Source: Bacteroidota bacterium
Lineage (GTDB): Bacteria > Bacteroidota > Ignavibacteria > Palsa-1295
DNA: 64,000 nt
Direction of reading: 5' to 3'
Assembly (NCBI GenBank): GCA_021324685.1
Contig: JAJPIQ010000085.1
Coordinates: 62,001 to 126,000, forward strand
How positions within the stretch are numbered: position 1 is the first letter of the stretch; the number at the start of each line of letters is the position of its first letter. Shown here in pieces: positions 1-64,000 of the stretch. The position numbers were made by a program, and so were the translations under genes. The notes beneath the pieces are model-generated. The model saw only the letters and a program-made list of their open reading frames with translations. It was not told where the DNA came from and ran no database searches.

Positions 1-1038
1 GCGACTCGATCGGGAGCGACCTGGCTTTGCGTTACAACCGATCGCGGCGACCATTGGTCGGAACTGTTCCCAATGGCCTCCTCCACGTTTATCCCGTCGG
101 GCCATCGCCTCTTCTTCGGTTTCCCCGATAAGGTCACGTGGACCGATGACGTTGGACAAACGTTCTCAGAATTCGATTACGGGTATTACGGGAATAGCCT
201 CCAGCTTCTCAATGCCCCGGACGGAGAAATTTGGGCCGGTAATGAACTCAAACTGTTTACATCGAACGATAATGGCAACACCTGGACGGACCGCTCCTCG
301 GCGCTTCCGTACCGCATCGATTCGCCGCAACTCTATTATACATTCCTTCCAGTCGATGGTCGATCCGGCTTTGTAAAGGTCTCGAACGGCAATATTTTTC
401 GCACCATGGATACCGGATTGACGTGGCTGCGTGACTCGATCTTTCCGACCACGGTGATCGATTCAAGGCACTGGATCTCCGGTACAAAAATAACGATGAA
501 TGCCGGAGACACATGGATCGCTCTGCCAGCCCCGTCGAAAGGGACCGGGAATTTCCTTGCGATCGATTCTGAGCGATGGATCGACAAGGGAAACTATACG
601 ACCGATGCGGGTACCACCTGGACTCCTATCGCCGGTTGGAATGCAGAACCGACGGTCCACTTTACAGCGATCGATTCTTTGACTGCATTTGGAGGCCTTC
701 TCTGGAGACTCGATATGCCATGGTACCAAAAAGAGATAAAAAACAGTGTAACTCGAGCCCCGAACGAGTCGTCGCAAATCAGTATGGTCTCGGTCAATCC
801 GAATCCTGTCCGGCAGGAAGCAAATATTTCTTTCGATCTCTCACAAGCTGCATTCACGACCATTGAAATCTTCGATGTTCTCGGTCATTCCGTCAGCCAG
901 GCGAATCTAAAGTCCGAGATGGCCGCTGGGCATCATATGGTTTCTCTTCCGATCGGAATGGTCGGCGCAGGGACGTACTATGTACGTTTGGGAACGGCCG
1001 ATGGATCTCTTCAAACATTGAAAATAGTAAAAGAATAG
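1..1038 (+). CDS. T9SS-sorted BNR/Asp-box repeat protein, 5'-truncated by window edge
   Basis: The reading frame is open from base 1. The residues before the first ATG (position 73) already form an Asp-box-like segment (TDRGDHWSELFP), so the gene starts outside the window and the ATG at 73 is internal. Further Asp-box-like motifs follow (SNDNGNTW, MDTGLTW, TDAGTTW), each typical of a beta-propeller blade of the sialidase/sortilin type. The last ~85 residues (from SVNPNPV, through IEIFDVLGHSV, to GTYYVRL and LKIVKE) match a type A T9SS C-terminal sorting domain. The protein is therefore probably exported across the outer membrane and attached to the surface or released. No catalytic residue can be assigned; the propeller may be a binding or structural scaffold. 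Confidence 0.85.
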   Translation, partial: ATRSGATWLCVTTDRGDHWSELFPMASSTFIPSGHRLFFGFPDKVTWTDDVGQTFSEFDYGYYGNSLQLLNAPDGEIWAGNELKLFTSNDNGNTWTDRSSALPYRIDSPQLYYTFLPVDGRSGFVKVSNGNIFRTMDTGLTWLRDSIFPTTVIDSRHWISGTKITMNAGDTWIALPAPSKGTGNFLAIDSERWIDKGNYTTDAGTTWTPIAGWNAEPTVHFTAIDSLTAFGGLLWRLDMPWYQKEIKNSVTRAPNESSQISMVSVNPNPVRQEANISFDLSQAAFTTIEIFDVLGHSVSQANLKSEMAAGHHMVSLPIGMVGAGTYYVRLGTADGSLQTLKIVKE

Positions 1039-1060
1039 ATAAAGAAAAGTCTAATATAAA

Positions 1061-1096
1061 AGCCCGGCATCGATCCTAAATGATCAATGCCAGGCT
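1061..1096. terminator. Bidirectional hairpin between convergent genes
   Basis: Arms agcccggcatcgatc and gatcaatgccaggct pair over 15 bp with two G-T pairs around a 6-nt loop. The hairpin lies between the stops of the plus-strand T9SS gene and the minus-strand oxidoreductase, so it can serve both. T-rich flanks are modest. Confidence 0.7.
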
Positions 1097-1114
1097 TGCT
1101 CTTAAAGTAAAGAT

Positions 1115-3085
1115 TTAACGATTCCCGATCGTATCGTCATCTAACGGACGACGAGGACGCCGAGGCATTTCGTTGCCCTCGTATCCGCTCGTACGTGGCT
1201 GCGGATTATAACCTCCTGGCCGCGACGGACGAACGTTGGTCGAATAAACAACTTGTCCTCGCTGTTGCCGTATACCGCCGCCCTGCTGAGGTCCTCCCGG
1301 TCCCGGGGGCTGAGGACGATACCCGCCCTGCTGAGGGCGAGGCCGTTGCTGCGGCCGTCCCTGTCCATAAGGTCGGTTCTGTGGTTGTTGACCGTAACCA
1401 CCGCCCTGCTGACCATATCCACGGCCTTGTCCCTGTCCGCCACCCCACTGGCGTCCCTGGTTCGGGCGTTGCGGGCGTCCCTGGCCTTGCTGCTGTCCAT
1501 AGGATCGGCCCTGCTGTTGTTGGCCATAAGGTCTGCCTTGCTGAGGTTGCCCGTATGGTCTCGCCGGGCGTTGACCGCCATACGGCCGGCCCTGTCCCTG
1601 GCCTCCGCCATACGGTCGGCCCTGTCCCTGACCGCCACCATATTGTCGGCCTTGTCCCTGACCTCCACCAAATGGGCGGCCTTGTCCCGGTCCGCCGCCG
1701 AATTGTCTACCGGAAGGCTGGCCATAGGGTCTTCCCGGACCTTGCTGCCGTGGGCGACCTTTGGGTTGCTGCTGCCAGCCACCGCGTTGAGGACCACGTT
1801 CGGGACGCTTTGCACCCGTGCGAGGACCTTTTCCGAACTGTTTCTTCGGTCTTTTGTCTGCGGCAACGAAGACTCGTTTGCCTTTTTCAGCGTCATACTT
1901 TTTCTGGGCGTGTTTGCGCTGCGGCTTTTGTGTTTTCCTTGGGGCGCGAGCAGGCGGAACGACTGCTTTCCATTCTTCCTCTGCAAGCTGGGATTGCGCT
2001 CGGACCGGTTCTGCAATAAACTTGAAGGTATCCAGGCCCATGATCCGGTCGGCGATCTCTTTTCCGCTCCAGAACGCCGAAGCGATCGAACTCTGACCCG
2101 CTACATAATCGCCGGCCAGATATAACGGCGCCTTAAATTCGCCTTCTTTAATCGTATCGACCGAGAACGGCGACGAAGAGAGAAATGCGGCCGGCCACCT
2201 CTGGATCTCTCCATAAGTGATATCCGGCAGAGCTACATCGAGTACCTCTTCGAAGACTCGCTCGACGGCGATGAAGGTCTCTTTATCCGATTTGAGCACA
2301 TAGTCGCGGCTGATTTCGGCTCCCAATTGAAGCACAAATGCCATCTCATTCTTCCGAATGCCCAGCGGCCTGCGAAGGCTTTCCTGTGACAGCCAGAAGA
2401 TCGGCGCCGTGACATCGTCCGTAAAGAGTGCAGAAAAGGGTTCTGGAAAATCTATCTTCGACGTGCCGAACATCGCACCGATCATCGGCTCGTAGTTGAC
2501 ATCATTAAAGAGGTCGCAAATCCGCTTAATTTTTTTGTTCGAAGCGGCGTGCGGTAAGAGCAGCGCCAGCGCATATGGTGCCGGCAACGCGATAACGACC
2601 CCTTCCGAAGGCGTTGTCTCCCCTCGCTGATTGCGAAGTTGATAACCATTGCTTTCAATGACGATATCGCTGATGCGTGTATGGGTGCGAACTGGAATAT
2701 CCCTGGCGAGAGCGTCGGCAAACGCCTTCATGCCGCCATCGATATAGGACCAGTTGGGTACTTCGACCTGGTGAGCGTTGCGGATAGACCGGCCATCGAA
2801 GCGGAAAACAGGCGCCGGAAACGCTACCGCATGGGCGAGCACTCCACGCTCTTCTGCAACGGCCTTGAGGAGCGTACGAGCTTCTGTTTCAAGATTATTG
2901 GCAGAAAGCGGGGTAAGATCGATGCGCTGAGCGCCGGAATCCATCGTCCGATACCCGACATTTCGTGTAGAAGCTCGGCCCCCGAGGCCTCGCGACCATT
3001 CTAAGAGTGTAACGTCTTTTCCAGCACGATGGAGAAAATAGGCTGCGGACAGGCCGGAGAAGCCTCCGCCGATGATCGTAATCAT
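1115..3085 (-). CDS. FAD-dependent amine-oxidase/renalase-like oxidoreductase with long RGG/GQ-rich tail
   Basis: Residues 1-~350 form a flavoprotein: the N-terminal dinucleotide-binding fingerprint IIGGGFSGLSAA is followed by an acidic strand end (LLEWSRGLGGRAST), and the C-terminal part has an FAD-contact segment (LYLAGDYVAGQSSIASAFWSG). This resembles renalase-like NAD(P)/FAD oxidoreductases of about 320-350 residues. From about residue 360 to 656 the chain is low complexity: a Lys/Arg/Pro-rich linker, then repeated GGGQGQGRPY decapeptides (about 463-503), then Gln/Gly/Pro/Arg/Tyr-rich sequence. Such tails resemble RGG/RG-type RNA-binding or condensate-forming segments; this is inferred from composition only. 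The substrate is unknown. The frame stays open across the whole tail and no frameshift is visible, so the tail belongs to the gene as sequenced. Confidence 0.85.
   Translation of the reverse strand: MITIIGGGFSGLSAAYFLHRAGKDVTLLEWSRGLGGRASTRNVGYRTMDSGAQRIDLTPLSANNLETEARTLLKAVAEERGVLAHAVAFPAPVFRFDGRSIRNAHQVEVPNWSYIDGGMKAFADALARDIPVRTHTRISDIVIESNGYQLRNQRGETTPSEGVVIALPAPYALALLLPHAASNKKIKRICDLFNDVNYEPMIGAMFGTSKIDFPEPFSALFTDDVTAPIFWLSQESLRRPLGIRKNEMAFVLQLGAEISRDYVLKSDKETFIAVERVFEEVLDVALPDITYGEIQRWPAAFLSSSPFSVDTIKEGEFKAPLYLAGDYVAGQSSIASAFWSGKEIADRIMGLDTFKFIAEPVRAQSQLAEEEWKAVVPPARAPRKTQKPQRKHAQKKYDAEKGKRVFVAADKRPKKQFGKGPRTGAKRPERGPQRGGWQQQPKGRPRQQGPGRPYGQPSGRQFGGGPGQGRPFGGGQGQGRQYGGGQGQGRPYGGGQGQGRPYGGQRPARPYGQPQQGRPYGQQQQGRSYGQQQGQGRPQRPNQGRQWGGGQGQGRGYGQQGGGYGQQPQNRPYGQGRPQQRPRPQQGGYRPQPPGPGGPQQGGGIRQQRGQVVYSTNVRPSRPGGYNPQPRTSGYEGNEMPRRPRRPLDDDTIGNR
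1577..1699 (-). repeat. In-gene tandem repeat encoding GGGQGQGRPY decapeptides
   Basis: About four consecutive 30-bp units within the tail of the flavoprotein encode GGGQGQGR(P/Q)Y-type decapeptides with small third-position differences. Length variation between strains by slippage or recombination would be expected. Confidence 0.75.
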
Positions 3086-3581
3086 GGTGTGATTTGCTTT
3101 ATGTGAGCTTTTTTATCACCGGTTTCGCAAGAGAATAGGTTTAGCGCCCGGTGAAATCCGTTATTTAAGTATGAATTGCAAACTTCCGGCATTGCGGCAA
3201 AGTGGACTAAAAATGCGCCGCATTTCCGGTGCTGCGGAGAAATTCGAACGTATTCTATTGTATGGAGCTTACCCTTCTAAAGTTCGGAGAATCTTCAAAA
3301 GGTCAGTTTTTTCGTGAAACGTAGTCGTGAGAGTTGCCCGCCGCCGCGCGCAAGAGGCCATCGTAGCCCGCTCTTGACATTTTTGACGATCCGGCTTTCG
3401 CTGCGAGGTTTAAGTAAGAATGAAAGCGAACCTGAAGCCCGACCGTTTTGAACTCACGGCAGTCCGGCGTGAGTAGATTTGAAAATCCCGAATACTTAAA
3501 AGGAGTTCCACTTATTAAGTTAAATTTCTTTCCAGGAGCACCGGATTCATGGATTTGCTCTTCTGACAGGAAATTACAAGA
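3086..3581. other. Intergenic region between divergent genes
   Basis: No convincing gene lies in these 496 bases. It separates the minus-strand flavoprotein start from the plus-strand glycosyltransferase start, so promoters for both should lie here, but I cannot point to a clear -35/-10 pair. An overlapping minus-strand ORF of 96 codons has no recognisable features. Confidence 0.5.
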
Positions 3582-5147
3582 ATGTTTGGTCAAAATTTTC
3601 GTTACCGCGGTGTGAGGTTCTCATCGTTTAATCGCGGCGAAAAATATTGCCTGACCGCGCTATCCATACTCACGTTTTTGCTTCGCGTTCCTTTGGCGTT
3701 ACGGCCAACGGCAATGCTGACCGCCCTTCCCTATGGTGACGACGCATATTATCTATTTTCCATTGCGAGACATTTATCATCAGGCCATGGCATTTCGGTC
3801 GATGGCATTCATCTGACAAACGGCTTTCAACCTCTCATCCTTCTATTTTATACTCCGATTTTTTGGCTGTTTGGTTCCAATGCATGGCTTGCCGTGCGGT
3901 GGACATTTGTCATGAATGCGGCTATATCTGCATTGACGATTTGGACAGGAGCTTTTACGGTTCGAGCATTGGAACGCCAAACGCAACGAAGCACCGTGTC
4001 GGCACCGGTGATCTTCGCTGCTTTGAGCGGTCTCGGTTATGAATTCTTCGCCCAGATGACGAATGGTCTTGAAACGGGACTTCTTACACTCCTGCTACTG
4101 ATATCAATTTATTATTACAACAAGATTGCTTTTGAAGAAAAAAACGAGAATGCTCCTCGATCAGAATATATCGCCCTTGGCGTAGTTCTGGGACTCACGG
4201 TGCTCGCACGGATCGATGCAGCGATTCTTGTTGCGATCATCGTCTTGTCGCTTTTCCTCAGGCGCAAGATCGTTCCAGCGATCATTACCGGAAGCGTGAC
4301 CTTCCTCATTACCCTGCCGTGGTGGCTCTATAATGTCATTTACTTCGGGAATGTAATGCCCTCCAGCGGACAGGCAGAAAATAGCTGGCCCGTACCGCCA
4401 GGAATTTCTTTACAAAGTGCCGTGAAGTCGCTCTCTGAAATAATCACATTGATATTTTATCTTCCGGGCTCTTTTGGACCTGTTATTCGAACTCTCTGGA
4501 TTCTTGCCTTGCTTTCGGCAATCGTTTATGCCTTCACTCGAACACGGTTAAAGAATGTGCTGCGTACGATGCGGTTCAATGTTCTCCTGCCCTTCATCCT
4601 TTTTTCTCTTATTCTTCTGGTCTACTATACGTTCTTTTTTGGGGCGCCGCATTTTATTTCACGGTATATGCAGCCGATGCGGATATTATGGGCGATCATA
4701 GTATCGTTCGCGGCATCCTGGCTTTGGGATCAGCGGGGGAAATTCGCTCGAGTGCTATTGACTCTGGGGGTAGTTTTGGGAATCACATTTACTATTTATC
4801 AATATGCCTTTCTGTATTTTCCGTCGATCGGGACCTGTGAGCTGTATCATGCTGGCCTCTGGGCAAAAGACCATCCAAGGGAGAAAATAGCGATGCTGCA
4901 ATCCGGAATTGCGAGCTTTATTGCGCCGAACATTAGCAATCTTGACGGGAAGGTTAATTCGGATGCCCTCAAAGCACATCTCGATGGGCACCTTGGCGAA
5001 TATCTTCAACAAGAGAAGTTCTCCTATATTGCCGATTCGAAATCGTTTATTTCCGACATTAACAGGCTGGCCCAAAAAGATCATGTTTACTTCGATTCCT
5101 GCATGATGATCGGCTCTATTGAAGTCATGAAACGTCGAGATGATTGA
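3582..5147 (+). CDS. GT-C-fold multi-pass membrane glycosyltransferase-like protein
   Basis: This 521-residue protein is dominated by hydrophobic helices (about 10-12 predicted by eye). After the first membrane helix it has an acidic pair in the first extracytoplasmic loop (PYGDDAYYLF, residues about 50-59), followed by GHGISVDG and TNGFQPL. That is the arrangement of GT-C enzymes of the PMT/ArnT/GT39 type, where the loop acid is catalytic and the donor is a polyprenyl-phosphate sugar. A soluble C-terminal segment of about 110 residues follows the last helix. The target glycan or protein is unknown. The ATG at 3582 is preceded by a weak purine-rich aggaaa. A second GT-C-like protein lies nearby on the opposite strand. 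Confidence 0.75.
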   Translation: MFGQNFRYRGVRFSSFNRGEKYCLTALSILTFLLRVPLALRPTAMLTALPYGDDAYYLFSIARHLSSGHGISVDGIHLTNGFQPLILLFYTPIFWLFGSNAWLAVRWTFVMNAAISALTIWTGAFTVRALERQTQRSTVSAPVIFAALSGLGYEFFAQMTNGLETGLLTLLLLISIYYYNKIAFEEKNENAPRSEYIALGVVLGLTVLARIDAAILVAIIVLSLFLRRKIVPAIITGSVTFLITLPWWLYNVIYFGNVMPSSGQAENSWPVPPGISLQSAVKSLSEIITLIFYLPGSFGPVIRTLWILALLSAIVYAFTRTRLKNVLRTMRFNVLLPFILFSLILLVYYTFFFGAPHFISRYMQPMRILWAIIVSFAASWLWDQRGKFARVLLTLGVVLGITFTIYQYAFLYFPSIGTCELYHAGLWAKDHPREKIAMLQSGIASFIAPNISNLDGKVNSDALKAHLDGHLGEYLQQEKFSYIADSKSFISDINRLAQKDHVYFDSCMMIGSIEVMKRRDD

Positions 5148-5203
5148 TACAATACTTACAGAAAGAGGATTTTTTTGAGTGGCCGTAATCGTTTCGCGTT
5201 TTC

Positions 5204-5983
5204 ATGATACTCATAATCCCATCGATTCCGATCGTCCATGGCGTTTGTGGCGGCCAGATCGCTTCGCTTGCCCATGAAGTCCATCATGCCGATGGTGAGA
5301 TTTATTCTCACGATCCGATCGATCGCGCGCGATTACTCCGGAAAGAAAATGCAAAGATGCTCCATCTCGAGTTTCTGGATCGCGATGCGTGGGATGACTC
5401 CTGCCTGCGGCTTATCCATAACATCCGCGAAGCGGTCGATATACCGATCGGAGTTTCCGTGGCGGAGGTACCGGCGAGCGAAAACCAATGCAGACAATTG
5501 TTCGATGCTGGTATTTATCGCATTTTTCTTCCGCTTGGAACTCCGGAAGCAATGTTTTTGCAGTATTGCAAACAATTCACTTCAAGGAAAATCATTCCTA
5601 AGGTCGATCTGACGTACGAATTTGAAACGAAGCTGCCGCTGTATCGGAGCATGGGTGTCGAACGGATCGGTATCGATATTTCCAAAAGTGACCGGCTCGA
5701 AAGTGGAACGATCGAGTGGGCACGACTTCAAAGAGCTGCAAAAATTGCTGGCGAACTGGGAATCCGGATTACTGCCTTACATGGCGTTCGCGGATATCCG
5801 GAACTTCGGGAGTTACAGGACTTACATGTCGCACTCGACTCTCTCATACTCTGTCGGGCCTTGAACGAAAATCGGTTTCCATGCCAACTTATCTGGCGCG
5901 AAATGGAAGCAACTTCTGCGCTCGAATCGACGCCTGCAAGTAATCTTTGGAGCAACCCGTTAGCAGGAAAACCTCACATTTAA
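5204..5983 (+). CDS. Divergent HisA/HisF-family TIM-barrel protein, probably not a HisA enzyme
   Basis: The 259-residue chain follows the HisA pattern: an N-terminal IIPSIPIVHGVCGGQ strand and loop, YSHDPIDRARLL, MLHLEFLDRDAWD, IREAVDIPIGVSV, a middle RIGIDISKSD strand and a late ALHGVRG. Key HisA features are altered. The first catalytic aspartate in PAIDL is replaced (PSIPI, Pro9); the first phosphate-binding GGGIRS loop reads GVSVAEVPAS; the last phosphate loop GRAF reads CRAL. The middle-strand aspartate is retained. No other his gene is near. I infer a paralogue with a changed reaction or no catalysis. It lies 56 bases after the upstream glycosyltransferase and may be co-transcribed with it. 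Confidence 0.6.
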   Translation: MILIIPSIPIVHGVCGGQIASLAHEVHHADGEIYSHDPIDRARLLRKENAKMLHLEFLDRDAWDDSCLRLIHNIREAVDIPIGVSVAEVPASENQCRQLFDAGIYRIFLPLGTPEAMFLQYCKQFTSRKIIPKVDLTYEFETKLPLYRSMGVERIGIDISKSDRLESGTIEWARLQRAAKIAGELGIRITALHGVRGYPELRELQDLHVALDSLILCRALNENRFPCQLIWREMEATSALESTPASNLWSNPLAGKPHI

Positions 5984-5984
5984 T

Positions 5985-7562
5985 TTAACGCCGTTTAAAA
6001 AGATAAAAATGTCCGATCGTCGTCTCGAGCGAATAACGGCTTGTGAGGAACTGGAATAATTCCGTCCACTGAACGAGGGAATGATACGAATCGAGTGAAC
6101 TGCCGGTAATATACGGCTTTGCGTCACCAAATTCCACTACGAAATAAGACGGACTCGAAACCTGAAGCTGAGAAAGAAGGCTTGCTTTCCAACGTACCGG
6201 AGTAAACGACGTTCGAAGCGGAGTCGCAGTCAGACATAGCGTGCCTGGATCCTTTCTCAAATAATAATAGATCCCAACGTCGTTCCCCCAGAGGAAGACA
6301 TTCTCGTCCGAAATTATCCTTTTGGAAAGATAACGAGCAACTTCAATCTGTTCCGTTGCAAAATAATCCGAAACCCGCAATTGCGCGCGTTCCACACGAT
6401 CCTTCCTCAAGGCATGGAACGGCCAGTAAAACGTTTGTGTGAACAGTCGGGGCATAGGCGAAAAAATCGTGAGCAACAATATAAAAGCGAGCGCCATTAC
6501 TGTTCTGCGATTTCCCTTTTGTCTCGTCATCGCCTCGCAGAACTTAAATATTCCAATTGCCATAAAGGGAGAGATCGCCCACAAAGCGCGCGTATACTGA
6601 TATGGAAATTCAAATTTGCGTTCGAACAATATTCCCGCTAATTGTAAAATGAAAGTAAGAGCGAGTAATGAATAAAATACTTCGGTCTTTCCTTTATCAA
6701 GATTGTCCATTCTTCGGTAAAAATAATAGCCAAGCACCGCAAGAAGGAAAAGAGAAAGGGACATCGAATAGATCAATCGCTCGGGGAATATCACGAAGTA
6801 GTCTTCGAGCGCAGAACGATTCAGCGATGGAAGTGAACTATAATGTAAAAGCCATTCAAGCCATTCACGATATGGAGTAATTGCATCTGCCTGCCAAAGA
6901 ATATACAGCCCGACGAATCCTATAATAAACGCTGATAAAAAAAAGCCAGTCAAAAAATAAAGTGTTGCCTTCTTATCCATTTTCCTCGTAGCGATAATAA
7001 CGAGGATACTTGCAACTCCACCGAACACGAAGGTGATCTTGAGCAAAAAAAGAGTAGCCGTTGCGACGGCCGCTGTTATCCCCAGGATGAACGCTTTCGA
7101 CGAATTTTCAATCGCACGAAGCGTCACATCGAGTAAAAGGACCGAAGGGATCAGTGCAAAACTTTCGGCTTGAGCGGTCATCCAGAATCCGGAGCCGGCA
7201 TACATGATCTCTGTCAGGGAGACAGCAACGATTGCGATTTGAACACTGCAATAACGCCGCAGTACTCGAAAGAAATAATAGCAGGCAAGGAGTTGATAAA
7301 TGACATCGAAAGCATGAGGCGCCCACATATGGTGTCCGAACATTGCGCTTGCAGCCGCATAAAGATAAAAAATGAGCGGGGGTTTCGTATCCAGAAAATC
7401 GCGAATCGGAAGGGCGCCGTTGCGTACCATCTCACCGCCGACACTAAAAACGGCTTGATCGTAACCAAAGGGATAAAAAATCGTTGCCACCAACATCACA
7501 AAAGCGATGATGGCAACAATTTTCAGGAATGGGCGAGAAAAATCAGAAGTGCGCGCGTTCAA
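5985..7562 (-). CDS. GT-C/PMT-type membrane glycosyltransferase-like protein
   Basis: This is a 525-residue multi-pass membrane protein. The first helix is followed by the loop PFGYDQAVFSVGGEMVRNGA (Asp35) and then FLDTKPPLIFYLYA. This pairing (an acidic residue in loop 1, then D-x-K-PP at the start of the next helix) is characteristic of the PMT_2/glycosyltransferase 39-like group that uses lipid-linked sugars. About ten hydrophobic segments are visible, with a soluble C-terminal domain of roughly 140 residues containing LWGNDVGIYYYL. The gene converges on the HisA-like gene with a one-base gap, so no terminator fits between them. The acceptor is unknown; neither neighbour is an obvious polysaccharide-export gene. 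Confidence 0.75.
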   Translation of the reverse strand: MNARTSDFSRPFLKIVAIIAFVMLVATIFYPFGYDQAVFSVGGEMVRNGALPIRDFLDTKPPLIFYLYAAASAMFGHHMWAPHAFDVIYQLLACYYFFRVLRRYCSVQIAIVAVSLTEIMYAGSGFWMTAQAESFALIPSVLLLDVTLRAIENSSKAFILGITAAVATATLFLLKITFVFGGVASILVIIATRKMDKKATLYFLTGFFLSAFIIGFVGLYILWQADAITPYREWLEWLLHYSSLPSLNRSALEDYFVIFPERLIYSMSLSLFLLAVLGYYFYRRMDNLDKGKTEVFYSLLALTFILQLAGILFERKFEFPYQYTRALWAISPFMAIGIFKFCEAMTRQKGNRRTVMALAFILLLTIFSPMPRLFTQTFYWPFHALRKDRVERAQLRVSDYFATEQIEVARYLSKRIISDENVFLWGNDVGIYYYLRKDPGTLCLTATPLRTSFTPVRWKASLLSQLQVSSPSYFVVEFGDAKPYITGSSLDSYHSLVQWTELFQFLTSRYSLETTIGHFYLFKRR

Positions 7563-7984
7563 ACTTCTTCCTTAAACGATAATCGGAGCACTGATAAGTC
7601 CAACAATTTCTTCTTTATAGTATCGATTTCAAAATAGAATCATTGAAAGAAACATGTATCGATTCGATACAAATACAAAAAAGCTGTTCGAAGTTGAGAA
7701 TTACAGCAATGCCCTTGTTTGATTTTGGAAAACATGTTGTCGCAGAATTAGCCAGTGTCTGAAATTGCAAATATTAAAAACGATAAATTCGACGAATTCA
7801 CTTAAATTTTCTCCATTTAAAGTATTCAAGCAGGACTGAAATTCGTCATTACTAATGATCGCATCACGATCAAAAGCTCAAAATCATACAATAGCTCAGC
7901 CTCCAATTGTTTGTAAGGCGGCTTCCCAACTGACCGTCAAATCAGGAAGAGCCTCAGACTTAGTTGCCAGGCGGCCCATGAAAA
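7563..7984. other. AT-rich divergent intergenic region with a 17-bp palindrome
   Basis: No credible gene is present. The region is richer in A+T than its surroundings and must hold start signals for the minus-strand glycosyltransferase and the plus-strand exported protein. At 7655-7671 there is a perfect odd palindrome, tgtatcga-t-tcgataca, a possible operator for a dimeric regulator. No regulator gene is adjacent. Confidence 0.5.
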
Positions 7985-8545
7985 ATGAAAACTGCAGCAG
8001 CCGTTATTGCCTCAGCGGTGCTAATGTTTGGCGCCACCCGGGCGTCCGCACAGGCGGATGCCCGGACTCAAACACAGCGCGTCTCATTACCGGAGTCCTC
8101 CACCCCCCGAGCGGCGGAGGAACATCCGAGCATGAGTTTCGCTGAAGTGAAATCCATTACGGAAACATCCCTTCGAACTGCAATTAGCGAGCAGCTCGAA
8201 GGCATTACCTCCGACGAAGTCATCGAGCATCTGTCAAGTTCGTTCGATGCTCTCGAAAGAGGACAAGAAGTAAATTTCACGACTCCTGTGTCGGGACTTT
8301 CCGGACATTCGATCACGGAGCAATATTCGATGAATGTCATGGTCCATTATGAACCGCGGCCGATCGGCGGTATTCTGTCGGTCAAGGTAGAACTGGTTCC
8401 ACTTTTCTGCGGCATCGGTTCGGCAAGCCGTCCGGCGGCTTACCGCGAGCTTTCGCAAGCCATCGATAATCTGGATGACGATGCACTCGGTCAGACGGTT
8501 TCTTCTCTTACTCACGATCTTGGAGAAGAATACGCTACCCGATAG
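7985..8545 (+). CDS. Small exported protein of unknown function
   Basis: 186 residues. The N-terminus MKTAAAVIASAVLMFGATRASAQA is a clear Sec signal peptide with an AxA-type cleavage site at about residue 23. The mature part is polar and acidic, with no cysteine pair and no motif I recognise; it contains a beta-rich centre (YSMNVMVHYEPRPIGGILSVKVELVPLF) and helical ends. An ATG seven bases upstream is in another frame. A strong terminator follows directly, so it is a single-gene unit or the end of one. Function unknown. Confidence 0.7.
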   Translation: MKTAAAVIASAVLMFGATRASAQADARTQTQRVSLPESSTPRAAEEHPSMSFAEVKSITETSLRTAISEQLEGITSDEVIEHLSSSFDALERGQEVNFTTPVSGLSGHSITEQYSMNVMVHYEPRPIGGILSVKVELVPLFCGIGSASRPAAYRELSQAIDNLDDDALGQTVSSLTHDLGEEYATR

Positions 8546-8572
8546 AAAAGCTGAGAAAATTTGTGCTTTCGT

Positions 8573-8608
8573 AAACGGCTTCAGAACAATTTCTGAAGCC
8601 GTTTTTTA
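8573..8608 (+). terminator. Strong rho-independent terminator
   Basis: A perfect 14-bp stem, aaacggcttcagaa / ttctgaagccgttt, with the 4-nt loop caat and a following T run. It lies 27 bases after the stop of the exported protein and upstream of gatB. Confidence 0.92.
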
Positions 8609-8664
8609 TTCCCGGCACTAAACGATGCCAGAGTCCGTATTTTTGCATCGTGAATATCGAACTC

Positions 8665-10116
8665 ATGCAAAAATATGAGCCCGTGATCGGTCTCGAAGTC
8701 CATGCGCAAATGCTGACGCGTTCAAAGGCATTCTGCTCATGTTCGACGGAATTTGGAGCGGCCCCCAATCATCATACGTGTCCAACCTGTTTGGGGCATC
8801 CCGGTTCCCTGCCGGTCCTGAATGAAAATTTGCTCCGTTATATAATCCGAATGGGACTTGCGACGAATTGTAAGATTCGTGAGCGCTCTATTTTTGCCCG
8901 TAAAAATTATTTTTACCCTGATCTTCCCAAGGGATACCAGATCTCCCAATACGAAACGCCGATTTGCCACGCTGGTTTTCTCGAGGTCGAACTGAAAGAC
9001 GGTACTCTTAAAAAAATTGGAATCACGCGAATCCATATGGAAGAGGATGCCGGCAAATCGATCCATGATTTCGGCGCTGAAACGCTGGTCGATCTGAACC
9101 GTGCTGGAGTTCCCCTGATTGAGATCGTGAGCGAACCCGACATGCGCTCGTCGGACGAAGCTTATGCCTATCTCACCGCCATTAAATCCATTGTGACCTA
9201 TCTCGAGATCTGTGACGGCAATATGGAAGAAGGATCACTCCGGTGCGATGCCAACGTTTCGGTGCGCCTTCGAGGAACCGAAAAATTCGGACAAAAAACG
9301 GAAGTAAAAAATATGAACAGCTTCCGTAACGTTCAACGCGCACTGGAGTCCGAGATCGAACGTCAGATCGGACTGATCGAACGCGGTGAGCCCGTGATCC
9401 ATCAAACAATGCTATTCGATGCGAACAAGGGCATTACACGACCCATGCGCTCGAAGGAGGACGCCCACGATTATCGGTACTTCCCTGAGCCGGATATACT
9501 TCCCGTAACTGTTCCGCCGACCTACCTGGATGAAGTACGTCGCGACATTCCGGAATTGCAGCGCGCACGGCGCGATCGGTTTGTCACAGAATACAAATTG
9601 CCGAAATACGATGCCGGCGTTTTGACTGCTGAAAAACCGATCGCTGACTTTTTTGAAGAAGCTGTCCACGAACTTCACAATAAGAGCGAAGACAGTATTA
9701 AATCGGTCTCGAATTATATTATGGGCGATGTGATGCGCCTTATGACCGAACGGAAGGAAAATATTCTTCAACTGAAGCTTCAACCTCGGCATTTATCCGA
9801 ATTGGTCGGACTCATCCAGAATAAAACGATCTCGAACAAGATCGCAAAAGATATTTTCCCTGAACTCCTCGGCTCTCCCGATTCTCCGAAAGCAATCGTT
9901 GAAAAGCGTGGACTTGTACAGGTAACGGACATGGTGGCTCTTCGAGAAGCGGTCCGAGATGTCATTGCAAAAAGTCCCGGTCAACTCGCACAATACAAAG
10001 CCGGCAAAGTAAATCTATTCGGTTATTTTGTCGGTCAGGCCATGAAGGCAACCCAGGGTAAAGCGAATCCACAAATGATTAACGATCTCATCCGAGAGGC
10101 TTTGGAGCAAGAATAA
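8665..10116 (+). CDS. gatB: Asp-tRNA(Asn)/Glu-tRNA(Gln) amidotransferase subunit B
   Basis: GatB is the kinase/transamidase subunit that phosphorylates mischarged Glu-tRNA(Gln) or Asp-tRNA(Asn) and uses GatA-derived ammonia to amidate it. Signatures include YEPVIGLEVHAQ at the N-terminus, the Cys cluster CSCSTEF...CPTCLGHPG, the YPDLPKGYQISQYE segment, HMEEDAGKS, LRCDANVSVR, KTEVKNMNSFRNVQRA and a C-terminal YqeY-like helical tail. Length is about 483 residues, normal for the family. A GTG at 8650 would add five residues (MNIEL), but the ATG at 8665 gives the usual MxxYEPVIGLEVH start. tpiA follows after five bases. gatA and gatC are not in the window. Confidence 0.95.
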   Translation: MQKYEPVIGLEVHAQMLTRSKAFCSCSTEFGAAPNHHTCPTCLGHPGSLPVLNENLLRYIIRMGLATNCKIRERSIFARKNYFYPDLPKGYQISQYETPICHAGFLEVELKDGTLKKIGITRIHMEEDAGKSIHDFGAETLVDLNRAGVPLIEIVSEPDMRSSDEAYAYLTAIKSIVTYLEICDGNMEEGSLRCDANVSVRLRGTEKFGQKTEVKNMNSFRNVQRALESEIERQIGLIERGEPVIHQTMLFDANKGITRPMRSKEDAHDYRYFPEPDILPVTVPPTYLDEVRRDIPELQRARRDRFVTEYKLPKYDAGVLTAEKPIADFFEEAVHELHNKSEDSIKSVSNYIMGDVMRLMTERKENILQLKLQPRHLSELVGLIQNKTISNKIAKDIFPELLGSPDSPKAIVEKRGLVQVTDMVALREAVRDVIAKSPGQLAQYKAGKVNLFGYFVGQAMKATQGKANPQMINDLIREALEQE

Positions 10117-10121
10117 TCCAT

Positions 10122-10883
10122 ATGCGCTCAAAACTCATCGCCGGCAATTGGAAAATGCATGGCACGATCAAGGAAACTCGAAAGCTCATTCTCCAACTTG
10201 CCGTCGAATGGAAAAAATCGTGCGAGCAAGTGGAAGTGTTGGTGTGTCCGCCATTCACATCGCTTATCGTCGCCCGGCATGAGCTTGAAATGTCACACAT
10301 TAAGCTTGGTGCACAAAACTGCTTTACCGGCATCGACGGCGCATATACCGGCGAAATCTCGGCCACGATGCTCGCTGAAATTGGCTGCAGTTATGTCATC
10401 GTAGGACACAGTGAGCGGCGAACGATCTTTGCAGAAACCGATGACCTCGTTTCGAGAAAAGTTCGATCCGTTTTAGATGCAAAACTCAATGCTATCGTCT
10501 GCATCGGTGAAAGTGAAGCCCAGCGAACAAGTGGAGAAACAGAAGCCGTCCTCTCACGGCAACTTAAGGGAAGCCTTGCCGGACTCTCAGCTTCAGACAT
10601 CGTAAGTGTAACGATCGCTTACGAACCGGTCTGGGCCATTGGTACTGGCAAAACCGCATCGCCAGAAGTTGCGGAGACGGCCCATAGATTCGTCCGCTCG
10701 GAACTCGAGACTCTCTTTCCCGGAACGAGCGAAAATGTTCGAATATTATACGGGGGCAGTATTAAAGCCGAGAACGCCGTTTCGCTATTTTCTCAGCCCA
10801 ATATCGATGGAGGCTTAGTCGGCGGTGCATCGCTCGACGCGGAAGGTTTTATCGACATCATCCAGGCGGCCGTCAGCCTATAA
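10122..10883 (+). CDS. tpiA: Triosephosphate isomerase
   Basis: TpiA interconverts dihydroxyacetone phosphate and glyceraldehyde 3-phosphate in the cytoplasm. The 253-residue protein contains AGNWKMHG (Lys11), IVGHSERR (electrophilic His96), the signature [12 protein letters not shown] (catalytic base Glu168), and the phosphate-binding [11 protein letters not shown] and GGLVGGASL loops. Length and all active-site residues are standard. It follows gatB after five bases, so the two probably share a transcript. Its stop codon overlaps the stop of the convergent hslU gene by six bases, leaving no room for a terminator. Confidence 0.97.
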
Positions 10884-12416
10884 AATATATTGACTGAGGT
10901 CTCGATTGCGGACGACTTTCTCCAGGCGATCTTCGACAAATTTTGCGTTAATCGCAAGCGTCTTTTCCTTCACGATATCTGGCACATCGAATAAGACCTG
11001 CTCCAGTAGCGTAGTCAGAATCGTATGAAGCCGCCGGGCGCCGATATTCTCAACCGCTTCGTTGACTTCAAAAGCGATCCTTGCGATGGCTTGAATGGCA
11101 TCCGGCGCAAATTGTACTTCCACCCCTTCCGTCGCCAGTAGCGCAGTATACTGCTTCAGCAGGGCGTTTTCCGGTACCGTAAGGATCTTAACAAAATCCT
11201 CCTGGGTCAGGCTGTCGAGTTCGACTCGAATCGGAAAGCGGCCCTGAAGTTCCGGAATAAGATCGCTCGGCTTCGAAACGTGAAATGCTCCGGACGCAAT
11301 AAATAAAATATGGTCGGTCCTCACGATCCCATAGCGGGTGCTGACATTCGATCCTTCCACAATTGGCAATAGATCGCGCTGAACGCCTTCGCGCGAAACG
11401 TCGGGTCCCCCGCTACCGCCCTCCCGTTTCGATCCGCTGGCAACTTTATCGATCTCGTCAAGAAAAATGATCCCAGAACTTTCGACACGGTCGATCGCCT
11501 CCCGGATGACATTATCCATATCGATCAGCTTCGCAGCTTCTTCCTGTTCGAAGATAGCGCGTGCTTCGGCGATGGTCACTCGTCGGCGCTTATTCTTTTT
11601 GGGAAGCATTCCTCCAAGAATATCCTGTATGTTTTGCCCGATTTCGTCCATTCCCGGGCCGCCGAGCGGTCCCATAATTTGCATCGATGCGATGGGTGGC
11701 GCCTGCTGCACGTCGATCTCGACTTCCTTTTCCTCCATTTGCTTTGCTCGCAGCTTCTCCCGAAAGCGCTTGCGAGTATTTTCATTCAGTTCTGCCTGCT
11801 CGCGAACATCGGAGGGTGTTCGCGGCGGAGCTTGATGAATGCCGGTGATCGTCGGCGTGCTGACCGGAACCCCGGGAAACATCATCGGGGGCGGTGTCGG
11901 AGGAGCCGGAGCAACGGGAGGAACTAATAGATCGAGAATTCGCTCCTCCGCATTCGCCCGTGCTTTGGGTTCGATGATCTCCATTTGCTCATTTTTGATC
12001 ATCGTGATCGCAAGTTCGGTCAGGTCTCGTATCATCGACTCGACATCGCGGCCGACATAGCCGACTTCGGTATATTTCGTCGCTTCTATTTTGAGGAATG
12101 GCGCACCGGCAAGCCGCGCGAGCCGGCGGGCGATCTCCGTTTTCCCGACGCCGGTCGGTCCGATCAGAATAATATTGTTCGGCATGATCTCTTCCCGGAG
12201 CGATTCCTCGACCTGCTGGCGGCGCCAGCGATTTCGGAGAGCGATCGCGACCGAGCGCTTCGCATTCGATTGGCCGATGATATATTTATCGAGTTCCGCG
12301 ACGATCTGGTGCGGCGTATGATGTAACTTCTCTTTCGAGCTGCTATCCGAAGCGGCTTCACCGTTCTGCTGCTCGTTCGAAATTTTTGAAATCTCTTCAG
12401 TCAATTCCATATCCAT
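10878..12416 (-). CDS. hslU: ATP-dependent protease ATPase subunit HslU
   Basis: This is the AAA+ unfoldase that feeds substrates into the HslV peptidase. After a ~30-residue polar N-terminal extension comes [33 protein letters not shown], then Walker [10 protein letters not shown] (from residue 86) and the [24 protein letters not shown] segment diagnostic for HslU. A Pro-rich stretch and charged helices form the I-domain. Walker B ([12 protein letters not shown]), the Arg-finger/sensor region and the C-terminal [14 protein letters not shown] ... LSQYIL tail for HslV docking are present. At 512 residues it is longer than E. coli HslU (443), mainly through the N-terminus and a Pro-rich I-domain insert ([15 protein letters not shown]). 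hslV lies 24 bases upstream. Confidence 0.97.
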
Positions 12417-12440
12417 GTATCGATACTCGCAAAATCACTT

Positions 12441-12977
12441 TTAATCGAGAGTTTCTATCGTAATATTCGTATTGCTATAAATACAAATCTGGCCGGCAAT
12501 CTGAAGCGATTGCTCGACGACCTCCTTTGCACTTATTTCCGGCTTTGCTTTTAAAAAAGCTCGAGCGGCCGCCAGGGCATAAGGACCGCCCGATCCGATG
12601 GCTACAATGCCGTTTTCCGGTTCGATCACGTCCCCCGTTCCGGAAAGTAAAAATGCATTTTCGCGGCTGACGACAGCCAGCATCGCTTCCAGCCGTCGAA
12701 GATACTTATCGTTTCGCCAGTCTTTTCCGAGTTCTACGACGGCACGCGGTACGTTCCCGCGGAATTCCTCCAACTTGCTGTTAAAACGGTCATACAGCGT
12801 GAGGGCGTCGCTCGTAGAGCCCGCGAATCCTGCGATCACCTGCCCATTCTGAAGCACTCGAAGCTTTTTCGCGTTCGCTTTCATCACGGTATTGCCCATC
12901 GTCACCTGGCCGTCAGAGCCAAGAGCTGCCTTGCCGTCTTTTACAATACCGAGAACTGTCGTCGATCTGATCTTCAT
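12441..12977 (-). CDS. hslV: ATP-dependent protease peptidase subunit HslV
   Basis: This is the proteasome beta-type threonine peptidase of the HslUV complex. The start MKIRSTTVLGIVKDGK leaves a five-residue propeptide before the catalytic N-terminal threonine (TTVLG), slightly longer than in E. coli. DGQVTMGNTVMKANAKKLR, IAGFAGSTSDALTL, ELGKDWRNDKYLRRLEAML, IAIGSGGPYALAAARA-like IGSGGPYAL, and IAGQICIYSNTNITIE are all family-diagnostic. 178 residues is the normal length. It is translated ahead of hslU in one operon. Confidence 0.97.
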   Translation of the reverse strand: MKIRSTTVLGIVKDGKAALGSDGQVTMGNTVMKANAKKLRVLQNGQVIAGFAGSTSDALTLYDRFNSKLEEFRGNVPRAVVELGKDWRNDKYLRRLEAMLAVVSRENAFLLSGTGDVIEPENGIVAIGSGGPYALAAARAFLKAKPEISAKEVVEQSLQIAGQICIYSNTNITIETLD

Positions 12978-13005
12978 GTGATACTAAATATAACACCTGT
13001 AACTG

Positions 13006-13887
13006 TCAGCCATATAAGGCTTCTTCGAGCGGCTCGTGGGTGGTTGCCCAGGCCATCAGGAGGGCCGAGAAAGAAGCGATAGTCCGCTTCTCGTCCTCCT
13101 GACGAATAACCAGCCCATACGTTTCAGCGACGAACCTCATATTCGCCAATACTTTCCTTAGCTGGGCATCGGTCGCCTGGCCATGCCAATAACGCACCGT
13201 TTCGAGCAGCATTTTTTGGTGCCTCCGAAGAAACTCCGCCATCGAAATCACTGCCGCGATCCGGCCATGACCATTCATTGCGATTTCTTTTTTCGGGCTG
13301 GGCTTAGCGATATTGAGCAGGTCGCTAACATATTCATCGAAATGCTTGATAAACGTTGCATTCCCGGCCCTTCGAAGAAACTGCGCTCGCTTCAGAGAAA
13401 AATTCGCTTTCGACTGCACTCGAAACCGCGGTTTGAGGACGTACAAGTCGTAAAATTGTTTTAACTTGCCTTCCCGGTCGTATTCGTTATAGACCCACCG
13501 GCGTTTTAGCTCGCTCCAGGCTGGGATTCTGACGACCGGGTCCTTTTCGCTATCGATCACGACAAAACGCTCACTTTTGGCATCGAACCCCACGATCGTA
13601 ACCCAATGGCCCCATTGGTTGATACAAATAAGGCATGGGCGTCCGGCCAAAAGCGCGGCTTTCAAGGCTCGAAAGGCGGAGGCCTCGGTAAAACGCCTAT
13701 TTTCGATCAGTTCGCAGTCGAACCGCTCGGCCGCGCGCCGGAGCATTTTTTCGTCTGTTCCTTCGCGGGTCGTTCGGGCCGCACGTGTAATGGAATCCTC
13801 ATCGACAAAATGGCCGACGATCGCCAGCGCATGCTTCAGCGCGAATGGGCCGCACTGCCAACGATTATTTTGAGGATAAAAACCCAC
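13006..13887 (-). CDS. C39-like papain-fold protein upstream of hslVU
   Basis: The N-terminal ~150 residues look like a C39-type papain-like peptidase: RWQCGPFALKHALAIVG supplies the catalytic Gln and Cys, INQWGHWVTIVGFD the His, and VIDSEKD the Asp. The other ~140 residues are mostly helical and unrecognised. There is no signal peptide, no transporter domain and no bacteriocin neighbour, so an intracellular protease or isopeptidase-like role fits better than leader cleavage; that is inference. Translation begins at a GTG (13887); an in-frame stop lies about 20 bases further upstream, which fixes the start. It is 28 bases upstream of hslV in the same orientation and may be co-transcribed with the HslVU protease genes. 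Confidence 0.65.
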   Translation of the reverse strand: MGFYPQNNRWQCGPFALKHALAIVGHFVDEDSITRAARTTREGTDEKMLRRAAERFDCELIENRRFTEASAFRALKAALLAGRPCLICINQWGHWVTIVGFDAKSERFVVIDSEKDPVVRIPAWSELKRRWVYNEYDREGKLKQFYDLYVLKPRFRVQSKANFSLKRAQFLRRAGNATFIKHFDEYVSDLLNIAKPSPKKEIAMNGHGRIAAVISMAEFLRRHQKMLLETVRYWHGQATDAQLRKVLANMRFVAETYGLVIRQEDEKRTIASFSALLMAWATTHEPLEEALYG

Positions 13888-14204
13888 GTCCGCACACCAG
13901 GAATTTCAAGCCGCGTGTAAACAGGACGCATGCGGGTTATGTCTCACTAATTCCGACCGGAATACATGGGACGTTGATCGCGGAGGACAATCTTCTGTAT
14001 CCAGCCGGTGTATCCAGCCGGGCAATTTTCAGCCACTGGCCTTTTTGCACCGTTTGCGCCCATTTTTTGGAGTGAGTTCGGTTTTGTGGGATTGCGTTTT
14101 CATGAACAGGGCCGAGTTCCCGAAATTCAGGAAATTTTCCAATTTATCTGAAGGATCCTGGATTCAGATATGTCACCTCGACCGACCCGTGGCTGTGGGC
14201 TATT
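13888..14204. other. Intergenic region with a 13-bp tandem duplication
   Basis: No convincing gene. It lies between rarA and the C39-like gene (both minus strand) and should contain the promoter of the latter. The 13-mer tgtatccagccgg occurs twice in direct tandem at 13996-14021. Overlapping plus-strand ORFs lack protein-like sequence. Confidence 0.5.
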
Positions 14205-15590
14205 TCACCGGTTATATTTCTCCGGCCACAGTGACTTCAGTCGTTCCAGGATCGTTTTTTCGCGGCCTTGCTCGGTGGGCTGGTAGAAGATTTTGTCCTG
14301 TAATGGTTCGGGAAGGTACGTCTCGCCCCTGGCAAAGTGGCCGGGTTCCGAGTGGGCATAGCGGTAACCTTTGTGATATCCTAATTCCTTCATCAGTTTC
14401 GTCGGAGCATTACGAATATGGAGCGGGACCGGTTGGTCGGGATCGTTTTGTGCCGCTTCCATCGCCGCGCCGATCGCCGCCGTCGTCGCATTCGATTTTA
14501 CGGCGCTCGCGAGATAGGCAACGACCTGCCCGAAGATAAGCTGTGCTTCCGGATAGCCGACCGCGCGGACGGCATCCCAGCACGCGGTCGCAAGGAGCAG
14601 AGCGTTCGGGTCGGCATTGCCGATGTCCTCGCTCGCAAAAATGATCATGCGGCGGGCGATGAACTCGATGTCTTCCCCGCTTTCGATCATTCGAGCGCAC
14701 CAATAGAGCGCGGCATTCGGGTCGCTCCCGCGCATCGACTTGATGAAGGCGCTGATGATATTGTAATGCTCTTCGCCGGCTTTGTCGTATCGGGAAGCTT
14801 TTCTGCCGAAGGCGCCTTCGATCGTCTCGATGGAAATAACGATGCGTCCCCCGTCCGGAATCGGTGCCGGGCTTAATTGAACGGCTAATTCCAATGCATT
14901 AAGCATTTTTCGCGCGTCGCCACCCGACAGTGCCATCACGGCACGGCGGGAATCCTCGCCGAGTGAAATATCGAGCGATTTTAGTTCTTCGTCCTCTTTC
15001 AGCGCTCGGTCCAGCACCGTTTCAAGGTCTTCGCGAGATAAACTTTCGAGCACGAAGACGCGCGCACGGCTAAGGAGCGGCGAGATCACTTCGAAGGAAG
15101 GATTTTCGGTCGTTGCGCCGATCAGAGTAACCACGCCGTGCTCGACGGCGCCAAGCAAGGCGTCCTGCTGCGATTTAGAGAACCGGTGGACTTCGTCGAT
15201 AAACAGGACGCTTCGGTCGTGGGAAGTTTTATTGGCTTCGGCGGCTCGATCGATGGCATCGCGAAGGTCTTTGACCCCTGCGCTGACGGCCGAGAGCGAA
15301 AAAAACGGTGCATCGACCGAGCGAGCGAGGATATTCGCCAGTGTCGTTTTTCCGGAACCCGGCGGACCCCAAAAAATCATAGAATGAAGCTTGCCCCGTT
15401 CCGTCATCGCGCGCAGCGGCTTGCCCGGAGCAATCAGGTGCTTTTGTCCGACCACTTCATCCAGCGTACGCGGCCGCATCCGTTCCGCAAGCGGCAGAAA
15501 GGAATGTTCTTCTCCCCCCATGGAGGCAAGTCCCTCCATAGAGGCAAGCGGCATCGGAGGTGGTTTTGAGGTGGTCTTTCGAGTTGGCAC
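14205..15590 (-). CDS. rarA: Replication-associated recombination protein A (MgsA/RarA AAA+ ATPase)
   Basis: RarA is a clamp-loader-like AAA+ ATPase acting at stalled replication forks. After a short Pro/Met-rich leader the protein has PLAERMRPRTLDEVVGQKHL, Walker A GPPGSGKTT (from residue 75), Walker B SVLFIDEVHRFSKSQQDALL, sensor 1 IGATTENPSFEV, SRARVFVLESLS and GGDARKMLNALE. The C-terminal tetramerisation region (RYDKAGEEHYNIISAFIKSMRGSDPNAALYW ... HIRNAPTKLMKELGYHKGYRYAHSEPGHF) is specific to RarA/WRNIP1 rather than DnaX or RuvB. 461 residues is normal. A monocistronic unit by position. Confidence 0.96.
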   Translation of the reverse strand: MPTRKTTSKPPPMPLASMEGLASMGGEEHSFLPLAERMRPRTLDEVVGQKHLIAPGKPLRAMTERGKLHSMIFWGPPGSGKTTLANILARSVDAPFFSLSAVSAGVKDLRDAIDRAAEANKTSHDRSVLFIDEVHRFSKSQQDALLGAVEHGVVTLIGATTENPSFEVISPLLSRARVFVLESLSREDLETVLDRALKEDEELKSLDISLGEDSRRAVMALSGGDARKMLNALELAVQLSPAPIPDGGRIVISIETIEGAFGRKASRYDKAGEEHYNIISAFIKSMRGSDPNAALYWCARMIESGEDIEFIARRMIIFASEDIGNADPNALLLATACWDAVRAVGYPEAQLIFGQVVAYLASAVKSNATTAAIGAAMEAAQNDPDQPVPLHIRNAPTKLMKELGYHKGYRYAHSEPGHFARGETYLPEPLQDKIFYQPTEQGREKTILERLKSLWPEKYNR

Positions 15591-15746
15591 TACTTCTATT
15601 CCTTTCCGGGCGATGGCTCCTGCTCCGCAAGCGGGACCCGTTGAAACCGAACCCGGAGATAATTCATTTTAGTCGCGCGGATGATGGATCATCCTGGATG
15701 ATGGCCCATCCGGTATAACTATAGTTAGCCATTAACCTATCCTCGC

Positions 15747-18700
15747 ATGACGCGTTCTTACCGCCTGGTTCTTTTTTCGGCCATTTTTGCGACTTGCTCC
15801 CTTCCCTTTTCACTCCGCGCACAACAACAGAATTCTGGCGATGGCGACGCCGAGACTCTGAGCGCGCCCGTCAAGCTTCCGCCTCCGGTAGGAATCTATA
15901 AAGAACTTCAGAGCACGCCCGAGCGTATTCGGCAGTCGGCTCCCTTTGCCCGCGCGCTCGAAGAAATGACGAAGCGGGCCGGAGCCGACGGCACGTACGA
16001 TGTCGAGGCCCGGATCGCGGCCTTCCAGCAATCCCAGCGGGACCTGGTACACTCCGCCCGAGCAGCCGAACAAACGCTCTCCTTAGGCGGCGAAACTCCG
16101 CTTTCGAATGCGTGGACAAATATCGGTCTCGTCGGTTCTTCGAGTAATGGAGTATTTTCGGCCGGATGTACGACCGCGCTTGCCGTCGATTCTGTCAATC
16201 CGAATATTGTATACGCCGGTGCGACGAGCGGCGGCGTCTGGAAGTCGACGAATGCCGGCGCGAGTTGGGCAGAACTTACGGATATTGTGATCCCGAATCT
16301 TTCGGTCGCTTCCATTGCGATCGATCCGAAACACCATAATACGCTCTATGTCGGAACGGGGAACGGATATGCAAGCTTCGATGAACTGACTGGAACGGGA
16401 ATCTATAAATCGACGGACGGCGGCGGAACGTGGACGCACCTGGCTCCGTCGACGATAACCGGTTCTGTTGTGAAAGTTCTGGTCGATCCGGTCCATAGCA
16501 ACGTTGTTTTCGCTTCGCTATATCCAAACGGGCTTTATAGTTCAAACAGAGGCGTCTACCGCTCGACCGATTCGGGGGCTTCCTGGACGAAGGTCTATAC
16601 CGGTGCTCAGCCCGTGTGGGATATCGTAGCCGGGACCGAATTCGGCGGTACGCCGTATCTCTATTTCGCCGAGGGAAACAATGTCTATAATAATTCGAGC
16701 GAATGTGGGATCTATAAATCGTTGAATGACGGCGTTACATGGACGCGGATCAGTTCCTCGACGTTTCCGCCGGCCGACTCCTTCGGCCGTTGCGCACTCG
16801 CGGCATCGGTCACGCACCCGGAACGAATTTTCATGCTCGTCGCCGATCCGTTGGGCGACGAGATCGATGCCTCGCACGCGCTCTATCGATCCACCGATAA
16901 TGGAGTCACCTGGAGTACCATCACGATTCCCTCGACGTTATTCCTTGCCCAAAATCCTGCCCCGCAGGGCTGGTACGATTGTGTGCTGGGCGTTACTCCG
17001 AATTCGCACGCGAACGCAGATACGATTTACATCGGCGGTATCGAAGCCTACGTAAATTATAGTGACGGGACCGGCTGGAATGCCTATAGCCTTTCGGGTC
17101 TTAATACCGCGGCGGCTCACGTCGATCATCATTCGATCGCATTCAATCGGAACGATCCCTCCGTCGTTTACGATGGCTGCGATGGCGGCGTCTACTGGTC
17201 CCAGGACGCCGGCTATGCCGATCTCAATAGCGGAATCACCACCTGGGGATACCGCTCGAGTGGAATGGTTACCAACCGCGTCTATCGCATTGGCCTCAGC
17301 CCAAGCGATTCGAAGACGACCATCGCGGGCTTACAAGACCAGGGCATTTGGCAGATCGTCAACGGCGGTTCGACGGTTGTAAACGCAAGTGTCGGGGGCG
17401 ATGGAAGTCAGTCCATCATCAGCCCCGCAAGTTCTAATACGATCTATTCCCAGATTGCCGGGGGTGCGGTCTGGAAATCGACCAATGGATTTTCCGGAAC
17501 CTTCAACAGCGTGAATTATCCGATCTTTCCAAACGGTCCGCTTAGCGCAGCGATCGATTATTCGTTGTTTGACCCGCCTTTTAAAATGTCCTGCACCTCC
17601 CTGCTGGGCAATGCCGCTTCCAACGTGCTGTATCGAGGTCGCACACACCTCTGGCGCACGACCGATGGTGGAACGTTCTGGGATTCTATCACTTCGGAAT
17701 ACAACTATCCCATTAGTGCAATTGGAATTTCGGAGGCGAACTCGCAGGACCTCTATATTGGGTTCCAATATGGAGGAATCCAGCGCACGACCAATGCCGG
17801 AGCGAACTGGACGGACATCACTACCGGTACGCCCGGAAACATCAACTGGGTCTCTTCTATCGTAACGTCCTGGCGCGATACGAATTTTGTTCTCGCAAGT
17901 TTTTATACGAAGCCTGGGAGTTCTCTTGCTCGCGTGATGCGATCGACCGATAAAGGCGCGCATTGGTCTAACTTCTCCGGAGGTACGAGTGCCCCACTTC
18001 CCCTCGTCGGCGTAAGCTGCGTTGCGCTCGACTCGGTCGATCCGCTCCGGATCTGGTATGCCGCGACCGACAATGGAATTTATTATACGCTGGACTCGGG
18101 CGCGCATTGGTCCATTGCCGGGGCCGGCATTGGGCTCGCGCCGTGTACCGACGTTCAAATTCAGGCAAACAAGACGACCATTCGCGTTGCGACGTTTGGC
18201 CGTGGCATCTGGGAAGCCAACACGGGAACGCTTCCAGTCGAGCTCGCCGGGTTCACCTACCAAAAGATCCAGAACGCGAACCTGATAGGAACCCAGCTTT
18301 CCTGGCATACCGACAGCGAGCACGGATCGGCATTTTTTGTCGTCGAGCGTAGTATCGACGGTGCTGCCTTCGAGGACCTTTCCCCTTCCATTCCCAGCAA
18401 AGCCCCGGGCGGTACATCGAGTACGATGCTCGACTATGCCTTTTTCGATTCGACGCATGCGGCGGGAGATTATATCTATCAGTTGAAACAGATCGATCTC
18501 GATGGCTCGGTCCATTTTTCGAATGCGGTCGAACTGCACTGGGGCCAGAGCGGACTCATCGTTTCCCAGAACTATCCCAATCCGTTCGTCATCGGTACCC
18601 CTTCCTCGACAAGCGGATTCAATCCGTTCGGAAGCAATCAGGACATCATCGTGTCGCCATGGCCGACGACACGCATTCACTATGAACTGCCGGACGCAGA

Positions 18701-18908
18701 CGTCGTCACGATCAAAATTTATAACTCGACCGGTTCCCTTACGCGCACGTTACTCGACCATGCACAGCAGAGTCCCGGCGACCCCGATGTCTTCTGGGAT
18801 GGCAGGCAGGACGATGGCTCGTTTGCGGCGAGTGGGACCTATTTTTATGTGGTCGAAACGGCCCACTATGGGACCGTCGTCAACAAGTTGGTCCTGATCT
18901 CGAATTAA
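15747..18908 (+). CDS. Secreted sortilin/BNR-repeat protein with FlgD-like C-terminal T9SS domain
   Basis: 1053 residues. The N-terminus (MTRSYRLVLFSAIFATCSLPFSLRAQ) is a signal peptide. From about residue 120 to 830 many Asp-box/BNR motifs repeat (STNAGASWAEL, STDGGGTWTHL, STDSGASWTKV, STDNGVTWSTI, TTNAGANWTDI, STDKGAHWSNF, TLDSGAHWSIA), giving one or two beta-propellers of the sortilin/VPS10 or photosystem-assembly type. A linker with ELAGFTYQKI and SWHTDSEHGSAFFVVERSIDG resembles the fibronectin-like segment often placed before the end. The last ~100 residues (NYPNPF ... RIHYELPDADVVTIKIYN ... VFWDGRQDDGSFAASGTYFYVV) are a FlgD-like Ig domain used as T9SS sorting signal. Likely surface-exposed or released; ligand unknown. 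A hairpin terminator follows. Confidence 0.88.
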   Translation: MTRSYRLVLFSAIFATCSLPFSLRAQQQNSGDGDAETLSAPVKLPPPVGIYKELQSTPERIRQSAPFARALEEMTKRAGADGTYDVEARIAAFQQSQRDLVHSARAAEQTLSLGGETPLSNAWTNIGLVGSSSNGVFSAGCTTALAVDSVNPNIVYAGATSGGVWKSTNAGASWAELTDIVIPNLSVASIAIDPKHHNTLYVGTGNGYASFDELTGTGIYKSTDGGGTWTHLAPSTITGSVVKVLVDPVHSNVVFASLYPNGLYSSNRGVYRSTDSGASWTKVYTGAQPVWDIVAGTEFGGTPYLYFAEGNNVYNNSSECGIYKSLNDGVTWTRISSSTFPPADSFGRCALAASVTHPERIFMLVADPLGDEIDASHALYRSTDNGVTWSTITIPSTLFLAQNPAPQGWYDCVLGVTPNSHANADTIYIGGIEAYVNYSDGTGWNAYSLSGLNTAAAHVDHHSIAFNRNDPSVVYDGCDGGVYWSQDAGYADLNSGITTWGYRSSGMVTNRVYRIGLSPSDSKTTIAGLQDQGIWQIVNGGSTVVNASVGGDGSQSIISPASSNTIYSQIAGGAVWKSTNGFSGTFNSVNYPIFPNGPLSAAIDYSLFDPPFKMSCTSLLGNAASNVLYRGRTHLWRTTDGGTFWDSITSEYNYPISAIGISEANSQDLYIGFQYGGIQRTTNAGANWTDITTGTPGNINWVSSIVTSWRDTNFVLASFYTKPGSSLARVMRSTDKGAHWSNFSGGTSAPLPLVGVSCVALDSVDPLRIWYAATDNGIYYTLDSGAHWSIAGAGIGLAPCTDVQIQANKTTIRVATFGRGIWEANTGTLPVELAGFTYQKIQNANLIGTQLSWHTDSEHGSAFFVVERSIDGAAFEDLSPSIPSKAPGGTSSTMLDYAFFDSTHAAGDYIYQLKQIDLDGSVHFSNAVELHWGQSGLIVSQNYPNPFVIGTPSSTSGFNPFGSNQDIIVSPWPTTRIHYELPDADVVTIKIYNSTGSLTRTLLDHAQQSPGDPDVFWDGRQDDGSFAASGTYFYVVETAHYGTVVNKLVLISN

Positions 18909-18919
18909 CACTTCGTCGA

Positions 18920-18949
18920 GGCGGCTGACATGCCGCCCCATTTCTTTTT
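18920..18949 (+). terminator. Hairpin terminator after BNR-repeat protein
   Basis: ggcggc / gccgcc form a 6-bp GC stem with the 6-nt loop tgacat, followed by ccca and a T-rich run (tttcttttt). It lies in the short gap between two convergent genes. Confidence 0.6.
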
Positions 18950-18958
18950 ACAACAGTC

Positions 18959-19990
18959 TTATTGGACCGTTTGGCGGTGGCCGTTCGAACGCACCATGGG
19001 CTGCTCGAACGATCCATTGAGGTTTGCCGATTTCGGTTCCATTCGCTCGACGCGAAGCTGATTGTTGACATTCGCTACGCCCGCAGCTTCGTCGGCAATG
19101 TCTTCGGCAAGGCGTTTCATCTGGCGATCCGGAACCTCGCCGGTGAGAATGACTTCTCCCTGCACGACTTTCACTTCGATATTCGAGGGATCGATATAGG
19201 GATGTGCGGTAAGTCGATCGCAGACGTCTTCCTGGATCCGCGCGTCTGACCGCTGGTAATTCTTGGGAGCGATTCCGGCAAAACCTCCTCGCCCAAAGCG
19301 CATGTCGTAATCGTTCCATCCCCGTCCGTCGCCATTGGAATAGCTTCGATTTGTAAATCCGCTGCGGCTCTGTGTGTCCTGCTCCGTTTCGCCGCCGCCG
19401 TAATCGGCGTATTCTCTCGTTTCGGAACTCGGCCGGTAATACAACCCGCTCCGGGATTCACCGATGCGTGGGGAGGAATCGCTTCGGGACCGCCCGGCGC
19501 TGCTATAGGTATGCCGTTCACGGTCCCATCGGCCGCCTCGATAGTCCTGCTCGCGATCGCTGAAGGGCGCGCCTTCGCGCCATGTCTCGACATCCGCTTC
19601 CTCGCTCCAGCCGCGATTGATGTCCGGATCGTAATACGCTCGACCGTAACCGGAAAATCCATAGCGTTCACCGTAGCCAGGCTGGCCGTAATCTTCACGG
19701 TAATCGCGAGACGTATAATCGGAGGGGCGCCAATTGCCATCGCCTTCACCGCCACGGTTGTAACGCGTGGCGTTCTCATTGCGAAAGTCCTGTGTCGAGC
19801 GGTGTTTCCTCTGCGCGGAACGTCTGCGTTCATTGCGAGAGTACCAATCGCCTTGTTCGCCGTAACGAAGCGACTCGCCTTGCTGCGCATGCTCGCGAAA
19901 TCGATCGGGTCGGCTCGGTGTCATTGCATTCCAGTTGCGCCTGCTGTTTTCCCGATCATTGCTTTGCCGGTCCCTTTGACGGTTGTTCAT
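18959..19990 (-). CDS. BON-domain protein with long disordered Arg/Gly/Tyr-rich head
   Basis: 343 residues without a signal peptide. Residues 1-~245 are low complexity, rich in Arg, Asp, Gly, Ser, Tyr and Asn, and resemble the linker-rich heads of Bacteroidota BON proteins. Residues about 248-314 form a BON domain (DARIQEDVCDRLTAHPYID ... VVQGEVILTGEVPDR ... ADEAAGVANVNNQLRV), a fold associated with phospholipid or envelope binding. The tail of ~29 residues is polar. BON proteins of this type are often stress-induced, but nothing here shows regulation. The head has the same composition bias as the flavoprotein tail near the window start. Confidence 0.8.
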   Translation of the reverse strand: MNNRQRDRQSNDRENSRRNWNAMTPSRPDRFREHAQQGESLRYGEQGDWYSRNERRRSAQRKHRSTQDFRNENATRYNRGGEGDGNWRPSDYTSRDYREDYGQPGYGERYGFSGYGRAYYDPDINRGWSEEADVETWREGAPFSDREQDYRGGRWDRERHTYSSAGRSRSDSSPRIGESRSGLYYRPSSETREYADYGGGETEQDTQSRSGFTNRSYSNGDGRGWNDYDMRFGRGGFAGIAPKNYQRSDARIQEDVCDRLTAHPYIDPSNIEVKVVQGEVILTGEVPDRQMKRLAEDIADEAAGVANVNNQLRVERMEPKSANLNGSFEQPMVRSNGHRQTVQ

Positions 19991-20102
19991 GTATTTCTCC
20001 TGAAAAAAGATTCAGCAGGTTTAGCGGCAAAAAGCGCACCACCAGGGTATAATCCATGCGGAAATCGGAATTCTGGAACATGGTTGGAGTAAGTAAAAAG
20101 GT

Positions 20103-20384
20103 ATGCGTCGGATCCCCTTTGGATTTTTCGTAAGAATAGTACTCATGACTATCTCCCTGGTCCTGGGCATTCTTTCACTTGCTACACGGATTCATTCGGA
20201 GGAATTAGTCTATGCCGCCGGTTCTATCGCCGCGGCGATGCTCGTGCCGATGTTTCGCAGAAAACGGCGCATTGGCAATAGCCACGAACGCAGGCGCAGT
20301 TCTTCAAAAAAAAATCGCCAAAAATTAACGTTGGAAAAACGTTACCCTCTAAAAAATCGGATCGCCAAACATACGGGGGTGTAG
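20103..20384 (+). CDS. Small membrane protein with basic tail, unknown
   Basis: 93 residues: two hydrophobic stretches (FFVRIVLMTISLVLGILSLA and LVYAAGSIAAAMLVPMF) followed by a strongly basic tail (RRKRRIGNSHERRRSSSKKN and beyond). An aaaagg purine run precedes the ATG. It is divergently oriented from the BON gene. No family recognised. It may be real, since the hydrophobic-loop-hydrophobic-basic layout is protein-like, but it is short and the C-terminal third is compositionally biased. Confidence 0.5.
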   Translation: MRRIPFGFFVRIVLMTISLVLGILSLATRIHSEELVYAAGSIAAAMLVPMFRRKRRIGNSHERRRSSSKKNRQKLTLEKRYPLKNRIAKHTGV

Positions 20385-20521
20385 AGGATGGGAGCGATGC
20401 TCCATCGCTGTGTCTTGTGTTTGAGAAGTTTTAAGTCCTTCGCAATGGCATTAATATAAGGACACCGTTGTTTTTCGCTGCATCATAGAACGGATCTCAG
20501 TACCAGATTTATCGGGTCAGA

Positions 20522-21727
20522 ATGTACGGAAAAATTCAGCAGGAACTACAATCGGAGCTTGAGGCCATCCGCGATGCGGGGCTCTATAAGAACGAGCGGG
20601 AGATCACGACGGCGCAGGGTGTCGAGATCGAGGTCAAGGGCCGCCCGGGGATCGTCTTAAACTTTTGCGCGAACAATTACCTCGGGCTTTCTTCGCATCC
20701 AAAGGTCATCGCGGCGGCGCGAAAAGCACTCGAAACGCATGGCTATGGAATGTCGAGCGTCCGGTTCATCTGCGGGACGCAGGACCTGCATAAAGAACTC
20801 GAGCATGAAATTTCTCGCTTCCTGCATACGGACGATACGATCCTCTATGTCGCCTGCTTCGATGCCAACGGCGGTGTATTCGAACCGCTTTTCGGCGAGG
20901 AGGACGCGATCATTTCGGACGAGTTGAACCATGCTTCGATCATCGATGGCGTTCGCCTTGCGAAAGCGAAACGGTTCCGGTATAAACATGCGGACATGAA
21001 GGACCTCGAGGTGCAACTGCTCGAAGCCCAGTCCAGCCGGCGGCGAGTGATCGTCACCGATGGCGTCTTTTCGATGGATGGCGACATAGCGAAACTATCG
21101 GAGATTTGCGATCTTGCGGATACATACGATGCGCTCGTCATGGTGGACGATTCGCACGCAACAGGATTTGTCGGCAAAACCGGCCGCGGTTCCATCGAGC
21201 ATGAGAATGTCATGGGCCGCGTCGATATCGTAACCTCGACCCTCGGCAAAGCCTTGGGGGGCGCGGCGGGAGGCTTTACGTCCGGCCGTAAGGAAATTAT
21301 CGAGATGCTGCGTCAGCGTTCGAGGCCATATCTGTTTTCGAATACGCTCCCGCCGCCGATCGCAGGGGCGGCGCTGGAAGTGCTGCGTATGCTCGGCGAA
21401 ACGACCGAACTTCGCGATAAACTGGAAGCGAACACGAAATACTTCCGTGACAAGATGACGGAAGCCGGCTTCGATATTAAGCCGGGAATCCATCCCATCG
21501 TACCGATCATGCTCTACGATGCACCGCTTGCGCAGAAATTCGCCTCTCGCCTGCAGGACGAAGGCATATATGTCACCGGATTTTTCTATCCCGTTGTCGC
21601 GAAAGGACAAGCACGGATACGCGTGCAAATTTCCGCTGCACACGAACGCCATCACCTCGACCGCGCCATTGGCGCCTTTACCAGGGTGGGCGAGGAATTA
21701 GGCGTATTGAAATTAGAAACCGCTTAA
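20522..21727 (+). CDS. kbl: Glycine C-acetyltransferase (2-amino-3-ketobutyrate CoA ligase)
   Basis: This PLP enzyme cleaves 2-amino-3-ketobutyrate with CoA to glycine and acetyl-CoA in threonine degradation. The protein is close to E. coli Kbl throughout: [75 protein letters not shown], the PLP-contact VDDSHATGF and the Schiff-base lysine in TLGKALGG (Lys243). [15 protein letters not shown] and [13 protein letters not shown] separate it from BioF-type paralogues. 401 residues is normal. The usual partner tdh is not adjacent. Confidence 0.95.
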
Positions 21728-21817
21728 AATCGACACGGCCGAGCTTGGAATAAAATGAGTTGGCCGGAATAAAATGCATTCATTTTGTGTCCATAACGGA
21801 GACGATTTGAACATGGA

Positions 21818-22201
21818 ATGACACAGAAGGCAAATCGAGGGTATTCATTCGTAGCATGGCTCGGCATCGCCGCACTCTTTGTGCAGGTCAATGCTATTCC
21901 GCTCGACTATTTGCTTTTTCGATTGAATCAGCAGGAGATCTCGCAAACGCTCTGCGAGCACAAGGTTCCACACTGCAATGGCCATTGTTACCTGATGAAG
22001 CAGATCGCAAAATCGGCGACGGCAAACACCGAAAAACGCGCGGAACGATTAGGATTCCAATCAAGCGGCCCATACCTTGCGAGCGCTTCCAACGTCATTT
22101 CCCCGCTGCCTCGAGAGGAACGTTCCATCTCTTACGCCCCGATCGGCTCCCTGTCATTCGGGTATCATACGACGGTGCACCAGCCACCCCGAACGGTCTG
22201 A
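21818..22201 (+). CDS. Small membrane-anchored Cys/His-motif protein
   Basis: 127 residues. An N-terminal hydrophobic segment (FVAWLGIAALFVQVNAIPLDYLLF) is followed by LCEHKVPHCNGHCYLMKQI, a compact Cys/His cluster. I recognise this C-x6-C-x3-C-YL-x-KQ pattern from short Bacteroidota envelope proteins of unknown function, often found near metal or cofactor handling genes. The C-terminal ~60 residues are Ser/Pro-rich. It lies 69 bases upstream of a beta-barrel-like protein that also starts with a Cys cluster, so they are likely a functional pair. Metal binding is inference. An ATG five bases earlier is in another frame. Confidence 0.65.
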   Translation: MTQKANRGYSFVAWLGIAALFVQVNAIPLDYLLFRLNQQEISQTLCEHKVPHCNGHCYLMKQIAKSATANTEKRAERLGFQSSGPYLASASNVISPLPREERSISYAPIGSLSFGYHTTVHQPPRTV

Positions 22202-22270
22202 TACCTCCCCTATCAGATCGTTCCATGCGCTTGAAGCATGGGTAGCTTCTCACTATAATTTTTATTTCGT

Positions 22271-23284
22271 ATGAAAACATTTCGGTGGTTTGCACGGGCC
22301 ATGTCCGCGTGCTGTTTCGCGTTTTTTGCCGTTCCCTCCATTCAGGCGCAGTTGCCTCCTGGAATCTATTCCAATTGCGATTTTTGCATGTGTTCGATGG
22401 GTATTTCGCCACTCAGTATGAATGGCTCCTCGGTCCGATTCGATTCCCGCTACACGGAGCTCGGACAGGAATTCTCGAACGGGAACCGTGTCCCCAACCC
22501 CACGGGCGCACGGGAGACTTACCTTACGGACGTGCTTTCACTACGCGGGCAAATCACGGACGATTTCTCCGCAACGCTGATGGTCCCCTTCGCTCACAAA
22601 GCCGAGAGTTCGAACGATCCCACAAATAGCCTTGCGAATATTTCCAATTCCGGCGTAGCGGATATGTCGCTCCTTTTTCGTTACAATCTTATCGCCGATC
22701 ATAACGGCGGAACGATGGCCGGTGCCAACATGAGGATGCTTAGCGTAACCGCGGGCGTTAAATTTGCCAACGGATCTACGTCGCTCATCTATAATGGCTC
22801 GCCCGCGGATCCCGACGTACAACTTGGGACCGGAACTACCGATTTCTATGGCGGTCTGGGATATCTTCTCGGCTTTAATGGTTGGAACGTGGAAGCCGAT
22901 GCCCTGGGAATGGTTCACGGTTTTGGCTCCGGCTCAAGCTGTCATACCTACGGCGATAACATCAACTACGACGTAATGGCCGAGTACCGTCTGTACGAAG
23001 ACCAAAGTTTTATACCAACGTTGCTCAGTCCTACCGTCTTTGGCTCGCTTGCGATCCGTGGCGAATGGCGCGGATACGAGACGCAGGATGGCCAGCCACT
23101 CGATAACGATTTCCTTGGTTGGTCCGGCGGCAACGTGGTGTATGTTGCGCCAGGTTTTCAGGTGTTCTTTGCGCCGCGCGTGTCGCTCGATGCGTCTGTA
23201 TGGCTTCCCGTTATCCACGCACTCCCTGGAAATCAATTAGGCGAGACTATAAAAGCCATGGGGGGCATTCAGGTCGGGATGTAG
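22271..23284 (+). CDS. Outer-membrane beta-barrel-like protein with N-terminal CxxCxC motif
   Basis: 337 residues. Signal peptide MKTFRWFARAMSACCFAFFAVPSIQAQ, then a mature N-terminus with CDFCMCSMG and MNGSSVRFDSRYTELG. The rest alternates polar and hydrophobic residues in amphipathic strands with many Gly/Asn/Asp turns (RGQITDDFSATLMVPFAHK, VADMSLLFRYNLI, YGGLGYLLGFNGWNVEADALGM, VYVAPGFQVFFAPRVSLDASVWLPV), like outer-membrane transporter/phenol-degradation MetA-type barrels. The Cys cluster at the periplasm-exposed N-terminus could bind metal, in keeping with the upstream Cys/His protein. No TonB box or plug is seen. Function unknown. Confidence 0.7.
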   Translation: MKTFRWFARAMSACCFAFFAVPSIQAQLPPGIYSNCDFCMCSMGISPLSMNGSSVRFDSRYTELGQEFSNGNRVPNPTGARETYLTDVLSLRGQITDDFSATLMVPFAHKAESSNDPTNSLANISNSGVADMSLLFRYNLIADHNGGTMAGANMRMLSVTAGVKFANGSTSLIYNGSPADPDVQLGTGTTDFYGGLGYLLGFNGWNVEADALGMVHGFGSGSSCHTYGDNINYDVMAEYRLYEDQSFIPTLLSPTVFGSLAIRGEWRGYETQDGQPLDNDFLGWSGGNVVYVAPGFQVFFAPRVSLDASVWLPVIHALPGNQLGETIKAMGGIQVGM

Positions 23285-23311
23285 TTCGCAATATGTTGGC
23301 GCTCTGCGATG

Positions 23312-25774
23312 CTACCATCCAACGCGATGGACGGTGCGGCCGTCGCTGACAAGCAGCACCGCCCCATCGCGGTCCGTTCGGCAAATGCTTGATCCTGAAG
23401 AGAGCCATCGCTTTATAACCGCGGGGGCCGGATGACCGAAGACGTTATGCTCGCCCACCGAAATGACAGCATACGAAGCATTGGTCGCTTCGATAAACTG
23501 CTTCGAAGAACTGGTGAGGCTGCCATGGTGCGATACTTTTACAACGTTCGAGCGTAGAAAACTTCCATAGTTCGAGAGCATCGCTTCTTCTTCGCTTCGT
23601 TCTATATCTCCGAGAAATAAAAAGCTGGTCGCACCGTACCTCACCTGGAACGCAAGGACGCCACTGTGAATATTTTGTCCGAATGCGGTCCGCTCCGAAG
23701 CTAAGACATGGCGATCGGGACTTAACACATAGAGCACGATCCCCGAATCGAGATGGAGCGTATCGCCTCGAGCAAGGATGCGAGTCTCGACCTTGCGTTC
23801 GCGAGCGGCGAACTCCAATTCCCTTGCGGCGGTGCTTGCCATACGCTCGCCGCTGCTAAAGAGCGTGCTGACGGAAGCATTTTCCAGCAACGCCGGAGCA
23901 CCGCCTATGTGGTCGACGTGAAGATGGCTGATAAAGCCGGCTTCGACATCCGTGATATTTTCCGCTCGAAGAAATGGCAGCGCCGTTCGTTCGAAGACGG
24001 AGTTCCCGTCGTAATCGCTTTTACCGAAGTCCACAAAGTACGTTTTGCCACTCGGGGTATGGAGTAAAATACAATCGCCCTGTCCCACATCGAAAAAGAG
24101 GACTTGGAGCTTCCCTTCGTTCCTGGCAAGGACCGAATTCGAAAACGGAAGCCCGAGTTCATGAAGTGCAAAGAACAGGGCAAGGACCAGCGTACAACGA
24201 CCGACGAGTTCCCGGCGCGTTTTTGCAATGAGGCAGTAGGAGACACCAATAATAAATAATGTCAGAAAACCGACACTGGGCGAACCCGCGGCTCTCGATG
24301 CAAATAAAACATGAGCGAAGAATTTTGTAAGGGCCAGAAGTCCGATCGCTAAATATCCAGTGGCGTCGCCGTAGAGTTGACCAAGCCAGTGAGAAAGTGC
24401 GGTCAGGGGGATCAATAAAAATCCCAACGCGGTAATAAGGGCCGAAAGCGGTATCAAGGGGACGTTCGCAGCAAGGCCGATAAACGAAATGCGATAGAAA
24501 TGAGCTGCTATGACCGGATACGATGCGATCGACGCTCCGACCGATAATGCAACAGCACTCCCCGTTTGCTTGACAAACCTACTTTCGAGCATACGATATC
24601 GTGAAGGTCCATCGTCTTTTGAATCCAATTTTAACAGCCACAATATTTTGGGAGTGACGAGGACCATTCCCAATACGCCTGCATAGGAAAGCTGGAATCC
24701 AACATCGAAAAGATCGAAAGGGCGGAGTATCAGGTTGATCGCCATGGCACTCATTACGATATTGAGGGGATCCGGCTTGCGTTCGAGGAGTTGCGCCACG
24801 AGATACAGTTCGATCATCATGAGTGCACGGACGACGCTGGGCTGAAAGCCTACGATCGCGGAATACAAGAGGACCATAAGCATTGTGAGCGAAATCCTGG
24901 TACGGTGCCAGTAGATACCGAAGATTCGCAGAAGTTGAGCAACGACAAGCGAAACAATCGCGACATTGAAGCCACTGACGGCCAGGATATGTGCGACCCC
25001 GGAAGCGGTAAAGTCATTAAGCGTCTCTTTCGACATGTCGCTTCGGTCCCCCAGGACCACGGCCTCGACAAATCCGCGGGCATTATCGTCACGGATAGCA
25101 CTATCGAGCAATGAGAGGATCGAGCGATGGATGCCATCGATGGAGCTCGATATGTGTGTCCATACGTTCGATTGCGCGGGTTCTAAAACATAGTAATCGA
25201 ATCTGGAATGAATTTCTCCCTGTGCCTCTGTTCGGGTTGCTGTCTGAAGCTTTAAATCACTTGCAAATTCATGCGGATTCGTCGCGGGCTTGAACGGTTC
25301 CAGCGAATTATAGACACGAAGTCTCGACCCCACTTCCGGCAACCGTATATGTTCTCTTGAAGAGTTTGAAAGATATAATAAAATGTTACCGTGAACTCGA
25401 ACCGGTCTTTCCCGGGCGATCCCCAGGCTATCGACTTCGAACGTCCATTGATAACCATGTTTTGTTTCATCGATCTCACTCAGGGTCCCGACCACGACCG
25501 TTTTGGGCGGCCTCAGGGAAGCGATCCTTGCGATCACCGTATCGCGGTAAGACCGGCCTTCAAAGCTTGTAAGGCAATATCCGAGGAATAGGAAGAAAAG
25601 GAAAATGGCGACCAGTCGAGGGGCCGGCATGCGAATAATGATAGCTCCACATGCAACCGCGACGGCTCCCGCGAACCAAAGAATACCGACGCTTGAAAAG
25701 GAAAGATTGCTTCCGAGGACAATTCCCAACGCGAGAGCGATCGCAGCGAAGAGCGCAGGACGGCCTTGGAACAT
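23312..25774 (-). CDS. comEC: ComEC/Rec2-family DNA-uptake channel protein
   Basis: ComEC translocates single-stranded DNA across the inner membrane during natural transformation. The 820-residue chain has two N-terminal hydrophobic helices, a DUF4131-type soluble region, then the multi-helix Competence domain (FTASGVAHILAVSGFNVAIVSL, GFQPSVVRALMMIELYLVAQLLERKPDPLN, and VGFQLSYAGVLGMV are diagnostic). The C-terminal part is a metallo-beta-lactamase-like domain with DVGQGDCILLHTP, HLHVDHIGG (from residue about 617), LFLGDIE and VSHHGS; the metal-binding residues look intact. It begins 33 bases after the last IgGFc-like gene and may be transcribed with it. No other com genes are in the window. 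Confidence 0.95.
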   Translation of the reverse strand: MFQGRPALFAAIALALGIVLGSNLSFSSVGILWFAGAVAVACGAIIIRMPAPRLVAIFLFFLFLGYCLTSFEGRSYRDTVIARIASLRPPKTVVVGTLSEIDETKHGYQWTFEVDSLGIARERPVRVHGNILLYLSNSSREHIRLPEVGSRLRVYNSLEPFKPATNPHEFASDLKLQTATRTEAQGEIHSRFDYYVLEPAQSNVWTHISSSIDGIHRSILSLLDSAIRDDNARGFVEAVVLGDRSDMSKETLNDFTASGVAHILAVSGFNVAIVSLVVAQLLRIFGIYWHRTRISLTMLMVLLYSAIVGFQPSVVRALMMIELYLVAQLLERKPDPLNIVMSAMAINLILRPFDLFDVGFQLSYAGVLGMVLVTPKILWLLKLDSKDDGPSRYRMLESRFVKQTGSAVALSVGASIASYPVIAAHFYRISFIGLAANVPLIPLSALITALGFLLIPLTALSHWLGQLYGDATGYLAIGLLALTKFFAHVLFASRAAGSPSVGFLTLFIIGVSYCLIAKTRRELVGRCTLVLALFFALHELGLPFSNSVLARNEGKLQVLFFDVGQGDCILLHTPSGKTYFVDFGKSDYDGNSVFERTALPFLRAENITDVEAGFISHLHVDHIGGAPALLENASVSTLFSSGERMASTAARELEFAARERKVETRILARGDTLHLDSGIVLYVLSPDRHVLASERTAFGQNIHSGVLAFQVRYGATSFLFLGDIERSEEEAMLSNYGSFLRSNVVKVSHHGSLTSSSKQFIEATNASYAVISVGEHNVFGHPAPAVIKRWLSSGSSICRTDRDGAVLLVSDGRTVHRVGW

Positions 25775-25807
25775 TTCTCAATCGGGATCCCGGAGGATCA
25801 ACTACTG

Positions 25808-28800
25808 CTACTTTTGTATAACGATCTTCTTCGCCCTCACGTAATTACCGGCTTTCATTTGAACCAAGTAGGTCCCACTCGGCAGTGCGGAAGCGTCGAT
25901 GCGGGCAGTGTAGTATCCCGGCTGTGTGAAGCCCTCGGCGATCGTTTGAACAATATTCCCCTGCTGCCCCACCAGGACGATCTGGGCATTGCCGGACTCT
26001 GAAATATCGTATGCGATCTGGATCGGTGAACCCTGTCCTTCGAGCGTTCCGGCGGGATTCGGCGTGGGGTTCCCAAGCATCATGGCCGAAGGGATCGCCG
26101 GCTGCGGTTCGAGATACTGCGTCCCGCAGGCGGGATCGATGGCGACATAACCGCTATCGAAGAGATGGTTCGCACACGGATACGGGATGGTAGCATCGCT
26201 GAAGGCCGTCGTAAAGTGGATCGGGTATCCGGCCTGGAATGTGTTCGGATCCACATCTCCCGCCACCGGCTGGAACTTAAGCCAGATCAGGGGAAGCGAG
26301 CTGTCGCCGCCACCGGTAATAGGAGTGTTCCCGCTTAATTTTCCTTCGCCTCCCTGCTGAAAAATGATCGTGTCATTGCCCGGTACGGAAGAATAGAGTT
26401 CCGGATATCCCGGCGGCGTGAGCGTATTCGTCATGACGATGTCCACGAGCTTCAGGTGCGTCGCATCGTAATGGAGAATGATCTGATACCCGTCCGCACC
26501 GTCGGCATTAAGCGAGTCCTTCGCGTAGATCGGCACAAGGAAACTATTATCGAGAATGTAGGCGTGAATGTTCGTTGGAATCGCAAGCTCGAAGGTGAGC
26601 TTATTTCCAGAACCGGCAAGCGCTACCGTGTCCGGCTTTGCATTCTTTGGGAGATCGAATGTAAGGACGGCGCTTGCAGATCGAATTCCTGTATCGACCG
26701 GTGAAAAGAGCACCTGCACGGCAGCAGAACCATGAGCAGGAATGACGAGGGGTGTTGGAGATGAGACAGCAAAATCTGCCGCGTTCGCACCGGCGATACT
26801 TGCTCCGGTGACCGTGACCGGAAGGTCGTTATTATTCGGGATCGTAATGTTAAAGACCGAATCGTCACAGACGAGGGTCGATCCCCAGGATATCGCTGCG
26901 ACAGCCGGAGCCAGTGCCGTGATCGTTTCGATGCGAGCGAGGAGCACCACCACATGTGTGCTCGATTTCGAGGTGATCGTGAGCTGGGCTGTATAATATC
27001 CATTGGCCATCCCAGGATTCGGCGTAAATCTCAGGCCGATCTTTGCTGCGCCCGATGGCGGCTCCGGGATCGAAAACGTTGGTGTGACCGGTGATCCATT
27101 ATAAAGAATTCCGGTCATGCTGAAATCGGTCGGGTCACCGGTGATCTGAACATTTGAAACGTCGAGACCGGCCGTTCCCGCGTTTCCGACATACACTTCG
27201 GAGTCGGCGGCGAGATCGGATTTATCGAACGTTCCAAAGAAAAGAGTATCGATCGTATAGATTTTGTTCGTATCCCGGAAGACACCCATTTCGTCCATCA
27301 CCCCGCGGCCGTAGACATCGACAACATAAGCGCGAAGGTGGTCGGTCTTCGCGGTGATCTGCGTATGCATTCGTCGGTTGACCTCGTGTGGCCAGAATTC
27401 AATCGTAAACGAATCGGTCGCGAGAGGAGCAATGGTGAGTGGAATTCCAGGACCGCCAAAAGAAGGTCCCGTCGGAGTCGGTGTGATAGTGTTACCGTTC
27501 GAAGTTTGTGCAACGTAAAATCGATCGGTATCTCCAATGCGGCGTGGAAAGGAATAAACATTAACCGTATCGGTCGAAACGTTTTGCAGGACGACCGTGG
27601 TATCGAAGTGGTCGGAGTTGGAGTATTGGTATGGCGGCGTAATATCGGCAGCGGCCAACACACGATCCCCGAAATCGATCGAAAGAGCGACCGTCTTAAG
27701 CGGCGTAATGGTTTTAAGTCCCGTACCTCCCGTGTACGCATAGCTATCGACGGGACCCAGTGCATAGACCGTGACACCAAAAGGCTTTGCACCGGAAATA
27801 TTATGAGTTCCCTGCTCGAGCGAGTGCTGTGCGTAGGCAAAGCGTGTATTGGGGATCGGTTGAAACTCCGCCGGGTTCATGGGGACGCCGTCGATCGTCA
27901 TGGAATTCACGGCGCTCTGGTCAGCGACGATATTTACGAAGTTTCCCGTGAAGGCGTCCGCATTGATGATGCTGAGTATGGTGTAAGAAGTTACAAATTG
28001 TTCGACTGGAAAAACCAGTGCCAGCGCAGGATCGCCATAGGCCGGAGGAAACGGATTGCTGATACCGCCTTTACTCGTGTGCATATACTGCCCCACTTCG
28101 ATCGGTTTCGTGGCCTGGATTGACGTAACGCCCTGCAGTTGATGTATCTCGTAAAAATCCCCGGCGTTGAACCACTTTCCTATCAACGAGCCATTGACGG
28201 AGATTTGAGTGCTATCCTCCGCACAGACGACACGCACAAGATCGGGCAATGCAGAAGTCGCATACGGAACAACGAGTGCGGAATCGCCCCAGGCACTTAC
28301 AGGCGGCAACTGCTCTACTAAATGGTCGCGACTTGGCGTCCCATCAGAATTGACCGCCCCGGCCGGCATTTCCGTTCGTTTATGTCCACTGAAAACGGCG
28401 ATCGGCTGGTCGGACTCGACCAGGCTCCCGGTCAGATCGTTCGAGTGGTTTTGCTGGCCCTGCACAAGGTAAACATCGCCTTTATTCATACGGACGGTAA
28501 CCGGCCGGTTTGCAGGGGTGCCAACCGATGAGGGATTTCGAAGCGTAATGGTCACATTGGTCGAGTCGACAACGGCAACGATCCAGAATTCTCCGGGTGT
28601 TGTACTTCCGAATCCATCTCCCGAAGAGTTGTAATTCATTGTGCGATATTCGGTGCCCAGAACATTCACCGGCAGCCCCATAAACGCATCGCTCGAATAA
28701 AGCTTATGGTTGAGACCGAAGACGGCCACTACACTGTCGCTCGTGATATGAACGGCCATGCCTTTTACGACCTGCTCGTCCTGAAAATCTTTTAGTTCGA

Positions 28801-29176
28801 CGGTTTCAAGCGTATTCGTCCCGTCAGGTAAATGAACGGTCGTAATTTGGCCGGGCGTGGTAGTGAAGGTTTGAAAGAAGTTTAACGCCGGGATTTCAAC
28901 CGTTCCTTTAGCGGGGACATGGCTCGTGAGGTAGAGGTCCATGACGTTGTGGTCCTCATCTCCGCCTAAGTTTGGGCCGAAAGCGACATAAAATTCAGTG
29001 CCGAAGTTATCGCGCTGGACGTTTTGAGCGAGTGCGGAGTGCGAAAGTCCCAAAATAAGAAAAAAAGCAATAGCCACCCCGCCAGTCTTAAGCTGGTGAA
29101 TGAGCGGATTCAGCTTCCTTGATTTAGGACGACACATGAGAGGAATCTGCTGTACCTCCTCGAAGTAAAATGCCAT
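25808..29176 (-). CDS. IgGFc-binding-like T9SS protein A (1122 aa, with choice-of-anchor-type domains)
   Basis: The signal peptide lies inside a long leader (…GGVAIAFFLILGLSHSALAQ); an internal ATG at 29137 is an alternative start. Residues ~50-480 are an IgGFc-binding-protein N-terminal-like module: NFGTEFYVAFGPN, SSDAFMGLPVNVLGTEYRTMNY, IAVFSGHKRTE and SRDHLVEQLPPVSAWGDS. Residues ~480-880 hold several Ig-like segments of the SPD-2/Hydin (choice-of-anchor D) type with TVALSIDFGDRV, FGGPGIPLTIAP and ALAGSGNKL; a cohesin-like segment follows (HAYILDNSFLVPIYAKDSL … HYDATHLKLVDI). The last ~90 residues (GNPTPNPAG … ALPSGTYLVQM … KKIVIQK) are a T9SS type A sorting domain. Adhesion or surface coating is inferred. 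Third of three paralogues in order of transcription. Confidence 0.85.
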   Translation of the reverse strand: MAFYFEEVQQIPLMCRPKSRKLNPLIHQLKTGGVAIAFFLILGLSHSALAQNVQRDNFGTEFYVAFGPNLGGDEDHNVMDLYLTSHVPAKGTVEIPALNFFQTFTTTPGQITTVHLPDGTNTLETVELKDFQDEQVVKGMAVHITSDSVVAVFGLNHKLYSSDAFMGLPVNVLGTEYRTMNYNSSGDGFGSTTPGEFWIVAVVDSTNVTITLRNPSSVGTPANRPVTVRMNKGDVYLVQGQQNHSNDLTGSLVESDQPIAVFSGHKRTEMPAGAVNSDGTPSRDHLVEQLPPVSAWGDSALVVPYATSALPDLVRVVCAEDSTQISVNGSLIGKWFNAGDFYEIHQLQGVTSIQATKPIEVGQYMHTSKGGISNPFPPAYGDPALALVFPVEQFVTSYTILSIINADAFTGNFVNIVADQSAVNSMTIDGVPMNPAEFQPIPNTRFAYAQHSLEQGTHNISGAKPFGVTVYALGPVDSYAYTGGTGLKTITPLKTVALSIDFGDRVLAAADITPPYQYSNSDHFDTTVVLQNVSTDTVNVYSFPRRIGDTDRFYVAQTSNGNTITPTPTGPSFGGPGIPLTIAPLATDSFTIEFWPHEVNRRMHTQITAKTDHLRAYVVDVYGRGVMDEMGVFRDTNKIYTIDTLFFGTFDKSDLAADSEVYVGNAGTAGLDVSNVQITGDPTDFSMTGILYNGSPVTPTFSIPEPPSGAAKIGLRFTPNPGMANGYYTAQLTITSKSSTHVVVLLARIETITALAPAVAAISWGSTLVCDDSVFNITIPNNNDLPVTVTGASIAGANAADFAVSSPTPLVIPAHGSAAVQVLFSPVDTGIRSASAVLTFDLPKNAKPDTVALAGSGNKLTFELAIPTNIHAYILDNSFLVPIYAKDSLNADGADGYQIILHYDATHLKLVDIVMTNTLTPPGYPELYSSVPGNDTIIFQQGGEGKLSGNTPITGGGDSSLPLIWLKFQPVAGDVDPNTFQAGYPIHFTTAFSDATIPYPCANHLFDSGYVAIDPACGTQYLEPQPAIPSAMMLGNPTPNPAGTLEGQGSPIQIAYDISESGNAQIVLVGQQGNIVQTIAEGFTQPGYYTARIDASALPSGTYLVQMKAGNYVRAKKIVIQK

Positions 29177-29216
29177 CGTTTATAAGACCCCGGACGGCAT
29201 GATTAGTTACAGAAAA

Positions 29217-29222
29217 ATTATA
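29217..29222 (-). promoter_or_regulatory. Possible -10 box for IgGFc-like gene A
   Basis: TATAAT on the minus strand about 41 bases upstream of the 29176 start, inside the 103-base gap between paralogues A and B. No good -35 hexamer is seen, so this is weak evidence that gene A can be transcribed separately. Confidence 0.25.
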
Positions 29223-29279
29223 AGAAAATGGGAAAAATGAGGGCTGGAAGACCGAGAAGGAAGCAGTGCGGGAGAGGCC

Positions 29280-32200
29280 TTAATTTTCAACCTGAATTTT
29301 CGCCTCACGTACCGGGCCGGGTGTGCCATCTGCTCGAACGGTCTCTATCCGAAGAAAGGCAAGACCAGAAGCCGGTAAAAGGTTGGACGGCAGTTCGATC
29401 GTGCCATTGCCGCTCATGAGATTTATGTCGAGATGCCCCGATTCGACGCCGGCTTCATTGAAGATCGATAAACTCGCCACTACGGGTTCGGATGCGCGAT
29501 ATGCGAGCTGCACTCCTCCGCCGGCCGCCACCGGGTTCGGCGAGAGGCCGATCAGCGTAAAGATCGGCGATTCGTGCATCATAAAGTTCCTTATCGTTTT
29601 GTCGCCGCAATCGTCCGCGTAAGGGATCGAAAGTGTAAAGCTCTGCAAATTATACGCACAGGGATGCTGCGCCCATGTGAAAGTCGGAGTAACGACAACC
29701 GTCGTATCGACCGTTAAATAGGCCCGCATCAGAATATCGAGCAAGAGATCGTTCGCAATTCTCGCCGAGTCAGAGACCGCCGACCCCGTAACGACGATCG
29801 TATAGGTTCGCGTCGCCTGGTCCCAGTAGGTACTGATCGTGTAGTTCGAGTCCCCGGGAACAGCAAGCGCATTCGTCGTATCGATCCCGACCGGCTCGAA
29901 AAGATCGTTCGAGAATTGGAGCGAAAGCGTCCAGCTATTGAGTTCGGACACTCCGGCCCTTGGGCCTTCCACCGTGATCGGTAATTTCAGATCGGAAATA
30001 TCGTTGGCGCTCGAAACGAACTGCGGCAAATGAGCGTGGAGCGTGAATACGCGTTGCTTCCGGACGAGGCTTGCCGTCAGCGTATCGACCGTAGCGGGCT
30101 CCCCATCCAGGCGGCGCTGGAACACCAGGAGTTTTGTGAGCTGCGAACCGTTCAGACTGTCGGCAGGAAATGAGTAATAGAGGAAAAGTGGATAGCTGCT
30201 GTCCGGAGCGATATTGATCGGAAGGTTGAAGGTCGAAGGATGGTAACTGAACCCTCCGCTCGATGGAACGAATGCAAGGCTATCGATATGCACTTCGACC
30301 GGATAGGGATTGTGGAGTACGATATCGTTCGTAATGGTGTCGCAGGTGGTGACAACGCCGAAATCGGTGCTCGCCGGCCCAATGGGACCCGTGCGAACTT
30401 TTGCCTTCAAAATAATCATCGGCCGATAAGAACCGAGCGAGTCATAAAGCCAATAGCGAGTATCGTTGTGCGCATAGAGCGTGTCGAGGAAATCGCCTTC
30501 GTCCGTCACCATGAAACTAACGGTTCCCGTCAGCACCTCGCCGACCGAAAGGGCTTCGGGGATCGCCGTAGCGGGCGGATTCAATGCCACAAGAAAATGA
30601 GCGGTATCGCGATGCACCAACGAGTCGAGTTCGGCGGCCATGGTGGCCGTGTCGGAATTTAAGATCGTAAACGGAAGTGAGACCGGCGGCTGGGGTGCCG
30701 TCCCTGGCAATACAGTGATCGTTCCAAAATCGAGGACCGGCGGACTCACCAGCACGAGCGGTTCCGTCCCCTTTCCAAGGAGCGTATCGTACAGCACGAT
30801 TCCATCGACCGTATGGATTCGAACGATCACCTGCTTAGCGCCGATCGACCTTGGCTGGAAATGGACAACGAACTCGAGGACCGTGTCGGCACCGTCATAT
30901 CCAAGTCGCGCCGGAAGTTTCCGCGAAAGTGTGTCCATTTGAAAATCGGCGCTGGGATCGAATGAAACGCTATCGATCGCACTCGTGTCCGAACCGCGAT
31001 TTACGATCGTTATCGTGTCGGGCGGTGCCGTCGAATCGACGCGCCAGGAACCGAAATCGTGGCCCGTTGAAGTGACATTCGGTTCTACCCCGGTCCCTAA
31101 CAGGATGACAACCGGTGTATCGTTTAATAGTCCCGTAATACTATCGATCCAATCGATCGGTATTTTACCGACCTGTAGCCCTGTTTTTTTGGGAAGGAAA
31201 TGGACGGAATCTCGGACGGCTCCCGCTACCGGATTGACCAGCGGATACAAGATCAGCTTATTGCCCGAACTTGGGACGGTGTTAGCCGTAAAATCGGTAC
31301 CCGATAAATTCGTTCCAAAATCGAGGTCCGTCAGTGTGACCTGATATTGCCCAACGTTCTCGATAATATAGCTGCTATCGCGATTCTGACCGAGTCGAAC
31401 TCGGCCGAAATCGATCGTGTCCGGCAAGACTGCAACCTGAGGTGCAATCCCGCTGCCCTGCACATGAATGAATACGGAATTCACAGCGCTGGACCAGACC
31501 CGAAGCGTCGCCTTATAAAAACGTGCGGAATCCGGATGAAATCGTATCGGAATTTGCGGTTGTGAAAGGGGCGGCACAAGAAGCGGTTTTGCGATCGGAT
31601 TCACAATATCGAACGCGTTCGTGTCGCCACTCACCCATTCATAGCCATACACCGTCACGGTATCCGTCGCCATGGGCACGACGGAACTATACATAAGCGA
31701 CGGCAGGACCGGTCGCGCGTTCACAGCCACGGCATGGAAATCGAGATCGATAGCGAACAGGCTGTCGATGTAAGGATAATCGCCGCCGCCGGCGTAGGTG
31801 TAAGAGTCCTGAAATCCGAACGCATAGGACTCCGCATAGCACGGTAGTGAACTTTGAATTCGTTCTTCCCCGATCGAAGGAAAAAAAATCCCATATTGGA
31901 AATTCGTCCCGGGGATTCGTTTCCACCGGCCATCGAGTGTTGGGGATGGATGAGCCCCATTGAGGAACGTCGTCGAGGTCGCCGAAGTATCAGAAACGAT
32001 CAGAAGGCGCCCCTGAGTGAATATTTCCGGGTCGTGAACGCCAGGAAGGGTATACTCGGCTGCAAACTGATCGACCGGGCGACAAAGGGTGAAGTCCGGG
32101 TCGCCGATGCCATCCGTATTCCAGTTCCCATCCTGCATAAAATGAGCGACGAGGATGGGTTGATCGCTTTGGACGACGCTCGTTCCTCCGGACATGAAAT

Positions 32201-33425
32201 CGCAATGCTCGCCGGCATTCAGTGTATACGATGCCGTTCCATTGACAGAAATATGCGTGGAATTTTGGGATGCAAGGACTCGAACAGCATCGCCGCCCGG
32301 AAACCGGGTATCGCTTGAATCCTGTCCGGCGCCACACACGATAAAGCTCTTTCCCCACGCTGAAATCGGCACCATTTGTTCGATCAAATGATCCCGGGAG
32401 GGGTTTGCGGTGTATTGATATTCCAGTGTGAACGGTGCGGTCGAACGTTCATGGCCGCTGAAGACAGCGATCGGTTTGTTCGACGTAATATAGGAACCCG
32501 TCAGATCGCAATCGGGGCCACCATTCCAGGGAGCGTAAAGTTCCGTCCAGTCCGGAGCGGCGTTTCCGGGCGGCTCGCTTGCGACGTGAACGCCCGTATC
32601 CTTCGCCATGATCTGATAGACCTGCCCTCGGTCGAGCGTAATCGAATAGGTGGAGTCCGCTAAGAGGCGTCCCGAAAACGAGGTCGCGGAAAGCGTAAAA
32701 TAAACGACGGTATTATCCTCGGTCGCGACAATCGCGAATTCGCTGCGGGCATGAACACCCAGCGAGAACGCCGAATAATTGACCGCGTTGCGTGAACTCA
32801 TGGCATAATACGAAGTTCCCAGAGACGGTACCGGGTACAGGACAAATCCGTCAGAGCTTTTTTCATTATGCGAGAACCCATAGACGGAAATTACATCCGT
32901 AGAATAAACATGCACAACCTTGTTCTCAATGAGTTCGTAATCGTCGGCTCCGAGCGCGATCCCGCTCGGCAGGTCCACGCGGACCATCGTACCGGGATCA
33001 ACAATAAACGTGTTTTTATAGGAGGAGTGGAGAATTTCAACCGTTACCCTGGCCGGGGCTCGGGCGGCAATAAAAAGTGAGCGAAGTGTATCGCCATCGG
33101 AATTCCCCACCACCGAAAGAAAGCACCCATAAAATTCGCTCCCAGCGGCAGTCCAATTCGTATGCAGGGACAATGTCTGCAACGAATGCGTCGGGTCGGT
33201 CCGGGCTGCTTTCTTTACGCGAGTAAACGCATGCTGAAGCGCACGAGCAGGAAAGGAATGTAATTTCGAGGCGTTCTGCTCTGAATTCTCGGAATTTTGT
33301 GCTGAAACGCGTAAGCCGGAGCCAGCAATGAATAAGAAGATTGCGAAAAAACAGATTACGGACAGAGAGTTAGAAAAGCGGCCGTCCTTTTCCTGTTTCA
33401 CCGTCCGTAATCGTTCACAGTCCAT
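29280..33425 (-). CDS. IgGFc-binding-like T9SS protein B (1381 aa)
   Basis: Largest of the cluster. Signal region SVICFFAIFLFIAGSGLRVSAQ. The N-terminal module shows AGSEFYGCFLSVVG, SSDGFVLYPVPSLGTSYYAMS, IAVFSGHERST and SRDHLIEQMVPISAWGKSF, matching protein A. The middle holds at least four SPD-2/Hydin-like Ig repeats (IDFGRVRLGQNRDSSYIIENVG, HDFGSWRVDSTAPPDTITIVNRG, LDFGTITVLPGTAPQPPVSL, TDFGVVTTCDTITNDIVLHNP). A cohesin-like region and a C-terminal ~90-residue sorting domain (LIGLSPNPVAAGGGVQLAY … ASLSIFNEAG … FLRIETV) close the chain. The ATG lies two bases after the stop of gene C, so the two are translationally linked. A role as large surface adhesin or matrix protein is inference. Confidence 0.85.
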   Translation of the reverse strand: MDCERLRTVKQEKDGRFSNSLSVICFFAIFLFIAGSGLRVSAQNSENSEQNASKLHSFPARALQHAFTRVKKAARTDPTHSLQTLSLHTNWTAAGSEFYGCFLSVVGNSDGDTLRSLFIAARAPARVTVEILHSSYKNTFIVDPGTMVRVDLPSGIALGADDYELIENKVVHVYSTDVISVYGFSHNEKSSDGFVLYPVPSLGTSYYAMSSRNAVNYSAFSLGVHARSEFAIVATEDNTVVYFTLSATSFSGRLLADSTYSITLDRGQVYQIMAKDTGVHVASEPPGNAAPDWTELYAPWNGGPDCDLTGSYITSNKPIAVFSGHERSTAPFTLEYQYTANPSRDHLIEQMVPISAWGKSFIVCGAGQDSSDTRFPGGDAVRVLASQNSTHISVNGTASYTLNAGEHCDFMSGGTSVVQSDQPILVAHFMQDGNWNTDGIGDPDFTLCRPVDQFAAEYTLPGVHDPEIFTQGRLLIVSDTSATSTTFLNGAHPSPTLDGRWKRIPGTNFQYGIFFPSIGEERIQSSLPCYAESYAFGFQDSYTYAGGGDYPYIDSLFAIDLDFHAVAVNARPVLPSLMYSSVVPMATDTVTVYGYEWVSGDTNAFDIVNPIAKPLLVPPLSQPQIPIRFHPDSARFYKATLRVWSSAVNSVFIHVQGSGIAPQVAVLPDTIDFGRVRLGQNRDSSYIIENVGQYQVTLTDLDFGTNLSGTDFTANTVPSSGNKLILYPLVNPVAGAVRDSVHFLPKKTGLQVGKIPIDWIDSITGLLNDTPVVILLGTGVEPNVTSTGHDFGSWRVDSTAPPDTITIVNRGSDTSAIDSVSFDPSADFQMDTLSRKLPARLGYDGADTVLEFVVHFQPRSIGAKQVIVRIHTVDGIVLYDTLLGKGTEPLVLVSPPVLDFGTITVLPGTAPQPPVSLPFTILNSDTATMAAELDSLVHRDTAHFLVALNPPATAIPEALSVGEVLTGTVSFMVTDEGDFLDTLYAHNDTRYWLYDSLGSYRPMIILKAKVRTGPIGPASTDFGVVTTCDTITNDIVLHNPYPVEVHIDSLAFVPSSGGFSYHPSTFNLPINIAPDSSYPLFLYYSFPADSLNGSQLTKLLVFQRRLDGEPATVDTLTASLVRKQRVFTLHAHLPQFVSSANDISDLKLPITVEGPRAGVSELNSWTLSLQFSNDLFEPVGIDTTNALAVPGDSNYTISTYWDQATRTYTIVVTGSAVSDSARIANDLLLDILMRAYLTVDTTVVVTPTFTWAQHPCAYNLQSFTLSIPYADDCGDKTIRNFMMHESPIFTLIGLSPNPVAAGGGVQLAYRASEPVVASLSIFNEAGVESGHLDINLMSGNGTIELPSNLLPASGLAFLRIETVRADGTPGPVREAKIQVEN

Positions 33426-33427
33426 GG

Positions 33428-35536
33428 TTACTCACCCGCCACGATCGGCACTCGCTCATTGATATGGAGCTTTTGCGATGTGATCACGCAGGTGTACACG
33501 CCATCCGGCAACCCGCGCCGCTCGATGCGAACGGAATAGGGGCCGGCCGGGAATTCGGAGGACGCTACCTGCTGGACGACACGCCCTAATTCATCGTAAA
33601 GCACCATGGTGATATCGCCGGTCTCGGGAACCGAAAAATTAACCGTCGTATAACTCGAGAACGGATTCGGACTTGCAAAGGCCGAAAGTGCCGGCGAATT
33701 ATTTTCTGCCACTCCGGCCTCCGCATCGGGATAGAGCGTGAACGGCATCTCAGCCGGCTCGAGGTTCATATACGAAGGCAGGTGTGAATAAATCCGGAGC
33801 GTCCCCTCGACCGGAGCCGGCAGTTGATCATCGGAAACAAGATGGATCTCAGCCGACTGACCGACCGGAAGTACGCCAATATCGTAAGCGATTCGTTCCT
33901 TGACGTGAATCCCAAGATTGCGCATCTTCGGGTTGTCCGCAATAAACACGGCACTGTCGAGATAAGCATCCTGATATGCGGTGTTGCGGAAATCAATGGT
34001 ATTCGTGTGATGCCCCCCCATCGCCTGCGGTGGATATTGGATACCGATCGCGCGTTTCGGGACCAATAAAATTCCCGCCGTATAGCCGTAGGAAATAACT
34101 TTGCCGAGGCCATAACTTAAAATCGTAAAACCGTCTTCCGGCGGCATCATGGACGTAATGGTGTGGGCGCCCTGATTGAACCCGGTATATTCCGTTAGCG
34201 CATAGGCATGTCCGCCGATCGATCCTGGAACCTTTTGAAAAATGCGGCCCGGCAGCGCTTGTCCGTCGAAGAGGATCGAATTCTGGGCGAGCGTATCCGT
34301 GACAATAATAACCTTTTGAAGCGGATAATCGAGCTTGTCCGGAGCGAAAAACGTATAATTATTGAACGATTGGTCGACCGCGGGAACAACGGCGAGAAAG
34401 GGATCGCCGTTTGAATTATTATTGATATCGGTATGGGCGTATTCGCCAACCAGGAGCGCGCCGGAACCTTTAACCAGGACCGGGCTGGAGATCATCGAAT
34501 CGGCGAACTGGTTGTGATTCAACGTAACCCAGGGATTGCCATTGACCGTTACGGTCGTATTGTCGTTCAGCGCAACGACGCGCATGAGGTCGCCGCCGGG
34601 ATTTTTTGTTCCCTGCGCGTCGATGTCGATGGCGTTCAGTACGAACGCCGTTCCCCATGCGCTCGTCGGAGGCATCGCTTCCAGGAGCATATCCCGACTG
34701 GTGCTGACGTCGGTGCGAAGGAATTGATATGGGATTTCCGTACGCGCGTGGCCGGAATACACGGCCACCGGTTTGTCGGAGGCAACGGTGGAACCGGTAA
34801 GGTCCAGCGCATCGACCGATGGATCGGTCTGGACCTGATAGCCCTGGCCGGATTGAAGCGTGACCTGAAACGGAACGCCTGCGGCCCGTCCGCCTGCCGT
34901 TGCCGCCGAAGGGGTAATTGTAACCGTGGTGTTGTCCTGGAACGCGGCAACAGCAAATTGCGAAGGCATCCAATCCCCGGAAGTATATGCCTGGGGATTA
35001 TTGGAATTCGGATAGCTAAGGATGCGATACTCGGCCGCGGCGGATTCAAAGGGCAATGCGAGGAATGCATCGGCCGTCGCGTCTTTATTATTCAGACCAT
35101 AACATACAATGGGCGATGTCGATTGGACCTTGACCACGCGATCGTCGGGAACTTCATCGCTCGTCAGCCATAGGTTCGACATTTCATCCGAAATTCGATA
35201 TGTTTTAGAACTATCGGCTTGCAGGAACAGGACCTTACTGACCGTAGGATGACTGTTGGTTGTAATCGTAACGGTTGCGGTATCTCCCAGGGAGGCGACG
35301 TAAATCTCCAAGAACTCATCGTCATTGGGTTCTGAGTCCCGATAATTATTCTGCTCGAAGCACAACAAAAAATTTGTTCCCGCATTCGAGGGCGTACCCG
35401 TGATCGCCGTTCCATTGCAGTCGGGCCTGATCTTTTGTGCTTCCGCCTTGGAGCAAAAGAGGAAAACGACGAAAGCAAATAGGACGGGTATGAAGCGAGT
35501 CCGTCGAACGTTCGGAAAAGAGTGAGTTGTATTCAT
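33428..35536 (-). CDS. IgGFc-binding-like T9SS protein C (702 aa)
   Basis: First gene of the cluster by transcription. Signal peptide within the first 34 residues (FIPVLFAFVVFLFCSKAEAQ). It has essentially only the shared N-terminal module (NAGTNFLLCFEQNNYRD, TADAFLALPFESAAAEYRILSYPN, VAVYSGHARTE, SRDMLLEAMPPTSAWGTAF, then SYGYTAGILLVPKRAIGIQYPP) plus one Ig-like segment and the T9SS sorting domain (SAFASPNPFSSYTTVNFSV … ITMVLYDELGRVV … LPDGVYTCVI). It therefore defines the minimal unit of the family. A 116-base upstream gap separates it from dtd and has a possible -10 (tatatt) on the minus strand near 35583. Confidence 0.85.
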   Translation of the reverse strand: MNTTHSFPNVRRTRFIPVLFAFVVFLFCSKAEAQKIRPDCNGTAITGTPSNAGTNFLLCFEQNNYRDSEPNDDEFLEIYVASLGDTATVTITTNSHPTVSKVLFLQADSSKTYRISDEMSNLWLTSDEVPDDRVVKVQSTSPIVCYGLNNKDATADAFLALPFESAAAEYRILSYPNSNNPQAYTSGDWMPSQFAVAAFQDNTTVTITPSAATAGGRAAGVPFQVTLQSGQGYQVQTDPSVDALDLTGSTVASDKPVAVYSGHARTEIPYQFLRTDVSTSRDMLLEAMPPTSAWGTAFVLNAIDIDAQGTKNPGGDLMRVVALNDNTTVTVNGNPWVTLNHNQFADSMISSPVLVKGSGALLVGEYAHTDINNNSNGDPFLAVVPAVDQSFNNYTFFAPDKLDYPLQKVIIVTDTLAQNSILFDGQALPGRIFQKVPGSIGGHAYALTEYTGFNQGAHTITSMMPPEDGFTILSYGLGKVISYGYTAGILLVPKRAIGIQYPPQAMGGHHTNTIDFRNTAYQDAYLDSAVFIADNPKMRNLGIHVKERIAYDIGVLPVGQSAEIHLVSDDQLPAPVEGTLRIYSHLPSYMNLEPAEMPFTLYPDAEAGVAENNSPALSAFASPNPFSSYTTVNFSVPETGDITMVLYDELGRVVQQVASSEFPAGPYSVRIERRGLPDGVYTCVITSQKLHINERVPIVAGE

Positions 35537-35652
35537 GGAAAGACCGGATTGATTAACGCATGAAAAGACCGTTTCACTAATATACGATATTTATTGGGCT
35601 TTCGCACAAAGGTACCTGGGCGGAACGGTCCCATAGGAAGACACATGAAAGG

Positions 35653-36120
35653 CTATAAAGTAACGGTTTTGTCATTTTCTCTTTGCAGAAGAATCGTTAC
35701 CGGACCGTCGTTGGTGAGTTCAACGGCCATCCGGGCTCGGAATTTCCCGTTGGCTACACGGTCCGTCCCTAAAAGTCCTCGTAAATTCGTAAGGTAATCC
35801 TCGTAGAGCCGTTCGGCCCTTTCAGGCTCGGCTGCGGCCATGAAATTCGGGCGATTCCCCTTTTTGAGATCGCCATAGAGCGTAAACTGGCTAACGGCGA
35901 GCACACTTCCCCCTGTCTCCATGAGTGAAAGATTCATTTTTTTCAAATTGTCCTCAAAAATGCGGATTTGGGCCGTTTTTTCAGCCATCCATTGCACTTC
36001 CACCTCTGTATCGGCTTCATGGATTCCGACAAAAGCGACAAGTCCATGACCGATCGAACCGATCAATTCGGAATCGACCGTAACCGAGGCACGACTGACT
36101 CGCTGTATAAGAATTCGCAT
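35653..36120 (-). CDS. dtd: D-aminoacyl-tRNA deacylase
   Basis: Dtd hydrolyses D-aminoacyl-tRNAs (and glycine mischarged on tRNA-Ala), using the tRNA 2'-OH rather than a side-chain nucleophile. 155 residues, with MRILIQRVSRASVTV at the N-terminus, the active-site SQFTLYGD (77-84) and the cross-subunit Gly-cisPro motif NDGPVT (137-142). TAQIRIFEDNLKKMNLSL is also typical. All motifs and length are standard. It is divergent from rimP, sharing a ~100-base upstream region. Confidence 0.97.
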   Translation of the reverse strand: MRILIQRVSRASVTVDSELIGSIGHGLVAFVGIHEADTEVEVQWMAEKTAQIRIFEDNLKKMNLSLMETGGSVLAVSQFTLYGDLKKGNRPNFMAAAEPERAERLYEDYLTNLRGLLGTDRVANGKFRARMAVELTNDGPVTILLQRENDKTVTL

Positions 36121-36220
36121 AAAGGGATTTTGTTACAGCTATAAAGCGAAATTATGACCGGGTTGCTTCGTGGAATTCACTGGCGCGGAATTTTCTCATG
36201 ATTTCACCCGTAATGGCATT

Positions 36221-36790
36221 ATGGAAAACACTTTCAAAACCACTATTGTCGAAACATTAGAGCAGCCTGTCTCGAAGCTGGCAAAAGAACGGGGCCTGCA
36301 CCTCCTTCGAATTCAGGTCCGTGGATCGCAGGCAAGCCCCGTTATTGAAATCCTCCTCGATGGCGACCGGGCTATTTCTATCGATGACTGCGAAAGCGTT
36401 AGCAAGGATCTAAACTCGGCCATTGAGTCCAAAAACCTTGTTAAAGGAAATTATCGACTCGATGTGATGTCCCCGGGGCTCGAAGAACCGCTCGTCGAAG
36501 ACTGGCAATTTGCACGAAGTGTCGGCCGATTGATCGAAGTTCAGTATCGCGAGAATGGCGAACATCACACATTACACGGACATTTGCGAATGTTCAGCGA
36601 AAAAGAAATCGGTGTTGAGCCCGTGCATGTTAAATCGGCAAAAGTGATAAAGCCGAATACGATCTCGACCGACAGCGGTCCGGTCGAAATTGAAAAGGAT
36701 GAGCAACTCTACGATCCACCGGTCGAATTAGTGAAGCTCGAACGCAAGCATTTGATGAAAGTCATTGTTCAGCCGGAGTTCGGCAAGTAA
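36221..36790 (+). CDS. rimP: Ribosome maturation factor RimP
   Basis: RimP assists 30S assembly. The N-terminal alpha/beta domain reads GLHLLRIQVRGSQASPVIEILLDGDRAISIDDCESVSKDLNSAIE, ending in the family signature YRLDVMSPGLEEPL; an Sm-like beta domain follows (LIEVQYRENGEHHTLHGHLRMFSEKEIGV). I place the start at 36221 (MENTFKTTIV), giving 189 residues; an upstream in-frame start at 36170 adds 17 residues unlike RimP. The C-terminal ~45 residues are lineage-specific. In most bacteria rimP is followed by nusA and infB; here a small exported protein and purN follow. Confidence 0.9.
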   Translation: MENTFKTTIVETLEQPVSKLAKERGLHLLRIQVRGSQASPVIEILLDGDRAISIDDCESVSKDLNSAIESKNLVKGNYRLDVMSPGLEEPLVEDWQFARSVGRLIEVQYRENGEHHTLHGHLRMFSEKEIGVEPVHVKSAKVIKPNTISTDSGPVEIEKDEQLYDPPVELVKLERKHLMKVIVQPEFGK

Positions 36791-36806
36791 CAAAAACCGT
36801 CTCGCC

Positions 36807-37097
36807 ATGAAATTCGGATGTTTCGGGATACTCGTACTTTCCTTTTTTTTGAGTACACGGGTTTTTGCACAATCATCGGCGCAGCTCGATCGCGGCTTAA
36901 AAAAATACGGTCCTGTTCTGTTTGCCGATTCGGCCCATCATAAGTATCCGCTCGATACGAAGCAGCATATTCGTATTGCGTGGGCTTTCATGCACGAAAA
37001 ATCTCATCTGGCCAAATATACGAAAGCAGAACAAGCCGAAATGCTCCGACGCATTCGAGAAGCAGCGGCTGCACACGGCATTTATTTGAATGAATGA
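36807..37097 (+). CDS. Small exported protein with DUF6582-like C-terminal helical module
   Basis: Taking the ATG at 36807, the protein is 96 residues: signal peptide MKFGCFGILVLSFFLSTRVFAQ, then a mature part with FADSAHHKYPLDTKQHIRIAWAF, KYTKAEQAEMLRRIREAAAAHGI. The pattern (YP-x-D-T-x2-H-x-R-x-AW … RRI-x3-AxxxGI) is a small helical domain I know as a C-terminal module in phage prohead-protease-like and hypothetical proteins (DUF6582-like); here it is the whole mature protein and exported. An earlier in-frame start at 36765 would overlap rimP. Function unknown; conserved core suggests a genuine gene. Confidence 0.65.
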   Translation: MKFGCFGILVLSFFLSTRVFAQSSAQLDRGLKKYGPVLFADSAHHKYPLDTKQHIRIAWAFMHEKSHLAKYTKAEQAEMLRRIREAAAAHGIYLNE

Positions 37098-37166
37098 GAA
37101 TCGAAATTACCGTTCCGTGCATCTTTTCCTCGTAATTTTGCAGAAAGTTTTTTTAGGGAGAAGACG

Positions 37167-37793
37167 ATCAAGCGATTAGCTGTTTTTGCATCCGGTTTTG
37201 GCTCGAACCTCGCTCATATTCATCGCGAGATCGAGCAGGGCCGACTGCAGGGTGCCTTCGTAGCGCTTGCAGTATCGAACATTTCAACTTCCGGGGCATT
37301 GGAATATGCCCGCACGAATGGCCTGCCGTATTGTCATCTTTCTCTGGCTTCCTGCGGCGGCGATGCGTTGCGGTTCGAACGAGAATTATTGGAAGTTATC
37401 CGGTCTAACGGCATCGACCTGGTCGCTCTGGCGGGTTACATGAAAAAGTTACCCGATTCGTTCGTGCATCGGTACGAACATAAGATCCTGAATGTCCATC
37501 CGGCCCTGCTTCCTTCGTTCGGCGGGAGCGCGATGTATGGCATGCGCGTTCACGAAGCTGTCATTGAACGCGGGTGCAAAGTGAGCGGAGCGACGGTGCA
37601 TTTTGTCACCAGCGAATACGATGCGGGACCGATCGTTTTGCAGAAATGCTGTGCGGTCCTGGATAGCGATACGCCTCAAACGCTCTCGCAACGCGTGCGC
37701 GAGGTGGAATTTCAAATTTATCCCAAAGCGATCGAGCTGGTCGCCCAGGATAAAGTCACGGTTCAGAACAATCGAGTATTCATTCATTCCTAA
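37167..37793 (+). CDS. purN: Phosphoribosylglycinamide formyltransferase, apparent ATC start
   Basis: PurN transfers formyl from 10-formyl-THF to GAR in purine synthesis. The frame encodes KRLAVFASGFGSNLAHI (PRPP-moiety/phosphate loop), LVALAGYMKKLP, the active-site NVHPALLPSFGG (Asn, His), VSGATVHFVTSEYDAGPI (catalytic Asp) and VLQKCC. No ATG, GTG or TTG exists in frame between the preceding stop (37095) and the phosphate loop; the first conventional start is a TTG at 37299 inside the fold, which would delete it. An ATC at 37167 sits exactly where PurN proteins begin (M/I-KRLAVFASG) and is preceded by agggag six bases upstream. Length from ATC is 208, normal. A sequencing error is the alternative. 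purH follows after two bases. Confidence 0.88.
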   Translation: MKRLAVFASGFGSNLAHIHREIEQGRLQGAFVALAVSNISTSGALEYARTNGLPYCHLSLASCGGDALRFERELLEVIRSNGIDLVALAGYMKKLPDSFVHRYEHKILNVHPALLPSFGGSAMYGMRVHEAVIERGCKVSGATVHFVTSEYDAGPIVLQKCCAVLDSDTPQTLSQRVREVEFQIYPKAIELVAQDKVTVQNNRVFIHS

Positions 37794-37795
37794 CG

Positions 37796-39412
37796 ATGAT
37801 AGTGCAAACGGAATCAGCACCTTCTATTTCGATCGACCGAGTTCCCATCCGGCGGGCACTCGTCAGCGTCTATGACAAGCAGGGTCTCGACGAACTCGCA
37901 TACGCGCTCGCCGCGCGCCAAATAGAAATTCTTTCGACCGGTGGGACCGAGCAATATCTTCGGAATCTTGGAGTTCCCGTAAAGGGCATTTCAGAATTTA
38001 CGCACTCGCCCGAGATCTTCGGAGGGCGGCTGAAGACGCTTCATCCCATGGTCCATGGCGGTCTCCTGTACCGGCGCAGCCTTTTAACCCATCTCGAAGA
38101 GGCCGGTGAGCATGGGATTCTTCCGATCGATCTTTTGGTGGTCAATTTGTATCCATTTGAAGAAACCGTGGCCCGCCCCGCAGCAACGGAAGAAGAAATC
38201 ATCGAACAGATCGATATCGGGGGCCCGGCAATGCTCCGGAGTGCGGCAAAAAATTTCGAAGCAGTGACCGTCGTAACGTCACCGGAACAGTATCGAACTG
38301 TCATCGACGAGCTGAAGCATCTCAATGGAGCTACTTCCCGTGCCCTTCGAAAAAAATTAGCAAGCGAAGGATTCGAACGCGTTGCAGCATACGATCAGGC
38401 GATCGCCCGGTATTTTGTCGGCGCGAAAGAAAATGTTTCCATCGAGGACCGTCTCGAGATTTCTCTGCCGCTCGTGCAACCATTGCGCTACGGGGAAAAC
38501 CCTCATCAGCAAGCAGCGCTCTACGGCGAACGTTTTTCAAAAATTTGCACGCAGTTCTGGGGAAAAGAATTATCTTATAACAATATCCTCGATACGTCGG
38601 CTTCGCTCGCTCTTATCTCGGAATTTTTGGACGAGAATCGAAAACCGGTCGCCGCAATCATCAAGCATACGAATCCTTGCGGTGTGAGCGAAGGAACTTC
38701 CGGACTGGATGCGTTCGAGCGCGCATTTCGCACCGATCCTGAAAGTCCATTTGGAGGAATTATTATTTTGAATGTCGGTATCGATACACCGCTTGCCGAA
38801 CGGCTGAATCAGTTTTTCAGCGAAGTGATCCTTGCTCCATCCTATACCGACGACGCTGTTGCCATCCTGAAAAAGAAAAAAGATCGCCGACTTCTTACAT
38901 TTAAACCGGATGAGCTTCTCCATACGCTTTCAAGCACGCAGGACGTGCGCTCCGTCGTTGGCGGCATATTATTCCAAACGCCGGACCTCGAATTGGTGAG
39001 CAATTCCGCGCTAAGTTCTGTTACCAGCCATCCGGTGAGCGGCGAAATGTCGCAGGGGCTGCTTTTTGCTATGAAGATTGCAAAGCATTTAAAATCGAAT
39101 GCGATTGCATTTTGTGGAATTGAGCACGGGAAAGTTCATACGTTGGGCCTTGGGGCGGGTCAAACCTCGCGGGTGGAGTCAACTCGAATAGCCATCGAAC
39201 ACGCTCGACGTCATGGACTTTCACTGCAAGGCTCCTTCGTGGCAAGCGATGCGTTCTATCCGTTTGCGGACAGCATGCTCGAAGCGGCAAACGCGGGAGC
39301 GGTCGCCGTTATCCAGCCTGGTGGCTCCGTGCGAGACGCTGAAGTCATTCAGGCCGCCGAAGAACATGGCATCGCGCTCGTCATGACCGGAATGAGACAT
39401 TTTCATCATTGA
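37796..39412 (+). CDS. purH: Bifunctional AICAR formyltransferase/IMP cyclohydrolase
   Basis: PurH catalyses the last two steps of IMP synthesis. 538 residues with an ~18-residue leader before RRALVSVYDKQGLDELA. The MGS-like cyclohydrolase domain has STGGTEQYLRNLGVPV, EIFGGRLKTLHPMVHGGLL, VVNLYPFEETV and IDIGGPAMLRSAAKNF. The transformylase domain shows LRYGENPHQQAALY, KELSYNNILDTSASLALI, AAIIKHTNPCGVSEG (the Lys-His pair), SPFGGIIILN, GAGQTSRVESTRIA and ASDAFYPFADSMLEAANAGAVAVIQPGGSVRD. All key motifs are intact. It is the second gene of a purN-purH unit. Confidence 0.97.
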   Translation: MIVQTESAPSISIDRVPIRRALVSVYDKQGLDELAYALAARQIEILSTGGTEQYLRNLGVPVKGISEFTHSPEIFGGRLKTLHPMVHGGLLYRRSLLTHLEEAGEHGILPIDLLVVNLYPFEETVARPAATEEEIIEQIDIGGPAMLRSAAKNFEAVTVVTSPEQYRTVIDELKHLNGATSRALRKKLASEGFERVAAYDQAIARYFVGAKENVSIEDRLEISLPLVQPLRYGENPHQQAALYGERFSKICTQFWGKELSYNNILDTSASLALISEFLDENRKPVAAIIKHTNPCGVSEGTSGLDAFERAFRTDPESPFGGIIILNVGIDTPLAERLNQFFSEVILAPSYTDDAVAILKKKKDRRLLTFKPDELLHTLSSTQDVRSVVGGILFQTPDLELVSNSALSSVTSHPVSGEMSQGLLFAMKIAKHLKSNAIAFCGIEHGKVHTLGLGAGQTSRVESTRIAIEHARRHGLSLQGSFVASDAFYPFADSMLEAANAGAVAVIQPGGSVRDAEVIQAAEEHGIALVMTGMRHFHH

Positions 39413-39425
39413 TCCTCGGGGCCCC

Positions 39426-39477
39426 TCGGTCACGAGATTATAAAACTTTTTCGAATCCATCGTGACCGAAGGTCACG
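39426..39477. repeat. Intergenic inverted-repeat element upstream of mreB
   Basis: tcggtcacga at 39426-39435 pairs perfectly with tcgtgaccga at 39460-39469, and the right arm is itself half of a smaller perfect hairpin cgtgacc-gaa-ggtcacg (39461-39477). The iterated gtgacc/ggtcac word resembles other intergenic elements in this window. It occupies most of the purH-mreB gap. Confidence 0.65.
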
Positions 39478-39487
39478 ACTACACCAC

Positions 39488-40507
39488 ATGCTCAGTTTAT
39501 TCAGCGCCGATATTGCAGTCGATCTTGGAACGGCGAACACGCTCATCTATATGAAGGGCAAAGGCATCGTTTTAAACGAGCCTTCCATCGTTGCATTCGA
39601 TTCGACAACAAAAAAGATTGTCGCCATCGGTCGCGAGGCACAAGCCATGGTCGGCCGAACGCACCGCGATATTCAAACGATTCGTCCGATGAAGGACGGT
39701 GTTATTGCCGATTTCGAGATCGCAGAAGGAATGCTGCGCGCTTTGATCAAAAAAGTGCATCCTTCGTGGCTCCCCTCTCGCCGTATCGTTATCAGCGTTC
39801 CTTCCGGTATTACGGAAGTTGAAAAACGAGCCGTACGCGACTCTGCCGAACATGCCGGGGCGAAGGAAGTACATCTCATCGCTGAACCGATGGCCGCCGC
39901 GATCGGTATCGGCCTCGATGTCGAGGCACCCGTCGGCAATATCATCATTGACATTGGCGGCGGCACGACCGAGATCGCCGTCATTGCTCTTTCGGGTATC
40001 GTCAATCAGGAATCGATTCGTGTTGCAGGCGACGAACTGACGATGGCCGTTATGCAATTCTTCAAGCGTAATTATAACATTCTGATCGGCGAACGAACGG
40101 CTGAACTTATCAAATGCCAGGTCGGTAGCGCTATGCCGCTCGAAGAGGAACTGATGGTCGAGGTCAAGGGGCGTGACCTTGTTGCCGGTATTCCCAAAAC
40201 GATCGAAGTAAGCTCAACAGAAGTGCGCGAGGCATTGGCCGACCCGGTGAATCAGATCGTCGAGGCCGTTAAAGTAAGCCTTGAGCGTACACCGCCGGAG
40301 CTCTCGGCAGATATTCTCGATCGTGGAATGATGCTCTCCGGGGGTGGCGCACTACTAAAAGGGCTGGATGAGCGTCTCCGCCTGGAAACAAACCTGCCAG
40401 TTCACGTGGCCGACGATCCGCTTACGGCCGTCGTTCGTGGTACAGGAAAAGTACTGGAGAATCTCTCTCAATTTATGAAGGTACTCATAAAAAGCAGAAG
40501 GTATTAA
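39488..40507 (+). CDS. mreB: Rod-shape-determining actin homologue MreB
   Basis: MreB polymerises on the cytoplasmic membrane and directs lateral peptidoglycan synthesis. Signatures: FSADIAVDLGTANTLIYMKGKGIVLNEPSIVAFD (phosphate 1), RPMKDGVIADFEIAEGML, VISVPSGITEVEKRAVRDSAEHAGAKEVHLIAEPMAAAIG, IIDIGGGTTEIAVIAL (phosphate 2), and MLSGGGALLKGLDERL (adenosine). 339 residues is normal. It heads the mreBCD cluster; an inverted-repeat element sits on each side of the gene. Confidence 0.97.
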   Translation: MLSLFSADIAVDLGTANTLIYMKGKGIVLNEPSIVAFDSTTKKIVAIGREAQAMVGRTHRDIQTIRPMKDGVIADFEIAEGMLRALIKKVHPSWLPSRRIVISVPSGITEVEKRAVRDSAEHAGAKEVHLIAEPMAAAIGIGLDVEAPVGNIIIDIGGGTTEIAVIALSGIVNQESIRVAGDELTMAVMQFFKRNYNILIGERTAELIKCQVGSAMPLEEELMVEVKGRDLVAGIPKTIEVSSTEVREALADPVNQIVEAVKVSLERTPPELSADILDRGMMLSGGGALLKGLDERLRLETNLPVHVADDPLTAVVRGTGKVLENLSQFMKVLIKSRRY

Positions 40508-40584
40508 TTACGAATTTCGAATTAGGAATTACGAATTAGTTGGAATGGCTTGTGCCGTAATTCGTACTTCGTAAATCGTAATTA
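40505..40584. repeat. Iterated-word inverted repeat between mreB and mreC
   Basis: The left arm (40505-40538) is built from repeated variants of aattacgaatt, and the right arm (40556-40584) from the complementary aattcgta/acttcgta words. Together they form an imperfect ~29-bp hairpin with an 18-nt loop. It separates two genes that usually lie close together and begins in the mreB stop codon. Confidence 0.7.
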
Positions 40585-40586
40585 CT

Positions 40587-41438
40587 GTGAGACGATTTCT
40601 CGATTTTTTCATAGCATTCAAGGAATACGTGGCGTTAACCGCTTTTGTGGCGGTGTCGCTCACGATGATCGCCGTCTCTCGAACGACGGACGTCATGCCG
40701 CTCCGCGCTTTTGCTACCGGCCTCGTCGGTGCGATCCAATCGACCTATGCCTGGATCCCCAATCCCATCGCGCTCGCACGCGAAAACCGCGATCTCGAAT
40801 CCCAGTCGATCGAATTAGCGGCGGAAGTAGGCCGCTTGCGGCGTGCTGAAGCGGAGAACCGTGAGCTTCGGCGTTTACTCGGAATTGCTCCCCATCCGGA
40901 CTGGAAACTGGTCGCGGCAGAAGTTGTCGGAAAGACCACAACGTTTCAACGGAACATGCTGACGATCGATCTGGGCTCGAAGGACAGCATCGTTCCCGGA
41001 ATGGCCGTCATTACGGATGCAGGATTGGTCGGCAGGATCTATGCGACCAGCCAGAATTTTTCTCTCGTTCAAATGCTACTAAATACGGACCTTCGTATTG
41101 CATCGAAAATCGCCCGAACAAGAGTCGAGGGAATTATTACGTGGGAAGGCGGCCCGTCGCTCTCGATGCGGAATATTCCGAAGGCCCTCGATGTGCAACT
41201 TGGGGACCTGGTCGTTTCCAGCGAATATTCTTCTTTTTTCCCTGCTGAAGTTCCTATTGGTACAGTCGATAGTATCGCACCCGAAGCGAATTCGTTGTTC
41301 CGGCGCGTCATGGTCCGTCCTTCGGTTAATTTCTTTCGCGTCGAGCATGTCTACGTCATCCAGAAAGACATTACCAAAGAGCGCGAGCGACTTGCGCTCG
41401 AGGGCCGCGTAAACGAAGGAAAAGCTCAAAAACGATAA
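40587..41438 (+). CDS. mreC: Rod-shape-determining protein MreC
   Basis: MreC is the bitopic periplasmic scaffold of the elongasome. GTG start at 40587. One N-terminal membrane segment (EYVALTAFVAVSLTMIAVS), a coiled coil (ENRDLESQSIELAAEVGRLRRAEAENRELRRLLGI), then the periplasmic double beta-barrel (AEVVGKTTTFQRNMLTIDLGSKDSIVPGMAVITDAGLVGRIYATSQNFSLVQMLLNTDLRIASKI … GDLVVSSEYSSFFPAEVPIGTVDSI). 283 residues, normal. mreD follows after nine bases. Confidence 0.94.
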   Translation: MRRFLDFFIAFKEYVALTAFVAVSLTMIAVSRTTDVMPLRAFATGLVGAIQSTYAWIPNPIALARENRDLESQSIELAAEVGRLRRAEAENRELRRLLGIAPHPDWKLVAAEVVGKTTTFQRNMLTIDLGSKDSIVPGMAVITDAGLVGRIYATSQNFSLVQMLLNTDLRIASKIARTRVEGIITWEGGPSLSMRNIPKALDVQLGDLVVSSEYSSFFPAEVPIGTVDSIAPEANSLFRRVMVRPSVNFFRVEHVYVIQKDITKERERLALEGRVNEGKAQKR

Positions 41439-41447
41439 CACCTTCCC

Positions 41448-41930
41448 ATGCAATACTTATCGTATGCCGGTCTTGGCTTGCTGATCATCATTGTGCAGGT
41501 GCTCGTGAGCCGTTTCCTTTCTATCGCGGGTGTTTCGCCGGATTTTCTGCTCATTTTTCTCGTCTGGCTTACGATGCGCGAAGGCCAGTTCGCCGGAGAA
41601 ACAGGGGGATTTGTTCTGGGGCTGATCCTCGATATTTTGTCCAGCAGTATTTTAGGCGCAAATGCGTTATCGAAGACCGCAGCCTGTTTTTGCATCGGGT
41701 ACTTTTTCGATCGCGAACGGATCGATCAAAATATTCGCAACTGGCCGTTCCTGGTTTTGACCTTACTGGCTGCGATTATCAATAATTTTCTGTATTACTT
41801 CCTGATTACTCGAGGGTCCGAGATTTCCTTCGGGGAATTCGCTTTCCGATATGGAGCCGTTGGGGCCCTCTACACGGTCTTTATAGCAATCTTCCCTCTT
41901 TTGTATTGGTCTCGAAAGCGAACGTATTGA
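41448..41930 (+). CDS. mreD: Rod-shape-determining membrane protein MreD
   Basis: 160 residues with about five hydrophobic helices (YLSYAGLGLLIIIVQVLVSRFL, FLLIFLVWLTM, GFVLGLILDIL, FLVLTLLAAIINNFLYYFLI, YTVFIAIFPLLYW), with GGFVLGLILDILSSSILGANALSK matching MreD topology. Sequence conservation in MreD is low; the assignment rests on topology and on its place directly after mreC. The usual following genes mrdA (PBP2) and rodA are replaced by gpmA. Confidence 0.88.
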   Translation: MQYLSYAGLGLLIIIVQVLVSRFLSIAGVSPDFLLIFLVWLTMREGQFAGETGGFVLGLILDILSSSILGANALSKTAACFCIGYFFDRERIDQNIRNWPFLVLTLLAAIINNFLYYFLITRGSEISFGEFAFRYGAVGALYTVFIAIFPLLYWSRKRTY

Positions 41931-41983
41931 CTTCGTAAACCTTCGGCTGTTTTCGACGTATTACCTCTTTTAATCACTCTCTC

Positions 41984-42598
41984 ATGGGCAAGATCGTACT
42001 CTTACGACACGGCGAATCGCAATGGAACCTTGAAAATCGGTTCACGGGCTGGGTCGATATTCCACTTACCGACAAAGGACGTGAAGAAGCTCGTCGAGCC
42101 GGCGAACTCTGTAAGGATATTCGTTTCGATCGGGGTTTCACTTCGGTCCTCATTCGCGCGATCGAATCGCTTGAGATCGCGCTAACAGCCGCTGGTCAGC
42201 CAGATGTACCGATCGAAAAGAATCAGGCGCTTAACGAGCGGATGTATGGTGACCTGCAGGGACTGAATAAAGAAGAAACGGCTAAAAAATTTGGCGCCGA
42301 ACAAGTCCATATTTGGCGCAGAAGTTACGATGTTCCTCCACCCGGCGGTGAAAGCTTAAAAGATACGGCCGCCCGAACCCTTCCCTATTTTCAATCCAGG
42401 ATTTTACCGCTCGTGTTGGCCGGCAAAAATATATTCGTCTGCGCACACGGCAATTCCCTTCGTTCCATTGTCATGAGTATTGAAAAGTTAACGCCGGAAC
42501 AAATTCTTAAAGTTGAACTTGCGACCGGCGTTCCGATCGTTTATGATATCGATGCCGAAGGAGCGGTGTCCTCGAAGTCGGTCCTTTCTGCGACATAG
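41984..42598 (+). CDS. gpmA: 2,3-bisphosphoglycerate-dependent phosphoglycerate mutase
   Basis: Interconverts 3- and 2-phosphoglycerate via a phosphohistidine. LLRHGESQWNLENRFTGWVDIPLTDKG carries the RHG catalytic motif (His9), ALNERMYGDLQGLNKEETAKKFG the dPGM signature, and FVCAHGNSLRSIVM the second active-site His. VHIWRRSYDVPPPGGESLKDT is also typical. At 204 residues it belongs to the shorter form of the family compared with ~250 in E. coli, lacking the long C-terminal extension. It follows the mre genes and precedes tRNA-Cys. Confidence 0.93.
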   Translation: MGKIVLLRHGESQWNLENRFTGWVDIPLTDKGREEARRAGELCKDIRFDRGFTSVLIRAIESLEIALTAAGQPDVPIEKNQALNERMYGDLQGLNKEETAKKFGAEQVHIWRRSYDVPPPGGESLKDTAARTLPYFQSRILPLVLAGKNIFVCAHGNSLRSIVMSIEKLTPEQILKVELATGVPIVYDIDAEGAVSSKSVLSAT

Positions 42599-42647
42599 CG
42601 AGGAAACTTTTGACGAGCGGGATTCGTAGTTTGTCGCTCCTGATAAC

Positions 42648-42719
42648 GGCGCCGTAGCCAAGTGGTAAGGCAGAGCTCTGCAAAAGCTCCATTCCCCGGT
42701 TCAAGTCCGGGCGGCGCCT
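42648..42719 (+). tRNA. tRNA-Cys (anticodon GCA)
   Basis: A 72-nt cloverleaf. The 7-bp acceptor stem ggcgccg / cggcgcc is perfect, the D-arm is gcc…ggc with agtggtaa in the loop, the anticodon arm is gagct-ctgcaaa-agctc with GCA, and the T-arm is cccgg-ttcaagt-ccggg. The discriminator base is T and no CCA is encoded. Confidence 0.96.
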
Positions 42720-43288
42720 CAAGTTCCTCTCAGAATCGCCCAAACCCGGCTACCTGCATGGTATTTTGCCGGAATTATATTCGCATTTTTTCTCATATCT
42801 GAACATCCGTAAGGGCTTTCCAAGTAGTCTTACACACAGGGGAATTTGGAACGATTGTAAACCGTCAAATGCATCGCCATAGCGACCGCAAGTCGGTGCT
42901 CGAAAGACGAACCTTTGTAAGAAGAACTATTAAAATCGATCAAGGCGATCCAATCGTTCGGATCACATAGTGATCATCATGCTTCTGCCTGGGCAGGAAC
43001 GCGATGCAGAAGGCAATGTGGCGTGCCGCTCCTAAGAAGTTGGAGCGGCACGCCACGAGCCCCAAGAGCTGGCCTAGCTTAGATGCCATGTTGGTTGCGA
43101 GATATAGGGCAACACTTGCTTCATTTAAGTTTGCATTATAAGAGATCCACAGTTCGTCCGTGCACGTACCCGTTTCCTTCCACTGCATGGGAGCGCACCG
43201 GGGCAACCCGTCGGAGCCTTGGGGACTCCGGCCGGGTGGAAAGAGTTGTTAGTTGCTTGCCCATCGGTGCGACACTTTCTATGTATTT
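42720..43288. other. 569-base gene-free, hairpin-rich region
   Basis: No credible gene; a minus-strand ORF of 88 codons here is mostly a translation of inverted-repeat DNA. Structures by eye: gatcac-ata-gtgatc (42961-42975); cttctgc … gcagaag (42982-43012); a perfect 15-bp hairpin at 43018-43056; and a compound hairpin acccg-t-cggag … ctccg-gc-cgggt (43206-43237). It lies between tRNA-Cys and the end of a small secreted-protein gene. It may be a composite repeat element or a structured RNA. Confidence 0.6.
43018..43056. repeat. Perfect 15-bp inverted repeat
   Basis: Arms gtggcgtgccgctcc and ggagcggcacgccac with the 9-nt loop taagaagtt. The stem is GC-rich and error-free, stronger than most terminators, but lacks a T run on either side. 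It is over 230 bases from the nearest coding end. Confidence 0.88.
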
Positions 43289-43633
43289 TTAGCCCAGCAC
43301 TCCCTGGTCTATCACCGTTACACTCGTCGTGGAAGTCCACATGACCTCAACCATTTTTCCACTTGCGAGCTGAACGATTGCATTTGTTCCAACCGGGACC
43401 GTCTGTCCGTTGATCGTGATAGAAATTGCCGGGTCCGCGATCGTAACCGAGTCCGTACTATTGCCGGGAACGTTTACGTAATAGTTCTGGGGTTGAGTCG
43501 AAACGGTGACCTGCCCAAGCGGGTCCGACTGCTGGTTCGAAATTTGGAATGAGACATCGGCAGTCAGGCCTTTATTCGGGAATGCGAATATGGAAGCGAG
43601 CGCAAGAAGGGTTGTGAAAACGAAAAACTTCAT
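43289..43633 (-). CDS. Small secreted protein, unknown
   Basis: 114 residues. Signal peptide MKFFVFTTLLALASIFAFPNKGLTA; the mature part is beta-rich with many Thr/Val/Asn/Ser (VSFQISNQQSDPLGQVTVST, TVPVGTNAIVQLASGKMVEVMWTSTTSVTVI), like a single Ig-like or pilin-like beta-sandwich. No cysteines or sorting domain are seen. It has its own possible promoter upstream. No family recognised. Confidence 0.65.
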   Translation of the reverse strand: MKFFVFTTLLALASIFAFPNKGLTADVSFQISNQQSDPLGQVTVSTQPQNYYVNVPGNSTDSVTIADPAISITINGQTVPVGTNAIVQLASGKMVEVMWTSTTSVTVIDQGVLG

Positions 43634-43697
43634 GTGTGTTTGAGTTGAAAAAAATGATTGCTAAGCCTTAATAAATTGAGAAGTTGCGTTCGGGCTG

Positions 43698-43729
43698 CAA
43701 AGTTACTGCAGGCCGAGAGCCAAATCCAA
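43698..43729 (-). promoter_or_regulatory. Candidate Bacteroidota-type promoter
   Basis: On the minus strand the -7 element TAACTTTG (43698-43705) matches the TAnnTTTG consensus used by Bacteroidota sigma-ABfr-like factors, and a TTG lies 21 bases upstream (43727-43729). It is ~65 bases ahead of the 43633 start. A second TAnnTTTG match (tatatttg, 43751-43758) on the plus strand precedes the next gene without a well-placed TTG. Confidence 0.35.
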
Positions 43730-43845
43730 GGACAATATTGCTTTTTTCTCTATATTTGCATTAGGATTATGGGACAAAAAATGCTTTTTAAAACCATAAA
43801 GCTTTAAAAACAGCATATTATATTAAGGCAAAAACATCAAATCAC

Positions 43846-45339
43846 ATGGACTCAAGTCTTCAAATCCTCGAACTATCGCGTATAATTAAGAATTTTGGCA
43901 ATAAAAACTCAAAATCTCTATTTCAGTCGAATCAAAAAAAATCTCAAATTCGCGCCCTGGCCCGCAAATTTGCTTTTCAAAGTGGTGAAAACGAGCACGA
44001 TTGGGCTCTCGAGATCTGCAGAACGAGCGAGCACGACCAGAAATACATTCGAATTCGAAGCCAGCTCAAACGGCTGCTCATCAGCCGGGTTTTTCATCTC
44101 GATATCCGTTCCGGCTCGGAACTGCGGAAAGCAATTTATCGGAATGCGAAAGAACTCTTTTGTATTCGCGTCCTGATCATGCTTGGTGCTCGTGGGGCGG
44201 CCGTCGCTCTCATTCCCCGAGCGCTTGACCGAGCACGAACGTTCGAATTAACGAACGATCGAATCGAACTCCTTCACATCCTCCGGCAACATGCAACGAT
44301 CAATGGTTACCGAAAGAAGTTCGCTGAATACCAGAAGGAACTGGACGATGTGGAACGTATCCGATGCGCAGAAAGGCGGCTCAATGCTCTTGACGACGCA
44401 ATCAATGTGGAACTTGTCGGTCGCGCTCGAGCACCGAAAGCAGCGATCGAATTAGCGAAGTCCGCGCGCGCAGAGGCAGAGATGTTATTTCGAGAATTTC
44501 CACGCTTCAATGTCGGAGTCCATTATTATAGAATTGCCACCCTGGCCGCAGAGACCAGCCGGCAATTCACTGAGTTGATCCGGCTTTGCAGTGAAGCCGA
44601 ATACTTTCTTGCACAATTTCCACATCTTGTCACTCCGCTCTTTGCCGGCCAATATGCGATAAAGCGGCTTACGCCTTCCATTGCCTTGAGTAATGAATCG
44701 AGTACGGTTTCGGCTCTCGAAATATGTGAGCGATCCTTTCCTGTCGGCGAAAATAACTGGTTTATATGGAAGGAATGCGAATTTTTTTTTCGAATGCACA
44801 CCGGCGATTTTGAGAGTGCCCAGCGCGTTTTTGCCAGCATTGCCGGTAACGACCGCTTCCAATCGCAGCCCGAACAGGTCAGACAAAAATGGGCGCTCCT
44901 GGGATACTATGCCGACTTTGCACGGTCAGCCAAAAGTCCATCGGCGCCCGTGCGATTGCGTGCCTTTCATCACATCCTCCGGGAAACACCGATCTATAAG
45001 AAGGACAAAGCCGGCTATAACGCTTCACTCTATATATTGCAATATCTGATTGCGGCATCCCGAAGCGATCATGAAACGTTGCTTCAGAGATCAGAGGCGA
45101 TAGCAAAATATACTTCCCGGTACCTTCGAAACCGGCACGAGCAGCAGCTCTACGCATTTTTAAAGACACTGCAAGTTCTCCGCAAGCACGATTTCAATGT
45201 CGATGAAACAGCGATTCGAGCTCGACGTTACATCAAACAGTTCAGCGTCCGAGGGAAAGAATTGATCGATGAGACACAGGTGCTGCCGTATCCGATGATG
45301 TGGCTATGGATTTCGGAATGGTTGCGGAAATCATATTAA
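43846..45339 (+). CDS. Large helical protein of unknown function
   Basis: 497 residues, no signal peptide or membrane segment. Sequence looks almost entirely alpha-helical, with repeated antiparallel-helix patterns (RGAAVALIPRALDRARTFELTNDRIELLHILRQHA, AKSARAEAEMLFREFPRFNVGVHYYRIATLAAE, FIWKECEFFFRMHTGDFESAQRVFASIAG) reminiscent of a TPR/SEL1-like superhelix, and a coiled-coil stretch near residues 165-195. It is rich in Arg and ends MMWLWISEWLRKSY. Upstream DNA is markedly AT-rich. I do not recognise the family; it may be a lineage-restricted scaffold protein. Confidence 0.7.
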   Translation: MDSSLQILELSRIIKNFGNKNSKSLFQSNQKKSQIRALARKFAFQSGENEHDWALEICRTSEHDQKYIRIRSQLKRLLISRVFHLDIRSGSELRKAIYRNAKELFCIRVLIMLGARGAAVALIPRALDRARTFELTNDRIELLHILRQHATINGYRKKFAEYQKELDDVERIRCAERRLNALDDAINVELVGRARAPKAAIELAKSARAEAEMLFREFPRFNVGVHYYRIATLAAETSRQFTELIRLCSEAEYFLAQFPHLVTPLFAGQYAIKRLTPSIALSNESSTVSALEICERSFPVGENNWFIWKECEFFFRMHTGDFESAQRVFASIAGNDRFQSQPEQVRQKWALLGYYADFARSAKSPSAPVRLRAFHHILRETPIYKKDKAGYNASLYILQYLIAASRSDHETLLQRSEAIAKYTSRYLRNRHEQQLYAFLKTLQVLRKHDFNVDETAIRARRYIKQFSVRGKELIDETQVLPYPMMWLWISEWLRKSY

Positions 45340-45400
45340 GTTCCGGCGTCGGCGGCAGAACACTGTTGCAGAAATGTCTTTTGGCAGACACGTGCGGACT

Positions 45401-46426
45401 TCACACGAAAAATCCTCCTCTGTTCCCTATTTCGACGCTACCAAACTTCTGTGTAAAAACATTTGGCAATGGCCGGTCTCCTGGAACACTAAGCCACACG
45501 CGGAGCAAATGGCGCCGGCGCTCCGCTTCCGGCCAGTCCTCGAAGCCAGTGCGATCGTGTAGCAGCGTGTGATTATAGACGAATTGCATGTCGCCTCGCT
45601 CGAGTTGCATGGAAAAATTAAGTTTGGGATCGTTTGCCAATTCATCGAAAAGATTTAAGGCCTCCACATGCTTTGCCGTAAGTCGAGGCGCGTCCGAAAA
45701 TCGCTGCGCCGAATCGATATATTGCCGCTGATAGATCGACGTTAGCGATCCTTCGAAATAATTATAAACGGGAATTAAATAATACGGAAGCATGCCTTTC
45801 GGCGTTTCCCCCCGGCGGTCCGTAGCGATCGGATGAAACAACAACGCTAAGAGCTCTGGCGCTCGTTTACGCATCTCGTTAAAGATGGTATTGGCGCTCA
45901 CGAGCAACGACAATCCTCCGGATTTAGCCGTTTGCAAACAAAGGAGACCGACAACATCCGTCGAATCCGTATGAAAGGTCTGGCGCTCTTTCGTCTGGTA
46001 GATTCGGACATTCGGATCGGTACTTGCCATCCCGGCATCGCGAACATGGCCAAGCAGATGTCCGAGCGCATTCTGCGGACGTGCACGTCCAAGCCACGAA
46101 CCGATCCCACAAAACATGATGGCCGCTTCGCGTTCTGTATACCGATCGACGGGCAATCCTTTGAATAACGCAAATCCCCGGCCGTGAATTAAATCGTTTC
46201 GGACCTGTGAAATCTTTGGACCCAACATTGGAAGATCGAATGCTTCGACCAGAATATGTTCTGGGACCGCATTCGGGTGAAGACCCTCCCATGTTTCCAG
46301 CGCAGATTCGAGTTCCGAGATATCTCGCGGAGAAAGCGAGATCGTCCATTCGTTTTCCCGTCCTCTCCAGTCGGGGCCGTACCAGCAAAAACTATTTTTT
46401 TGCTCGGGCGGTAGCAGAAATTCCAT
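45401..46426 (-). CDS. TauD/TfdA-family Fe(II)/2-oxoglutarate dioxygenase
   Basis: 341 residues. The jelly-roll dioxygenase motif is clear: FHTDSTDVVGLLCLQ (His152-x-Asp154), NHTLLHDRTGFEDWPEAERRRHLLRVWLS (distal His290 and the 2-oxoglutarate-binding Arg, about 309). GFALFKGLPVDRYTERE and LGHVRDAGMASTDPNVRIYQT match the N-terminal half of TauD/TfdA proteins of the kind annotated near secondary-metabolite or amino-acid hydroxylation. The substrate cannot be told. It converges with the preceding helical protein and is separated by a terminator from the gene upstream. Confidence 0.85.
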   Translation of the reverse strand: MEFLLPPEQKNSFCWYGPDWRGRENEWTISLSPRDISELESALETWEGLHPNAVPEHILVEAFDLPMLGPKISQVRNDLIHGRGFALFKGLPVDRYTEREAAIMFCGIGSWLGRARPQNALGHLLGHVRDAGMASTDPNVRIYQTKERQTFHTDSTDVVGLLCLQTAKSGGLSLLVSANTIFNEMRKRAPELLALLFHPIATDRRGETPKGMLPYYLIPVYNYFEGSLTSIYQRQYIDSAQRFSDAPRLTAKHVEALNLFDELANDPKLNFSMQLERGDMQFVYNHTLLHDRTGFEDWPEAERRRHLLRVWLSVPGDRPLPNVFTQKFGSVEIGNRGGFFV

Positions 46427-46440
46427 ATGCTTAAAATAAA

Positions 46441-46467
46441 AAACCTCGGAACATCATTCCGAGGTTT
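46441..46467 (-). terminator. Terminator of the minus-strand gene at 46490-47395
   Basis: Perfect 11-bp stem aaacctcggaa / ttccgaggttt with the 5-nt loop catca. On the minus strand it is followed by a T-rich run, and it lies 23 bases after the stop of the upstream gene, so the dioxygenase gene needs its own promoter. Confidence 0.88.
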
Positions 46468-46489
46468 TGAGAAATGCAATGGTTTGGAT

Positions 46490-47395
46490 TTAAACCGTAA
46501 CGCCGCCGTTCGATTTCACGGTATAAAGCCCAGGCACTCCGGCCGGGACTTCCGGCTTTTCCGTTTTGATCGCTTTATAGGAGTTCGTGCTGGCATCGTA
46601 CTGGAAAAAATCCTTGTAGTTGGAAAGCGAACTTGCCAAATCGGCCACGCTTCCAACTCCCGGGATAAGACCGAAATTCGGCTTTTCGGAAAGTTCGTCG
46701 AAAAGCCGGCTGGCGGTCATCGGTTCCCAACGGTTCGATTTGAACACCCCCGTCACCGCCTTAACGAATGGATGTTCTTCCCGGCTCAATCCCATCGAAT
46801 TGGAAGAGACAATGCGGGTGCTTCCGTCCGTATTTTCGAGCGCCTCTTTTAACTTTGCCTTGGGGGAACGATCCTTTAAGGACCAGGTCTTGGTCGCGCG
46901 ATCGTATTCGATAAAGTCCTGCCGAACATTGCGAAGTGTGATCGCAAAAGATTTGTAGGGCATTTCCGTCTCGATCGGCTCCATCATTCCTTCCTTTACA
47001 AGATATTCGTAAAGTTCTGCAGATTTCACCGGGCGGTGAATCTTATCGGTATATTCAGCCATGGCAATAATGGCATCTTCAGAAATTTCTGGCTTTTTCA
47101 GCGGCCCGATTTGCTTTTGAATTCGTGGCACCCGCTGCACAGGCGCATAATTGGTATTACCTTCTTCCACATTGCCGAGGCCTCCTTCTGTAACGCGGGG
47201 CATTTGCAGCCACCGGGGGTCGCCGGTAGACCCGTCCCCTATTAACATCTGGAGCGCTTCTCCGATACGCTGAGCGCGCGACTCCAGTGCTGGTCTTCGG
47301 ATTTCTATGACACGCAATTCTTCTTTGATCATGCCCAGTTCTGAACGCAAGCGTTCAATGGCATCGCTAAGCCCGTCTTTCGGTTTATAATTCAT
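46490..47395 (-). CDS. Protein with coiled-coil head and two winged-helix-like segments
   Basis: 301 residues. Residues 1-~52 are a coiled coil (LSDAIERLRSELGMIKEELRVIEIRR). A linker leads to a first helical domain (ISEDAIIAMAEYTDKIHRPVKSAELYEYLVKEG … FAITLRNVRQDFIEYDRATKTWSLKD), which by pattern looks like a HARE-HTH or related winged helix, and a second of similar layout (RWEPMTASRLFDELSEKPNF … LASSLSNYKDFFQYDASTNSYKAI). This suggests a DNA- or protein-binding factor that dimerises through the N-terminus. Family name not recognised; function is inference. It has its own strong terminator. Confidence 0.65.
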   Translation of the reverse strand: MNYKPKDGLSDAIERLRSELGMIKEELRVIEIRRPALESRAQRIGEALQMLIGDGSTGDPRWLQMPRVTEGGLGNVEEGNTNYAPVQRVPRIQKQIGPLKKPEISEDAIIAMAEYTDKIHRPVKSAELYEYLVKEGMMEPIETEMPYKSFAITLRNVRQDFIEYDRATKTWSLKDRSPKAKLKEALENTDGSTRIVSSNSMGLSREEHPFVKAVTGVFKSNRWEPMTASRLFDELSEKPNFGLIPGVGSVADLASSLSNYKDFFQYDASTNSYKAIKTEKPEVPAGVPGLYTVKSNGGVTV

Positions 47396-47739
47396 TTGAA
47401 GTGATCTATAATTGGAGGAAAATTTATGAATCGCCTGAATGCGTATTTAGTGAATACGTATTCAGGTGTCCACTATGGTATCAAAACGCCTGGAATATCT
47501 CGCTTTTTCCGGCGATGGATCAAAACTTAGTTGTGGTGTGCGATTATGGATTTGATTCGCATGGAGTGCAATCTGCGCGGGTTCGTGTCAGCCCGTCACA
47601 GACGAAACTTTCTTATGAAACTGGCAGGCCAGGAAAGGCGGCACTCGCAACATTACTTTGTTGACTTTTTACACCTGTGGCCGTCTATTTGTTCCCTCAA
47701 AACGCATATTTTTTCCTATTTACAAAAGGTAATTTTTAG
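47396..47739. other. Intergenic region with a 14-bp hairpin
   Basis: No supported gene. At 47434-47466 cctgaatgcgtatt and aatacgtattcagg form a hairpin (one G-T pair, loop tagtg) without a T run. It lies just upstream of the 301-residue gene, so it could influence its transcription. A plus-strand ORF of 87 codons here is not protein-like. Confidence 0.5.
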
Positions 47740-48504
47740 TTAATGTCTGGCAACGCCGCCATCGACATTGACGGTCTGGCCGGTAATAATGCCAGATTCA
47801 TCCGAAGCAAGGAAAGAAACAACTTGTGCAATGTCTTCCGGCGTTTCAGCTCGTTCGATCGCCTGAGGGGGTAGAAGGTGAGCGAGAATATTACCCTGAG
47901 AAAGCCGTGTGCCCGGTGGCCTCTGCGTGGCCGTTAATCCGAGCGTGATCGCGTTTACCGTAATTCCATATTTTCCAACTTCCGTAGCGAGCGCCCTTGT
48001 AAACCCAACGACCCCCATCTTGCTTGTTACATAGTGAACAAGATAGGGCGTACCCAACCAGATCGTATCGCTCGATAAATTGATAATCCGTCCATGACCC
48101 TGGTGCTTCATGATGGGAAGGACAGCCTTCGTGGAAAGAAAAAGTCCGGTAAGATTGACATCGAGGACACGCTTCCAGGCATCGAGGGAAAGAAGCTCGA
48201 ACGGCTCTTCGTCATACAGTCCGGCATTATTGACTAAAATATCGACTCTTCCGAATTTCTCCTTCGCGGCTGCGGCCATCTCCCTGGTGGCCGATTCACT
48301 GGTCACGTCCACCTGGACAATGAATGGTTCCAGTGCATCGCCCAAAGCACGAATGCGTTCCCGCGTTTCAGCAGGCTCGATAAGATCGGCCAGGATAACC
48401 TGGGCTCCTTCCGAAGCCAATTGTGCTGCAAACGCCTGTCCATTTCCAATCGCTGCACCGGTAATGATCGCGACTCGGCCGGAATGTCTTTTTACGCTCT
48501 GCAA
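47740..48504 (-). CDS. Short-chain dehydrogenase/reductase
   Basis: 254 residues, classical SDR: cofactor loop TGAAIGNGQA (TGxxxGxG from residue 15), DVT and NNAG (VNNAGLYDEE), the catalytic Ser in INLSSDTIW (144/145), YVTSK (Tyr158-x3-Lys162), and a C-terminal VSFLASDESGIITGQTVNVDGG typical of FabG-like and cyclohexanol/glucose dehydrogenase-like members. An acidic residue after strand 2 (ILADLIEP) favours NAD over NADP. The substrate cannot be inferred. It is divergent from the ABC transporter genes. Confidence 0.88.
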   Translation of the reverse strand: MQSVKRHSGRVAIITGAAIGNGQAFAAQLASEGAQVILADLIEPAETRERIRALGDALEPFIVQVDVTSESATREMAAAAKEKFGRVDILVNNAGLYDEEPFELLSLDAWKRVLDVNLTGLFLSTKAVLPIMKHQGHGRIINLSSDTIWLGTPYLVHYVTSKMGVVGFTRALATEVGKYGITVNAITLGLTATQRPPGTRLSQGNILAHLLPPQAIERAETPEDIAQVVSFLASDESGIITGQTVNVDGGVARH

Positions 48505-48570
48505 ATTTTTCTTCGTAAATTTGAAACATTATGATCGCCGGTAACCAAAATATTTATCGATTGAATTCCC

Positions 48571-49497
48571 ATGGACCTCGCAATTGCATCGAATAATATC
48601 GTAAAGACCTATGGCCGCGGCTCAAAAGCGGTCCATGCGCTCCGGGGTGTGAGCCTCTCCGTTCAGGAAGGAGAAATATACGGGCTATTGGGCAAAAATG
48701 GTGCTGGAAAAACAACATTTATCAAGTGCATGTTGGGCATTGTCTTCTTAAATTCTGGCGAAGGCTCCCTGCTTGGCTATCCGTTTGGATCGGTCCATGC
48801 GAAAGAACAACTCGGCTATCTTCCGGAGAACCATCGATACCCGTTGTATCTGACCGGCGAACAGACCCTTGCCTATTTTGGAAAACTTTCGGGGATTCCG
48901 AAAGCAGCACTCGGGGAACGGATCGACCGAACGTTAAAAATTGTGGGTATGGCGGAATGGCGCACCACCAAAGTTCGAAAATACTCGAAGGGCATGATGC
49001 AGCGACTGGGACTGGCCCAGGCGCTTATAAACGATCCGAAGCTCATTCTTCTCGACGAACCGACCGATGGGGTCGATCCCGTAGGCAGAAAGGAAATTCG
49101 CGAAGTCCTTATTCGTCTGAAGAACGAAGGCAAAACGATCTTTCTGAATTCCCATCTTTTGAGTGAAGTCGAGCGCATATCCGATCGTGTCGCGATCATG
49201 GATCACGGTACGATCGTCAAACAAGGCTCCATCGATGCGCTGACCCGTACCGACCATGTATACGAACTAACGGTGACCAACACGAGACCGGAACTCCTTA
49301 CCGCGCTGGGCTCGAGCCTCCTTCGCACAAATGGTTCCCTTCTGGAGATTTCCTGTGAAACGCCGGAAATGCTGAATAGTGTAATGGATACGATCCGCGC
49401 ATCCGGCGGCGTTATCGAAAGCATGGTCCCGAAAAAATCGTCGTTGGAAGATGTCTTCGTCGATCTCATTAAAGGCAGCGCCGTAACCCACGATTAA
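48571..49497 (+). CDS. ABC transporter ATP-binding protein (ABC-2 exporter type)
   Basis: 308 residues. Walker A GKNGAGKTT (from 41), Q-loop region YLPENHRYP, signature KYSKGMMQRLGLAQAL (a YSKGM variant of LSGGQ usual in this subgroup), Walker B LILLDEPTDGVDP and H-loop NSHLLSEVE. A ~90-residue C-terminal domain (TNTRPELLTALGSSLLRTNGSLLEIS … SLEDVFVDLI) is characteristic of NatA/NosF/CcmA-like exporters. Paired with the permease starting six bases later. Substrate unknown. Confidence 0.93.
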   Translation: MDLAIASNNIVKTYGRGSKAVHALRGVSLSVQEGEIYGLLGKNGAGKTTFIKCMLGIVFLNSGEGSLLGYPFGSVHAKEQLGYLPENHRYPLYLTGEQTLAYFGKLSGIPKAALGERIDRTLKIVGMAEWRTTKVRKYSKGMMQRLGLAQALINDPKLILLDEPTDGVDPVGRKEIREVLIRLKNEGKTIFLNSHLLSEVERISDRVAIMDHGTIVKQGSIDALTRTDHVYELTVTNTRPELLTALGSSLLRTNGSLLEISCETPEMLNSVMDTIRASGGVIESMVPKKSSLEDVFVDLIKGSAVTHD

Positions 49498-49502
49498 CGA
49501 TT

Positions 49503-50348
49503 ATGAAATTCTTAGCCATTATTGAAGCCACGGTTCGCGAAGGGATCGCTCGAAAAACGATCCTCGGAATGTTCATTGTCTCGACCATCACAATTCTGTT
49601 GGCAATTTTTCTGTTCCAGCTCAATGCCATTCAGCACGGCCTGCTCTCCCCAGCGACCGGGCACGTACGGACCGGCCAAAACCAGCAGCCCATGCAGCTT
49701 TTAGGCGTGACCGTCCTGGACATGATGTGGATGGGGGTTTCAGCGTTCCTTCTACTCATTTCAATTTTTGTAGGCAGTTTTGTGACGGCCGGTTTCGTGA
49801 CTTCCCTGATGGAAAAAGGAACGATCGACCTTTTGCTTTCCAAACCGGTCGAACGATGGCTCTACATCGCCGGACGTTATGTCGGGGCAGTGCTTATCAT
49901 ATTAGCCGAAGTCGCATACCTTGTGCTCGGGCTATGGCTTGTTGCAGGGATTTCGCTCGGCTCCTGGAGCCCGAATTTTCTCATCAGTATCTTTGCGATC
50001 ACCCTCGCATTTGCCGGTGTCTATAGCCTTGTAACGCTTTTCGGAGTCCTGACAAGAAGCAGTTGGTTCGCAATTATTATTGTGCTGGCCCTCTACATTC
50101 TCGTCGGTTTTATAATACCGCTGGCACGATTTATCGACCGGCTTCTCAATGGAGCACCCACGGAAGGCGTACTATCCACGATTGCAAGTGGCCTGCAGTA
50201 TATCATGCCGGCGCGTGGACTTAACACGCTGATTTCTCACACTATACTCCTTCAGCCGGTAACAATTACCCCGATTTTCATAACCGCCGGACTCTCTGTT
50301 CTTTACCTTGCTATCAGTTGTTTCGCGTTTAGCAAAAAGGAGTTTTAA
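49503..50348 (+). CDS. ABC-2-type transporter permease
   Basis: 281 residues with about six hydrophobic helices (MFIVSTITILLAIFLFQL, FLLLISIFVGSFVTAGFV, AVLIILAEVAYLVLGLWLVAG, FLISIFAITLAFAGVYSL, WFAIIIVLALYILVGFIIPLA, and a C-terminal one). TSLMEKGTIDLLLSKPVERWLYIAGRYVGA is the cytoplasmic coupling region typical of ABC-2/NosY-like permeases. One permease and one ATPase gene make a half-transporter operon, probably a homodimer. Export of lipid, peptide or drug cannot be distinguished. Confidence 0.85.
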   Translation: MKFLAIIEATVREGIARKTILGMFIVSTITILLAIFLFQLNAIQHGLLSPATGHVRTGQNQQPMQLLGVTVLDMMWMGVSAFLLLISIFVGSFVTAGFVTSLMEKGTIDLLLSKPVERWLYIAGRYVGAVLIILAEVAYLVLGLWLVAGISLGSWSPNFLISIFAITLAFAGVYSLVTLFGVLTRSSWFAIIIVLALYILVGFIIPLARFIDRLLNGAPTEGVLSTIASGLQYIMPARGLNTLISHTILLQPVTITPIFITAGLSVLYLAISCFAFSKKEF

Positions 50349-50409
50349 GGCCAGCTTCCCGGCTCAACCGATTTAAGTGGACGGCCTAAGCCCCTTATAA
50401 TTAAATAGC

Positions 50410-51357
50410 TTACGGCTTTATTCTAAAATAATCCGTAGCCTCTATCAAGGCTGAGCGGTTCTCAAGCTCGGAGGCAGCATGACCCGAGGCTGGTGTAATT
50501 ATGAGTTTCGCTTCCGGAAAAGCGCGGTGCAGATCCCATGCACTTCGGATGGGGCAGACAATATCATATCGCCCCTGAACAATGATGGTGGGGATATGCC
50601 GAATTCGCTGAACATCGCGCAGCAACTGCCCTTCTTCCATAAAACCTTTATTCACGAAATAGTGACACTCGATCCTGGCAAATGCGATCGCAAACTCGGG
50701 ATCGCTGAAATCGGCCACTAAATTGGGATCGACATAGAGTTTCGAAGTAGATCCCTCCCATGCGCTCCAGGCTCGCGCCGCTTCTATGCGGACAGGCTCA
50801 TTCTCGCTTGTGAGTCTCTTATGATAGGCCGTAAGCATATCCTGACGTTCGTTCTCCGGGATCGGTTGGAGATATTTTTCCCAGAAGTCGGGAAAAATAG
50901 CATCGGCACCGCGCTGATATAACCAGTCGATCTCCCACTTCCGGAGCAAGAAAATCCCTCGCAGCACGAGGTGCGTTACTCGCTCGGGGTGCGCTTCAGA
51001 ATAGGCCAGCGATAAGGTAGATCCCCACGAGCCACCGAAGACAAGCCAGCGGTCGATGGCAAGATGCTCTCGAATTCGCTCGATGTCACTCACCAAATCC
51101 CACATCGTATTCTCTCGTAACTCGGCATGAGGCGTACTTCGACCGCATCCACGCTGGTCAAAGAGCACGATGCGGTAATGCGATGGATCGAAAAACCGGC
51201 GATAATCCGGCCGACAACCGCCACCCGGTCCTCCATGGACGAATATGGCCGGCTGTCCGTTCGGATTTCCACATTCTTCAAAATAAATTGAATGCAGATC
51301 CGAGACTTTTAAATGACCATGATTGTATGGTTCAAGTTCAGGATAATAATCTCTCAT
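50410..51357 (-). CDS. pip: Prolyl aminopeptidase (proline iminopeptidase)
   Basis: 315 residues from the ATG at 51357; a longer frame to 51432 overlaps the upstream gene and adds 25 unlikely residues. The alpha/beta hydrolase core has GNPNGQPAIFVHGGPGGGC (oxyanion region), DQRGCGRSTPHAE, the nucleophile elbow GGSWGSTL (Ser110), Asp265 (GRYDIVCP) and His293 (SGHAASE). EIDWLYQRGADAIFPDFWE matches the PIP cap. It hydrolyses N-terminal proline from peptides. The ATG overlaps the stop of the PfkB gene (ATGA), implying translational coupling. Confidence 0.94.
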   Translation of the reverse strand: MRDYYPELEPYNHGHLKVSDLHSIYFEECGNPNGQPAIFVHGGPGGGCRPDYRRFFDPSHYRIVLFDQRGCGRSTPHAELRENTMWDLVSDIERIREHLAIDRWLVFGGSWGSTLSLAYSEAHPERVTHLVLRGIFLLRKWEIDWLYQRGADAIFPDFWEKYLQPIPENERQDMLTAYHKRLTSENEPVRIEAARAWSAWEGSTSKLYVDPNLVADFSDPEFAIAFARIECHYFVNKGFMEEGQLLRDVQRIRHIPTIIVQGRYDIVCPIRSAWDLHRAFPEAKLIITPASGHAASELENRSALIEATDYFRIKP

Positions 51358-52328
51358 TGTGTTTCTTGAATTTCTATCGGTGAATCGAGAAGTTCGTGAA
51401 TTGACTTGAGCGTTGTATTCCAGCTTGCCCACCGGACCGACTGTTCCAACGCGTGCCGTGGTTCATAACCGCGCATTATAAAAAAAACGTATGCAGCCCC
51501 GAATACATCGCCCGAACCGGTCGTTTCGATCGCCTGAATTTCGGGGGCCATCACATCGTGCACTTCGCCTTTATCCAATAAATAGATACTTGCCCCCCGC
51601 GAAGCCCTCGTCATGATGATTTGAGAAGGCCGTTCGTCGGGAGCCAATTGTCGAATTGCGGACAGGAGGTCTTCTTCGGAACGAAATTCGGGATCGGCCA
51701 ACCATCGAGCTTCGAATTCATTCATCTGCACAGAATCCGCAAGCCTGAGCCACGTGCGCCATTCCAGAACCCCGCGCGGCTGGCGCCCGGCGCCGAATGG
51801 CGCACTCGCATTTCGGTCTGAGAGCGGCCCAAGCACGAGCGCATGCACATCGAGATGAACATAGGGTCGCTTTTTTGTCTTCGATAAGGCGGTTTCCAGA
51901 GTCCCTAACGAGACGTCGAAACCGGAAATCATATTTACAAAAAGAGCATCGAGCCGTTCTATCAACGCCGGCGTCAGTTCCTGCGCCGTAAGTGCCGGTA
52001 AAATATGAGGGCAATGTTCATTCCGGTGGCCGTTTTTTTCATACACTAATTGAACTCGGTTCGAGGGGATGTTCGTTGGCCAAAATCCTTCGGAGCGATC
52101 GAGATGCTCGAACGATCCGACCAAAGGACCGAGCAGTTCAGCATCCGGTTCCGAAAACCAGGTTAAAGGGACAAAGGTATCGTTCTGGCTGCCATACGTT
52201 CGCATAAGCCGCTCCATCGCGGCATAGGAATACAGTACGCCACCCAGGGCTTGCGTGGGCCGATCGAGTCGCATCCCCGGTTGAACGATTTCATCGATAC
52301 AGGGCTGCCCCAGAATTCCAACCAGCAT
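51354..52328 (-). CDS. PfkB-family carbohydrate kinase-like protein
   Basis: 324 residues, ribokinase fold. The C-terminal PfkB signature IETTGSGDVFGAAYVFFIMRG carries the anion hole and catalytic Asp (274; GSGD instead of the commoner GAGD). Upstream pieces (ALGGVLYSYAAMERL, LADSVQMNEFEARWLAD, IIMTRASRGASIYL) match the family. The substrate-binding N-terminal GG/N motifs are diverged, so the sugar or nucleoside cannot be predicted. It starts one base overlapping the preceding stop (TGATG) and ends ATGA-overlapped with pip. Confidence 0.82.
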   Translation of the reverse strand: MLVGILGQPCIDEIVQPGMRLDRPTQALGGVLYSYAAMERLMRTYGSQNDTFVPLTWFSEPDAELLGPLVGSFEHLDRSEGFWPTNIPSNRVQLVYEKNGHRNEHCPHILPALTAQELTPALIERLDALFVNMISGFDVSLGTLETALSKTKKRPYVHLDVHALVLGPLSDRNASAPFGAGRQPRGVLEWRTWLRLADSVQMNEFEARWLADPEFRSEEDLLSAIRQLAPDERPSQIIMTRASRGASIYLLDKGEVHDVMAPEIQAIETTGSGDVFGAAYVFFIMRGYEPRHALEQSVRWASWNTTLKSIHELLDSPIEIQETQ

Positions 52329-52984
52329 CAGGAGGCCGCCCGAACAATATGGAAATTAAACTGTGGCGATTTCCAGAGGCCCATTAAGCGGATCCAGATT
52401 GGAAGCAGTTGCTCCGTCCCGCGGGCGGTCGAAATATCGCCAAGATCGATGACGCTCTTCCAGCCGAACCAATCGGTTACGATCGTTCGAACGGTCTCTT
52501 TTGCATCCTGATCATTCCCGCTAAGGAACAGATCATGCACTCCCGGAACCAGCGAGGGATTGACCATCAATTGGCAACTGACCGTATTGAGCGTCTTAAC
52601 GACCTTTGCGCGAGGGAACTCACGTTGGATTTGTTCGCCTAACGAATCCGTATTACAGACCGAGAGGGTCGGAGGAAAACCATGAGAAAAATCGAGTGGA
52701 TTCGAAACATCGATCACCGTTTTTCCTGCCAGATTATCACTCTTTGCCATTCGCATCGCATCGAGCGCACCCAGCCCGTTCGTGCAGTTAAAGACGATCT
52801 CTCCAAAATGCGCGGCATCGGCAAACGTACCATGAGAAGCAGACGAACCTGCCTTTTTTACCCACTCCTCCGCCTTTTGGTTCGTTGCCGACCGAGAACC
52901 TAACGAAACCGGATGCCCTAATTCGACGAGTTTCGTTCCAATGGTCTGGCCGACCATGCCCGTTCCTAAAATTCCGATATTCAT
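52328..52984 (-). CDS. NADP-dependent oxidoreductase, F420-reductase-like dinucleotide-binding
   Basis: 218 residues from the ATG at 52984; nine more upstream codons are in frame but not needed. MNIGILGTGMVGQTIGTKLVELGHPVSLGSRS is the Rossmann GxGxxG with the GSR(S/N) turn typical of NADPH-binding F420-type reductases; ASHGTFADAAHFGEIVFNCT, KTVIDVSNPLDFSHGFPP and KTLNTVSCQLMVNPSLVPG continue the family pattern. No F420 biosynthesis gene is here, so a coenzyme other than F420 is likely. First gene of an overlapping trio with a PfkB kinase and pip. Confidence 0.8.
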   Translation of the reverse strand: MNIGILGTGMVGQTIGTKLVELGHPVSLGSRSATNQKAEEWVKKAGSSASHGTFADAAHFGEIVFNCTNGLGALDAMRMAKSDNLAGKTVIDVSNPLDFSHGFPPTLSVCNTDSLGEQIQREFPRAKVVKTLNTVSCQLMVNPSLVPGVHDLFLSGNDQDAKETVRTIVTDWFGWKSVIDLGDISTARGTEQLLPIWIRLMGLWKSPQFNFHIVRAAS

Positions 52985-53067
52985 GGAAACCTCTCGAAAT
53001 ATTTTATGCAAAAATACGGATAAATGCCGCTCGAATACGTGTTTGATTGTTTTCTATTTTAGCCACT

Positions 53068-54447
53068 GTGAAAGAACGTATCCGTATTGCTTCCGGCCAG
53101 GGATTTTGGGGCGATCTCCCTTCCGCTCCGATTGACCAGATTCGGCGTGCATCGCAAGACTCTCCGCTCGATTATATGATGATGGACTACCTCGCCGAGG
53201 TAACGATGTCCATCATGCAAAAGCAAAAATTGAAGGATCCTCGCGCCGGGTATGCTCGAGACCTCATTGAAGTTATCGACGCGGTACTTCCCGACATTGT
53301 CGAAAAAGGCATTAAGATCATTACCAACGGCGGCGGCGTAAATCCCGAAGGATGCCGGGATGCGATTTTCGAAGTTGCACGACGTCGTGGCATTTCGATC
53401 CGCGTGGGAGTCGTCTTAGGTGATAACATCTTAGATTCGCTCGATTCCCTTCTCTCCGATGGTCATGGCTTGAAAAACATGGAGACCGGCGAGCCCCTTA
53501 AGAACATTCGAGATCGGGTGCTTTCGGCGAATGTTTATTTTGGCGCCTGGCCCATCGTCGAAGCGCTGGAGCAGGGTGCGCAGATTGTCGTTACCGGCCG
53601 AACGACGGATACCGGCCTTACGCTGGCCCCGATGATCCATGAATTTGGATGGAAACACCACGATTGGGATCATATTGCCGCCGGGACCATCGCCGGTCAT
53701 ATTCTGGAATGCGGCGCCCAATCCTCCGGTGGGAATTTTTCAGCGGACTGGAAATCGGTTAAAGACATGGCCCATATTGGGTTCCCAATTGCCGAAGCCT
53801 ATCCTACCGGCGAGTTTTATATCACGAAGCATCCGAAAACCGGCGGCACAGTCTCCCGCCAAACCGTTGCCGAACAGTGCCTTTATGAGATCGGCGACCC
53901 GAAGGACTACATCACTCCGGATTGCGTAGCTGATTTCACAACGATCCAACTTCAGGATGAGGGCCGGGACCGCGTTCGCGTTTTTGGCATTAAAGGTCGG
54001 CCGGCAACGGATTCGTACAAAGTATCGATGTCCTATAGCGATGGATTTTCCGCACAGGGGACCCTAACCTACACGTGGCCCGAAGCCATGGCTAAAGCTC
54101 GGCTCTCCGACCATATTCTTCGAACACGTCTTAAGGATGCCGGCTGTTCTTTCGATGAAATGCGGACCGAATTTCTCGGGGTTAACTCCTGTCATGGCCC
54201 CCTTACTCCCGTCGATATGGATGAAGTACAGGAGGTGGTCATAAAATGGGGCGTCCGTAGTCACGATAAAAGGTCCGTGGAACGGTTTGGTAAAGAGATC
54301 GCGCCACTGATTCTTACCGGCCCTCCCAGCGTTACTGGTTTTGCAGGCGGCCGGCCAAAGCCCAGTGAAGTTGTTGCCTACTGGCCGGCTCTTCTCGACA
54401 AGAAAGCAGTCCAGCCACGCGTGGTCGTTGAATCCATCAGGTCATGA
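53068..54447 (+). CDS. Acyclic terpene utilisation AtuA-family (DUF1446) protein
   Basis: I choose the GTG at 53068, which gives VKERIRIASGQGFWGDLPSAPIDQIRRA; an earlier TTG at 53047 is possible. The N-terminal IRIASGQGFWGD … LDYMMMDYLAEVTMSIMQKQK and IKIITNGGGVNPEGCRDAI are family hallmarks, as are VTGRTTDTGLTLAPMIHEF, AGHILECGAQSSGGNFSADW and the C-terminal FTTIQLQDEGRDRVRVFG. About 459 residues. AtuA was named from terpenoid catabolism in Pseudomonas; the biochemical role is unclear and no other atu gene is near. Its stop overlaps the next start (ATGA). Confidence 0.85.
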   Translation: MKERIRIASGQGFWGDLPSAPIDQIRRASQDSPLDYMMMDYLAEVTMSIMQKQKLKDPRAGYARDLIEVIDAVLPDIVEKGIKIITNGGGVNPEGCRDAIFEVARRRGISIRVGVVLGDNILDSLDSLLSDGHGLKNMETGEPLKNIRDRVLSANVYFGAWPIVEALEQGAQIVVTGRTTDTGLTLAPMIHEFGWKHHDWDHIAAGTIAGHILECGAQSSGGNFSADWKSVKDMAHIGFPIAEAYPTGEFYITKHPKTGGTVSRQTVAEQCLYEIGDPKDYITPDCVADFTTIQLQDEGRDRVRVFGIKGRPATDSYKVSMSYSDGFSAQGTLTYTWPEAMAKARLSDHILRTRLKDAGCSFDEMRTEFLGVNSCHGPLTPVDMDEVQEVVIKWGVRSHDKRSVERFGKEIAPLILTGPPSVTGFAGGRPKPSEVVAYWPALLDKKAVQPRVVVESIRS

Positions 54448-55388
54448 CCGAAGTCGGTAACGATGTCGCAAAAGCCGCAGAACTGCTTTCGCGTGGCTTG
54501 CTTGTGGCGATTCCGACCGAAACCGTTTATGGACTTGCTGCCAACGCCCTGAACGAACCAGCGGTCCTTCGAATTTTCGAAGTAAAAGCCCGTCCTCGCT
54601 TCGATCCCCTCATCGTTCATGGCGCAGATCAAGATCGGCTTTCAACGTATGTCAAAGACTTTCCCAATTGGGCTTCGACGCTGGCCGCTCGTTTCTGGCC
54701 CGGACCGTTGACGCTGGTGCTGCCAAAGAAAGATATCATTCCCGATCTGGTGACATCGGGACTCAGTACCGTCGCGGTACGAGTTCCCTTAAGTCCGCTG
54801 ACCCACGAGTTACTCCTGCAAGTCGATTTCCCGCTTGCGGCTCCGAGTGCGAATCCGTTCGGTTACGTGAGCCCCACGACGCCCAGCCACGTGCTCGATC
54901 AACTGGGTGGACACATCCCCTACATTCTCAATGGCGGGGAATGTTCGGTCGGGATCGAATCCACCATCGTCGCCGAAGAAAGCGGAAAGATCCATGTACT
55001 GCGTCTTGGCGGTGTCTCGGTCGAAGAAATAGAAGCTCTGGTCGGCCCGGTCACGATCGGTGGAATCGAAGGCAGTGCGCCAGGGACATTAAAGCATCAT
55101 TATGCCACTCGAACGCCGCTGACCCTGGGGCCGATCGATCCCCTAACCGTTGACACGCAACGGACCGGAATCCTGAGTTTCCAAAAGCGCTATCCTGAAA
55201 TCCCGTTGGAGCATCAGGTAGTTCTTTCTCCGGAGGGTGACCTTCGCAAGGCGAGCAGCTATCTCTTTGCCGCAATGCGACACCTGGACGCTTTGGGGCT
55301 GCGGAAAATTCTTGCGGAACCGTTCCCGGAAGTGGGGTTAGGCCGGGCGATCAACGACCGGCTACGGAGGGCGGCGAATGCGGCCTGA
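54444..55388 (+). CDS. L-threonylcarbamoyladenylate synthase (Sua5-type)
   Basis: This enzyme makes TC-AMP from threonine, bicarbonate and ATP, the first step of tRNA t6A37 modification. 314 residues: YrdC core with AIPTETVYGLAANALNEPAVLRIFEVKARPRFDPLIVH, FWPGPLTLVLPK, VAVRVPLSPLTHELL, PLAAPSANPFGYVSPTTPSHVLDQLGG and GIESTIV; then a linker and a C-terminal Sua5-type Rossmann-like domain (GTLKHHYATRTPLTLGPI … SSYLFAAMRHLDALGLRKILAEPFPEVGLGRAINDRLRRAA). The double domain fits Sua5 rather than TsaC/YrdC. Translationally coupled to the AtuA-family gene. Confidence 0.95.
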   Translation: MTEVGNDVAKAAELLSRGLLVAIPTETVYGLAANALNEPAVLRIFEVKARPRFDPLIVHGADQDRLSTYVKDFPNWASTLAARFWPGPLTLVLPKKDIIPDLVTSGLSTVAVRVPLSPLTHELLLQVDFPLAAPSANPFGYVSPTTPSHVLDQLGGHIPYILNGGECSVGIESTIVAEESGKIHVLRLGGVSVEEIEALVGPVTIGGIEGSAPGTLKHHYATRTPLTLGPIDPLTVDTQRTGILSFQKRYPEIPLEHQVVLSPEGDLRKASSYLFAAMRHLDALGLRKILAEPFPEVGLGRAINDRLRRAANAA

Positions 55389-55400
55389 GCCACGCCGGGC

Positions 55401-55919
55401 TTAGTCGAATCGGAACGTGTCGAAGATCATTCGGGTCTCTTCGAGCGTCGTTGCGAAGCGGTCAGGGAACGATGAAAGGGTGACTTTGTATGCTCGGCCG
55501 CCTCTCAAAAAGAAAATCGAGCGCCATTCGATCGTCTTCTTGTTCTCTGGAACATACGCGGTACACGTATAAACGATGCATGGAATTCCCTTGAAGACGG
55601 AATCGCTTCGGGAGATAATTTTTAGGTCCGTGAACGCAGCGATACCGTCCCAGATCGACTCATAGTTCTTACAGAACGCTGCCAGGTCGTTCACATTCGG
55701 AGTGACTTCGACATCGAAGGTGGTCTTCGAAACCCATTCTTCCGCGATCGAAGAAAGCACCACGGCTTCACGCATCTGTCCCTGAGGGTCCATCTGCTTA
55801 TACGTTGCTGGGTACTTCAACGAAAAGCCGTATGTGGAACTTTGAAAGTCGCCCGGCTGCTGCGCGAGAACCGGGACGGCAACAAGCAATGCAAAACACA
55901 GAAACATGGTCTTAATCAT
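55401..55919 (-). CDS. Exported PsbP-like small protein, unknown
   Basis: 172 residues. Signal peptide MIKTMFLCFALLVAVPVLAQQ, then YGFSLKYPATYKQMD, FKGIPCIVYTCTAYVPENKKTIEW and YKVTLSSFPDRFATTLEETRMIFDTFRF, the strand-helix order of PsbP-like/DUF1795-type domains. Found in many exported bacterial proteins; role unknown. It sits 128 bases downstream of rpmD where rplO and secY would be expected, but does not belong to the ribosomal operon by content. Confidence 0.7.
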   Translation of the reverse strand: MIKTMFLCFALLVAVPVLAQQPGDFQSSTYGFSLKYPATYKQMDPQGQMREAVVLSSIAEEWVSKTTFDVEVTPNVNDLAAFCKNYESIWDGIAAFTDLKIISRSDSVFKGIPCIVYTCTAYVPENKKTIEWRSIFFLRGGRAYKVTLSSFPDRFATTLEETRMIFDTFRFD

Positions 55920-56047
55920 AGCATTCTCGAAATGATAAATTTTTTGCAGGGAACGGAGCTCTCATTCAGAGTCCAGGGTGCCTTACGAATGCCATGAGGA
56001 GAATCGGTCGCCAGCACCGGATGATTCCAGCGACAGATCTCGCACGA

Positions 56048-56239
56048 TTACTTCGCGTCCTCGACCGTTACCAGATGCTGGACGGTGCGGATCATGCCAC
56101 GAATGGCCGGCGTATCGTTGTGGATGGCAACATAGTTCGGACGGCCGAGACCGAGCGCCTTGATCGTGCGCTTGTGGACTTGAAGCGTGTCGTTGACCGA
56201 ACGAGTCTGTTTGACGAGGATCTTTTTTGTCGTTGCCAT
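56048..56239 (-). CDS. rpmD: 50S ribosomal protein L30 (uL30)
   Basis: MATTKKILVKQTRSVNDTLQVHKRTIKALGLGRPNYVAIHNDTPAIRGMIRTVQHLVTVEDA has the standard L30 core. A longer frame to 56311 adds a non-homologous leader overlapping rpsE, so the ATG at 56239 is chosen (63 residues). Last recognisable gene of the operon here: rplO and secY do not follow. Confidence 0.95.
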   Translation of the reverse strand: MATTKKILVKQTRSVNDTLQVHKRTIKALGLGRPNYVAIHNDTPAIRGMIRTVQHLVTVEDAK

Positions 56240-56252
56240 ATCGTAATGTACC

Positions 56253-56756
56253 TTATCCGTTAAATACTTTTGTGAGCGAGATGCCGCGGCGTTCGGAGAC
56301 CATCGAGGCATCGTTCAGGCTTTCCAGCGCGGCCATGGTCGCTTTGACGAGGTTATGGGGATTCGAAGAGCCCTGCGACTTCGTCAGGATGTCCTGCACG
56401 CCGGCCAGTTCCAAAACAGCACGAACGCCGCCGCCGGCGATAAGTCCCGTTCCGGGGGAAGCCGGCTTTAAGAACACTTTTCCGGCCCCGAATTTCCCTT
56501 GGGTCATGTGGGGGATCGTTCCACGACGCAACGGTATGGAATGCACATTGCGCTTCGCATCTTCCGTCGCTTTGGAAACGGCGTCCGCCACTTCATTCGA
56601 TTTTCCAAGACCGATGCCGACATGCCCGTTGCCATCGCCAACCGCAACGATCGCATTAAAGCTGAAACGGCGGCCGCCTTTGACCACCTTCGCCACACGA
56701 TTGACGGCGACCAGTTTGTCTTTTAGATTGAGTTCCGCTGAGCGAATTTTTGCCAC
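56253..56756 (-). CDS. rpsE: 30S ribosomal protein S5 (uS5)
   Basis: 167 residues with [97 protein letters not shown]. Both the double-stranded-RNA-binding and C-terminal S5 domains are complete. 13 bases separate it from rpmD. Confidence 0.97.
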
Positions 56757-56775
56757 GATATCGTTTCGAATGATT

Positions 56776-57132
56776 TTAGAATGCCAGGCCGCCTTCGCGC
56801 GCGCCTTCGGCCAGCGCCTTTACGCGGCCGTGATATAAATACCCATTGCGGTCGAATACGACCGACTTAATTCCCTTTTCGATCGCCGCGCTCGCCAGCG
56901 CTGCACCGGTCTGCTTTGCAAGCTCGGATTTTTTGCCCTTGAGCCCACGGCTGCTCGCTGCAGCGAGCGTAAAACCCTGCGTATCATCGACGAGTTGGGC
57001 GTACATCCCGCTATTACTGCGAAAAACGACCAATCGCGGTTTCGCGCTCGTCCCGCGAACCGTCTTGCGGATCTTATAAACACGGCGCTCGCGTCGCGCC
57101 GCCTTCTCTTTTAATTTCAGTTTCGATGCCAT
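56776..57132 (-). CDS. rplR: 50S ribosomal protein L18 (uL18)
   Basis: 118 residues, 5S-rRNA-binding protein. [94 protein letters not shown]; the C-terminus is canonical. Two bases after rplF. Confidence 0.97.
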
Positions 57133-57134
57133 AA

Positions 57135-57674
57135 TTACTTACCTGCTGTCTTTCCTGCCTTGCGAATGATCGTTTCGTCGGCATATTTCACGCCTTTGCC
57201 TTTGTAGGGTTCCGGCGGACGGATGGAACGAATTTTTGCAGCAACGGCGCCGACCAATTGCTTGTCGATCCCATTGATCGTGACCTGCGTCGGCGCCGGA
57301 ATATCGACCGTGATCTCGGCAGGCGGAACGAATACGACCGGGTGCGAGTACCCGAGCGCAAATTGGATCCACCGGCCACGCTTTTCCGCCTTATATCCCA
57401 CTCCAACGAGTTCCAGCTTTTTCGTAAAGCCGTTCGTTACGCCCTCGACCATATTGTTCGCGAGCGCGCGTGTTAGTCCATGCAGCGCGCGAATCCGGCG
57501 GTCGTCCGACGAGCGGGTGAACGACAACGTTTCGCCTTCGACGTTCACGCCGATCTCGGGTGCCACATGGCGCTCGAGCTGACCTTTTGGCCCTTTGACC
57601 GTGAGGAGACCGTCTTTCGACGTCACCGTTACTCCTTTGGGGAGCGAAATAATCTTTTTACCTATTCTCGACAT
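57135..57674 (-). CDS. rplF: 50S ribosomal protein L6 (uL6)
   Basis: 179 residues: [27 protein letters not shown]-like [99 protein letters not shown]. Duplicated L6 fold intact. The 74-base gap to rpsH is longer than usual and contains a hairpin. Confidence 0.97.
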
Positions 57675-57700
57675 ACTTTCTCTTCCTTTGCTTACGCTAA

Positions 57701-57726
57701 TCCGCCATGCCTCGTGACTCGGCGGA
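57701..57726. repeat. Hairpin in the rpsH-rplF gap
   Basis: tccgcc (57701-57706) pairs with ggcgga (57721-57726) around a 14-nt loop. No T run, so not an obvious terminator; it lies inside a polycistronic ribosomal operon. Confidence 0.4.
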
Positions 57727-57748
57727 CGCTGCAGCTTCTAAAATGTTC

Positions 57749-58135
57749 TTACCACACGTAGCACAAAACTTCGCCACCGATGTTGGCCTGACGGGCCTGC
57801 TTATCGGTCATTAGTCCCTTCGGGGTCGAAAGGATCGCAATCCCGAGCCCCGAAAGCACACGGGGTGCTTCGATCGCTGACGTATAGCGGCGAAGGCCGG
57901 GAGTCGAAATGCGCTTTAATCCCATGATCGCCGGCGCGCCGTTCGTATACTTGAGCGTTACACGCAGCACGCCCTGCTTCGAATCGTCGATCCGCTCGAC
58001 CGACTCGATATAGCCCTGCTCACGCAGGATTTCACCCATGGCGAGCTTCAGCTTCGAGGCGGGCACATCGACATACTTGTGCCGCGCCGCCAGGGCGTTA
58101 CGAAGTCTCGTTAAAAAATCTCCAATCGTATCCAT
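57749..58135 (-). CDS. rpsH: 30S ribosomal protein S8 (uS8)
   Basis: 128 residues: [112 protein letters not shown]. Normal for S8. The VOC-fold gene lies 18 bases upstream in the same direction. Confidence 0.96.
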
Positions 58136-58153
58136 TCGTTAGTTTCTAAAATG

Positions 58154-58525
58154 TTATACGTGCTGATCGACCAAAATCGGGTTCCCATCCGGGTCCTCGG
58201 CCATGAAATAGGCCGGTCCCGTCGAATGTTCATCCGCTTCCATCGAAAATGCGATCCCGCTGGCCTTCAGCTCGCGCTGTAATTCCCGCACGTCGGTATA
58301 GGCCGTCAGTGTTTGCGCATTCTGGTCCCAGCCCGGATTGAATGTCAACATGTTTTTCTCGAACATGCCCTGGAACAGCCCGATCTTATGTTCGCCATTC
58401 TTGAGCACCAGCCAGTTCTTCGACTCGTCGCCACCGACGGGGCGGAAGCCAAACCGTTCGTAGAACGCCTTGGAGGCTTGCAGGTCCCTGACTGCCAGGC
58501 ACATCGTAAAGGCTCCGAGTTCCAT
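58154..58525 (-). CDS. VOC (glyoxalase/bleomycin-resistance fold) protein inside the ribosomal operon
   Basis: 123 residues from the ATG at 58525 (MELGAFTMCLAVRDLQASKAFYERFGFRPVGG); an earlier in-frame start would overlap rpsN. Two beta-alpha-beta-beta-beta halves are visible: LAVRDLQASKAFYERFGF with LVLKNGEHKIGLF, then LTAYTDVRELQRELKASGI with YFMAEDPDGNPILVDQH (the final acidic residue region). VOC metal ligands are only partly evident. Substrate unknown; such proteins are glyoxalases, dioxygenases or binding/resistance proteins. It sits between rpsN and rpsH with 20- and 18-base gaps, so it is almost certainly transcribed with the ribosomal genes. This position is unusual. Confidence 0.85.
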   Translation of the reverse strand: MELGAFTMCLAVRDLQASKAFYERFGFRPVGGDESKNWLVLKNGEHKIGLFQGMFEKNMLTFNPGWDQNAQTLTAYTDVRELQRELKASGIAFSMEADEHSTGPAYFMAEDPDGNPILVDQHV

Positions 58526-58545
58526 CGTCGTATCCTGTACGTTGC

Positions 58546-58731
58546 TTACCAGCTCGATTTGCGGACGCCAGGAATTTTTCCTTCGAGTGCAAGTTCCCGG
58601 AAGCAAATCCGGCACAGTCCGAATTTCCGATAAAACGATCGCGAGCGCCCGCAACGGTTGCAGCGGTTATGCTTGCGCGTCGCGAACTTTGGCGTCCGTT
58701 TCGCTTTGACTCTCAGGGCTAATCGTGCCAT
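58546..58731 (-). CDS. rpsN: 30S ribosomal protein S14, zinc-binding type (uS14)
   Basis: 61 residues: [61 protein letters not shown]. The CxxC…CxxC (CNRC, CRIC) makes it the zinc-containing C+ form. Confidence 0.97.
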
Positions 58732-58754
58732 GCTGTACTATCCAAATTAAAAAT

Positions 58755-59468
58755 TTATGCTGCGGCTCCTTCGCGCTTGCGGAACGGAAGCCCGAACGCC
58801 TTGAGGAGTTCCAATGCCTCTTCGTCCGATTTCGCGCTCGTGGCGAAGGTAATGTCCATGCCGGTAATGCGCGATACCTTATCGACGTCGATCTCCGGGA
58901 AAATGATTTGCTCCCGAATTCCGAGCGTGTAGTTCCCACGTCCGTCGAACGATTTGTCCGGAATACCGCGGAAATCGCGAATACGCGGAATGGCCGTGGT
59001 CATGAGGCGGTCCAAAAATTCGTACATCCGCGCGCGGCGCAGCGTCACACGGCAGCCGATCGCCTGGTTCTCGCGAAGCTTGAAGTTCGAGATCGACTTT
59101 TTCGATTTCGTGATCGCCGGCTTTTGTCCGGTGATCGCCTCGAGATCGCGCACGGCCGCATCGAGCAATTTCGGATCGCTTGCCGCTACGCCGACGCCGA
59201 TATTGATGGCGATCTTTTCGATCCGCGGTGCTTCATTTACATTCTTGTAATTGAAGCGCTTCATCATGGTCGGAACGACGCGCTCGCGATAGATTCCAAG
59301 TAACCGCGCCGGGGGAACCGGACGGTTGGAAGGCTCCGATTTTTGTTCTCCGGAATCAGCGCCTTTCGCTTTCTTTTCGCCTTTCGGCTTTCCTTCGCCC
59401 TTGGACTTCGATCCCGATCCTTGCTCGGCCTTCGGAGCTTTCGGTTTTTTCTCTTTTTCTTCTGCCAT
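58755..59468 (-). CDS. rplE: 50S ribosomal protein L5 (uL5) with Lys/Gly-rich N-terminal extension
   Basis: 237 residues from the ATG at 59468. Core: [126 protein letters not shown]. The first ~50 residues ([20 protein letters not shown]…) are a low-complexity Lys/Ala/Gly extension absent from typical ~180-residue L5; its role is unknown but presumably RNA-binding or disordered. Confidence 0.95.
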
Positions 59469-59511
59469 GTTACTTTCTTTCAATGACGATAGTGGCCGTC
59501 ATTCCAAAATT

Positions 59512-59835
59512 TTATCCAATTGCATCGCCGGAACGCTTTGCAAACCGCTCGAAGCGGACTTTGCCTTCCGTGCCAACAAGCTCGCGCTTACCGATACGCG
59601 TCCGAAGGTTCGTCTTCGGATCGACGAGCATCACATTCGAGGCATCGATGGGTGCTTCGCGCGTTGTGATCCCGCCCTGCTGATTTCGTTGCGAGGGGCG
59701 CTCGTGCTTGAACTGGTTATTGACACCTTCGACGAGTACTTTATTGGTTTCCGGGTAAACGCGAAGGACCTTACCGGTCTTGCCGCGGTTCTTACCCGTG
59801 ATCACTTCGACGATGTCGTTCTTCTTGATCCGCAT
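59512..59835 (-). CDS. rplX: 50S ribosomal protein L24 (uL24)
   Basis: 107 residues: MRIKKNDIVEVITGKNRGKTGKVLRVYPETNKVLVEGVNNQFKHERPSQRNQQGGITTREAPIDASNVMLVDPKTNLRTRIG. KOW-domain protein with standard length. Confidence 0.97.
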   Translation of the reverse strand: MRIKKNDIVEVITGKNRGKTGKVLRVYPETNKVLVEGVNNQFKHERPSQRNQQGGITTREAPIDASNVMLVDPKTNLRTRIGKRELVGTEGKVRFERFAKRSGDAIG

Positions 59836-59916
59836 AAATCCCTTAAATTCGACGTTTTCAGTTGCTTAATTGCCACGCACGGCATTTGTACTTCATGAAC
59901 GCCGTAAAACTTTTCA

Positions 59917-60285
59917 TTAAATCACTTCCGGTGCCAGCGAAACGATCTTCATATACTGGCGCTCGCGAAGTTCGCGGGCAACCGGTCCAAAGATACGCGT
60001 GCCGCGCGGTTCGCCCTGCTGGTTGAGCAATACGACCGCATTCTCATCGAAGCGAATGTAGCTGCCGTCCTTCCGGCGCGATTCCTTCTTCGTACGGACG
60101 ATCACGGCCTTCGATACTTCGCCTTTTTTGACCTGCCCGTTCGGGATCGCCGCTTTTACGCTGACAACCACGACATCGCCCAGGCCTGCATAGCGGCGCT
60201 CATGTCCACCGAGAATGCGAATGCAGCGCACCCGCTTGGCGCCCGAGTTATCGGCTACGACTAAGTTCGTTTCTTCCTGTACCAT
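59917..60285 (-). CDS. rplN: 50S ribosomal protein L14 (uL14)
   Basis: 122 residues: [113 protein letters not shown]. Complete. An 81-base gap separates it from rplX and a hairpin-containing gap from rpsQ. Confidence 0.98.
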
Positions 60286-60302
60286 AGTTCTTCAGCTTTC
60301 TC

Positions 60303-60370
60303 CCCGTGCAGGACATGCTATAGCGTGCCCTTTCTTTCCGTAGCGCAAGCGAAAGCATGCGCCACACGGG
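60303..60370. repeat. Symmetric two-part hairpin in the rplN-rpsQ gap
   Basis: cccgtg (60303-60308) pairs with cacggg (60365-60370) and catgct (60314-60319) with agcatg (60354-60359), separated by a symmetric 5/5 internal loop. The inner region carries tagcgcaagcgaaa-type words. It fills most of the 95-base gap between two operon genes. Confidence 0.65.
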
Positions 60371-60380
60371 TATTCGATTT

Positions 60381-60677
60381 TTACTTCGCTCGTTCCAAAA
60401 CTTCAACGACCCGCCAGCGCTTCGTCTTCGAAAGCGGCCGTGTTTCCATGATGCGGACCGTATCGCCGATCTTCGCATCGTTTTTCTCATCGTGCGCGAC
60501 GAAGCGCGTCGTCTTCTTAAAATATTTTTTGTAAAGCGGATGCGGGACCTGGCGCGTCAACGTAACAACGACGGTCTTCTGCATCTTATCGCTCACGACT
60601 TTGCCGATACGCTCTTTGCGGCGGCCACGGGCTTCCGTCGTTTCTGTCGCGGTACCTAAAACTTCGTTCTCTGCCAT
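60381..60677 (-). CDS. rpsQ: 30S ribosomal protein S17 (uS17) with N-terminal extension
   Basis: 98 residues. Core [79 protein letters not shown] is canonical. About 18 polar residues ([17 protein letters not shown]) precede it, longer than E. coli S17. Confidence 0.96.
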
Positions 60678-60680
60678 CGT

Positions 60681-60887
60681 TTATTTCACCTCCGGTTTAC
60701 GTGTGCTAAGCGCAGTCTGCATGCGGGCGATGTCGCGCTTGAGGGTCACGATCTGCGCGTGATTATCGAGTTGGCCCACGGTCTTTTGGAACCGAAGGGC
60801 GGTAATACGCGCCTCGTTATCACCGATCTGTTTTTTAAGCTGCGCTTCCGTGAGGTTCGCGAGCTCTGCGAATTTAAGTCCTTTCAT
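60681..60887 (-). CDS. rpmC: 50S ribosomal protein L29 (uL29)
   Basis: 68 residues: MKGLKFAELANLTEAQLKKQIGDNEARITALRFQKTVGQLDNHAQIVTLKRDIARMQTALSTRK. Helical hairpin typical of L29. Three bases before rpsQ. Confidence 0.95.
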   Translation of the reverse strand: MKGLKFAELANLTEAQLKKQIGDNEARITALRFQKTVGQLDNHAQIVTLKRDIARMQTALSTRKPEVK

Positions 60888-60902
60888 TGCTCTACACTTT
60901 CC

Positions 60903-61322
60903 TTATTCGACGTAATCCGGACGAGTAACCATTTTAGTCTTAACGGGAAGCTTATGGCCCGCAAGGCGCAATGCTTCTTCCGCCAGTTCTTTCGAAATGC
61001 CGCCGATCTCGAACATGATGCGGCCCGGCTTCACGACCGAAACCCAGAACTCCGGGGATCCTTTTCCAGAACCCATGCGTGTTTCCGCCGGCTTTTTCGT
61101 GACCGGTTTATCGGGAAAAATACGGATCCAGATTTTTCCGTCGCGTTTCATCGTACGTGAAAGCGTAACGCGGACCGCTTCGATCTGACGGCTGGTGATC
61201 CAGCCCGGTTCGAGCGCCTTAAGCCCAAAAGAACCAAAGGCGACCTGCGCGCCACGGGTCTCGTTGCCCTTGACTTTGCCGCGCTGCGCTTTACGATATT
61301 TTACTCTCTTTGGAAGAAGCAT
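60903..61322 (-). CDS. rplP: 50S ribosomal protein L16 (uL16)
   Basis: 139 residues: [106 protein letters not shown]. Complete. Confidence 0.98.
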
Positions 61323-61348
61323 GGTCTTCTACAATTCCACTAAAAAAT

Positions 61349-62218
61349 TTATGCTGTTTCTGTTTCGGCGCGCTCGCCACGTTTGCGAAGCACGGGCGCT
61401 TCCCCGCCGGACTCCGCCCCGCCTTCACCGCCGCCCGTGCGCGGACCACGATCCCGATCGCGATCCCGTCCGCCTCGGCCACGACCGCCACGACGGCGGC
61501 CTTCGCTGCCTGCTGCCGAAACGATCGGACGCTTATCTTTCTGCTCCGTTCCATTGACAGCCGTTTCCGCTGCCATCTGGAGCGGCGTCTGGCCGATGAT
61601 ATCACCGTGGCAGACCCACACTTTCACTCCGATGGCTCCGTAAATGGTCTGGGCCGTCGAGCGAGCGAAGTCAATATCGGCACGAAGCGTATGGAGCGGA
61701 ATGCGTCCCTCTTTGTATTGCTCGGACCGTGCGATTTCGGAACCGCCTAAGCGGCCGCCGCACATCACACGCACGCCTTCGGCGCCAGCCCGCATCGCGG
61801 CGGAGATCGCACCTTTCATCGCACGCCGGAATGAAATTCGGCCTTCCAACTGCTGTGCGATCTGGTCGCCGATCAGTTGGGCATCGGTCTCGGGGCGCTT
61901 CACTTCATTGATAAGGATCTTCACTTCCTTACCGCCCGTAATATTCTTGAGCTCTTCTTCGAGCTGCGCAATTTCCTTTCCACTTTTTCCGATCACGACC
62001 CCGGGACGCGACGTATGGATCGTAAGTACGATCCGCTTCGTCGTGCGATCGAGCACGAGCTTCGAAAGCCCCGCGCGCTTCAAGCGGTTTTTGACGTAGG
62101 CGCGAATGAGGTTGTCCTCTTCGAGCTTCTGCGCAAAATTCTTATCGTCGTACCAGCGTGCATCCCACGGACGCGTTACCGCTACTCGAAAGCCGACCGG
62201 ATGTGTTTTCTGTCCCAA
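61349..62218 (-). CDS. rpsC: 30S ribosomal protein S3 (uS3) with RG/RD-rich tail
   Basis: 289 residues. MGQKTHPVGFRVAVTRPWDARWYDDKNF, IHTSRPGVVIGKSGKEIAQLEEEL (KH domain), SFRRAMKGAISAAMRAGAEGVRVMCGGRLGGSEIARSEQYKEGRIPLHTLRADIDFARSTAQTIYGAIGVKVWV are canonical. From ~residue 220 a ~70-residue tail (RRRGGRGRGGRDRDRDRGPR…) extends beyond E. coli S3. It belongs to a set of composition-biased extensions in this operon. Confidence 0.96.
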   Translation of the reverse strand: MGQKTHPVGFRVAVTRPWDARWYDDKNFAQKLEEDNLIRAYVKNRLKRAGLSKLVLDRTTKRIVLTIHTSRPGVVIGKSGKEIAQLEEELKNITGGKEVKILINEVKRPETDAQLIGDQIAQQLEGRISFRRAMKGAISAAMRAGAEGVRVMCGGRLGGSEIARSEQYKEGRIPLHTLRADIDFARSTAQTIYGAIGVKVWVCHGDIIGQTPLQMAAETAVNGTEQKDKRPIVSAAGSEGRRRGGRGRGGRDRDRDRGPRTGGGEGGAESGGEAPVLRKRGERAETETA

Positions 62219-62221
62219 AAT

Positions 62222-62731
62222 TTATTCGTTTTCGCTCGTGGATGTTTCCGCTTCCGCCGCGACCGCAGATTCCGCCTGCTTCGCTTTGGACGCTTTCTTT
62301 GCTGAAGCCGCGGAGCTAATGGACTTTGCCATTGCCACGCGTGACGCGCTCGATTTTTTGCGCGCTTTTTTCACCGTCCCCATCGGCTCGTCACCGACAA
62401 CGATGGTGAGATGGTTCGAACGCTTGCGCACGCGAAACGCCCGACCCATCGGTGCGGGAAGGACGCGCTTGAGCACCGGGCCGCCATCGGCCGAGCATTC
62501 GCGAACATAGAGCTCGTCGACATCGAACCGGGCATTCTCCGGGTCCATTTGAAAATTCGCGACCGCCGAGCGCAGCGTCTTTTCTGCTACGATCGAAGCG
62601 TGATTCGGCGTAAAATGAAGGATCGAAAGCGCTTCGGGGACCCGCTTGCCGCGGATCTGGTCCAGCACGATCCGCATTTTGAGCGGAGAGCTCTGGATCC
62701 CTCGCTTGATCGCATGTGCTTGCTTTGCCAT
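62222..62731 (-). CDS. rplV: 50S ribosomal protein L22 (uL22) with Ala/Ser/Lys-rich tail
   Basis: 169 residues. Core AHAIKRGIQSSPLKMRIVLDQIRGKRVPEALSILHFTPNHASIVAEKTLRSAVANFQ and MGRAFRVRKRSNHLTIVVGD is L22, including the exit-tunnel loop. The final ~55 residues are a tail of Ala, Ser, Lys and Glu not present in typical ~110-residue L22. Stop and next start (rpsC) are three bases apart. Confidence 0.96.
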   Translation of the reverse strand: MAKQAHAIKRGIQSSPLKMRIVLDQIRGKRVPEALSILHFTPNHASIVAEKTLRSAVANFQMDPENARFDVDELYVRECSADGGPVLKRVLPAPMGRAFRVRKRSNHLTIVVGDEPMGTVKKARKKSSASRVAMAKSISSAASAKKASKAKQAESAVAAEAETSTSENE

Positions 62732-62759
62732 CGTTCTAAAATCCTATAAACGTTCTTTG

Positions 62760-63047
62760 TTATGCGGCTTTCGTCGCGGCTTCCGTCTTCGTTCCCGAGT
62801 GTCCGCGGAACTGCCGCGTCGGAGCGAATTCCCCGAGTTTATGGCCGACCATATTCTCCGTCACATAGACGGGAATGAATTTATTTCCGTTGTGAACCGT
62901 GAACGTATGACCCACGAATTCGGGCGAGATCGTGCTCGCCCGCGACCAGGTCTTGATCACTTTCTTTTGACGAGCGCTGTTCAGCGTCTCCACTTTCTTG
63001 AGGAGCTTCTCGTCAATAAACGGTCCTTTTTTTAACGATCGTGACAT
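62760..63047 (-). CDS. rpsS: 30S ribosomal protein S19 (uS19)
   Basis: 95 residues: [77 protein letters not shown]. Canonical. A 138-base gap with an iterated inverted repeat separates it from rplB. Confidence 0.98.
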
Positions 63048-63054
63048 CTTTTTT

Positions 63055-63184
63055 AAGTGCGGAGTGCTAAGTGCTGAGGGCTGAGTATTTCAGCCTACTC
63101 TCAACGCCTTACCATCTCGTTTCACATTCTAACTGTAAATCCTTTTTTCAAACGTAGCACTTAGCACCAGGCACTAAGCACTCC
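63055..63184. repeat. Iterated-word inverted repeat between rplB and rpsS
   Basis: The left arm (63055-63085) repeats a ~14-bp word twice (aagtgcggagtgct, aagtgctgagggct), and the right arm (63154-63184) carries the complementary agcacttagcacc/ggcactaagcactcc. The outer ggagtgct / (t)aagcactcc pair well and the inner parts imperfectly. It is organised like the element between mreB and mreC. It lies in a gap that is normally only tens of bases. Confidence 0.75.
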
Positions 63185-63185
63185 C

Positions 63186-64000
63186 TTACTTCGAACGACG
63201 CTTGACGATATATTTCGTCGATTCTTTTTTGCCTTTGCGCGTCTTGTAACCCTTCGCGAGCTGACCCCACGGCGATTTCGGGTGCTTGCGTCCGCCGCCC
63301 GATTTCGATTTGCCTTCGCCACCGCCCATCGGGTGATCGACCGGGTTCATCGCCATACCGCGCGTTTGCGGACGAATACCGAGCCAGCGCGAGCGGCCTG
63401 CTTTGCCCCAGCTGATATTGAAATAATCCGAGTTCCCAACCTGGCCGATGGTCGCAAAACATTCGAGTCGAACTTTGCGCGTCTCGCCGGAAGGAAGCTT
63501 CAGCGTTGCAAATTCTCCTTCTTTTGCCATGACCTGGCACGAGTTCCCGGCCGAGCGCGCGATCTGTCCGCCTTTGCCGGCGCGAAGTTCCACGTTGTGC
63601 ACGAAGGTTCCGAGCGGCATATTCTTCAGCGGCAGGGTATTGCCGACGTTGATCTCGGAATCGGGGCCCGAAGTGATCGTACCACCGACCGCCAGGCCGT
63701 CCGGAGCGATGATGTAGCGCTTTTCGCCGTCCGCATACTGCACGAGTGCAATGCGAGCATTGCGGTTCGGATCGTATTCGATCGAAGCGATCTTCCCGGC
63801 AATACCGATCTTATCGCGCTTGAAGTCGATGACACGGTACATCCGCTTGTGCCCGCCGCCGCGATGGCGCGAGGTAATACGGCCCGTGTTCCCACGCCCG
63901 CCCGATTTACGGAGCGGTTCGAGGAGCGATTTTTCCGGCGTCGTCTTCGTGATCTCGTCGAATGTCGAGATCGAATAATACCGGGTGGCCGGCGTTCTCG
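63186..64000 (-). CDS. rplB: 50S ribosomal protein L2 (uL2), N-terminus beyond window
   Basis: The frame runs off the upper window edge. Residues before the internal ATG at 63842 read [26 protein letters not shown] and [17 protein letters not shown], so that ATG is not the start. [46 protein letters not shown] and the peptidyl-transferase-loop segment [19 protein letters not shown] (conserved His) are complete through the C-terminus. Confidence 0.97.

Follow-up and report, generated by a model that had tools for sequence, protein, structure and literature searches.

The three adjacent genes designated A, B and C probably constitute an old, vertically inherited trio encoding paralogous Kapabacterial (Bacteroidota) surface proteins that are exported by the type IX secretion system (T9SS) and carry heads that bind glycan or protein. 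The trio, which the preliminary description had recognized correctly in outline, is ancient, and its family, PF17517, was known already, albeit obscure in function. The internal repeats of the characteristic module and a paired Arg/Cys switch go further than that description.

Within the window, i.e. the whole 64-kb stretch of DNA that was analyzed, A, B and C are open reading frames on the minus strand, in the series dtd-C-B-A-comEC (Table 1). The gaps between genes are 116 nt (dtd/C), 2 nt (C/B), 103 nt (B/A) and 33 nt (A/comEC), and this spacing is the one basis on which the three genes may be taken to be co-expressed. Sigma-70-like and terminator-like signals in the 64-kb window were as frequent as in shuffled sequences, the promoters not exceeding chance, and no exact TTTG/TANNTTTG matches were present in the window. 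PADLOC returned no anti-phage defence matches, and the sole PHROGs match was the ASH region of B. Beyond comEC, two plus-strand genes of the window (22271-23284 and 20522-21727) have a position that is also kept in several relatives. The latter shares 80-92% identity with its counterparts, far above neighbouring genes, and the former gave no Pfam match above the cut-off.

Table 1. Coordinates of the trio, its flanking genes and its sequence features (positions in the window; residue numbers are those of the protein concerned)
Feature	Position	Strand	Description
dtd (D-Tyr-tRNA deacylase)	35653..36120	(-)	Upstream flank, conserved
Protein C	33428..35536	(-)	702 aa: signal peptide, PF17517 module, one beta domain, T9SS type A tail
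N-terminal module of C	34055..35401	(-)	Residues 46-494, envelope
SGHART of C	34739..34756	(-)	Residue 261
SRDMLLE of C	34679..34699	(-)	Residue 280; Met in place of second His
T9SS type A sorting domain of C	33467..33673	(-)	Pfam, NCBIfam
Protein B	29280..33425	(-)	1381 aa: signal peptide, PF17517 module, several ASH/SPD-2/Hydin-like domains, diverged T9SS-type tail
N-terminal module of B	31776..33164	(-)	Residues 88-550, envelope
SGHERS of B	32442..32459	(-)	Residue 323
SRDHLIE of B	32379..32399	(-)	Residue 343
Choice-of-anchor D / SPD-2-Hydin-like domain of B	31155..31469	(-)	Residues 653-757, best of two stretches
Diverged T9SS-type tail of B	29283..29573	(-)	Residues 1285-1381; hhalign 96.9% to A tail
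Protein A	25808..29176	(-)	1122 aa: signal peptide, PF17517 module, ASH/SPD-2/Hydin-like domains and a weakly cohesin-like one, T9SS type A tail
N-terminal module of A	27710..29023	(-)	Residues 52-489, envelope
SGHKRT of A	28373..28390	(-)	Residue 263
SRDHLVE of A	28313..28333	(-)	Residue 282
Choice-of-anchor D / SPD-2-Hydin-like domain of A	26654..26917	(-)	Residues 754-841, best of two stretches
Weakly cohesin-like domain of A	26117..26581	(-)	Residues 866-1020, below cut-off
T9SS type A sorting domain of A	25817..26023	(-)	Pfam, NCBIfam
comEC-type competence protein	23312..25774	(-)	Downstream flank, conserved

Pfam scans confirmed the IgGFc-binding-like module that had been proposed as common to the three proteins. 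The PF17517 (IgGFc_binding) E values lie between 1e-57 and 1e-64 (2e-64 for A, 5e-63 for B and 1.5e-57 for C), with scores of 218, 214 and 196 bits, respectively, against a gathering cut-off of 25.6. Profile similarity between the modules extends over nearly the full length of the model (positions 1-296, 1-293 and 1-297 of 297 in A, B and C, respectively), and direct comparison of C with A gave 34% identity at an E value of 2.6e-45. Chance is excluded as the source of the likeness among modules and motifs. In a MAFFT seed alignment, the named motifs fell in homologous columns, in agreement with their near-equal spacing: SGHxR and SRDxLxE lie 19-20 residues apart in all three proteins and are accompanied by PxSAWG (PVSAWG at residue 292 of A, PISAWG at 353 of B and PTSAWG at 290 of C). 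The element described as SxDxFxxLP also occupies corresponding positions but is looser in sequence than had been claimed (SSDAFMGLP in A, SSDGFVLYP in B and TADAFLALP in C). Among 49 diverse modules, a single column, a Gly, is invariant.

The module is a stack of at least three homologous beta-repeats. Profile comparison between slices of the 49-sequence alignment showed that residues 48-185 (R1), 186-308 (R2) and 309-404 (R3) of C are homologous to each other, with values of 96.7% for R1-R2, 92.9% for R2-R3 and 66% for R1-R3. By the same comparison, membership of a fourth stretch, similar in make-up, could not be demonstrated. SxDxFxxLP in R1, SRDxLxE...PxSAWG in R2 and GDPxxxxxxPxxQ in R3 take the same place in successive repeats, and the separate diagnostic elements of the preliminary description are therefore one repeated element.

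The history of the trio was approached through trees of 108, 106 and 51 modules, the last being the careful one. Orthologues of A, B and C formed separate clades in all three trees, with support in the 51-row tree of 98/99, 100/100 and 100/99, respectively. The 106-row tree grouped A, B and C with three further family members (SH-aLRT 95), which favours an origin of the three from one ancestor inside the family. In the 51-row tree, A and B were sisters (86/91), a relationship that these alignments moderately support, and the attachment of C was without support. The order dtd-C-B-A-comEC is intact in five relatives (G003, G005, G007, G009 and G012), partial in others, and holds down to about 32-45% identity; across syntenic relatives, identity is 42-62% for A and 32-55% for B. 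Because A, B and C each form an orthologous clade within this conserved gene order, the trio is taken to predate the family and to have been inherited vertically.

A recent, species-level local duplication that yielded three near-redundant adhesins would account for the tandem arrangement and the common ancestry of the modules, and fresh tandem duplicates do occur at this locus, although for C only: a second C is present in G012, G004 and G002. Nevertheless, A, B and C are each nearer to their orthologues in other genera than to their neighbours and keep the same syntenic place, and we give this scenario practically no credence, since the trees and synteny rule it out. What stands of the proposed origin by local duplication is the common ancestry of the modules and not a recent date; a local duplication in the family's stem lineage is likely but not proven. 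In G002, A lies on a different contig, leaving dtd-C-C-comEC at the locus.

The trio is part of a larger paralogous family, as had been anticipated. Seventeen PF17517 domains, one of them split, were found in this genome, and twelve relatives from its family have 9-26 matches apiece. Across the phylum, with up to seven candidates scored per genome, a match occurred in 68 of the 296 genomes sampled, and genomes outside the class had 1-5 each. A second tandem array in the genome (G000:C15:147002-163760, L029) comprises four same-strand PF17517 genes, three of which form one tight clade of the Cys-Cys form described below and represent a fresh local duplication. Two other copies are apparently broken, one by a single TAG inside the match (G000:C54:4956-6014; L022, L036) and one by division of the match between two overlapping frames (G000:C30:11380-15962, L038); either may reflect a real lesion or an assembly error.

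Across the family, the Arg residues of SGHxR and SRD vary together. Among 108 modules, 49 have Arg at both positions, A, B and C being of this kind, and 25 have Cys at both; Cys occupies the first position alone in one module. When the set was widened to 138 rows, a few of them duplicate entries, Cys was paired in 32 of 33 cases, and the next best pair of Cys columns reached an overlap of 0.67 on six sequences. Parsimony required six changes at each of the two positions, but independent contrasts on well supported branches number about three, so that the switch is strong as a co-occurrence and weak as a count of events. The Cys-Cys form suggests a disulphide as its natural reading. The best PF17517 score of the genome belongs to a paralogue of ∼800 residues in the Cys-Cys form (G000:C83:53825-54712; L009, L031), counterparts of which occur elsewhere in the class, in other families (G037, G046 and G316, for instance). 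This paralogue may be of the ancestral type.

The AlphaFold2 model of C is all-beta and confident, with a mean pLDDT of 89.7; that of A is poorer, at 80.8. In the C model, the module (residues 46-494) is followed by a single beta domain at ∼500-605, and the sorting domain closes the chain. Protein C had been described as nearly the bare module plus a sorting domain, and both of these parts are present, with an extra beta domain of ∼105 residues between them. The SPD-2/Hydin-like domains assigned to A and B were recovered by the NCBIfam choice_anch_D model (E values of 4e-12 and 1.5e-21, respectively) and by ASH/HYDIN models, which match across orthologues of both proteins; Foldseek aligned the A model with PDB chains of Hydin/CFAP type from the central apparatus of cilia. 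Of the cohesin-like domains proposed for the same two proteins, that of A is a weak lead: Cohesin (PF00963) scored 12.4 bits against a cut-off of 24.1, the best Pfam E value among A orthologues was 0.014, and scaffoldin PDB chains matched at an E value of 0.7. The corresponding region of B had no detectable kinship to it (hhalign 8%).

T9SS-type sorting was borne out for A and C, which scored 27.5 and 24.3 bits with TIGR04183 (cut-off 23). Protein B gave no match to this model, which recognized one of eight B orthologues, but its tail is akin to that of A (Table 1). A start resembling a signal peptide can be read from the sequence of each protein, and the genome encodes a 2048-residue frame with SprA_N above the cut-off, i.e. 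one T9SS translocon gene. One B orthologue, a 787-aa frame (L072:4246-6606, G004), was matched solely in the part that follows the module, indicating that stalk and tail can persist without the head. No PF17517 protein was found among solved structures by sequence search, and in PDB fold searches with whole models the matches listed were strings of Ig-like domains, none of them over the module, so that a binding site cannot be located. Among the viral matches listed, the largest TM-score to the C model was that of the partial match BFVD Q6XLX4, FirrV-1-C4 of the brown-algal virus Feldmannia irregularis virus a (TM 0.36/0.46, rmsd 15.6).

On the basis of signal peptide, sorting domain and SprA, we infer surface display of the trio. 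Proteins A, B and C would be exported via Sec and then by the type IX system through the C-terminal domain, so that the PF17517 head of ∼440 residues would be displayed outward. The head of C would sit directly above the anchor and those of A and B on an Ig-like (ASH/SPD-2/Hydin) stalk, giving three heads of different reach maintained as a set. Most likely, the head would bind glycans or proteins, whether on neighbouring cells, in the matrix or on the substrate, thereby leading to adhesion or matrix assembly. This is the best guess given the architecture, the copy number and the roles of relatives in mucus and glue, and the frog glue protein PRIT-Dg, of which PF17517 modules are parts (PMC11237159), fits an adhesive, structural role. 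An adhesin role is plausible; adhesion is also the default guess for architectures of this type, and a relative reported for the module is an enzyme, both of which count against it as the best explanation. The literature searched held no account of the function of the bacterial module.

A rather unlikely alternative is that the trio consists of structural proteins of the matrix or glue type, the heads of which cross-link mutually or with an extracellular polymer and have no specific ligand. PRIT in frog glue and FCGBP in mucus are structural components of secretions, and the many paralogues per genome and the single invariant column, the Gly, of the 49 diverse modules would suit such a role. 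Against this, the separate conservation of A, B and C orthologues argues for distinct roles and not for interchangeable glue.

It is also conceivable, albeit improbable, that the head acts enzymatically, as a peptidyl L/D isomerase of the frog-skin type, on surface or secreted peptides through two His of the central repeat. The peptidyl-aminoacyl L/D isomerase of Bombina is a relative of the human FCGBP N-terminal domain. The two are most similar in a central region that contains two conserved His as well as a Cys pair, and the enzyme loses activity when His is modified (PMC3195878). The central repeat of the modules bears SGHx(R/C) and (R/C)(D/N)H as candidate counterparts, and both His are retained by almost every orthologue of A and B. 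However, both His are present in just 29 of 108 modules, the second is missing from the C of the window and from 7 more of the 14 C orthologues, and no Cys pair is present in A, B and C, which have Arg-Arg, Cys-Cys occurring in other paralogues. It is the presence of both central His in A and B, but not in the C of the window or most paralogues, that fixes our estimate. The broader proposition, that the modules are catalytic bacterial counterparts of the animal isomerase/FCGBP head, with an active site SGHx(R/C)...(R/C)(D/N)H in the central repeat in disulphide-bearing and Arg-Arg forms, and that the family edits surface peptides chemically, is more improbable still.

The lineage, with about 10-25 copies per genome and a syntenic orthologous trio, is a good system in which to study module function, and the internal repeats and the paired Arg/Cys switch provide concrete residues for testing. 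The members of PF17517 range from mucus and glue proteins of animals, through an enzyme that modifies peptides, to surface proteins of bacteria. The trio shares with FCGBP a module that matches nearly the full profile far above the cut-off but, in Pfam and NCBIfam scans, has none of its VWD domains; instead, the module is followed in A and B by ASH/SPD-2 domains, and there is a T9SS tail. Binding of IgG Fc is not expected of an environmental bacterium. PRIT-Dg likewise reuses PF17517 modules in a secreted, beta-rich protein, but with many modules per chain, disordered glycosylated spacers and a galectin partner, whereas A, B and C have one module each (PMC11237159). The Bombina isomerase, reported kin of the FCGBP N-terminal domain, has central His to which those of the trio may correspond but is catalytic and is reported to have a Cys pair, whereas A, B and C have Arg-Arg and C lacks the second His (PMC3195878). 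Finally, A and C resemble T9SS type A CTD surface proteins of Bacteroidota in their signal peptide and Por_Secre_tail, with SprA in the genome, whereas the tail of B has diverged below the model cut-offs.
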